DNA of 30,342 nucleotides. Origin: a virus. Of this stretch, positions 1 to 30,342 are shown in pieces. The stretch covers positions 1-30,342 of the IMG/VR virus record IMGVR_UViG_3300033981_000090, one strand, 5' to 3'. How positions within the stretch are numbered: position 1 is the stretch's first letter; each line of letters starts with the position of its first letter. The position numbers and the translations under genes are program-made. Below the pieces are notes generated by a model. The model saw nothing but the letters and a program-made list of their open reading frames with translations, was not told where the DNA came from and did no database searches.

Positions 1-356
1 CTGTTGATGAGAAGCACAGCGAATCTGGCCTTGAAGGTTACCGCGTGCGATATGCAGATGGCTACGAGTCATGGTCGCCAAAAGAAGCGTTCGAGGATGC
101 CTACCGCGAATGTGATTCCATGACATTTGGCCTGGCGCTTGAGCTTCTTAAGAAAGGCATGCACGTTTGCCGCGCAGGCTGGAATGGCAAAGGCATGTGG
201 CTGGAGTTGCAGCGTCCTGACGAGCACAGCAAGATGACGCTGCCTTACGTCTACCTGAACTACCCTGCAGACGCACAGAACACACCTGGCGCGCGTGTTC
301 CTTGGCTGGCGAGTCAGACCGACATGCTGGCCGAAGACTGGAAAGTGGTGATCTGA
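1..356 (+). CDS. DUF2829/Tad2-domain protein, 5'-truncated by window edge
   Basis: The frame is open from base 3, so the true start lies outside the window. An internal GTG at 45 and ATG at 120 are in frame, but neither has a clear Shine-Dalgarno sequence. The first part carries the motif YADGYESWSPKEAFE, which I recognise as the C-terminal signature of a small phage protein family. From ATG 120 follows a complete DUF2829 domain of 78 residues: MTFGLALELLKKG, then RAGWNGKGMW, then VPWLASQTDMLAEDWKVV at the end. DUF2829 is the Tad2 family, whose studied members bind and sequester the cyclic ADP-ribose signal made by the Thoeris defence system. An anti-defence role here is inferred from family membership. 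The two domains are read in one frame, so this looks like a fusion. The next gene overlaps its stop by one base (TGATG). Confidence 0.85.
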   Translation, partial: VDEKHSESGLEGYRVRYADGYESWSPKEAFEDAYRECDSMTFGLALELLKKGMHVCRAGWNGKGMWLELQRPDEHSKMTLPYVYLNYPADAQNTPGARVPWLASQTDMLAEDWKVVI

Positions 357-547
357 TGAAAGAGCCGACCACTTCCAAGTCGTCGGTTTCGGCCGTCAAG
401 GACCGATACCTGACGATCCGCGTGCCGCCAGAGGTCGAGCTGGCGCTGCGCCGCCAGGCTGACGCTGACACCAGGACGCTGGCCGCCCAGGTGTTGCACT
501 ACATCAAGCAGGGACTGGCCAAGAGCCAGGAGGAGGCTGCCGCATGA
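356..547 (+). CDS. Ribbon-helix-helix (Arc/MetJ-like) DNA-binding protein
   Basis: A 63-residue protein starting at ATG 356, which overlaps the preceding stop by one base. After a polar N-terminus (residues 1-17) comes DRYLTIRVPPEVELALRRQA, a beta strand followed by a helix, then a second helix (about residues 40-55) ending YIKQGLAKSQ. This strand-helix-helix layout is typical of Arc/MetJ/CopG-type regulators, which bind DNA as dimers through the strand. An in-frame start at 302 would add 18 residues but lies inside the upstream gene and lacks support. Its targets are unknown; the neighbouring small-gene cluster or host promoters are both possible. Confidence 0.75.
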   Translation: MKEPTTSKSSVSAVKDRYLTIRVPPEVELALRRQADADTRTLAAQVLHYIKQGLAKSQEEAAA

Positions 548-675
548 AGCTGCGTCCTCGCCTTTCTGTGCAGTGGTTTCCTCGCCGCTGGCCATACTTC
601 GCCATTGGATTTAACCGTGGCGAGTTCCACCTGTATCTGTGGATCGTCGAGATCGAGGTCTGGAGGTCGTACTGA
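544..675 (+). CDS. Conserved small phage protein, 43 aa
   Basis: This short gene starts at ATG 544 in an ATGA overlap with the upstream stop and ends in a TGATG overlap with the next start, so it fits the coupled gene train exactly. The product is 43 residues, rich in Trp, Tyr and Arg (MKLRPRLSVQWFPRRWPYF at the start, LYLWIVEIEVWRSY at the end). It resembles small proteins of the type MKLRPR...FNRGE.HLYL that I have seen in other phages, but no function is known to me. The alternation of hydrophobic residues suggests beta strands rather than a membrane helix. Confidence 0.6.
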   Translation: MKLRPRLSVQWFPRRWPYFAIGFNRGEFHLYLWIVEIEVWRSY

Positions 676-848
676 TGGCTGCAGACAGCCCAAACGACAA
701 GCGCCACATCCTGGTGGCGATGCTGAGGCCTTCACCGATCAGCCTGGCCGCGTGCCAGGTCATCGGTGGGCCTCGGCCTCCGGCCGTCGCCGTGTTCTTT
801 GACCGTGAGCAGGGCACTATCAGCCTGGTGGATGTGGTCGCGCCATGA
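675..848 (+). CDS. Hypothetical small protein, 57 aa
   Basis: ATG 675 overlaps the upstream stop by one base, and the stop at 846-848 overlaps the next ATG at 845 by four bases. The 57-residue product begins MAADSPNDKRHILVAMLRP and ends ISLVDVVAP. It is mixed alpha/beta with short hydrophobic strands and no recognisable motif, signal peptide or membrane segment. The overlaps on both sides support translation; the function is unknown. A longer in-frame start at 639 would lie inside the upstream gene and is less likely. Confidence 0.55.
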   Translation: MAADSPNDKRHILVAMLRPSPISLAACQVIGGPRPPAVAVFFDREQGTISLVDVVAP

Positions 849-1339
849 AGAAGTCAGGTAAGCGCCGGCCTGTTGGCAGGCCGGTGACCTACACACACTG
901 GGACGAGCTGATGGCCAGCGCCAGCGAGCCGCTGCCGCAAGAGCAGCGCACCTACCAGCTCACGCGCATGTACCAGGGGCTGCACGCCCTGGAGACGGCC
1001 GCGGAGCCTGGCAAAGAGGACTGGCGGGTCGTCAGCGATGCCGTCAACATGCTGGAGACCCTGGTGGTCGAGATGCAGGTCTGCGAGGACGCCAGTGGCC
1101 TGCTGATGGATGCCATCCGCGGCCTGGCAGTGGCCGGCCAGCGCCACAAGCGCGAAGGCAAACCCATCCGGCTGGACGGTCCTGGCATCCAGGCTGTGCG
1201 CACCGTCCTGGCCAACTATGCCGAGCTGCTGGACATGCTGCCGGCACGCACCATGATCAGGTGCCACCGCCTGACCGAGAAGCGCATCCACGCCATTCTG
1301 GATGGCCGCAAGCGGCCGCACGATGTGGAGATTGTCTAG
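845..1339 (+). CDS. Hypothetical phage protein, 164 aa
   Basis: The gene starts at ATG 845 in an ATGA overlap. The product is 164 residues, mostly helical, with a basic start (KKSGKRRPVGRP) and a conserved-looking C-terminal stretch around IQAVRTVLANYAELLDMLPARTM (residues about 115-137). This region recalls proteins found near the left end of several beta- and gamma-proteobacterial phages, for which no function is known to me. It is the last member of the tightly overlapping train that begins with the Tad2-domain gene; a 79-bp gap with a possible promoter follows. Confidence 0.6.
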   Translation: MKKSGKRRPVGRPVTYTHWDELMASASEPLPQEQRTYQLTRMYQGLHALETAAEPGKEDWRVVSDAVNMLETLVVEMQVCEDASGLLMDAIRGLAVAGQRHKREGKPIRLDGPGIQAVRTVLANYAELLDMLPARTMIRCHRLTEKRIHAILDGRKRPHDVEIV

Positions 1340-1353
1340 GGGTTTTCACTTAC

Positions 1354-1384
1354 TTGCGTGCATCGTGGGAAATCGTGGTAAGAT
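1354..1384 (+). promoter_or_regulatory. Candidate promoter upstream of the 1419 gene
   Basis: The 79-bp gap 1340-1418 holds TTGCGT at 1354-1359, a 19-bp spacer and TAAGAT at 1379-1384, preceded by CGTGG. A nearly identical block (GAAA, C or T, CGTGGTAA) with the same spacing lies at 27614-27644 in front of the recombination genes. The sequence is more AT-rich than its surroundings. A 19-bp spacer is long for a housekeeping sigma promoter, so an activator or phage-specific factor may be involved. This is a prediction from sequence only. Confidence 0.4.
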
Positions 1385-1418
1385 GTGGCCATCGCAACCA
1401 ACCAGCAAGGAGCTGACC

Positions 1419-1679
1419 GTGAATGCAACCACCACCACCAAGCAAGTCAACCAGCAAGCCGTCTACGGCTGCAACATCGAGGACTTCGTCGACAACGTCT
1501 TCGAGTCCATCACCTACCAAGCCTGTGGCGTCAACATGGTTGTGTCTGGCCTGATGTCTGATGCCCAAGAGCAGATGGCGCATGGCGATGTCGAAGGCGC
1601 ACGCCAGACACTGAATCGTGCCAAGTACCTGATGTCGCAGACGATGCAAGGCAAGCTGATGGCCGTGCGTGGCGTCTGA
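1419..1679 (+). CDS. Hypothetical small helical protein, 86 aa
   Basis: A GTG start at 1419 is preceded by AAGGAG with good spacing (1408-1413), and is therefore preferred over the longer frame from 1302, which would cross the promoter-like region. The product of 86 residues is helical after a Thr/Gln-rich start (NATTTTKQVNQQ). It contains CNIEDFVDNVFESITYQ and DVEGARQTLNRAKYLMSQ, the latter like a short regulatory helix pair. No family is recognised. It begins a second plus-strand group of small genes, each with its own strong ribosome binding site. Confidence 0.6.
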   Translation: MNATTTTKQVNQQAVYGCNIEDFVDNVFESITYQACGVNMVVSGLMSDAQEQMAHGDVEGARQTLNRAKYLMSQTMQGKLMAVRGV

Positions 1680-1686
1680 TCAACCA

Positions 1687-1702
1687 GCGCCCTCCGGGGC
1701 GC
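1687..1702 (+). other. UNCG-type RNA hairpin between small genes
   Basis: GCGCCC and GGGCGC form a perfect 6-bp stem closed by C-TCCG-G, a UNCG tetraloop that is unusually stable in RNA. It sits between the stop at 1679 and the next ribosome binding site near 1719. No T-run follows, so it is more likely an mRNA-stabilising or processing element, or a weak terminator, than an efficient intrinsic terminator. Confidence 0.5.
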
Positions 1703-1727
1703 TTCAACAACCACCAAGGAGAACACC

Positions 1728-1931
1728 ATGAACAAGACCCAGAAGCGCGAGATCGAGAAGGCGCGCGACTTCCACAGCCTTGGCCACTACGAGACGGCCG
1801 CGCGCATCCTGTCCACCTGCCAGCGCTGCTCCATGACCAAGCGCGACCAGCAGGCCATCATCGAAGTGGCGCAGGAGCTGGACCTGATGCGCTTCATGCG
1901 CATCGAGAACGGCTGCCTCGTGACCGACTGA
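1728..1931 (+). CDS. Hypothetical small protein, 67 aa
   Basis: ATG 1728 follows AAGGAG with a 6-7 base spacer, a strong ribosome binding site. The 67-residue product is charged and helical (KTQKREIEKARDFHSLGHYE) with a central pair of Cys (CQRC, near residues 31-34). The segment GHYETAARIL resembles a single TPR-like helix pair, but one repeat is too little for a family call. Function unknown. Spacing to the next gene is 11 bases. Confidence 0.6.
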   Translation: MNKTQKREIEKARDFHSLGHYETAARILSTCQRCSMTKRDQQAIIEVAQELDLMRFMRIENGCLVTD

Positions 1932-1942
1932 AGGAGACCACC

Positions 1943-2134
1943 ATGCAACTCAAGCGCTACCACGTCATCCTGGGCCTGATCGGCCTGGTGATCGCAATGG
2001 GCATCGTCGGCCAGTCCGACTTCGAGGAGGCAGAGCGCCAGCAGGCCGAATACTGCGAGATGGTCAAGCTGTGGAAGCAGACCAAAGGCCAGGCCGGCTG
2101 GCCTGCCTACAACGGTGAAGGCATGTGCCGGTGA
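1943..2134 (+). CDS. Small single-pass membrane protein, 63 aa
   Basis: ATG 1943 is preceded by AAGGAG. The 63-residue product has a basic start (MQLKRYH) and one hydrophobic segment (VILGLIGLVIAMGIVG, about residues 8-23), followed by an acidic helix and a tail with the motif EYCEM...WPAYNGEGMC. This layout of an N-terminal anchor followed by a Cys-containing tail with a WP.Y motif recurs in small phage membrane proteins of unknown role. It is not a clear spanin: there is no lipobox, and the periplasmic part is short. Its stop overlaps the next GTG start by four bases. Confidence 0.6.
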   Translation: MQLKRYHVILGLIGLVIAMGIVGQSDFEEAERQQAEYCEMVKLWKQTKGQAGWPAYNGEGMCR

Positions 2135-2328
2135 GCTGCAATCAGAACTGCCGCCAGGGCCGGTCCTGCAACTGCGCAGGTTGGCATGTGGTGCCGCTGC
2201 ATGACCTGCGCGAGCACGAGGTCAATGGCTCGTGCTGGTGTAAGCCCACGCTGGACGAAAGCGTCTGGCTGCACCATTCGATGGATGGCCGGGAGGCCTT
2301 TGAGACTGGCGAGCGCCAGCCGTCTTGA
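2131..2328 (+). CDS. Cys-rich small hypothetical protein
   Basis: The GTG at 2131 overlaps the upstream stop in a GTGA junction, and I prefer it to the GTG at 2125. The product is 65 residues with an N-terminal Cys cluster (SCNQNCRQGRSCNCAGW) and two further Cys in GSCWCKP, so metal binding is possible. The C-terminus HHSMDGREAFETGE recalls a motif seen in other small phage proteins. Function unknown. This gene ends at 2328 and the oppositely directed holin gene ends at 2329, so the two transcription units meet tail to tail with no gap. Confidence 0.55.
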   Translation: MSCNQNCRQGRSCNCAGWHVVPLHDLREHEVNGSCWCKPTLDESVWLHHSMDGREAFETGERQPS

Positions 2329-2718
2329 TCAGCGCTTGAGCGCGCCTGCAATGCTCGGTGCGATCTTTTCGACGCTGCGGCCGACCACATAGCCGCCCAG
2401 GCCGAACTCGATGATCGACCACAGCTTGAGGTACTCGGCCTCGCTGAGGTTCGGAGCCACCCAGCCCATCCACCTGGCCACGATCAGTGCCGTGAACGTG
2501 ATCATGGTCAATGGCCGCCAGTTGGCTGCCAGCCAGTGCGTGCTGGCCGCTTCGGTCTGGATGATCTTGGCCGCCGCCTGCTCGATCTCGCCCTGGTGCT
2601 CCAGGAGCTGCCGCAAGGCCTCTGCTTCGGCCTTGGCGCGTTCCGCAGGGTCTGGGAATAGGTTGGCCACCACCTTGCCGACAATCGGTGCCAGGGCTGG
2701 TATCAGGGCTTGAATCAT
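2329..2718 (-). CDS. Holin, 3TM superfamily type
   Basis: A 129-residue protein with a short hydrophobic N-terminal helix (IQALIPALAPIVGKVVANLF), a charged amphipathic helix (residues 22-58) and then WRPLTMITFTALIVARWMG, the typical core of the phage holin 3TM superfamily (Holin_3TMs). A further weakly hydrophobic segment follows (LWSIIEFGLGGYVVG). Holins form the inner-membrane lesion that lets the endolysin reach the wall at a set time. A strong ribosome binding site (GGAGGA, 7 bases before ATG) lies in the end of the endolysin gene, and the two genes overlap by ATGA. Family and context agree. Confidence 0.85.
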   Translation of the reverse strand: MIQALIPALAPIVGKVVANLFPDPAERAKAEAEALRQLLEHQGEIEQAAAKIIQTEAASTHWLAANWRPLTMITFTALIVARWMGWVAPNLSEAEYLKLWSIIEFGLGGYVVGRSVEKIAPSIAGALKR

Positions 2719-3095
2719 GGGTATTTCCTCCGGTCCAGCTCAAAGTGGGGGCCGTCCTTGAATGTGCGCCAGTCACCACCCCAGACGATGGCCACGTCCA
2801 GCTCCTTGGCAGCCTCTTTCATGGCCGCCGCGATCTTGTGATACAGCGGCCAATCCCAGCGCACCTCCTCATCGATCCATGCGCCAAGATCGACAGCGTG
2901 GCCGGTGATGTGGCGTGAGTTGAGCGTCTGACTGGCACCTGCCTCGACCAGCTTCTTCTGGCGCAGTGGATCGCGCAGACCCTCCAGCACCGTGAAGTCC
3001 ACCGTGGTGATCTCGATGGCGCGCTCGACAACCTTCACCAGGTCTTCATGCACGCCTCTGAGCCTTGCAATCGAACGGGGGCCGAGCTTGTACAT
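2715..3095 (-). CDS. Endolysin, M15-type peptidoglycan peptidase
   Basis: A 126-residue protein of the VanY/L-alanyl-D-glutamate peptidase type (peptidase M15), which cuts the peptide stems of peptidoglycan. The zinc-site motif SRHITGHAVD is at residues 60-69 (zinc ligands His62 and Asp69). The third ligand is His117 in DGPHFELD, and Asp108 in WGGDW is the likely catalytic acid. All expected residues are present and the length is normal for single-domain phage enzymes of this type. There is no signal peptide, so release depends on the holin. Start ATG 3095 (MYKLGP) is chosen; an in-frame extension to 3170 would lie inside the upstream gene. Confidence 0.9.
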   Translation of the reverse strand: MYKLGPRSIARLRGVHEDLVKVVERAIEITTVDFTVLEGLRDPLRQKKLVEAGASQTLNSRHITGHAVDLGAWIDEEVRWDWPLYHKIAAAMKEAAKELDVAIVWGGDWRTFKDGPHFELDRRKYP

Positions 3096-3097
3096 GG

Positions 3098-3334
3098 TCA
3101 GTGTTTCCAGAGGCTGATGATGTAGCCGATTAGGACTGAGATGCCAGACACGATGCTCATGCCGAACCACAGGCCGCCCTTACCCTTGTTGGCCAGGGCC
3201 AGCAGCTCCTCAATGTTGCGCTCCAGCTTGTCGACCTTTTTGTCCATCTCCTGGACCTTCTGCCAGAGCACGCCATACTTGACCAGGTCAATGCCCTCTT
3301 GTTGTTCCTGCAGCATCGTGTCTGCCTCCATCAC
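3098..3334 (-). CDS. Coiled-coil membrane protein of the lysis cassette (XhlA-like)
   Basis: A 78-residue protein with a heptad-rich coiled coil (WQKVQEMDKKVDKLERNIEELL, about residues 24-45) and one C-terminal transmembrane segment (FGMSIVSGISVLIGYIISLW, about residues 57-76). This plan matches haemolysin XhlA-like proteins and small phage membrane proteins encoded beside endolysins, where they may assist or modulate the holin. GTG 3334 overlaps the upstream stop (GTGA); ATG 3331 is an alternative one codon later. The role in lysis is inferred from topology and position. Confidence 0.6.
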   Translation of the reverse strand: MMEADTMLQEQQEGIDLVKYGVLWQKVQEMDKKVDKLERNIEELLALANKGKGGLWFGMSIVSGISVLIGYIISLWKH

Positions 3335-3681
3335 AGGCCTTCGCCTGGGGTCATGTAGACCGTCGAGGCAGCACCACCAGCACTGAAATACGACCCAGCA
3401 GGGAAGCGCAGGATTTCAACTGCGCCAGGAAGCAGAGGGATGCCAGGAGCCGGATTGCCTGACACAGCAGCGGCTGCGTTTGTCTGAGCTGCAGTTGCAG
3501 TCGGTCCAAAACCAAGATGGACCAGGTTAGCTCCTGCATTGACGACACGCATCTGTCCTGCCACATGAGCTGAGAAACGCTCATAAACAGGTGCCTGAAC
3601 GCCAACAGGAGCCAGAGCTGCGGCTGTGATGGCGATGGTCTCGCCTTGCGGGTTGAATGCGATCTGGGAATTGATGGCCAT
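3331..3681 (-). CDS. Conserved structural-type protein, 116 aa
   Basis: A 116-residue beta-rich protein, Ala/Gly/Thr-rich with few charges, beginning MAINSQIAFNPQGETIAIT and ending TVYMTPGEGL. Similar small proteins (start plus AITAAALAP, VVNAG.NLVHLGFG, LLPGAVEILRFPAG) are encoded near the tail and lysis genes of many podoviruses. Their exact role is unknown to me; a virion decoration or fibre-accessory protein is likely. It lies between the fibre genes and the lysis cassette and overlaps the downstream gene by GTGA. Confidence 0.55.
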   Translation of the reverse strand: MAINSQIAFNPQGETIAITAAALAPVGVQAPVYERFSAHVAGQMRVVNAGANLVHLGFGPTATAAQTNAAAAVSGNPAPGIPLLPGAVEILRFPAGSYFSAGGAASTVYMTPGEGL

Positions 3682-3690
3682 GATGACTCC

Positions 3691-4914
3691 TTAGAAAATT
3701 GATGGTTGAACGACTTTGTTCTTTCGACGTGTGTACATATACCGACCCACACCAGCGATTTGGTTTCCAGTGTAGTAGTTGATGCTCGCCAGGTGCCCGT
3801 TGAGATAGTTTGTCCCATCCGATCCAATCCTGGCCTGCGTCACAGTCGGAATTGATGCGCTGGTGTCCGTGACAGGAGTTCCGTTGTTCAGCTTGGCTGC
3901 GCAGTTGTTCGTGTTCCAAATGCCGAACAGGTTGTAGGCAGTGTTTGCAGCAATGGTTCCAGCATCAATCTGTGCTTGTGGAGCGCCGTTGTCGACGATG
4001 TACAGCTCCGGGTTGGTGGTGTTTCCACGCAGCACGATGATCTCGTTTGCAGTGCCATCATCAAACTGAATCAGAGGCCTTGTTCCAGAGACTGTCGATG
4101 GCGTAGCTTGCACCTGGGCACCACCGGCCAATGCTTGCCAAAAGCTGCTGAAGTTCACACCAGTGATGGTGGCCACATCGGCATTGCGTGTCACGAGAGC
4201 AGTCGTTGTCGGGATGTAGCTGGACAAAACCAGCCCTGGCTCAAACTGAGCGCCCCAGCAAACCATAGCGTTCGCAGGGTTGCCAACGTAGGTAGCAGCA
4301 ATACCTCCACTTGCGCCGTTGTTGTTGATGCGGATGGTCGTGTTGGCAAGAACTCCTGCGACACCAACATACAGCCGATACCAGCCATTGCCGTAATTGA
4401 CCGCGCCGAATGTCGTCGCACCTACGTTGACAACAGCACCGTTATTCAAGTCGATGTATGCGCCAACACCAGAAATTCTGATCGACGCATATCGACTTCC
4501 TGCGCTTTTGATGAAGCAACTGAAGGTGTAATCGCCTGCTGCGTTGACCAGCACCTTGTCGAGCCGATGCTGGGCATTGGCCGCAGTCTCGAACAACGAG
4601 TCGGCGTTCTGAGTCCCATCTGGCGAGACCGTGGTGTTTGCAGATGGAGTCAAGTTGATCGCACCCCATCCAGTGACACCGCCATTGGTGAAGTCCTGGC
4701 TGTAGGTGCAGATGTTGTTCGTCTGCCCTTCAACCAACAGGCCTCGCGCAGCCAAAGTGACTGGCGTGTAATCGAAGCGTGGCGTGTCGGCAGCGACAGT
4801 CTCAACCAGCCCTGATGCGTTCACGCGGGTGGCAGTTGCGCCAGCCCTTGTGAACGTGATCAGAGGATCGAGAGACCCGCTGAGGAAGTTCAGCGCCAGA
4901 GCTGGCGTCGTCAT
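3691..4914 (-). CDS. Lectin-like tail fibre or receptor-binding protein
   Basis: A 407-residue protein, mostly beta. The N-terminal part contains ARGLLVEGQTNNICTYSQDF, a signature shared by many phage fibre and appendage proteins that carry carbohydrate-binding jelly-roll domains (residues about 55-230; YTFSCFIKSAG and NGWYRLYVGV are typical). A second concanavalin A/LamG-like domain follows (about 250-400: FDDGTANEIIVLRG, ARIGSDGTNYLNGHLASINYYTG). It starts in an ATGA overlap with the tailspike gene. A role in host recognition is inferred from fold type and position. No P22-type head-binding domain is present, so it may attach to the tailspike or to another appendage. Confidence 0.65.
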   Translation of the reverse strand: MTTPALALNFLSGSLDPLITFTRAGATATRVNASGLVETVAADTPRFDYTPVTLAARGLLVEGQTNNICTYSQDFTNGGVTGWGAINLTPSANTTVSPDGTQNADSLFETAANAQHRLDKVLVNAAGDYTFSCFIKSAGSRYASIRISGVGAYIDLNNGAVVNVGATTFGAVNYGNGWYRLYVGVAGVLANTTIRINNNGASGGIAATYVGNPANAMVCWGAQFEPGLVLSSYIPTTTALVTRNADVATITGVNFSSFWQALAGGAQVQATPSTVSGTRPLIQFDDGTANEIIVLRGNTTNPELYIVDNGAPQAQIDAGTIAANTAYNLFGIWNTNNCAAKLNNGTPVTDTSASIPTVTQARIGSDGTNYLNGHLASINYYTGNQIAGVGRYMYTRRKNKVVQPSIF

Positions 4915-7190
4915 ACCACTGCTCCAGTCGCGTCAACCCAGTTTGTACCATTGAACCAGATCGGCTTCCCAGCAGCAGCCAGCGTGGTGTCGAGGTACAG
5001 CAAGCCAATCTGAGCAGACGCCGTTGAGGTCACGCTCGGACGGTTCGGCGTTGTTCCGATATACGTCTGTGCGCCAATTTGACGCCAGCCAAGCGTGTCG
5101 TTGTAGACGAATATCTCGTTGGAAATTGTCGCTCCAGAGTTGCCAACGCTGAACGTGATGTCGCCATCAACAGGCGCCTGCTGACCAGTAAAAACACCGG
5201 GAGTGGCTAGGTATTCCTCCACACGCTCACGGCCACCATGAACAATACGGAAAGGAGCACCAAAATCGCCACTGAACCCATCGATTTGAACAGCGCCAGG
5301 GCCTGTGAGATCAAGCCCGTTGGTTGGTCCGTTGTAGTAGTTGTAGGTGCTGAACTCGTTGTACCCGATGCGAAAGGTAGAGCTTACGCCCTTGTCCTCC
5401 CAGATGATTGTTGCACTTGCGTGACCAGACAGCGTGCAATTCTTCAGTGAACCTGCAAATACAGGAACGGTATATGGGGCCAGCGTGTTTGCTGGGTCGA
5501 TTGTCATTTCCACGCCGTCCATGTGCAACTCATAGGACGATGGCGTTGAGATTCCGAACGAAAGTGCCGTCGCAGCAGGGTTGCGCAGGTTCCACTCGGT
5601 GTCTTTGATAAACAGCCGAGCAGTCCCAATGCCGCCAGAGCCAACACGAGTACCACCGTTGCCGTCAATCACACAGTTCTCGATGTAGAAGTCACCGATG
5701 TAACCGGGCGTAGTTCCAGCTGCAAATGGGTTGATCCGCAAGCAAGCCGAATTATTTAGGGCGGCACCAACACTACTCAGATACGCGCCATTGATGAAGC
5801 GGATATTAGTTATACCGCCATCAATGGCGGCTCCGCCGCTAACATAGAGAACTGCTTGCCCAGCGATATATTGACCGCCATCAAAAACAATTTCCTCTAC
5901 GTTATATCCAGCCACATTGGAACCGTCAATGTAGATCGCACCAGCAGTCGATGCTGCCTGCTCATCCACATCGGCATTGATGATTCGCACGTTGCGGGTG
6001 TTGATGAAGTTGAAAGCGCCGCGCTGGTTGTTGCGGGTCTTAATGTTGATGACTGTCCAATTAGTCTGCGTGTTGCCGTTGTTCGGTTCCCAGTCAATGG
6101 CGTGACCAAACGACGACCCATTGGTGTCTCGAATCTCTCCGCCGATGATGGTGCCGTCATCGTTTCGGACAACAGAAATGCCCTGCCGGTAGTTGGCGAT
6201 CATGACCGGGTTGATGACCGTGTGACCGTAGCCACCGAACGCATCACCGTATGCAGTGCCGAAGTACAGGCCATCCGTGCCCCACAGGTAGCAGGTCACG
6301 TTCTCGGTGAGCGTGTTGGTGCAGCCGCGATAGATGACGCCCATCGCAGCGCCATCGGCGTAGCCAAGACCACCAGCCGCAGGCAGCGTAGCAGTTGCCT
6401 CGATGCGCAGACCTTTCACACCAACATGGTCGCAATCACCTTGGGCAGCGCTGGCACGGAACTGGAACACAGACTCGTCCAGCGAAGCCACGTTCGGGTT
6501 GCCGCGATACCAGGCTGGGTTCATGTTGAACTTTGCTGTTGCGCCGTACCCTGTGTGGTAGCAGTTCTTCACGTCGACCAGTTCAACAGCACCACGCCAC
6601 AGATTCGGAGTGCCGTTGTAGGTCGGGTTCAAATATGCGGTGAACTCGTACGGGTCATCTGCGCCAGGCCAGACGATCTCGCAGTTGCCTCCGAGGCTGT
6701 TGACGTATGTGGCCAGGTTCGCATAGTTGTCGCAGTTTGTGATGGCATTCGCTGCGCCTGGCAGCACGCCAAAGTCCTGCACATTGATCTGCCGACGAAG
6801 CACGCTCTGCACAGTGGTCTGGACTGCTCCAGCGCCTGCGGCCGTGTACGTCACCTGAGATGCATCGACTCCAGTGATGACGGCCTCGCTGTAGCGCTCA
6901 GTCGCCACTGGAGCGCTGTAGACAGTGCTGCCATTGCGGTTCATCACGCGGATGCTGTAGTCGCTGTTGACGTACAGGCGCGCAGGCGTGCCACTGTTGA
7001 CCGGATAGCCGCCACGAGTGCGAATTGGCTGGCCTGCCGGGATGGTCAAGGCCGCGTCCCAGTAGACGGTAATCGGATTGCCTTGCGGGTCAAGGTTGGC
7101 CTGACCGATCCAGACAAAGCCATCCTCAAGAGGTTGGCCATCGATGTCCGTGAAAATCGGGTAGACGGGTTGAATGCTGAGTGCGGACAT
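4911..7190 (-). CDS. Tailspike with P22-type head-binding domain
   Basis: A 759-residue protein, longer than the P22 spike (about 667). Residues 1-110 match the P22 tailspike head-binding domain: YPIFTDIDGQPLEDGFVWIG, then NPITVYWDAALT, GQPIRTRGGYPVNSG and YSIRVMN. After a linker comes NVQDFGVLPGAANAITNC, the usual entry to a right-handed beta-helix of the pectate-lyase type, followed by many short strands (to about residue 640). The C-terminus (PIWFNGTNWVDATGAVV) is typical of phage spike ends. Spikes bind and often cleave surface polysaccharide; catalytic residues cannot be named from sequence alone. AGGAG stands 8 bases before the ATG. Confidence 0.88.
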   Translation of the reverse strand: MSALSIQPVYPIFTDIDGQPLEDGFVWIGQANLDPQGNPITVYWDAALTIPAGQPIRTRGGYPVNSGTPARLYVNSDYSIRVMNRNGSTVYSAPVATERYSEAVITGVDASQVTYTAAGAGAVQTTVQSVLRRQINVQDFGVLPGAANAITNCDNYANLATYVNSLGGNCEIVWPGADDPYEFTAYLNPTYNGTPNLWRGAVELVDVKNCYHTGYGATAKFNMNPAWYRGNPNVASLDESVFQFRASAAQGDCDHVGVKGLRIEATATLPAAGGLGYADGAAMGVIYRGCTNTLTENVTCYLWGTDGLYFGTAYGDAFGGYGHTVINPVMIANYRQGISVVRNDDGTIIGGEIRDTNGSSFGHAIDWEPNNGNTQTNWTVINIKTRNNQRGAFNFINTRNVRIINADVDEQAASTAGAIYIDGSNVAGYNVEEIVFDGGQYIAGQAVLYVSGGAAIDGGITNIRFINGAYLSSVGAALNNSACLRINPFAAGTTPGYIGDFYIENCVIDGNGGTRVGSGGIGTARLFIKDTEWNLRNPAATALSFGISTPSSYELHMDGVEMTIDPANTLAPYTVPVFAGSLKNCTLSGHASATIIWEDKGVSSTFRIGYNEFSTYNYYNGPTNGLDLTGPGAVQIDGFSGDFGAPFRIVHGGRERVEEYLATPGVFTGQQAPVDGDITFSVGNSGATISNEIFVYNDTLGWRQIGAQTYIGTTPNRPSVTSTASAQIGLLYLDTTLAAAGKPIWFNGTNWVDATGAVV

Positions 7191-9706
7191 TACTGGTTCT
7201 CCTGTTCAAATTGGCGTCCTGTCTGGACAGCGGATTGCAACCACTGCACGCGCGCGTCCAGAGATTGTGGCAGTCTTGCTGCCTTTGCGAAATCCCCGAA
7301 TGCCTTGCTCATGGCAGTTCGACGTAGTGTGGCTGTGCTCGGCTCGGCCTTGGTCGCTGCCTCTATGGCCAGCTTCTGGAAATCCTCGCTGGCAAACAGT
7401 TTGCCAGCCGCCTTGACGGCATCGGCATTGCCCTTAGCCATGAAGTTGATGATGTCGGGAGCCACGAAGCCACCGCCAGGCACAGCGCTTGCCGCACCAG
7501 TCACCACACGCTGGGCCGTGGTGCTTTGCATGACCTTGCCAAGCAGCCCTTCGGCCTTGAGCGACTCCACCAGCGCCTGGTTGGCCTTCCCGGTGGTGAG
7601 CACCTGGGCGCGTGCGTCGGTGATCCTGCGCGAAATTTCGTACAGGTCGCGCAGCACAGCGTCAGAGTCTTTGCCCAGCGTCTCCACCACCTGCTTGTAG
7701 ACCGGAGGGTTGGCGCGCAGGCCACGATAGGTCTTGGCGAACTCGGCAAAGCCGAACGCACCTTCCTGGGCCGCCCGACCAGAACTTGAGACAGAGGCCA
7801 GCGCCGTGGCAATGGTCTCCTTGCGCAACTCAGGCGGGACGACCTTCATCAGCTTGTTGAACTGCGCCGCGTCGCCCTTGGCCGCAGACTTGATGGCTGA
7901 CTGCATGAGGGTGGCCACGCTGCCGTCGATCTCCTTGCCGAAGGCGCCGACGATGCGGTTCTCAAGTGCCTTCTTTTTAGCCGTCAGCAGGTTGGCCGCA
8001 CGCAGTTCCTTGCGCAGTGCATCGCCGCCAAGGTCGCCTACGTTTGTCAGTTGGTCGTCAGCAAGGGCCGCGTACAGGCGCTTCAGGTCGCCTGCCGCCA
8101 TGTTGCCGTATGGAGATTCCTTGCCAGCCATTGCCTGCCAGATCAGGTTCTTCTCGCGCAGCAGACGGCCGTAGGTTGCAGTCGGGTCAGTGGCCAACTC
8201 GTACAGCTTTTTCTCCTGCGCCGTCAGACCCTTCTCGCCAACCTCAGCCAGCACCTCGTCCAGCGTCTGCGTCAGCTTCGGGAACTGCACGGTGGACGTC
8301 TTGGGGATAGCCTCATCGACGCGCTGGTAGATCGTGCTGGCGTCCTTGGCCAGTTGCGCTTGCGTTCCCTTGAGGCTGTCCAGGATGCGCTGGGAGGTTG
8401 CGCCAGGTGCCGGACGGCCTTCGATGAAAGCCGCGTCGAACTGCTGCACCACATCGTCGGCCTTGGCGATGGCGTTGCGCACCGTGTTCACCCAGGCCGC
8501 CTCTGCCTCGCCGCCAGCTACAGACCTGGTCAGGCCCACGGCAGCCCGGACTTGCGGGTTGTCGCTGAAGACATCGAAGGGCAGGTCCATGCCAAGACGC
8601 TCGGCCGCAGCGCGCGCATCAGGGTTTACCTGGGCAAGATCGGCCAGCCGCGCCTGGGCAGCCGCAGAGCCTGGACCTTTGCCGGAAGCCTTGCGCACAA
8701 GGTCGCCAACTTCCTCGAAGGCCTCGGTGGTGGCCTGGACGGCAGGCTGCTCGGGCACAGCCTGCACGGCAGCCTGGACAATGGGCTGCTCCGGGACGGC
8801 CTGAACGGCCGCAGGAGCCGCCGCAGAAGGCTGGGTAGGCATCGGCTCAAGCGTCGGCTCGATTCGCGCTCCAGGGGCCGCAGGACGCGCCGCTGGGGCT
8901 GCTGCTGCCGGTGTTGCTGGCGCAGGGCCACGGCCGGTGGCACGCTGCACGGTGCGCCGGACGGCAGGTGCTGCCGCTTGAATGCCGCGCTGCACCACTT
9001 GGCCAGCCCCACCGGCTGTGCCAGCCGTGACCACCTCGCCAGTGTCAAATCGTCCGCCAGTGCCTGCCTGAGTGGCCTCGATCACGGCCTGAGTGCCAGC
9101 GCCAGCGGCCACAGCACCAGGGATGGTGGTGGCACGCCCGGCCGGGGTGAAGGCCAGCAGGCCGCCAATGACGCGAGGAATGTCGCCAACGGACAGGCCA
9201 GGAGGGATGGCGTACTCGCGCTGGTCAACGGAAGACCGGATGATGAAGTTTCCTTTGGCGTCCTGGCGAACCTGCGCGCCAGGGAAATTGGCCTGCAGAA
9301 TCTGGACCGTTTCTTGCGGGTTGGACAGCAGCGTGCCCAACGCCGTCTTGAGGGACGCCACGCTCATCTGGTTGAGTTCCGGCATCGAGGTCCACTCGGG
9401 CAGCGTTTGGGTCTCAGTGGTCGCACGCCGCGATCCGGTGACCATTTCGCCCAAGGACTCGAAGAAGCCCATCTTTGGAGGTTCTGCCGGTGCAGTCTGG
9501 CCGCCAAACTGGCTGGCCATGGCCGCATAGTCGACCACCTGTGCAGGCTGCGTCTGTGGAGTCACAGGCAGCGTCTGCTGAACGGCAGCAGGCGTCTGCG
9601 GAGTGACTGGCAGTGGCGTAGGTGTTGGTGCAGCAGCAGGGGCCGGAGCCGGGCCTGCCACCGTGCCGCCGAACTGTCGTGCGAGTGCTTCGTAGTCGGT
9701 TGCCAT
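7190..9706 (-). CDS. Large DNA-ejection (internal virion) protein, gp16 position
   Basis: An 838-residue protein. The N-terminus holds a duplicated motif, DYEALARQFGG (residues 4-14) and DYAAMASQFGG (59-69), separated by a Pro/Ala/Thr-rich linker with LPVTPQT twice. A hydrophobic Gly/Ala-rich segment lies near residues 175-215, a second low-complexity Ala/Pro region near 250-320, and the rest is long helical sequence. It follows genes like P22 gp7 and gp20, exactly where P22 encodes gp16, an ejected protein that helps DNA cross the inner membrane. Direct similarity to gp16 is not obvious by eye, so the role rests on order, size and composition. The adjacent genes overlap it by one base on each side. 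Confidence 0.65.
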   Translation of the reverse strand: MATDYEALARQFGGTVAGPAPAPAAAPTPTPLPVTPQTPAAVQQTLPVTPQTQPAQVVDYAAMASQFGGQTAPAEPPKMGFFESLGEMVTGSRRATTETQTLPEWTSMPELNQMSVASLKTALGTLLSNPQETVQILQANFPGAQVRQDAKGNFIIRSSVDQREYAIPPGLSVGDIPRVIGGLLAFTPAGRATTIPGAVAAGAGTQAVIEATQAGTGGRFDTGEVVTAGTAGGAGQVVQRGIQAAAPAVRRTVQRATGRGPAPATPAAAAPAARPAAPGARIEPTLEPMPTQPSAAAPAAVQAVPEQPIVQAAVQAVPEQPAVQATTEAFEEVGDLVRKASGKGPGSAAAQARLADLAQVNPDARAAAERLGMDLPFDVFSDNPQVRAAVGLTRSVAGGEAEAAWVNTVRNAIAKADDVVQQFDAAFIEGRPAPGATSQRILDSLKGTQAQLAKDASTIYQRVDEAIPKTSTVQFPKLTQTLDEVLAEVGEKGLTAQEKKLYELATDPTATYGRLLREKNLIWQAMAGKESPYGNMAAGDLKRLYAALADDQLTNVGDLGGDALRKELRAANLLTAKKKALENRIVGAFGKEIDGSVATLMQSAIKSAAKGDAAQFNKLMKVVPPELRKETIATALASVSSSGRAAQEGAFGFAEFAKTYRGLRANPPVYKQVVETLGKDSDAVLRDLYEISRRITDARAQVLTTGKANQALVESLKAEGLLGKVMQSTTAQRVVTGAASAVPGGGFVAPDIINFMAKGNADAVKAAGKLFASEDFQKLAIEAATKAEPSTATLRRTAMSKAFGDFAKAARLPQSLDARVQWLQSAVQTGRQFEQENQ

Positions 9707-11049
9707 CAGCGGATTCCTGCTGCTTTCTTGAAGGCGTCAGCCGCCTGCTGCGACGGGAAGGTCAGCACCTGACCGTTGGGAGCCGTCACCGATACAGGAG
9801 CACCAGGCTGGCGTGGTGCCTCTGGTGCCGTTGGCGCAACTTCGGTCGGGGTGTAGAAGATGTTGGCCGTGTTCAGACCGTAGCCCTTGGCGATTCGCTC
9901 GATTCCGGTGCGCACGGTGGCCTCTTGGGTCTGGGCCTGCTTGTACAGACCTTCGGCTTGCTTGGCAAACATCTTGCGCTGGTCTGGATTCAGACGTTCG
10001 CCTTTCACCAGGTTGTTGTACAGGTTCTGAATGCGCTCCGGCACGCCGGTGGCGTTCTGCGCCGTGGCGAACTCGCCCTCGCGCACCACAGAGCCTGGGT
10101 CCAGCATCTTCATGTAGTTGAAGATCAGCGCCAGGTCGCCAGCGGCCGTCTCTTGCGAAGCAAGCACGCGGCCGTAGGCCGACTTGACTTCCTGGTATCC
10201 CTTTGTCTGGTCGCTGTATTCCTTGCGGAACTTGCCCTCAGCTTCGGGCCGCTTTTCCACCGGGATGATGCCTGCAGCCATCTGGTCAGCCTCTGCACGC
10301 GCACGCTGTGCCTCTGCGCCGGACTTCGCAGCCGCAGCATCAGATGCACGACGAGCCGCTTTTGCCTGCTCGATCTGCGACTGTGTAAGATTGATCTCCA
10401 GACCGAACTTCTGCGGTGCAAACTTTGCCTCAGCTTCTTTGATGATGGCGTCAGCGGTTTCTTTGCGCAGCGTGAACGGCTGCAGTTGTGCAGCGCGACG
10501 GTCAGTCTCAAGCTTTACAGCGCCTTCGATGACCTTGTCACCACCAGGCATCTGCGAGATGGTGAAGCCGAAGTAGTCCTCGGTGGCCTTCGGGTTTTCC
10601 TTGGCCACATCTCGCCATGTCTCCAGAAACTTGGCACCGGCCTCGTCGCCACTGTTGCGCTTGGCTGCGATCTGACGCTCGATCAGGCCGATGGCGATCT
10701 CAGGCTTCCCAGCCTTGAACGCCGAGAACACCTGACCAGCCTGACCAAGTGCGTTCTGCTGCTGGTCAGCGTTGATCATGCTGAAACTCTCGCGCACGGC
10801 CTTGGCCTGCGTCTCAGGAAGCATCATCGCCAGGTCAGCATAGTCCTTGGCGGTCGCGCCTGGCTGGCGCAGGCGCTGGAAGGCTTGCGAGATCAGCTTC
10901 TGTTGCTCTGCTTGGCGCTGGGATTGCTCCTGCGCCATGCGGGTTTCGGTGATGGCTGTGCCAGTTTTGAACGCCGACAGGAAAGCCTGCGACGGGTCAG
11001 GAATGTCGACGCCGTAGTTGATTGGGCCGGATGGTAGTTGAAGGGCCAT
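9706..11049 (-). CDS. DNA-ejection protein, P22 gp20-like position
   Basis: A 447-residue, almost wholly helical protein (P22 gp20 is about 471). It opens PSGPINYGVDIPDPSQAFLSAF, then a long Gln/Ala/Glu-rich coiled-coil-like region. A conserved block lies near residues 285-370: KGYQEVKSAYGRVLAS, DLALIFNYMKMLDPGSVVRE, LNPDQRKMFAKQAEG. The NYMKMLDPGSVVREGE motif is widespread in phage internal virion proteins. P22-type ejection proteins leave the particle with the DNA and help form a conduit through the cell envelope. The gene lies between the gp7-like and large ejection genes, as in P22; GGGAGGT precedes the ATG. Confidence 0.72.
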   Translation of the reverse strand: MALQLPSGPINYGVDIPDPSQAFLSAFKTGTAITETRMAQEQSQRQAEQQKLISQAFQRLRQPGATAKDYADLAMMLPETQAKAVRESFSMINADQQQNALGQAGQVFSAFKAGKPEIAIGLIERQIAAKRNSGDEAGAKFLETWRDVAKENPKATEDYFGFTISQMPGGDKVIEGAVKLETDRRAAQLQPFTLRKETADAIIKEAEAKFAPQKFGLEINLTQSQIEQAKAARRASDAAAAKSGAEAQRARAEADQMAAGIIPVEKRPEAEGKFRKEYSDQTKGYQEVKSAYGRVLASQETAAGDLALIFNYMKMLDPGSVVREGEFATAQNATGVPERIQNLYNNLVKGERLNPDQRKMFAKQAEGLYKQAQTQEATVRTGIERIAKGYGLNTANIFYTPTEVAPTAPEAPRQPGAPVSVTAPNGQVLTFPSQQAADAFKKAAGIR

Positions 11050-11771
11050 CAGAATTTACCTCCCAGGCCAGAGAAGATGCCCAGGCCGCCAGAGATGGCT
11101 GCGGGAATGGATGCGAACGCACGGCCTTGGGCCATCTGCGCGCCAGCTTGTGCAGCGCCTTGCTGGGCCAGCAGGCTGGCGATGTTCGCGCCGCTTTCCT
11201 GCGCAGCCGCGCCGGTGCCAGCGGCAGATGCTTGGCCAAGGCGCGCCAGGTTCGAAGTGGTCTCCTGGCCAAGTGCGGTCAGGCCGCCAAGACGGCTGTA
11301 CTGCTGGCCAATCAACTCGGACAGCACCTGCGGCCGGAACTGTGCCAGGGCCGCCTGAATGTTGCCGCCGCGCAGCCCACCAGTGGCAGATGCCTGCTGC
11401 AGCAGTGCGTTCTCGCCTTGCTGGACCAGCGCCTGCATCTGCGGACCGGCCGCCAGTTCGGCAATGGCCTTGCGCTGCGCCTCTGGGCCAGCCAGACCGA
11501 GCAGAGCCTGCTGGGCCTGCATGGCAGGGACACCAGCTTCAGCGTAAGGCTGCAGCCCTTCAATCGCGCCGGTACCGGCTTCGACGTAGGGCTTGAGCAG
11601 TTCTTGAACCTTGTCGAACTGGCGACGCTGTTCAGCGATGCCAGCCTCCGATGCTTGGGTTTGTGCTGCTGCCGCAGACTCGGCAGCGTCGGCCTGTGCC
11701 AGGCCAGATACGAGCGTTGCGCCGCCAACGGCAATGCCTGCCAGCGCTGCTCCAGATAAACCGAAACTCAT
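11049..11771 (-). CDS. DNA-ejection protein, P22 gp7-like
   Basis: A 240-residue, Ala/Gln/Gly-rich helical protein, close in length to P22 gp7 (about 229). It starts with a hydrophobic segment (AALAGIAVGGATLVSGLAQA), then AAQTQASEAGIAEQRRQFDK, LKPYVEAGTGAIEGLQPY and the characteristic block ASATGGLRGGNIQAALAQF, LIGQQYSRLGGLTALGQ. This combination is typical of phage DNA transfer proteins packaged inside P22-like heads and released during infection. GGAGGG lies upstream of ATG 11771. It overlaps the cupin gene (ATGA) and the next ejection gene by one base. Confidence 0.82.
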   Translation of the reverse strand: MSFGLSGAALAGIAVGGATLVSGLAQADAAESAAAAQTQASEAGIAEQRRQFDKVQELLKPYVEAGTGAIEGLQPYAEAGVPAMQAQQALLGLAGPEAQRKAIAELAAGPQMQALVQQGENALLQQASATGGLRGGNIQAALAQFRPQVLSELIGQQYSRLGGLTALGQETTSNLARLGQASAAGTGAAAQESGANIASLLAQQGAAQAGAQMAQGRAFASIPAAISGGLGIFSGLGGKF

Positions 11772-12232
11772 TGTTTGCCCTCCAGGTGCGGGTGTTGGAC
11801 GGCCTCAAGGACAGGAGCAGGTGCCGGGACGGTGTACATGTCCCAGATAGCCTGCGGGTCTGTCTCGTTCGTCGGGTTTGCGTGGAAGGTGGTGACCTCA
11901 ACGTCCGTCAGCGCCACGCCAGCACGCTTGGTGTTGGACTTGGTGACGCTCATGAAGCCGGGGCCAACCTGGGCCGAGCCGTCGTCAGTGGTGACGATTA
12001 GGTGGCCTTTGCGAACCACGAAGAATGACTCGTCCTTGTGCACTGCGCCAGTCAAGACGGTGCCTGCCGGGATGTGCATGGTCCGAGCGTAGAGGCCGTT
12101 GCAGAAGTCGTGATCGACAGGCATGTCGACCTGGGGCAACTTGAGCAGTTCAGCCTCCAGGCGGTAGATCGGCAAGTGCTCCGCAGGCACACCGGACTGC
12201 TTGGCAACTTCCTGAACCGCGACATCGCTCAT
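11768..12232 (-). CDS. Cupin-fold protein
   Basis: A 154-residue protein with a single cupin-like core. The first motif region is TMHIPAGTVLTGAVHKDESFFVVRKG (residues about 52-77), with His and two acidic residues where metal ligands usually stand; the second part includes DGSAQVGPGFMSVTKSNTKRA. Start ATG 12232 is chosen because AGGAGGA stands 5 bases before it; the longer frame from 12301 would read through a promoter-like gap. Cupins of this kind are encoded among podovirus virion genes, but their role is not known to me; a structural or sugar-linked function is possible. Function is therefore not assigned. Confidence 0.65.
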   Translation of the reverse strand: MSDVAVQEVAKQSGVPAEHLPIYRLEAELLKLPQVDMPVDHDFCNGLYARTMHIPAGTVLTGAVHKDESFFVVRKGHLIVTTDDGSAQVGPGFMSVTKSNTKRAGVALTDVEVTTFHANPTNETDPQAIWDMYTVPAPAPVLEAVQHPHLEGKQ

Positions 12233-12288
12233 CGAATCCTCCTGCTGGGGGCTGTGAGCTACTGGCTGCTCGAACGGCTCAGTAATGG

Positions 12289-12317
12289 TATTTTCCCACA
12301 TTTGAATGGCCTGTCAA
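12289..12317 (-). promoter_or_regulatory. Candidate leftward promoter before the cupin and ejection genes
   Basis: The 81-bp gap 12233-12313 contains, on the minus strand, TTGACA (12317-12312), a 16-bp spacer and GAAAAT, an acceptable -35/-10 pair. The spacer includes ATGTGG. The -35 overlaps the stop of the upstream gene. It could give extra transcription of the cupin and the ejection-protein genes. The remainder of the gap holds only the strong ribosome binding site of the cupin gene. Prediction only. Confidence 0.35.
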
Positions 12318-12724
12318 TCTTGCTCGAACTCGCGCTCTTCCCAGGCTTGGCAGGAGCGCATGTCGTGGCAGATGAACTCGAATTTGTGGCAGTAGCCACG
12401 GTAGCCAGCGCCATCGTCCCAATCGTTCTGGGGGATGCGCTCCATCTTGGCCTGCATCATGGTGCTGTTGTCGTAGTACTCGCAGTTCGAGCACCGACGA
12501 CGACGCGCCTCTTTCTCATCGACTTGCATGGCCTTGGCCAGCTTCATCCAGTAGGGCTTGTTGGCTCCGCGCTCGTTGCTGGGCTTTTCAGGGCCGAGCA
12601 TCCAGTCGTCGATCACCACCTGGGTGTTCTTTTTGTTCTCGGCCGCCGTGATGAATGGCTCCTCGTATGGGATGCCACCAAAGCCGGCCAGCATCATCTT
12701 GGGCATTTTTGCGTCTTCCATCAT
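12314..12724 (-). CDS. Cys-rich conserved phage protein, 136 aa
   Basis: A 136-residue protein starting MMEDAKMPKMML after AAGGAG; ATG 12721 is spaced slightly better than ATG 12724. The C-terminal half has four regularly placed Cys: CSNCEYYDN (residues about 78-86), then GYCHKFEFICHDMRSCQAW (about 109-127). This suggests a zinc-binding or iron-sulphur site. The pattern CSNC.YYDN...C...F.CH..RSC is shared by small proteins next to cupin genes in other podoviruses, but no function is known to me. It lies between the needle-like and ejection genes. Confidence 0.55.
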   Translation of the reverse strand: MMEDAKMPKMMLAGFGGIPYEEPFITAAENKKNTQVVIDDWMLGPEKPSNERGANKPYWMKLAKAMQVDEKEARRRRCSNCEYYDNSTMMQAKMERIPQNDWDDGAGYRGYCHKFEFICHDMRSCQAWEEREFEQD

Positions 12725-12732
12725 GGACTCCT

Positions 12733-13068
12733 TCAGGTGATCTCGCGGCCGGAAATGCGCAGCGTCAGCGAGGTGGCATTGCTGGCGATGGTACTGATGA
12801 ATGCACCAGGGTCCAGCTCTTGTCCGACCAGCTCAGGGCAGAGATAAGTCTCGCCAGGCACCACCGAACGGTCGTCGATGATCAGGTTGGCATTGCCAGC
12901 AACACCACCAACCTGAACCAGGTTCACGCTGAACGTGCGGTTCACTGTGTCGGTGTTGGTGACCGTAGCCTTGTCGATCAGCGCCTTGGCTGCAGTGGCT
13001 GTGTACTGCGTGGTCTGGACAGCCTCCATCTGCTTGGGAGGCACGAGGGTTTTTACGATGACGGTCAT
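12733..13068 (-). CDS. Conserved beta-rich virion-type protein, 111 aa
   Basis: A 111-residue beta-rich protein: VKTLVPPKQMEAVQTTQYTA, then ATVTNTDTVNRTFSVNLVQ, then SVVPGETYLCPELVGQELDPG and ISGREIT at the end. The pattern of alternating strands and the PGETY.CPELVGQ.L.PGAFIS motif recur in short proteins of many podovirus structural operons. A head or tail decoration or accessory role is likely but unproven. Its start overlaps the upstream needle-like gene by four bases (ATGA). Confidence 0.5.
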   Translation of the reverse strand: MTVIVKTLVPPKQMEAVQTTQYTATAAKALIDKATVTNTDTVNRTFSVNLVQVGGVAGNANLIIDDRSVVPGETYLCPELVGQELDPGAFISTIASNATSLTLRISGREIT

Positions 13069-13934
13069 TGGATACCTCCGATGTTGTTTGCGACAGTAAG
13101 AATGATGGACGGAATGCCTGGATGTGGTGCTACAGGACCAGAGGCCAGAAGCTGCACGCCAAGATTGCTCACGCTGAACATGACCTCGACGTAGTCTCCT
13201 GCCTTCAAGTTGAAAAACAAATTCAGAGCCACAAACACTTCAGCATTGTTGCCCTGAATGCGCACTTGGCTGGCTGAATTGGTGACATCAGCTCCATTGA
13301 GTCTGAACCACACATAGAACTCTTCAGCCGTTGCGACTGTCGAATCAAGCTGCACAGAAATCTGGAAGTTGTAGATGCCTTCAGTGTCGACGTAGACGCG
13401 CGAAGTTGGCGTGCCAAGGTAAACGCCATGACTCAAGTCTGTGGTGTTGAACGTAATGGCCTTGGCCGTGTTGATGACTGTGGCAGTCTGCGTGGTGGTG
13501 TCGTAGAACGAGCCATACCGGCTGCGCTTGAACTCGCGCTTCGGTGGCAGCATCTGCAGCCCTTCGACAGCCTCAGCCAGCCTGGATAGCAGCGCCATCG
13601 CCTGGTTGGCTTTGTTCTCTGCTGACGCAATGCTGACTGCTGTTTCCTGTGCCAGCATGGCGATTTGGTCCAGCGCTTGTGTGGCTTTGATGTCACTGAC
13701 CGAGCAGCAGACAGCCACCTCCTGCGCCAGTGCAGCGATCTGACCGAGTGCCTGCACAGCCTTTGTATCGGCATTGCCGGCCAAAATGGTGGCCACCTCC
13801 ACCTGATCAGGGGCCACCGAAGCAGCCACCGCAAACAGGTTCTCGAACTGCTTGATCTGCTCGAAGTCCTTCAAGAACGTGGCGAGCTGATCTCGGGTCA
13901 GGCCGAGTGGTGGGATGCGTGGATTGGTGGCCAT
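13065..13934 (-). CDS. Needle-like protein: coiled coil plus C1q/TNF-type head
   Basis: A 289-residue protein. Residues 15-130 are helical and include a 25-residue tandem repeat: residues 56-80, 81-105 and a diverged copy 106-130, with the shared pattern (D)xKAxQALxQIAxLAQExAV. Residues about 138-285 form a beta-rich globular region (KAITFNTTDLSHGVYL, YVDTEGIYNFQISVQLD, FFNLKAGDYVEVMFSVS) with the hallmarks of a trimeric C1q/TNF-like jelly roll. It directly follows the gp10-like gene, the place of the gp26 tail needle in P22; in the related phage Sf6 the needle tip has a TNF-like knob. A tail-plug or needle role is inferred from architecture and order. Confidence 0.6.
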   Translation of the reverse strand: MATNPRIPPLGLTRDQLATFLKDFEQIKQFENLFAVAASVAPDQVEVATILAGNADTKAVQALGQIAALAQEVAVCCSVSDIKATQALDQIAMLAQETAVSIASAENKANQAMALLSRLAEAVEGLQMLPPKREFKRSRYGSFYDTTTQTATVINTAKAITFNTTDLSHGVYLGTPTSRVYVDTEGIYNFQISVQLDSTVATAEEFYVWFRLNGADVTNSASQVRIQGNNAEVFVALNLFFNLKAGDYVEVMFSVSNLGVQLLASGPVAPHPGIPSIILTVANNIGGIQ

Positions 13935-15337
13935 CAGTAGAGCAGCCCTTCAATCTGCGCTTCCAGCCGTGCGAAGGCCAGATGCGCATCGCTGTCGCCG
14001 CGGAAGCGCTGGATGCGCCAGTTGCGCATGCTGCCCTGCTGGAACCACGCCAGGCGCTTCTTGGTGTTGCCGATGGTGCCAGCACGCAGTGGCCGATCCT
14101 GGCTCCATGACAGGCCGTCCAGGCTGTAGCTGGTGGTGATGATTGGGTCGACGCCAAGCGCCACGCGGCCGGTCAAGCTGACCAGCTCCAGCTCATGGAA
14201 CAGAGCGCCGTTGCCCTCGTTGTAGGCAATCAGCGTGCCGAACTCCCAGCGCACTTTCTGACCCCAGTGCGTGCCAATGGTGTCCACCAGATAGCCGATG
14301 TTGCTCGACTGCGGATCACCGACAAGCCACTTGTCGTAGGCCCAGACCAGGTTGCGCGCACGGTACTGACTGAACCCGACGACCGTGGTCGTCAGCGTGA
14401 ACCAGACCAGCTCGCCCAGCGCCTCGCTGGCCGCTGCGTCATAGACCAGCGTGCGGTCAGGCAGGTGGACGTAGAGGTGCTGGTGCGCCTTGTCGTTGCG
14501 CGCCTCCAGCTTCACCGTGGCGAGCTGCGCCTCGGTGTACTGCAGCAGAATCTCGTCGATCTCCTGCGTGCTCACCTTGGTGGCAGTGGCGTTGGCGCCC
14601 ATGTAGATGCCTGGCGCTTCGTTGCGGCCGCTGCCCAAAAAAGCCACCTGCTCCATGAAAACGCAGCATCCAAACGTGCCAATGACGCCCTTCTGAACCT
14701 GTGCGCCATCGATGCGTTGGAACGGGAAGAAGTCGCCGCCCACGTTGTCGAACACCTCGATGGTATTGCGGTTCAGTGCATAGACCTCGTTGCGCAGCTT
14801 CAGCAGCGCCACCACCGGGTCAGGATCGACCTCGCTGGAGCCGTACTTCAGCGGGTTGACCTGAGTTGGGTCTGACAGCTCGGTCACCACCAGGCTTGAA
14901 CCATCGGTGGTCATGAAGTAGCCGTCCACCCAGCAAAAATCCAGCACCACACCAAGATCAGGATCAGTCACCTGCGTGAGGACGCCGTTCCAGTAGTACA
15001 GCCTGCCGCCAGACGCAATGGCCAAGCGGTCGAAGCTGTAGTCCATCGTCACCAGCGTGTTGATTGGTCCACCAACCTCGCCAAGCACGGTCACAGCGCC
15101 ATTGCTGGCCACAGTCACGAGCTTGGTGCCCATGACGCGATAGCAGGTGCCGTTCCAGTTGATGCCGCCGCGGTCAATGCCAGGGCCGCTGCCGTTGGCC
15201 ACGATGCCGTCACCTGGCCGCAGGAAGCCGGAGCTGATGCCGCTGTTCTTGGGCACTGGCACCATGTTGACCGGGTAGGACGTGCGGAAATCCGGTCCGT
15301 TGTCGGTGTAGATGCCGTTCAGGATTGGAATCTGCAT
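13934..15337 (-). CDS. P22 gp10-like tail hub / packaged DNA stabilisation protein
   Basis: A 467-residue protein, almost the length of P22 gp10 (about 472). It opens IPILNGIYTDNGPDFRTSYPVNMVPV, a typical start for the family, and continues with propeller-like strand repeats (INWNGTCYRVMGTKLV, DRLAIASGGRLYYWNG, EVYALNRNTIEVFDN). It contains QRIDGAQVQKGVIG and later RWEFGTLIAYNEG. In P22, gp10 binds the portal-gp4 assembly, closes the head and holds the needle and spikes. The gene lies next to the gp4-like and needle-like genes, as expected. Confidence 0.88.
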   Translation of the reverse strand: MQIPILNGIYTDNGPDFRTSYPVNMVPVPKNSGISSGFLRPGDGIVANGSGPGIDRGGINWNGTCYRVMGTKLVTVASNGAVTVLGEVGGPINTLVTMDYSFDRLAIASGGRLYYWNGVLTQVTDPDLGVVLDFCWVDGYFMTTDGSSLVVTELSDPTQVNPLKYGSSEVDPDPVVALLKLRNEVYALNRNTIEVFDNVGGDFFPFQRIDGAQVQKGVIGTFGCCVFMEQVAFLGSGRNEAPGIYMGANATATKVSTQEIDEILLQYTEAQLATVKLEARNDKAHQHLYVHLPDRTLVYDAAASEALGELVWFTLTTTVVGFSQYRARNLVWAYDKWLVGDPQSSNIGYLVDTIGTHWGQKVRWEFGTLIAYNEGNGALFHELELVSLTGRVALGVDPIITTSYSLDGLSWSQDRPLRAGTIGNTKKRLAWFQQGSMRNWRIQRFRGDSDAHLAFARLEAQIEGLLY

Positions 15338-15341
15338 GGCC

Positions 15342-15629
15342 TTACCACTTCACCTTGTCTGCCCAGTAGGCAGCGCTCATCTTTCCCTTGGCGATGTTGC
15401 CGGCATGCCTGGCCTTGAATGACTCGCGCCTTGCCTTGTCTGCTTTGGACTCGCCTTCCTTCTTGGGGCTGCCAGAGACGCCTTGCTGGCCGAACCTGAT
15501 CGTCTTGACCTGGTCGCCAGACTTGGCCACCACGACATGCGACTTGGTCGGATGCCCAGGCGTGCGCTTGGGCTTATTGAAGCCCTCGACGCCAACACGC
15601 TCCAGCCGTGGGTCTTTCTTGGCCGCCAT
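15342..15629 (-). CDS. Conserved basic phage protein, 95 aa
   Basis: A 95-residue, strongly basic protein with a pattern I recognise from many podovirus structural regions: KDPRLERVGVEGFNKPKRTP, then HVVVAKSGDQVKTIRFGQQG, then ESKADKARRESFKARHA and MSAAYWADKVKW. Function is unknown; its charge suggests nucleic-acid contact. ATG 15629 is preferred; a TTG two codons earlier overlaps the upstream stop and is possible. It lies between the gp10-like gene and a conserved structural-type gene. Confidence 0.65.
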   Translation of the reverse strand: MAAKKDPRLERVGVEGFNKPKRTPGHPTKSHVVVAKSGDQVKTIRFGQQGVSGSPKKEGESKADKARRESFKARHAGNIAKGKMSAAYWADKVKW

Positions 15630-15631
15630 GA

Positions 15632-16087
15632 TCAAGCAATCCGATACCAGGAGTTGGTGGCCTGCACGAAGCGCATGCGGAAGAAGTCTTCGGCAGCCAG
15701 CGTGGCTGGAGCACCATAGGCCGCCGCGGCACCGTTCAGCGCCAGCGTGAATGCCGTGATCTGCTGAGTGGTGGTGATCAGCACCTCGGTACCGTCAGGC
15801 GTGCCAGTGTTCAGCGGCAGCGTCACCGTGCCAGTGGCCAGCGTGCCGGCCGGCTGGATCAGCATCCACTGCTGCTGCGCCACAGGCGTGGGCACGGCCA
15901 GGTTGAAGCCGGTGCCAGGCGTGTAGACGTTGGTGGCCAGCGTGGGGCTGGCAAAGGTCTGCTGGAAGTAGGCCAGCAGCGCACTGATCGGCAGACGCCT
16001 TGCATCGCCGTTGTTCGGGCTGTAGATCGGAACCTGGTCACCAGGCGATACCTGGGCCAGCAGGGGGAGTTGGTAGATTTGCGGCAT
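15632..16087 (-). CDS. Conserved structural-type protein, 151 aa
   Basis: A 151-residue protein beginning MPQIYQLPLLAQVSPGDQVP with a clear GAGGA ribosome binding site. The N-terminal part (residues 1-45) looks like an attachment or oligomerisation segment (SNNGDARRLPISALLAYFQ-like, common in phage fibre or decoration proteins). The rest is beta-rich (QQWMLIQPAGTLATGTVTLP). Similar proteins sit between gp4-like and gp10-like genes in other podoviruses. The precise role is unknown. Confidence 0.5.
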   Translation of the reverse strand: MPQIYQLPLLAQVSPGDQVPIYSPNNGDARRLPISALLAYFQQTFASPTLATNVYTPGTGFNLAVPTPVAQQQWMLIQPAGTLATGTVTLPLNTGTPDGTEVLITTTQQITAFTLALNGAAAAYGAPATLAAEDFFRMRFVQATNSWYRIA

Positions 16088-16097
16088 GGTGTGTTCC

Positions 16098-16580
16098 TCA
16101 GTTGTACTCGATGGGGCCGTCCGGTCCTGCAGTGACCGGGTCGACCGGCTGACTCAGGAACGGGTTGTCGTACACGCGCCAGGGCTTGTTGCCGGCACCG
16201 GATGGCATCGTGTTCGGGAATTGCTGCTCCAGCGGAGCTGTGGCGCGCTGCAGCAGGGTGTCGTATCCCTGCTTGGCCGTGGCCTTGGTCTCGTTCATGA
16301 CCTGCTTGCCGTAGCTCGGAGCCAGGCGCACGCCAAGATTGCAGATGATGGTCTCGTAGGCCGAGTCCGGCACGTTGGTCTGCTCGTCGATGCTGCCATC
16401 CTGGGGGCTGGCCGGGATCGGGTAGCCGAGCCGAATGCCCTTGCCATTCCAATCGGCCATCATGGCATCGAGCCTGCGCCTGGCTGTCTCAAGCTGCTCC
16501 GGCTGCAGGTCGAAGACGTAGGACGCAAGGCCGATCTCCTCGAAGGCTGCATAGACGAACTGGCGCTTGCTGTATCCCAT
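16098..16580 (-). CDS. P22 gp4-like tail accessory / head completion factor
   Basis: A 160-residue helical protein (P22 gp4 is 166). Diagnostic features are KRQFVYAAFEEIGLASYVFD at the start, ETARRRLDAMMADWNGKGIRLGY (about residues 31-53), and DSAYETIICNLGVRLAPSYG. In P22, gp4 is the first factor to bind the portal after packaging, forming a ring that gp10 joins. AGGAG precedes the ATG. Position between coat and gp10-like genes agrees. Confidence 0.88.
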   Translation of the reverse strand: MGYSKRQFVYAAFEEIGLASYVFDLQPEQLETARRRLDAMMADWNGKGIRLGYPIPASPQDGSIDEQTNVPDSAYETIICNLGVRLAPSYGKQVMNETKATAKQGYDTLLQRATAPLEQQFPNTMPSGAGNKPWRVYDNPFLSQPVDPVTAGPDGPIEYN

Positions 16581-16581
16581 G

Positions 16582-17067
16582 TCACTCTCCTGATGTCTGC
16601 TGTGCGAGCGCCGTCTCGATCATGCTGGCCAGTTTCTTGTCGGACGTGCGCTTGTTGAATGGTATCGCCAGCTCGGTGGCTTTGGCCTCCAGTTCCTCGC
16701 GTGTCGGTGGTGCGTTGTCCTCGACGACAGGCGCAGCAGGTTCTGGTGCTGGAGCTGGTTCTGGTGCTGGCTCTGGTGCTGGCGCAGGGGCTGGTTTTTT
16801 GGCCGCCTTGACCACCGATGCGCGCCGTTCGACAGGCGGTTTCTGTTTCACAGGCGTGCGCCTGGGGTTCTTGGACTTGCGCCCCATCAGATGGCGCGCT
16901 GCCAGCGGTCCTGCTGCCTCGATGGCCGCCTCCAGCGTCATGTGCCAGCCGGCTGCCAGCTTGGCATCCAGTTGCGCCTGGCCATGCATCGGCATGGCGT
17001 CATAGGAATAGCGTGCGCGCTGGATCGAGCCAGGCGCGCGATAGACGAGGCAGGGGAATGTGGTCAT
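16582..17067 (-). CDS. Hypothetical protein with Pro/Ala/Glu repeats and SAP-like C-terminus
   Basis: A 161-residue protein in three parts. Residues 1-60 form a globular segment (FPCLVYRAPGSIQRARYSYD, GQAQLDAKLAAGWHMTLEAAI). Residues 62-115 form a basic, then Pro/Ala/Glu low-complexity linker with repeated PAPEP units. Residues about 118-156 form a compact helical domain, PPTREELEAKATELAIPFNK plus RTSDKKLASMIETAL, like the HeH/SAP-type helix-extension-helix found at the end of several phage head proteins. The role is unknown; nucleic-acid or head binding is possible. It overlaps the downstream-transcribed neighbour at 17064 by four bases. Confidence 0.55.
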   Translation of the reverse strand: MTTFPCLVYRAPGSIQRARYSYDAMPMHGQAQLDAKLAAGWHMTLEAAIEAAGPLAARHLMGRKSKNPRRTPVKQKPPVERRASVVKAAKKPAPAPAPEPAPEPAPAPEPAAPVVEDNAPPTREELEAKATELAIPFNKRTSDKKLASMIETALAQQTSGE

Positions 17068-17237
17068 TTCTTGGCCTTTGGTTTCTTGGCGGTCTTGGCC
17101 GCGGCCTTGAATGCGGCCTCAGTCGGTGCGCCTCTGGTTCCAGGCTTTCGCATGCGCTCAGGCGTCTTGCCTGCGGCCTTCTGGCGCTCGATGCGCTCGC
17201 GCTTGGCGTGGATGTTGGCGTAGAGGCCGGCTTTCAC
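17064..17237 (-). CDS. Tiny Lys/Arg-rich conserved protein, 57 aa
   Basis: The reading frame is longer, but the natural start is GTG 17237, overlapping the stop of the upstream small gene in a GTGA junction. The 57-residue product begins MKAGLYANIHAKRERIERQ and contains KMRKPG-like RMRKPGTRGAPTEAAFKAAA. This MKAGLYANIHAKR...MRKPG.KGAPT pattern is a conserved small phage protein. The net charge is strongly positive. Function unknown; DNA or capsid-interior binding is a guess. Confidence 0.7.
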   Translation of the reverse strand: MKAGLYANIHAKRERIERQKAAGKTPERMRKPGTRGAPTEAAFKAAAKTAKKPKAKK

Positions 17238-17404
17238 TTCTTGGCCTTCTTCGGTGCTTTGCTGGGCTTTCCTGCGGCCTTGGCAGCCGTGCGCGCAGTG
17301 GACAGCGCCACAGCGACAGCCTGCTTCTGGGGCATGCCCTTCTTCATCTCCTTGGAGATGTTCTTGCTGATGGACTTCTGCGAATAACCCTTGGTCAGTG
17401 GCAT
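17234..17404 (-). CDS. Tiny Lys-rich conserved protein, 56 aa
   Basis: A short gene from ATG 17404, with AAGGAG 6 bases before it, ending at 17234 in a GTGA overlap with the next gene. The 56-residue product begins MPLTKGYSQKSISKNISKEM and contains KKGMPQKQAVAVALSTAR, a motif typical of a widespread small phage protein family, then a tail of Ala/Lys/Pro (KPSKAPKKAKK). It is the first gene after the coat-gene hairpin. Function unknown. Confidence 0.7.
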   Translation of the reverse strand: MPLTKGYSQKSISKNISKEMKKGMPQKQAVAVALSTARTAAKAAGKPSKAPKKAKK

Positions 17405-17421
17405 GTGTGTCTCCTTGGCAA

Positions 17422-17443
17422 TGGGGGGACCGAAGTCCCCCCA
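17422..17443 (-). terminator. Strong UUCG-loop hairpin after the coat gene
   Basis: Directly downstream of the coat stop, a perfect 9-bp stem (TGGGGGGAC and GTCCCCCCA) is closed, on the transcribed strand, by C-TTCG-G, an extra-stable UNCG tetraloop. No U-run follows, so full intrinsic termination is unlikely. Partial termination, or protection of the coat mRNA from 3' nucleases, would both raise coat levels relative to the genes beyond. It lies in the 53-bp gap 17405-17457. Confidence 0.6.
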
Positions 17444-17457
17444 CTCTTGCCGTCAGC

Positions 17458-18750
17458 TTACTGGTTGAACAACAAGATGCCGGACATCTCGGGCTGCTTG
17501 TTCACCACACCGAACAGCGTGTCGAGACGATACTTGATCGTCATGCTGTCGATGTCGTAGAACTTCTGCATCACCACTTCGATGTTGTTGTCGGTGGTAG
17601 CGCGCATCACTGCGGTACCAGCGTCAGACGGGACAGCGTAGCGGCCAGGCAGCAGCTCAAGTGCATCACGCTGCCAGAACACGTTCACTGCAGCAGTGTT
17701 CACGTTCAGGAAGGTGATGGCAGCAGCAGCCGCAGGCGTCACGATCACGTTCTGATACTGGAGTTCAGCATCAGAGCCACCCTGGGCCGAGATGATCGGC
17801 GGGGTGATGACCAGATCGGTACCACCGGCAGGCACGCTCACCACGCGGAAGGTCTTGGGCTGGCCAGTACCTTGCTTGGTGATGTGATGCACGGCCTCGA
17901 CGCCATCGATGGTGAACGCATCGCCAGCCACAATACCAGCCGTCGCGTTGACGGTGATGGTCTGGAAGCGGTTGTCCACGTTCTGGGTTTCGCCAGAGAT
18001 GGCGGTCGAGGTGGCTTGCGGGACGTAGTAGTTGTTCGCCGCGGCCTGGGTGTCGATGGTGACAGGAGCTGCGGGAGCAGCGCCGACCAGACGGTTGGCG
18101 TAGTCGAACTTGAACGTCTCGAAGCCAGCGACCATGCCGACGAACGAGCGCTCGAAGGCGCTGTTCGACTTGTTGCCGTTGAACGAACGAGCTGCGGTAC
18201 CAGTCGCGCCGGTAGCGATGTTGCCAGCCAGGCCGTTGTAGTCGCGGCTGGACAGCGCCAGGTAGCGGTCATAGTTGGCCACGCCCTGCTCGTTCATGAT
18301 GCTGTCGCACAAAGCGACATCATCATAGGTGCCAGCAGGAGCGCCAACGTCCACCACCAGCGAGCCGAGGTTCGCAGCAGCGTTCATGATCGCCAGGTTG
18401 ATGTCCGAAGCCAGCTTCTGCTTGGCAGCCTCGCCCAGACGGCCTTCCTGCAGTGCATCACGCAGGTCAAGCGCAGTCATGGTCCAGGGCACCGTGCGGC
18501 TGAAGCCGATGGTGGCCGGGACAGCCAACTGCGTCATGTCCTGGTAGCCAGGGATGGCCACACCGGGAGTCGAGGAAATCGACTGCGCGATGTAGGGCTG
18601 GGGACGCCAGATGATGTCGTTGGTACGAGCCATCATCGTCTGGTCGGTGTTGTAGATGCTCACGTTGCGCGAGAGCACCAGGGCATCGTGAAAGCCTTCG
18701 AGCAGGTTCTCGAACGCAACACGCTCTTCTTTGGAAAAACTATTCGCCAT
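17458..18750 (-). CDS. Major coat protein, P22 gp5 family
   Basis: A 430-residue protein, the same length as P22 gp5, with an HK97-type fold expected. Recognisable blocks are TNDIIWRPQPYIAQSI, FSRTVPWTMTALDLRDALQE, then ANRLVGAAP near residue 220. An inserted beta-rich region (about residues 225-345: TITVNATAGIVAGDAFTIDG, VHHITKQGTGQPKTFRV) corresponds to the P22 insertion domain, and the end is MTIKYRLDTLFGVVNKQPEM. It builds the procapsid with the scaffold and portal. AGGAG stands 7 bases before the ATG, and a strong hairpin follows the stop, as fits the most abundant virion protein. Confidence 0.92.
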   Translation of the reverse strand: MANSFSKEERVAFENLLEGFHDALVLSRNVSIYNTDQTMMARTNDIIWRPQPYIAQSISSTPGVAIPGYQDMTQLAVPATIGFSRTVPWTMTALDLRDALQEGRLGEAAKQKLASDINLAIMNAAANLGSLVVDVGAPAGTYDDVALCDSIMNEQGVANYDRYLALSSRDYNGLAGNIATGATGTAARSFNGNKSNSAFERSFVGMVAGFETFKFDYANRLVGAAPAAPVTIDTQAAANNYYVPQATSTAISGETQNVDNRFQTITVNATAGIVAGDAFTIDGVEAVHHITKQGTGQPKTFRVVSVPAGGTDLVITPPIISAQGGSDAELQYQNVIVTPAAAAAITFLNVNTAAVNVFWQRDALELLPGRYAVPSDAGTAVMRATTDNNIEVVMQKFYDIDSMTIKYRLDTLFGVVNKQPEMSGILLFNQ

Positions 18751-18771
18751 GATTGGCTCCTATTTCAAAAA

Positions 18772-19686
18772 TCAGTTTCTGGATGCTGCTTGCTTCTGCC
18801 GTTTGTACTGGAGCACCTTGGTGTAGTTTCCAGTCTTCTCAGCTTCGGCACGCAGCCGTTCAAGGGTTGAGTCCACCGTGCCAGATGCTCGACCAGTTCC
18901 CTGGACGATGCGCTCAGGCGCGGGTGCTGCTCTGCGATTTGTGACTTTCAATTCTTTCTCCAGTCTTGCCACCGCAAAAGCAAACTTCACGGGGTCGGTA
19001 ATCTTTGAGAGGTCGGCTGCCTTCTTTGGGTTCTTTCCGAGTGCGTACACCACCAGCGCAGGGTTTTCAGCTCCTTGCAGGATCACGCCTTGCTGGGTGA
19101 CGCTGAAGACCTCCTGGGCAATCGCCTCGGCATCCTCATAGTCTCGGACCTTCAGCTCGGCCTTGGCCTTGCTGTAGCCCTCCAGCTTGGCTTGCCAGGC
19201 CTGATGCTGCTGCTGCTCTGCCATCCTGGCCTGTTCGACCATGAAGTCATGCTGCCGCTTGCGCTCATGCCAAGCATCCAATGCCTGCTCGAATCTCTCG
19301 GCATCGTAGTCGTGGTCCTCCAGCTTCGGTTTCGGTCCCAACTGCACTGGTTTGTTCTCAGGTGCAGAGGTTGCGAGCTTTGCTTCGAGTTCACGAATCC
19401 GGCGCTCTTTTTCCCTGTTGGCCTTGCGTAGCTCTCGAACCCATTCAGGTGCGCGAACTTCCTCTTCGGTGGGTGGCGACTCCTCACCTATGGAGACCAC
19501 AACTTCGTCTGACTCCTCCGCGTGCTCGTCATCGGAACCCACAGCCTGCTGGCCATCAGCGGAATCGTCCTCGCTGACTTCAATCTCAACAGGTTGCTGC
19601 TCGTCATCCAGCACCGCGGCCTCGCCGCCGTTGTCGTTTTCTCCTGCTTCTGCCTTCAAATTCATCGTTGACCCCATCAAACTCAC
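18772..19686 (-). CDS. Scaffolding protein, P22 gp8-like
   Basis: A protein of 297-304 residues (P22 gp8 is 303). It is very acidic in the first third (VEIEVSEDDSADGQQAVG), then highly helical and charged (WVRELRKANREKERRIRELE), and ends in a basic helix-turn-helix (TLERLRAEAEKTGNYTKVLQYKRQKQ), the part that binds coat protein in P22. The domain VFSVTQQGVILQGAENPALV is typical of the family. It guides coat assembly and then leaves the head. GTG 19686 overlaps the upstream stop (GTGA); ATG 19677 and 19665 are alternatives, none with a strong ribosome binding site. Confidence 0.83.
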   Translation of the reverse strand: MSLMGSTMNLKAEAGENDNGGEAAVLDDEQQPVEIEVSEDDSADGQQAVGSDDEHAEESDEVVVSIGEESPPTEEEVRAPEWVRELRKANREKERRIRELEAKLATSAPENKPVQLGPKPKLEDHDYDAERFEQALDAWHERKRQHDFMVEQARMAEQQQHQAWQAKLEGYSKAKAELKVRDYEDAEAIAQEVFSVTQQGVILQGAENPALVVYALGKNPKKAADLSKITDPVKFAFAVARLEKELKVTNRRAAPAPERIVQGTGRASGTVDSTLERLRAEAEKTGNYTKVLQYKRQKQAASRN

Positions 19687-19877
19687 TCAATTTGAACGGC
19701 TGAGTGGTTACCGTTTCCCACATTTTCACTCATTCCGAGCGCTCTGCGCAAGGCCGCATAGACCAGGCGCAATCGCAGCTCGGTCTCAGCCTTGAACTCG
19801 GCTGGCTCCGGCTGCTCTGACTCGATGGCCGAGTGGATGTACTCGACCAGGCGCTCGAACTCGTCTTGTGTGCTCAT
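19683..19877 (-). CDS. Small hypothetical protein between frameshifted gene and scaffold, 64 aa
   Basis: Start ATG 19877 is chosen because it overlaps the upstream stop (ATGA); the frame extends to 19925 but that part lies in the upstream gene. The 64-residue product is acidic and helical (STQDEFERLVEYIHSAIESE, ELRLRLVYAALRRALG) with a polar tail. It overlaps the scaffold start by four bases. No family is recognised. Position suggests a role in head assembly or only a coupling gene. Confidence 0.55.
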   Translation of the reverse strand: MSTQDEFERLVEYIHSAIESEQPEPAEFKAETELRLRLVYAALRRALGMSENVGNGNHSAVQIE

Positions 19878-20711
19878 CGCCCGGTCCTCGTAGATTCCAT
19901 GAAACGCATCAGGCTGTCGACCCATTCCTGGGTGGCTTGCTGCACCGGGTTCGATAGCTGGAACGACCGGATGTCGCCAGCCGGATCAGTGCCGGCAGCG
20001 CGCCTGGCCTGCGTGAACTCGGAAAACAGCAGCTCGCGCGGTATGGGTTGCTCGAAGCCGCCGACATACTGGCCGGCCAGTTGCGTGTTGTAGGTGGTGT
20101 GCGGGGCTGGCGACTCGGTGATGATGCGGCCTGTCGGGTCCATCTTGGCAATCGAGAAACCACCAGCATGGATCGGTGCGTCCATCAGCGACTGTTCGGT
20201 GATTGCCGCGCGTGTGGTCGGAAGGTCCGGGAATCCAGCCGTCTTGAACTGGTCCAGCGTCATGCGGTCGATGAAGGCATGCCGCAGCGCGCCATTGGCG
20301 TTGAGCTGGTCGCGCGCAGTCGGATCGTCGACGCCTTTCCATTCAGGCCTGAACCTGCGCACCTCTTTGTCAAACTCGCGCTTGGCCTTCTTGGTGATCT
20401 TGCCGCCCTTGATCTGCTCCAGCAGCGCATCGGACATCATGGTCGAGAAGTCGCCGCCGACATGACTCATCGGGGTGTAGACCATGTAAACATCGCCGCT
20501 GCCCTTGCCGGCCGCCTCCTGGACGCGCCTGGACAGGCCGGTGATCGGTCCCTTGTCAGACGCCCAGGCCGCACCGAATGGCAGGTGCGTGCGCATGAAG
20601 TCGGGGCCGCCTTCCAGCGCCACCGGAGTCGGCAGGCGCACGCCCTCGATCTCGGTCAGCATGCGGCCGGCTGCCGTGCGGTCACCAGTGGCCGGCAAGA
20701 TGGTTGCACCC
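19874..20711 (-). pseudogene. C-terminal part of frameshifted conserved morphogenesis gene
   Basis: This frame encodes about 279 residues that continue the protein begun at 21146. It picks up at GATILPATGDRTAAGRML and runs through VALEGGPDFMRTHLPFGA, AWASDKGPI, DVYMVYTPMSHVGGDFS to STRTGR. The blocks ATILP.TGDRTAAG and GG.DFMR...WAS are ones I know as continuous in proteins encoded between portal and scaffold in other podoviruses. The frame also stays open upstream to 20986, but that part is low-quality sequence and a shadow of the N-terminal frame. The break is at a GGG run (CCC on the plus strand, 20709-20711). Function unknown. Confidence 0.65.
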
Positions 20712-21146
20712 TGCCAGGCGCTCCGGGCTGATGATCTGCCGCGGGGGAAGGTCTTTGACCACCTCCTGGGTGAACTGCATCTCGCTGACTGGTTTCTCCA
20801 GCTTCTTGCCCTCGCCAATCGGGTGGTACAGGCCGCGTGCGATGTTCTCGGCCTTGCTGGCTCGTGGCACTGCAGCCATGCCGGCCAGCATTGCGCCACC
20901 CTTGGCCATGCCTCCAGGTGTTGGCACGGCCATCGATGCCAGGAACTCCTGGATCGGTGCCCTGGCAGAGCTGACCAGGCCGGCACGCTCCATCTGCCGG
21001 CCGATGTACTCGCTGCTGCCGACGACCTGCTCGTCTGGCGTGCGGTAACCGAACGGCCGCATGGCCATCGTGGCCAGGTCGACTGGCGTGCCGACCACTG
21101 AGGCCAGCGCCCGATAGGCCAGGTCTTTGATGCTTGGATCAGCCAC
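20682..21146 (-). CDS. N-terminal part of frameshifted conserved morphogenesis gene
   Basis: GTG 21146 overlaps the portal stop by eight bases. This frame encodes 154 residues; the first 145 look genuine: DPSIKDLAYRALASVVGTPV, GYRTPDEQVVGSSEYIG, GLYHPIGEGKKLEKPVS, PRQIISPERLAG. After SPERLAG the frame gives CNHLAGHW and stops, while the +1 frame gives the expected ATILPATGDRTAAG. Removing one G restores a single ORF of about 423 residues from 21146 to 19874. It may be a sequencing or assembly indel, a true mutation, or less likely a programmed shift. Role unknown; the place between portal and scaffold suggests head morphogenesis. Confidence 0.65.
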   Translation of the reverse strand: MADPSIKDLAYRALASVVGTPVDLATMAMRPFGYRTPDEQVVGSSEYIGRQMERAGLVSSARAPIQEFLASMAVPTPGGMAKGGAMLAGMAAVPRASKAENIARGLYHPIGEGKKLEKPVSEMQFTQEVVKDLPPRQIISPERLAGCNHLAGHW

Positions 21147-23178
21147 GTCCGGTCACCATGTTGGAGATTGTGCGAGCAGATTCGACTGCCAGGCGCTGGT
21201 CCTCGTTGTCGATGTTGGCCAGCGTCTCGGCCGTCTTGGCTCGTTTGTACTCGGCATCTGCGATGGTGTCCACCGTGTCTGCGCGAGCCTTGGCCGCCTT
21301 GGCAATCGCCTCCTCGGCCGCGGCCTGCAGGAATATCTTGTTCGGGTCTTCGGGCTGGCCTTGCAGCTCGACCATCATCTCTTCCTGCTCCTGCTCGGTG
21401 GGCTTGACCACGCCCATGCGCACGAGCTGCTTGCGGAAGAAGTCGCGCACCTCGCCAATGCCCTCGCCCTCCATGTTCATCATGGCCATTGCCTGCAGCA
21501 CCTGCTTGGTCTGCTGGTCGTCGGTGATGGCCATCATGCCGGTGAGTGCGCGCACGGTCGCCGCGCGCTTGCTGGTGCTGGACGGGCCGACATCGACGTT
21601 CACATCGAACTTGGCACGGCTGAGGTCGTTCTCCATGACCACCTCACCGGTCTCGCTGACCATCGGCCGCATCAGCTCGATCATGCCGACCGACTCGTCG
21701 GCCTCGACGACCTTCATCTTGCGGCCTTCCTCGACGTAGATGTCGCGCGCCATCGAGAGCCAGATTTCGCCGCAGCGCTTCATGCCCTTGGCGAAGTTGC
21801 TCATGTAGATGAAGGTCTGCATGTCCAGACGGGTCTGGATCATCTCGATGGCCTTGCCGGAGATGTTCGAGACCATCTTGTCGGCTTGCTGCGAGCTGCC
21901 CAGGATGTCCTGCATGTCCTGCTCGGTGATCTGCAGCAGGGCTGCCATCGCCGGTGGAATCTGGGGGCTGCGGGTGTAGGCCACTGGGCCGCTGATCTGC
22001 TGGCTGCCGTCCGGTCCGGTGATCGGGTTCACCAGCAGGTATGGGTAGTTGCGCAGGTTGTCGTCTGCCCACATGACCTGGTGGCCAGCCACCTGCTCGG
22101 GCACCAGGATCGGTTTCTCGACGCTGGACAGCGCACTGATCTCGCCCAGCTTGGAGAGCTGCATGTTCTTCAGGCGCTGCGCATCCTTAGCCAGGCGCAC
22201 ATGGCCCATGCAGCGCTCGACGTTGTCGACGAACCAGCGCTTGCCGTAGACCGGCACGATGGGGATTTCCTTGCCTGCGATGTAGCCGGCATCCTCCAGA
22301 ATCTTGCCGCCCGACATGATGTACTTGTGAACGCGCCTAGACTTGATCTTGCGCTGCCGGACCTCCTGGCTGCCGATGGCCGCCAGCGTCTCTTCGAGCG
22401 CCGGATCGGCATCGAAGTCGGCCTGGCGGTAGCGCTCCTCGGTGCCGTCGATGGCGCGGAAGATGCGCACGGTCTCGGTCACGTCCTCGACCTTGTAATA
22501 CTCGGCCACATAGACCACGTCAGGCGTACACCAGTCGAACTCGTACTGGTGGATGATCTTCGGCCAGTCGGTCGGATCGTCGCCCCACTCTTCCTTGTAG
22601 CTGGCGCGGGTCATCGAGGTGACCACGAAGGCAAAGCGCGCATCGGCCTTGTCCTGGCGCTTGGCGTTCAGGTCAAAGAAGACCGAGCTGTCGGCATCGA
22701 AAATCGGTTCGATGCGAATGCGCTGCTTCTCGTTGTCCTCGTCCTCTTCGTCCTCGTAAACCGTGCGCAGCCGCCAGGCACCAAAGCCACCGCCCACCGC
22801 CTCCTCGAAGGCGTTGTCGTAAGCCTCATCGGCCACCGAGTCCTGCTCGTCGGCACGGTACAGGCCATCGCAGGTCTCGGCCAGCTTGTCGTTCTCGCTG
22901 CCGTCCTTGCTGACGTAGTCGACCGTGATGCGGTTGTTGCGGTACTCGTTGATGATGCGGATGACGGCCAGGTGGACCTTGTTCACCTCGAACCTGGGCT
23001 TGTTCTCGTAGACATCCCAGAGTGGGCCTTCCCACTGGCTGCCGGCCAGGCTGTAGAAGCGCCGGTCCTGCAGGCACTGCAAGCGCTCGTCGCGCAGAGC
23101 AGTTTGGATGTCGTTGAATTGATTCAGCGCATCACTGTGGAGATTGTTCAGGTACTGCTCTTTTGACATGCGTGCCAT
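21139..23178 (-). CDS. Portal protein, P22 gp1-like
   Basis: A 679-residue protein (P22 gp1 is about 725). It shows the family pattern: FYSLAGSQWEGPLWDVYENK, KVHLAVIRIINEYRNNRITV, DEAYDNAFEEAVGGGFGAWR, then the wing and stem region (HKYIMSGGKILEDAGYI, PIVPVYGKRWFVDN, YPYLLVNP) and a helical C-terminus rich in Glu, Ala and Lys (residues about 600-670), like the shorter barrel of P22-type portals. Twelve copies form the DNA channel at one capsid vertex and bind terminase, then gp4. ATG 23178 follows AGGGG; an alternative ATG lies three codons later. Confidence 0.92.
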   Translation of the reverse strand: MARMSKEQYLNNLHSDALNQFNDIQTALRDERLQCLQDRRFYSLAGSQWEGPLWDVYENKPRFEVNKVHLAVIRIINEYRNNRITVDYVSKDGSENDKLAETCDGLYRADEQDSVADEAYDNAFEEAVGGGFGAWRLRTVYEDEEDEDNEKQRIRIEPIFDADSSVFFDLNAKRQDKADARFAFVVTSMTRASYKEEWGDDPTDWPKIIHQYEFDWCTPDVVYVAEYYKVEDVTETVRIFRAIDGTEERYRQADFDADPALEETLAAIGSQEVRQRKIKSRRVHKYIMSGGKILEDAGYIAGKEIPIVPVYGKRWFVDNVERCMGHVRLAKDAQRLKNMQLSKLGEISALSSVEKPILVPEQVAGHQVMWADDNLRNYPYLLVNPITGPDGSQQISGPVAYTRSPQIPPAMAALLQITEQDMQDILGSSQQADKMVSNISGKAIEMIQTRLDMQTFIYMSNFAKGMKRCGEIWLSMARDIYVEEGRKMKVVEADESVGMIELMRPMVSETGEVVMENDLSRAKFDVNVDVGPSSTSKRAATVRALTGMMAITDDQQTKQVLQAMAMMNMEGEGIGEVRDFFRKQLVRMGVVKPTEQEQEEMMVELQGQPEDPNKIFLQAAAEEAIAKAAKARADTVDTIADAEYKRAKTAETLANIDNEDQRLAVESARTISNMVTGRG

Positions 23179-23204
23179 ATATCGCCCCTATTTGCAAGTA
23201 TTTT

Positions 23205-24431
23205 CTACCATTTACTGGTCACCGGCAATGGTGTGAAGTCCACCTGCCTGCTGACCACCGCGGCACGCCTGACGCCTTCGCATGCGTAGCGCAGTGCGTC
23301 AATGACGTGGTTTTGCTTGTCCTGCAGCACCGGCAGCACCTTGCCGGTCAGCGGGTCCGTCTTGTAGCTGTAAAACGTCAGCTCGTCGATGGTGTGCGTG
23401 CAGCGTGGATGGACCACGATGTCGTAGGACTTCAGCCACTCGACGCCCTCGACCACGGAGTCCTTGCCCTTGACGGCCGGCATGATCTTCGGGAACCCGT
23501 TCTTGCGCATGTGGCTGATGGTCTCGGGCCTGGAGCTGTCGGCCACCAGTGGCCACTTCTCGGCCTCCGGCACGGTCATGAACAGCTCTGGCGTGTTCAT
23601 GATCTCGCAGCCCACCATGTAGGCCTCGTGATCGATGTACAGCGTGCGGCCGACGATGTGGCAGCGCACCAGGACGGTCGGATCAGTGGCAAAGCCCCAG
23701 TCAGCGCCAAGCCGGTGAATGGCGTCCTTCGGTGCCTCGAACTCCTCGATCTTCCAGTTGCGGAAGACGCGCGCGCTGCTGTTCTGCAGGTAGCCGCCAC
23801 GCCAGACGTGCGCATACTTGTCCGGGTCTCGTGACTTGTCGTACTCCATCTCGGAGCGCAGCACGTCCGGGAACCATGGGTTGTCGTCGAAGTTGACCTC
23901 CAGCACCACCGAGTCCGGTGGTGGCTTGTCGCCACGCAAAAGCTGGTCGACCGGATCGCTGGACTGGCTCGGGTTCCAGGTGAACCACAGCTCGGAGCCT
24001 GGCTTGCGGATGGTCGGCCGCAGCAGGTCCAGACTGCGCTGGGAGAGGCTCTGTGCCTCCTCGCACCAGGCACGATCGTAGCCCTCCAGCGACTTGATCG
24101 AGTCTGCCGTGTGGTTCTGCATGCCCTGGAAGATGATCAGGCCGTCGCCGCGTTTGGACTTGATCACGGCCTCCTGGACCTCGAAGTAAGCGCCAGCGTT
24201 CATGGCCTCGATCTTTAGCTCCAGCAGGCGCTTGACCGACTGCGCCAGGGACTTCTGGACCTCGCGCACGCAGACCGACCGGCTGGTCGGGTCCATGATG
24301 TGGGCCTCGATCAGCATCTCGGCAAAGGTGTGCGACTTGCCGGAGCCGCGGCCGCCGAAGGCTCCCTTGTAGCGCGCAGGCTCCAGCAGCGGCAGCGCCC
24401 ATTGTGGGGTCTCGATGCGCAGGGTCGTCAC
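23205..24431 (-). CDS. Terminase large subunit
   Basis: A 408-residue packaging motor-nuclease of the PBSX/Terminase_3 type. Walker A is GGRGSGKS (residues 26-33), Walker B ends in CEEA (Glu124/Glu125), and the coupling motif is FTWNPS (150-155). The nuclease domain has the expected acids: Asp244 in GADWGF, Asp298 in VADSS and Asp378 in HVIDALRY. The protein hydrolyses ATP to pump DNA through the portal and cuts the concatemer. The GTG start overlaps the small-subunit stop (GTGA). It is shorter than P22 gp2 (499) but normal for this subfamily. Confidence 0.93.
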   Translation of the reverse strand: MTTLRIETPQWALPLLEPARYKGAFGGRGSGKSHTFAEMLIEAHIMDPTSRSVCVREVQKSLAQSVKRLLELKIEAMNAGAYFEVQEAVIKSKRGDGLIIFQGMQNHTADSIKSLEGYDRAWCEEAQSLSQRSLDLLRPTIRKPGSELWFTWNPSQSSDPVDQLLRGDKPPPDSVVLEVNFDDNPWFPDVLRSEMEYDKSRDPDKYAHVWRGGYLQNSSARVFRNWKIEEFEAPKDAIHRLGADWGFATDPTVLVRCHIVGRTLYIDHEAYMVGCEIMNTPELFMTVPEAEKWPLVADSSRPETISHMRKNGFPKIMPAVKGKDSVVEGVEWLKSYDIVVHPRCTHTIDELTFYSYKTDPLTGKVLPVLQDKQNHVIDALRYACEGVRRAAVVSRQVDFTPLPVTSKW

Positions 24432-24883
24432 TTTCCGACCACCACGCGCTCGATCTTCTGGATGGCCAGCGGCCGGTCAGGGTCGCCAGTCAGCTCCAGC
24501 TTGTCGCCGTACTTCTTCGGTGCCAGCTTAGACAGCAGCCACTTGCGGGTGTCGACCTGTAGCTTGTGCTTCTGCACCGCCGCCCAGTCCTTCTTGCCAT
24601 CCGGCTGCAGGCCGACATCGGCATCACTCAGCTCGATCACCTCGTTGGCAATGCGCTCGATCAAGTCCTCGCGCGCGCGCGCGTACTCTGCAGCCAGCTC
24701 TGCGTCCTCATTCAGCCACAGGTTGAACGTGCTCTGCGACACGCCAGCCGCCTCGCATGCCTTGAAGGCGCTCAGACCGCCACGCATGCCCGAGAGCACC
24801 AAGGCGCAGATGTCGGCCTTGTTCTCGTGCTTCCTGACCGGCTTCTTCGCCGCGGCCTTTGCTTTGTGGGATTTTGTGGTCAT
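24428..24883 (-). CDS. Terminase small subunit, Sf6-like
   Basis: A 151-residue protein with a basic start (TKSHKAKAAAKKPVRKHENK), a helix-turn-helix (GMRGGLSAFKACEAAGVSQS, TFNLWLNEDAELAAEYARA; about residues 33-70) and the typical helical hairpin with QKHKLQVDTRKWLLSKLAPK, then KYGDKLELTGD. This matches the Sf6-type terminase small subunit, which forms a ring, recognises the pac site and directs the large subunit. ATGA overlaps join it to both neighbours. The pac site is often inside this gene in such phages; none could be identified by eye. Confidence 0.88.
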   Translation of the reverse strand: MTTKSHKAKAAAKKPVRKHENKADICALVLSGMRGGLSAFKACEAAGVSQSTFNLWLNEDAELAAEYARAREDLIERIANEVIELSDADVGLQPDGKKDWAAVQKHKLQVDTRKWLLSKLAPKKYGDKLELTGDPDRPLAIQKIERVVVGK

Positions 24884-25161
24884 GCTGCATTGTCCTCTTT
24901 TTCCAGCCGGTTGGCCACCAGGGTGGCGTAGCCTGCGATGTCGACCCAGTTGTCGGCGTAGTTCGGATCGCCGTTCAGGATGCGCGCGATCTTGTGCTGG
25001 ATCATCTCCAGGGCTTCACGCTGGTCGGCCTGGAGACCATCCCAGCCGCTGCGCTCGTGCATGGCAGCCTTGAGGTCTTGGCTGATCCTGGCATGTCCCT
25101 GGAAGCTGCCATACCGACCTTCACGGCCGGCCAGCATCTCGTTCACGTTGGTCTGTGTCAT
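24880..25161 (-). CDS. DUF6378-like conserved phage protein
   Basis: A 93-residue protein with the conserved core RYGSFQGHARISQDLKAAMH, then LQADQREALEMIQHKIARIL and NGDPNYADNWVDIAGYATLV. This is the DUF6378 pattern common in phages, often near terminase or nucleotide-metabolism genes. Regular Glu, His and Asp in two helices (ALEMIQHKIARILNGD, DNWVDIAGY) recall nucleotide pyrophosphohydrolase-type helical folds, but that link is only suggestive. It overlaps the terminase small subunit by ATGA. No strong ribosome binding site is seen. Confidence 0.75.
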   Translation of the reverse strand: MTQTNVNEMLAGREGRYGSFQGHARISQDLKAAMHERSGWDGLQADQREALEMIQHKIARILNGDPNYADNWVDIAGYATLVANRLEKEDNAA

Positions 25162-25162
25162 G

Positions 25163-25387
25163 TTAGTGCCTGCTTACTTTTCTGTGGATAACTTTTCTCT
25201 GCGTTTCAACCAGCCTGCGGCATGGAAACGCGCCGCGTCGGAAGGGAACTGGGAACACACCTAAAGGTGTGTGTTCCGTTCCGTTCCCTTTTTCCGCCGT
25301 TTTGCCCAGGGAATGGAATTCCGTTTTTTTCCGTTCCGTTACCTTGTTCCCTTCCTGGACCTGTTGATAAGTCTGTGGATAACTCAT
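25163..25387 (-). CDS. Doubtful ORF spanning the origin-like gap, 74 aa
   Basis: An ORF fills the gap between the DUF6378-like gene and the primase-helicase gene. ATG 25387 lies one base after the primase stop and has GGAG 7 bases before it, and the stop falls just before ATG 25161. The translation (MSYPQTYQQVQEGNKVTERK at the start, RRLVETQRKVIHRKVSRH at the end) has no recognisable domain. Parts of it are simply the reading of DnaA boxes and the palindrome. It could be a real small basic protein, but the same DNA looks like a replication or control region. Confidence 0.3.
   Translation of the reverse strand: MSYPQTYQQVQEGNKVTERKKTEFHSLGKTAEKGNGTEHTPLGVFPVPFRRGAFPCRRLVETQRKVIHRKVSRH
25183..25382. 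other. Candidate replication origin or control region
   Basis: This lower-GC stretch holds two perfect DnaA boxes (TGTGGATAA at 25183-25191 and 25374-25382) and a one-mismatch box (TGTTGATAA, 25362-25370) in tandem with the second, 12 bp apart. Six CCGTT units lie at 25276, 25281, 25297, 25321, 25331 and 25336, with T-runs between them. It sits directly downstream of the primase-helicase gene. Box clusters plus short iterated units next to a replication gene are typical of origins; activity is inferred. Confidence 0.45.
25252..25277. repeat. Palindrome in the origin-like gap
   Basis: ACACACCT (25255-25262) and AGGTGTGT (25265-25272) form a perfect 8-bp inverted repeat with an AA centre. With a two-base bulge the arms extend to GGAA and TTCC. 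It may be a protein-binding site or, in RNA, a hairpin. No T-run directly follows on either strand, so it is not a good intrinsic terminator. Confidence 0.5.
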
Positions 25388-25388
25388 C

Positions 25389-27404
25389 TCAGCGCTCCGA
25401 CTTTCGGATCAGCATGGAGCTGGCGTGCGCATCGTTGACCACCAGCCAGCCGTGCTCGAAGGCCTCGATGATCTCGGCCACCAGCAGGTCTGCAATGGGT
25501 TTTCCGGTGGCGCTTGGCTTGATGTAGACCTTGGCCGAGGCCTCGCTCACGTCCATTTTCTGGACCAGGTAGTCGACCATTGCCGACCTGCTGAGGTAGG
25601 GTAAACCATTACGCTCCTCAGCACCGGACGCCCACCAGGCGTTCTCGAAGGTCTTGCGATGGCTGTCGATCTTGCTGTCCTTCCTGGCCACTGTCGGAGC
25701 TTGGGCCTGGACGATCACCGCGGAGGTGACCGGCTGGTTGTCCTCGTCATACCAGCCTGGGATGGTGACCTGCTGCAGCTCAACGTGGACGGTCTGGGCC
25801 AGCTCGGCATCCTTGGACTTGCGCTGCACGATCTGCATGGGCACGCCATCCTTGCCTGGCACGATGCTGATCTCGATGTCCAGCGCGCCGCGCCAGGCGC
25901 TGGAGCCGCGCGCTCGGTGCTGGGCCTCTTCGGCCACGCCAGTGTGGTGAACCAAGATCACGCTGCAGTTGAACTCGTTCATCAGGCTGTTGCAGGCGTC
26001 CAGCATGGTCTTGGCGTCCTGGGCACTGTTCTCGTCGCCGGCCAAGAATCGGTGCAGGGTGTCGACCACGATGATGGCCGGGTTCTCCGGCAGGCCTCGC
26101 ACCTGCTCAACCACCTGCAGGTAGCCGGCCGGGGTGTTGAGGTCGCAGCCGTCCTTGGACAGCCACATGGCCAGGGAGCCTGCCTGGTGGTGGTGCTTCC
26201 AGGCTGCCACGCGACCACGCAGGCCGTGGTGGCCTTCGCCGGCCAGGTAGACCACATTGCCTGGCCGCACCTTCTGGCCGCACCACTCAGCCATGCCGCT
26301 GGCCATGCGCAGGCACCAGTCGAGCACCACAAAGGTCTTGCCGCCGCCAGATGGGCCGTGGACCATGATCAGCGCCTGGCTCTGCAGCCAGCGCTTGACC
26401 AGCCAGGAGATCGGGGCCGGCTGGGCCGAGAAGTCGTCGGCCGGGATCAGCCAGTTGCTTTTTGGCAGCAGCAGACTGGCCAAGTCATGCCCTGCCTGTG
26501 CATAATCGTTTGCGTCTCCCTCGATTGGCGGCATGACCATCCTCGCTCCAAATTTGGCCGAGGCCTGTTCCGCGTATCGCTGTCCCACCCCAGACTTGTC
26601 GTTGTCGGCCACGATCACGATGTCCTGTGTCGCGCCGTACATTTCGCGCAAGCTGCCAGTCACCGGCACCAAATTGCTGGCGCTGTAGGCCACCACCACC
26701 GGCCTGCTGGTGGTCTCGTGAATGGTCGCCGCGGTTGCGAACCCTTCTGCCACAAACAGCGTGCCAGGCTCGTCCATCGTGCCCACCATCCAGAACTTGC
26801 CGCCTGTCTGGCCGCCTGGGTGGTATAGCTTGCCGCCATCGTGGCTGATGTACTGCAGACTGGAGAGTGTGCCGTCCTGATCGTACAGAGGAACCACCAG
26901 CCTGCCATCGCCTGTGATGCGCGCGCCATGCGTCTTGATGCCCTTGCGCGCCAGGTAAGGGTGATCTGGGTGTGCCGCGGAGGCCGATGACCAAATCTTC
27001 TCGACCGTGTCGGCAGCCACCTGGTGCTGGCGCTCCAGCTCGGCATCGCGCAGCACCTTGGCCTCGGCCACTCGCCTGGCGTGTGCCATCTCCTCACTCG
27101 ATGTGAGCTTGCGCCCAATGTCTGCGCGCCAGGTCACCTCGACGCCAGCTCTCCAGCAGCCGAAGCGGCCGGCCGGAACGCCATCACCGAAAACCAGATA
27201 CCAGCCAGGCTTGTCGCCGCCCTTGCCGCCTGTGCCCTTGGTGCCGGACCTGAACCTGTGAATCTTGCCGTCCAGGATCACCTGCTCTGGTGGCTCCAGG
27301 CCGGCCGACTTGATGGCGTCGATCAGTTGCTCTTCTGGTGGTGCAACTCTTTTCTCTGGTGGTGGCGACCAGGGGCCGCCCAGGACTTTGGAGAGATCAG
27401 CCAT
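25389..27404 (-). CDS. Toprim primase-helicase (RepA/AAA_25-type ATPase)
   Basis: A 671-residue replication protein with two parts. The N-terminal primase part has GWYLVFGDGVPAGRFGCWR (residues 67-85), GRLVVPLYDQDGTLSSLQYI (168-186) and a Toprim domain: FVAEGFATAATIHE with Glu220, and IVIVADNDKSG with Asp267 and Asp269. The C-terminal RecA-like helicase part has Walker A HGPSGGGKTF (349-358), Walker B IIVVDTLHR with Asp448, and ILVHHTG (483-489). It probably makes primers and unwinds DNA at the fork. Its start overlaps the Cro-like gene by eight bases, so the repressor probably also controls replication. A canonical CxxC zinc finger is absent. Confidence 0.85.
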   Translation of the reverse strand: MADLSKVLGGPWSPPPEKRVAPPEEQLIDAIKSAGLEPPEQVILDGKIHRFRSGTKGTGGKGGDKPGWYLVFGDGVPAGRFGCWRAGVEVTWRADIGRKLTSSEEMAHARRVAEAKVLRDAELERQHQVAADTVEKIWSSASAAHPDHPYLARKGIKTHGARITGDGRLVVPLYDQDGTLSSLQYISHDGGKLYHPGGQTGGKFWMVGTMDEPGTLFVAEGFATAATIHETTSRPVVVAYSASNLVPVTGSLREMYGATQDIVIVADNDKSGVGQRYAEQASAKFGARMVMPPIEGDANDYAQAGHDLASLLLPKSNWLIPADDFSAQPAPISWLVKRWLQSQALIMVHGPSGGGKTFVVLDWCLRMASGMAEWCGQKVRPGNVVYLAGEGHHGLRGRVAAWKHHHQAGSLAMWLSKDGCDLNTPAGYLQVVEQVRGLPENPAIIVVDTLHRFLAGDENSAQDAKTMLDACNSLMNEFNCSVILVHHTGVAEEAQHRARGSSAWRGALDIEISIVPGKDGVPMQIVQRKSKDAELAQTVHVELQQVTIPGWYDEDNQPVTSAVIVQAQAPTVARKDSKIDSHRKTFENAWWASGAEERNGLPYLSRSAMVDYLVQKMDVSEASAKVYIKPSATGKPIADLLVAEIIEAFEHGWLVVNDAHASSMLIRKSER

Positions 27405-27576
27405 TGACCACCTGCCGATCTGCTCTCAATGTGCCGCCTGACTTGACCTCCAGCTCGTACTGCCTCGCCATCGGTGGCGTGTCGCCCCAGGTGTAGATCA
27501 CCTGTGGCCATATTCCGAGCGCATCGGCCAGCTTTTTCACGCTGCCGTAATGGTCGATTGCTTCCTGTGTCGTCAT
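27397..27576 (-). CDS. Cro-like repressor, P22 Cro/YdaS type
   Basis: ATG 27576 (MTTQEAIDHYG) is chosen; GAGAGG lies 6 bases before it. The 59-residue product carries a helix-turn-helix, GSVKKLADALGIWPQVIYTW, followed by PPMARQYELEVKSGGTLRAD, the usual tail of P22 Cro-like regulators. It would bind operators in the adjacent divergent region 27577-27702 and tune both the leftward replication gene and the rightward recombination genes. No partner CI-type repressor is encoded in the window. Confidence 0.8.
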   Translation of the reverse strand: MTTQEAIDHYGSVKKLADALGIWPQVIYTWGDTPPMARQYELEVKSGGTLRADRQVVNG

Positions 27577-27613
27577 CGCTGACCTCTCTTTCTGGATAAA
27601 TTTTCGCAAGGTG

Positions 27614-27644
27614 TTGACATCTTAACCGGAAACCGTGGTAAAGT
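27614..27644 (+). promoter_or_regulatory. Candidate rightward promoter/operator of the recombination genes
   Basis: In the 126-bp divergent gap 27577-27702, TTGACA (27614-27619) is followed after 19 bp by TAAAGT (27639-27644), preceded by CGTGG. The -35 lies within an imperfect palindrome, GTTGACATCTTAAC (27613-27626, 10 of 14 positions symmetric), which could be a Cro operator. The -10 region lies in GGTAAAGTTCAACC, also partly symmetric. The block closely resembles the one at 1354-1384. No convincing promoter for the leftward cro gene could be fixed. Confidence 0.5.
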
Positions 27645-27702
27645 TCAACCACTGCGCGAACGGAATTGCCCGAAGGCGCAGCAACCAAGAAGGAGAGCCA
27701 AC

Positions 27703-28377
27703 ATGGCAATCAACGTAAAGACGACCGGCAGCCTGTCTGCCAACGGTGTGAAAGTCCTGGTCTACGGCCAGGCCGGTGCAGGTAAGACCTCACTGATCAA
27801 GACCCTGCCGCAGCCCATCGTGCTGTCTGCTGAAGGAGGCCTGCTGTCCATCCAGGACGCCGACCTGCCCTTCATCGAGATCAGCGACATGGACACGCTG
27901 CGGGAGGCTTACACCTGGCTGACTCAGTCCGACGAGGCCAAGGGGTTCCAGTCGGTGGCGCTCGACTCCATCAGCGAGATCGCTGAGGTGGTCCTGAATG
28001 CCGAGAAGAAGGCCACCAAAGACCCACGCCAGGCCTACGGTGCGATGCAGGAGCAGATGGCCGACATCATCCGCGCATTCCGCGATCTGCCTGGCCGGCA
28101 CGTCTACATGAGCGCCAAGCTGGAGAAGACCCAGGACGAGATGGGCCGCGTGCTGTATGCGCCATCGATGCCTGGCAACAAGACCGGCCAGGCGCTGCCT
28201 TACTTCTTCGACGAGGTGCTGGCGCTGCGTGTCGAGAAGGACAGCGAGAACAACACCCAGCGCGCCCTGATGTGCGACTCGGACGGCCTCTGGCTGGCCA
28301 AGGACCGCAGCGGGAAGCTGGACGCCTGGGAGGCTCCTGATCTGGGAGCCATCATCGCCAAGATCGGAGGGAAGTGA
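27703..28377 (+). CDS. Sak4-like recombination ATPase (AAA_24)
   Basis: A 224-residue RecA/Rad51-core ATPase of the phage Sak4 type. Walker A is GQAGAGKTS (residues 22-30); Walker B is SVALDS with Asp88; YMSAKLEKTQDE and NKTGQALPYFFDEVLALRVE are typical of the AAA_24 family. Sak4 proteins promote single-strand annealing and strand exchange with a partner SSB in phage recombination. AAGGAG precedes the ATG. The next genes encode a DUF669 protein and a RecB-like nuclease, completing a recombination set. Confidence 0.88.
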   Translation: MAINVKTTGSLSANGVKVLVYGQAGAGKTSLIKTLPQPIVLSAEGGLLSIQDADLPFIEISDMDTLREAYTWLTQSDEAKGFQSVALDSISEIAEVVLNAEKKATKDPRQAYGAMQEQMADIIRAFRDLPGRHVYMSAKLEKTQDEMGRVLYAPSMPGNKTGQALPYFFDEVLALRVEKDSENNTQRALMCDSDGLWLAKDRSGKLDAWEAPDLGAIIAKIGGK

Positions 28378-28379
28378 TC

Positions 28380-28778
28380 ATGACCAAGTCGATGGAACAA
28401 CTGGCCGCCCAATGGCTGGAGGCCAAAGAGGCCGAGCGCAAGGCCACCGAGCGCCGCCGTGACTTCGAGGATGCCATGCGCGAGCTGGCTGGTTTTTCGG
28501 AGCAGACCGAAGGCACTGAGAACGTCAAGACGCCTGGCTTCGCCATCAAGATCGTCGGCCGCATCGACCGCAAGGTCGACGCCGACAAGGTGCAGGAGCT
28601 GGCCGCCGAGCACGGACTGACCGATCACCTGAGCACACTTTTCCGGTGGAAGCCGGAAATCAACATGGCCATCTGGAAGGCGACAGATGAGTCCATCACC
28701 AAAGCACTCGCCGGAGCAATCACGGCCAAACCTGGCCGCCCTTCTTTCACCATTGAACCCATCACCACCAAGGAGTAA
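28380..28778 (+). CDS. Conserved recombination-module protein, 132 aa
   Basis: ATG 28380 is chosen because GGAGG lies 9 bases before it; a GTG at 28374 overlapping the upstream stop is spaced too tightly. The 132-residue product begins with a charged helix (AQWLEAKEAERKATERRRDF), followed by a compact domain: KTPGFAIKIVGRIDRKVDAD, then HLSTLFRWKPEINMAIWKA. Similar proteins (pattern I.GR.DRKVDA...FRWK.E) sit between Sak4-like and DUF669 genes in other phages. The exact role is unknown, but the coupled position suggests a recombination or DNA-binding accessory. Confidence 0.65.
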   Translation: MTKSMEQLAAQWLEAKEAERKATERRRDFEDAMRELAGFSEQTEGTENVKTPGFAIKIVGRIDRKVDADKVQELAAEHGLTDHLSTLFRWKPEINMAIWKATDESITKALAGAITAKPGRPSFTIEPITTKE

Positions 28779-28781
28779 ATC

Positions 28782-29300
28782 ATGGCTTTTCTCGGACAAA
28801 CCTTTGCAGCATCTGACCTGCCCCAGGGCACCAACAACTTCGAGCCGCTGCCGGCTGGATGGTACACGGCCAACATCACGCAGGCAGAGCTGAAGAGCAC
28901 GGTCGCTGGCGATGGCCAGTACATCAAGCTGCGCTACGACATCACCGGGCCGACTCACCAGGGCCGCGTGGTCTTCGGCAACCTCAACATCAAGAATGCC
29001 AGCGCCAAGGCTGAGGAGATCGGCCGCCAGCAGCTTGGCGAGATCATGCGCGCCATCGGCCTGGCTAAGGTCCAGGACACCGATCAGCTCATCGGTGCCA
29101 GCATCCAGGTCAAGCTGGACGTGCGCCCTGCGCGCACCGACGACAAGACTGGCAAGACCTACGAGGCCAGCAATGATGTGAAGGGGTTCAAGGCCGTCAA
29201 TGGTGGCGCAGCGCCCACCTTTGCCGCTGCAGCTCCTGCAGCAGCTCCTGCAGCCTCTGCAGCGCCGGCCAAGGCCGCGCCGCCCTGGCAGAAGAAGTGA
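28782..29300 (+). CDS. DUF669 protein, probable SSB-like recombination partner
   Basis: A 172-residue protein of the DUF669 family: EPLPAGWYTANITQAELKST, YIKLRYDITGPTHQGRVVFG, then LGEIMRAIGLAKVQDTDQLI and IQVKLDVRPARTDDKTGKTY. The beta-rich core is OB-like in pattern. Residues about 145-172 are a low-complexity Ala/Pro tail ending PPWQKK, a short motif reminiscent of SSB tails but basic, not acidic. DUF669 genes usually neighbour phage ATPases and nucleases of recombination, as here. AAGGAG precedes the ATG. Confidence 0.85.
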   Translation: MAFLGQTFAASDLPQGTNNFEPLPAGWYTANITQAELKSTVAGDGQYIKLRYDITGPTHQGRVVFGNLNIKNASAKAEEIGRQQLGEIMRAIGLAKVQDTDQLIGASIQVKLDVRPARTDDKTGKTYEASNDVKGFKAVNGGAAPTFAAAAPAAAPAASAAPAKAAPPWQKK

Positions 29301-29308
29301 AGTGAAAA

Positions 29309-29335
29309 GCCCCAGCCTCGTGAGAGGACTGGGGC
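29309..29335. terminator. Hairpin between DUF669 and nuclease genes
   Basis: GCCCCAG-CCTC pairs with GAGG-A-CTGGGGC around a GTGA loop, giving an 11-bp stem with one bulged A. On the plus strand no T-run follows. On the minus strand the stem is followed by TTTTC, so it is a better intrinsic terminator for leftward (antisense) transcription. For the plus-strand operon it may only attenuate or stabilise the mRNA. Confidence 0.5.
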
Positions 29336-29367
29336 AAGTTGGCAACTACAGAAGGAGAGTGGGCACC

Positions 29368-30342
29368 ATGAAAATACCCGAACCAGAGCATAGCATCCAA
29401 GGCCTGATCGACAAGCACCACGAGAAGCAGGCAGAGCCGCCCAGGCCACACATGGGCTGCAGCCAGTTGGGTCACCCATGTGACAGGTGGCTGTGGCTGT
29501 CGTTTCGCTGGGCCGTCCAGCCCCAGTTTCCTGGCCGCATCCTGCGCCTGTTCAGGCGTGGCCAGATGGAGGAGGCCACCATCGTGTCGGACCTGCGCGC
29601 CATTGGCATGGACGTTCGCACGAGCCGGCAGCAGGCGCGCGTGGACTTCGGTGCGCATGTGTCCGGCAGCATCGACGCCATCATCGAGTCTGGCGTGCCT
29701 GCAGCGCCCAAGAAGCGCCATGTGGCCGAGTTCAAGACGCACAGCTCCAAGAGCTTTGCCGACCTGGAGAAGAACGGGGTCGAGAAGTCCAAGCCCGAGC
29801 ACTTCGTCCAGATGCAGCTCTACATGCACGGCACCGAGATCGACCGCGCCCTGTATGTGGCCGTCTGCAAGGACGATGACCGCATCTACACCGAGCGTGT
29901 GCGTTACGACAAAGAGGTGGCCGAGAAGTTCATCGCACGCGGCCGCAGGCTGGCGCTGGAGGACCGCATGCCGCCACCCATCAGCACCGACCCGAGCTGG
30001 TATCAGTGCAAGTTCTGCGATGCGCACGAGTTCTGCCACGAGACCAAGACCACCAAGCACGTCAACTGCCGCACCTGCGCGCACAGCACGGCCAAGGAGG
30101 ACAGCACATGGCGCTGCGAGCGCCACGAGGCCGATGGCATCCCTGTCGAGTTCCAGCGCCAGGCTTGCGACAGTCACGTCCTGCACCCTGACTTGGTTCC
30201 CTGGGAGCGCAAGGACGGCCTGGACCAGTGGACGGCTGTCTACGTCATCGAAGGCCGCGATGTGGCCAACGGTGAAGGCGATGCGCACGTCTACACCAGC
30301 CGCGAGATTCTGGCTAATCCAAAAATGTGTAGCTTGGGCGAT
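29368..30342 (+). CDS. Cas4/RecB-like PD-(D/E)XK nuclease, 3'-truncated
   Basis: The gene starts at ATG 29368 after AAGGAG and runs open to the window end (325 codons). SQLGHPCDRWLWL (residues 32-44) is the N-terminal motif of Cas4/RecB-like nucleases. Asp103 in GSIDAII and Glu121/Lys123 in EFKTH form the PD-(D/E)XK site, and Gln148 in FVQMQLYM is motif IV. Cys214, Cys217 and Cys223 in CKFCDAHEFC, with Cys38, could hold an Fe-S cluster as in Cas4/AddB. A further Cys cluster (CRTCAHST, WRCERH, QACDSHVLHP, residues 234-273) suggests an added zinc ribbon. It is probably the 5'-3' exonuclease of the recombination module. Confidence 0.83.
   Translation, partial: MKIPEPEHSIQGLIDKHHEKQAEPPRPHMGCSQLGHPCDRWLWLSFRWAVQPQFPGRILRLFRRGQMEEATIVSDLRAIGMDVRTSRQQARVDFGAHVSGSIDAIIESGVPAAPKKRHVAEFKTHSSKSFADLEKNGVEKSKPEHFVQMQLYMHGTEIDRALYVAVCKDDDRIYTERVRYDKEVAEKFIARGRRLALEDRMPPPISTDPSWYQCKFCDAHEFCHETKTTKHVNCRTCAHSTAKEDSTWRCERHEADGIPVEFQRQACDSHVLHPDLVPWERKDGLDQWTAVYVIEGRDVANGEGDAHVYTSREILANPKMCSLGD

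Follow-up and report, generated by a model that had tools for sequence, protein, structure and literature searches.

A short gap behind a phage primase-helicase gene raises the question of whether it is a replication origin and, if so, which protein recognizes it. The window, meaning the whole 30,342-bp stretch of DNA analyzed here, is a virus record that may be a fragment. It is a phage with P22-like portal and terminase genes. On the minus strand, the primase-helicase gene is followed by the gap of 227 bp (25162-25388), the DUF6378 gene, and the terminase genes. The GC content is 50% in the gap and 61% in the window.

A preliminary description of this DNA depicted the gap at the end of the primase-helicase gene as packed with DnaA boxes, repeats, and an inverted repeat, and this picture is real. 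It also suggested an origin that combines host DnaA with a phage protein, which is the best-supported reading after the present analysis. The phage protein can now be named as the adjoining primase-helicase, with its C-terminal winged helix, because the word of the repeated units (iterons) tracks residue 626 in this predicted winged helix. With a probability of roughly 80%, the gap is a phage replication origin bound by the adjoining primase-helicase via the winged helix, with the help of DnaA in the clade of the window. The observed basis is a conserved module, a coupling between iteron word and residue far beyond linkage, DnaA boxes fixed in the clade, and covariation in the hairpin.

Elements of the gap

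Read 5′ to 3′ on the minus strand, the gap begins with TTATCCACA and TTATCAACA 12 bp apart, the GGAAC and GGTAAC words, and CGG-A7-CGG. It continues with the GGGCAAAACGGCGG spacer, three direct GGAAC, the hairpin GGAACACACACC-TTTA-GGTGTGTTCC, and inverted GGAAC, and ends with a GC-rich block and the last TTATCCACA shortly 5′ of the next gene.

25374..25382, minus strand: DnaA box 1, TTATCCACA, perfect; position conserved among relatives
25362..25370, minus strand: DnaA box 2, TTATCAACA, one mismatch; most clade relatives have TTATCCACA
25333..25350, minus strand: left iterons, GGAAC (25346-25350), GGTAAC of the other specificity class (25338-25343), and GGAAC (25333-25337)
25321..25333, minus strand: CGG-A7-CGG tract; A7-CG core invariant in 45 aligned modules
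25294..25307, minus strand: GGGCAAAACGGCGG spacer, conserved in part in the module alignment
25273..25287, minus strand: three adjoining direct GGAAC iterons
25252..25277, minus strand: hairpin GGAACACACACC-TTTA-GGTGTGTTCC; stem letters covary between loci
25245..25256, plus strand: two inverted GGAAC iterons (25245-25249 and 25252-25256)
25230..25239, minus strand: GACGCGGCGC, a GATGCGGCG-like segment 3′ of the hairpin, largely conserved in the module alignment
25183..25191, minus strand: DnaA box 3, TTATCCACA, perfect; offset of 186-201 from the stop of the primase gene among clade relatives
25163..25387, minus strand: 74-codon ORF, probably no gene (no Pfam or PHROG match; frame not conserved)

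The two perfect DnaA boxes (boxes 1 and 3) and the near-perfect one (box 2) noticed earlier were confirmed at these positions, and the two perfect boxes are the only ones in the 30,342 bp. Boxes with at most one mismatch number 6 in the whole window against 2.44 expected from shuffles, and 4 of 100 shuffles reach 6. The window-wide number is mildly high; the telling point is that 3 of the 6 are clustered in 227 bp.

The iteron array of the window includes seven GGAAC and one GGTAAC. The six CCGTT units described previously are present at 25276-25340, but comparison with relatives shows that the repeat unit is GGAAC and that CCGTT is the same array out of register. The GGTAAC at 25338-25343 inside a GGAAC array, observed in the window and in many relatives, looks like an incomplete array conversion. 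Likewise, the reported 18-bp palindrome exists as an inverted repeat around a TAAA center, but it is better described as the hairpin at 25252-25277, whose arms end in GGAAC. This hairpin is nested in an imperfect inverted repeat of greater length (25240-25287), which is 78% complementary, and the single-stranded DNA fold of 25230-25350 is better than 200 of 200 shuffles (z -3.24).

Conservation of the module in related loci

The clade was sampled as the best 80 of 260 IMG/VR relatives of the primase plus the window (81 loci). An array was found 3′ of the primase gene in 78 of them; the sequence of L068 and L074 stops right at the gene end or about 100 bases later, and L069 has other sequence there. 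Based on the iteron word, the clade is divided into 39 GGAAC-type, 39 GTAAC-type, and 3 untyped loci, and minority words of the other class persist in some arrays. In the 45 aligned clade modules, many positions of the iterons and of the hairpin apex are invariant, as is the A7-CG core.

Further scans with the primases of Salicola phage CGphi29, phage 1N2-2, Alteromonas phage XX1924, and MW202867 resulted in 331 genes with sequence behind them, 76 of which are followed by no GG-word with four copies. The counts leave out duplicates of the same protein or module, contigs that break off within either the gene or the module, and loci whose word could not be called with confidence. Of 324 loci examined, 213 have an iteron array 3′ of the primase-helicase gene; these include five of the six public phage records. 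No array was found in the sixth record, MW202475, whose primase is 44% identical with another C-terminus. The words across lineages are GGGAAC, GGTAAC, GGGACA, GGTACA, GGTACG, GGTGCG, GGGTCA, GGTACC, GGTATC, GGTTCA, and GGTACT, and nearly all copies in one array change together. This site is where the word is densest (per 250 bp) in the window and in five public phage records, with counts of 11 vs 1 in 1N2-2, 6 vs 2 in CGphi29, 12 vs 2 in XX1924, 13 vs 1 in PB15, 8 vs 1 in MW202867, and 7 vs 4 in the window.

Of the 213 loci that have a listed word, 201 carry a hairpin of at least 7 pairs, as do 51 of the 111 that lack such a word; the apex of the hairpin is CTTTAG or CTATAG in 154 of 164. Among 59 distinct pairs of arms, the fraction of paired positions is 0.756, compared with 0.343 in shuffled pairs (maximum 0.427), a figure with a mild bias from picking the best-pairing apex per locus; compensating changes are seen in the stem.

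One locus, L077, carries tandem modules behind one primase (3594-3940), the first with GGTAAC words and decayed DnaA boxes, the second with GGGACA words. It may represent an origin exchange in progress or an origin of dual specificity.

Among the 63 unique clade modules, 59 have at least two perfect DnaA boxes, compared with an expectation of 0.0015 for each module after shuffling. The boxes are on the same strand at offsets of 7-10, 19-22, and 186-201, so the loss of the boxes among relatives, which the preliminary description had named as a refutation of the origin, is not observed inside the clade. The four modules without two perfect boxes (L059, L066, L070, and L077) constitute one supported group in the tree. 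As in DnaA-assisted origins, the boxes have a fixed place and orientation in the clade, and they are absent from several other word classes: GGTACA (0/21 modules), GGTACT (0/6), and GGTACG (0/8), while 23 of 47 GGGACA modules have one box. Host DnaA is likely to assist the origin in this clade, because the boxes are strictly conserved there, and it is no general requirement, because several word classes have no box. In L013, L024, L026, and L030, a second short inverted repeat, AAACCCTTTAGAG...CAAAGGGTTT, is found about 180-240 bases past the primase stop, where it adjoins a DnaA-box-like site 5′ of a different downstream gene.

The strict conservation of the boxes in place and strand would also fit a DnaA-titration or DnaA-regulated control site, which sequesters DnaA or regulates the downstream late operon while the iterons serve something else. 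Three boxes are few for titration, however, and the array and usually the hairpin persist in the box-less classes. Such a site leaves the iterons unexplained, whereas their word tracks the primase, as described below. This explanation is considered quite unlikely.

The gap lies inside a co-oriented operon and contains a strong hairpin, as would be expected of an operator or RNA hairpin that is bound by the primase-helicase and controls downstream transcription or translation without being an origin. The scan of 25100-25450 detected no promoter-like or terminator-like match, and no Rfam family reached the gathering score in the window at 24700-25900. From locus to locus, the downstream ORF starts at different places, but the module keeps its position after the primase, and DnaA boxes are present. 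A purely regulatory site is therefore unlikely. A terminase packaging (pac/cos) site is scarcely credible: about 280 bp separate the gap from the start of the small terminase gene in the window, yet the distance between module and small terminase gene is about 5-6 kb in XX1924 and PB15, where the module still adjoins the primase. The word, too, tracks the primase.

The 74-codon ORF proposed previously as a competing reading does exist across the gap, but it is not conserved across the clade. It fills the space between the two neighbor genes except for a single base at each end, and 27 of the 31 unique modules of the GGAAC type have an open ORF of at least 60 codons; these are the points that favor a small protein gene. 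On the other hand, such an ORF is open in 0 of 32 GTAAC-type modules, no forward frame is open in 41 of the 63 unique modules, the ends vary between 62 and 74 codons, and indels shift the frame. No Pfam or PHROG match was found for the ORF at E 0.001. The pattern is explained without a gene because GGTAAC contains TAA whereas GGAAC has no stop. The ORF is probably a by-product of the iteron word, and a small protein gene is highly improbable.

The GC skew, a check proposed in the preliminary description, was calculated for the window and five phage records; it is weak or confounded with gene strand, and it neither supports nor refutes an origin at the gap. In the window it is weak with a maximum near 18.7 kb. 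The minimum is 2-2.7 kb from the module in CGphi29, XX1924, and PB15, where it is confounded with gene strand because it lies near a divergent promoter. It is far from the module in MW202867, and in 1N2-2 it is at 531, with the module at the opposite end of the linear record.

Window positions 21287-25152, in the terminase/portal region, are about 77% identical in DNA to MW202867.1 positions 14983-20052 (two aligned pieces, 17% of the query). The primases of the two are 39.5% identical over 56% of the length, and the origin words differ. Because the terminase/portal DNA is similar while the primase and the origin word diverge, the replication and structural modules seem to have been reshuffled. 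A pattern scan of 84,980 species genomes, which finds close relatives only, revealed a single relative of the primase, on a 4.1-kb contig of an Opitutae MAG that is itself possibly viral. This scarcity suggests that host chromosomes rarely harbor phages of this group. In the plasmid search, 4,291 records matched in part, and none of the matches covered 80%.

Coupling of the iteron word with residue 626

The features of the putative initiator are as follows.

25389..27404, minus strand: primase-helicase gene, proposed initiator with Toprim, RSF1010-RepA-like helicase, and C-terminal winged helix (Pfam Toprim_3 and AAA_25; AF2 model)
25392..25697, minus strand: C-terminal domain, residues 570-671, predicted winged helix and probable iteron reader (AF2 pLDDT 93.0; fold matches)
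25527..25529, minus strand: codon 626 (V), which switches with the iteron word (V in 34/34 GGAAC-type and Q in 34/34 GTAAC-type unique proteins)
25506..25511, minus strand: codons 632-633, the residues that covary best after 626, with mutual information of 0.93 bit at 633 and 0.78 bit at 632 (of 1.00)

The protein is 671 residues long, and its domains place primase and helicase in one phage protein, both activities being predicted. The top fold matches of the AF2 model of the whole protein are RSF1010 RepA (1olo, Z 21.4, rmsd 2.5, 224 aligned residues), in a search that mainly probed the helicase part, and the sequence also matches RSF1010 RepA (1g8y) with the E-value 3.1e-6. Both sequence and fold agree with an RSF1010 RepA-like RecA-fold helicase, with a predicted hexamer state.

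The last 102 residues, modeled on their own with AlphaFold, were predicted as a compact domain, which is also observed in the whole-protein model. It consists of helices and a short wing-like sheet, with residue 626 in a short helix and residues 632-633 in the loop after it. Its fold matches include many winged-helix proteins (SmtB/CadC type, linker histone, CRP type, and a retron effector domain) with the best Z of 6.9, as well as other proteins, all below Z 8. Because the matches are many and the best is only at this level, the winged-helix class is likely while no specific relative can be named. Among the listed matches, none was conspicuous as a dedicated initiator of a phage or plasmid, which excludes nothing.

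Among 68 unique proteins (34 + 34), the mutual information between residue 626 and the word is 1.00 bit at all three codon positions, while the best of 312 silent sites reaches 0.31 bit and the best in codons 600-671 reaches 0.21. Linkage to the adjoining array does not explain the coupling, because silent sites do not track the word. On a tree made from residues 1-575, which omits the C-terminal domain, the word has switched at least 12 times, with 9 switches forced by supported branches, and 9 of 9 independent tree pairs show the same direction (p 0.0039). The window and L006 are 91-100% identical in every 67-residue block, yet their words differ; L006, like L036, has Q626 and GGTAAC.

The analysis was extended to 136 unique pairs of domain and word with four words, a set that is partly clade-linked and leaves out 7 rarer-word pairs and all GGGTCA, GGTACG, GGTGCG, and GGTATC loci. 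For base 3, no other of the 97 columns does as well here as residue 626 (0.91 bit), while within ACA-ending words residue 632 exceeds it (0.91 vs 0.83 bit). A rule was fixed before three new scans: V, I, or T at 626 corresponds to G at base 3, and Q, N, M, or L corresponds to T. It was correct for 155 of 161 scorable loci in its first set (255 unique loci examined) and for 15 of 17 scorable held-out loci (39 examined); the match from a cellular genome (L364) is not among the scorable loci. Both held-out misses and four of the six in the first set belong to the GGGTCA subfamily with N626, in which the word register is ambiguous, and the others are L158 and L282. N626 should be counted as uninformative, because the GGGTCA conflict was already visible when the rule was set. 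K626 occurs with both bases. It appears from these sequences that residue 626 helps to read base 3 of GG(G/T)NNN, with V, I, or T mainly for G, Q, M, or L mainly for T, and N for either.

The presence of an array also varies with the C-terminus. None of the 57 loci with a different C-terminus has a 6-mer in at least five copies behind the gene. Such a repeat follows the gene in 143 of the 168 loci that carry the helix motif and in 71 of the remaining 90, these classes having been chosen after a first look at the sequences. An example of the different C-terminus is ...RRNLIDGK..., as in L095, L099, and L250. The primase-helicase most likely binds the origin itself, because the word tracks residue 626 and loci with the different C-terminus lack the array. 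Its C-terminal domain probably reads the iterons of its own origin, as judged from sequence and model. As in iteron-type origins, there is an array of short repeats that is cognate to its own initiator by covariation.

Another phage protein could read the iterons instead, with residue 626 hitchhiking; one candidate is a Cro-like helix-turn-helix protein encoded next door, just before the primase. In two attempts, limited by the flanks, only 14 and 13 of the 78 typed loci yielded a Cro homologue, of which 9 and 7 were unique, whereas all loci were found via the primase. Residue 626 also outperforms every silent and neighboring site, and a reader other than the primase-helicase is very unlikely.

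Proposed mechanism and comparison with known systems

In the proposed mechanism, the winged-helix domain of the primase-helicase would bind the GGAAC iterons, in line with the covariation, and the protein would thereby be loaded as a helicase beside the A7 tract and the hairpin. The Toprim domain suggests that it may also prime synthesis at the gap. In the clade, host DnaA, bound to the tandem boxes and, on the opposite side, to the single box, may help to bend or open the DNA, or license firing. A more specific idea, which has slightly less than an even chance, is a self-addressed modular origin whose specificity comes largely from residue 626 and the adjoining loop 632-633. Its address would have changed often through coupled changes of the recognition residue and nearly all iteron copies, possibly as a means of avoiding cross-initiation by co-infecting phages and satellites or their parasitism of the origin, and the tandem modules of L077 would be a possible intermediate.

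How initiators and origins change their specificity jointly is an old question, and few natural series for its study are known to us. The loci described here provide about 200 paired initiator domains and origins, with 9 to 12 switches within one close clade, and the predicted relation of one residue to one base is now directly testable. Likely origins can also be located easily by this means in a large group of phages that is represented mainly by metagenome contigs. The titles and abstracts among the listed literature matches contained no description of such an origin or of a one-residue iteron switch.

In RSF1010, the iterons are bound by a separate protein, RepC, and RepA is not known to have primase or winged-helix domains. 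The helicase domain of the window protein is closest to RSF1010 RepA, but unlike the RepA/RepC/oriV system, it is combined with all the other domains in one chain. Iteron plasmid origins such as RK2 oriV have DnaA boxes beside the iterons, and the position and orientation of these boxes matter (PMC4980987). Unlike in RK2-type origins, the initiator here is the primase-helicase and not a Rep/TrfA-type protein, and the words are about 6 bp with inverted copies. For the PrimQH and PolpTN2 primase families, a C-terminal WH domain was proposed, speculatively, to recognize the origin (PMC5862659). These are archaeo-eukaryotic primases, whereas the window primase is of the Toprim type and the reader role of its domain is backed by covariation.

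The proposed working plan resembles that of the alpha protein of satellite phage P4 (P4 alpha), in which one chain serves for origin recognition, helicase, and primase. P4 alpha has a C-terminal origin-binding domain and iterons, and it combines another primase type with an SF3 helicase. The union of primase, helicase, and origin recognition in this one phage protein is stated in the title of Ziegelin 1993, as cited in PMC8628076. The window protein, with its Toprim primase and RSF1010-RepA-like RecA-fold helicase, appears to differ from P4 alpha in its domain types, and it is not placed in the P4-alpha family proper, which would imply homology and an SF3 helicase. The window module also differs from P4 in its DnaA boxes and in its iteron words. 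Thus, a P4-alpha-like working plan was already known, and the distinctive part of the present system, as the sequences suggest, is the repeated natural switch of specificity.
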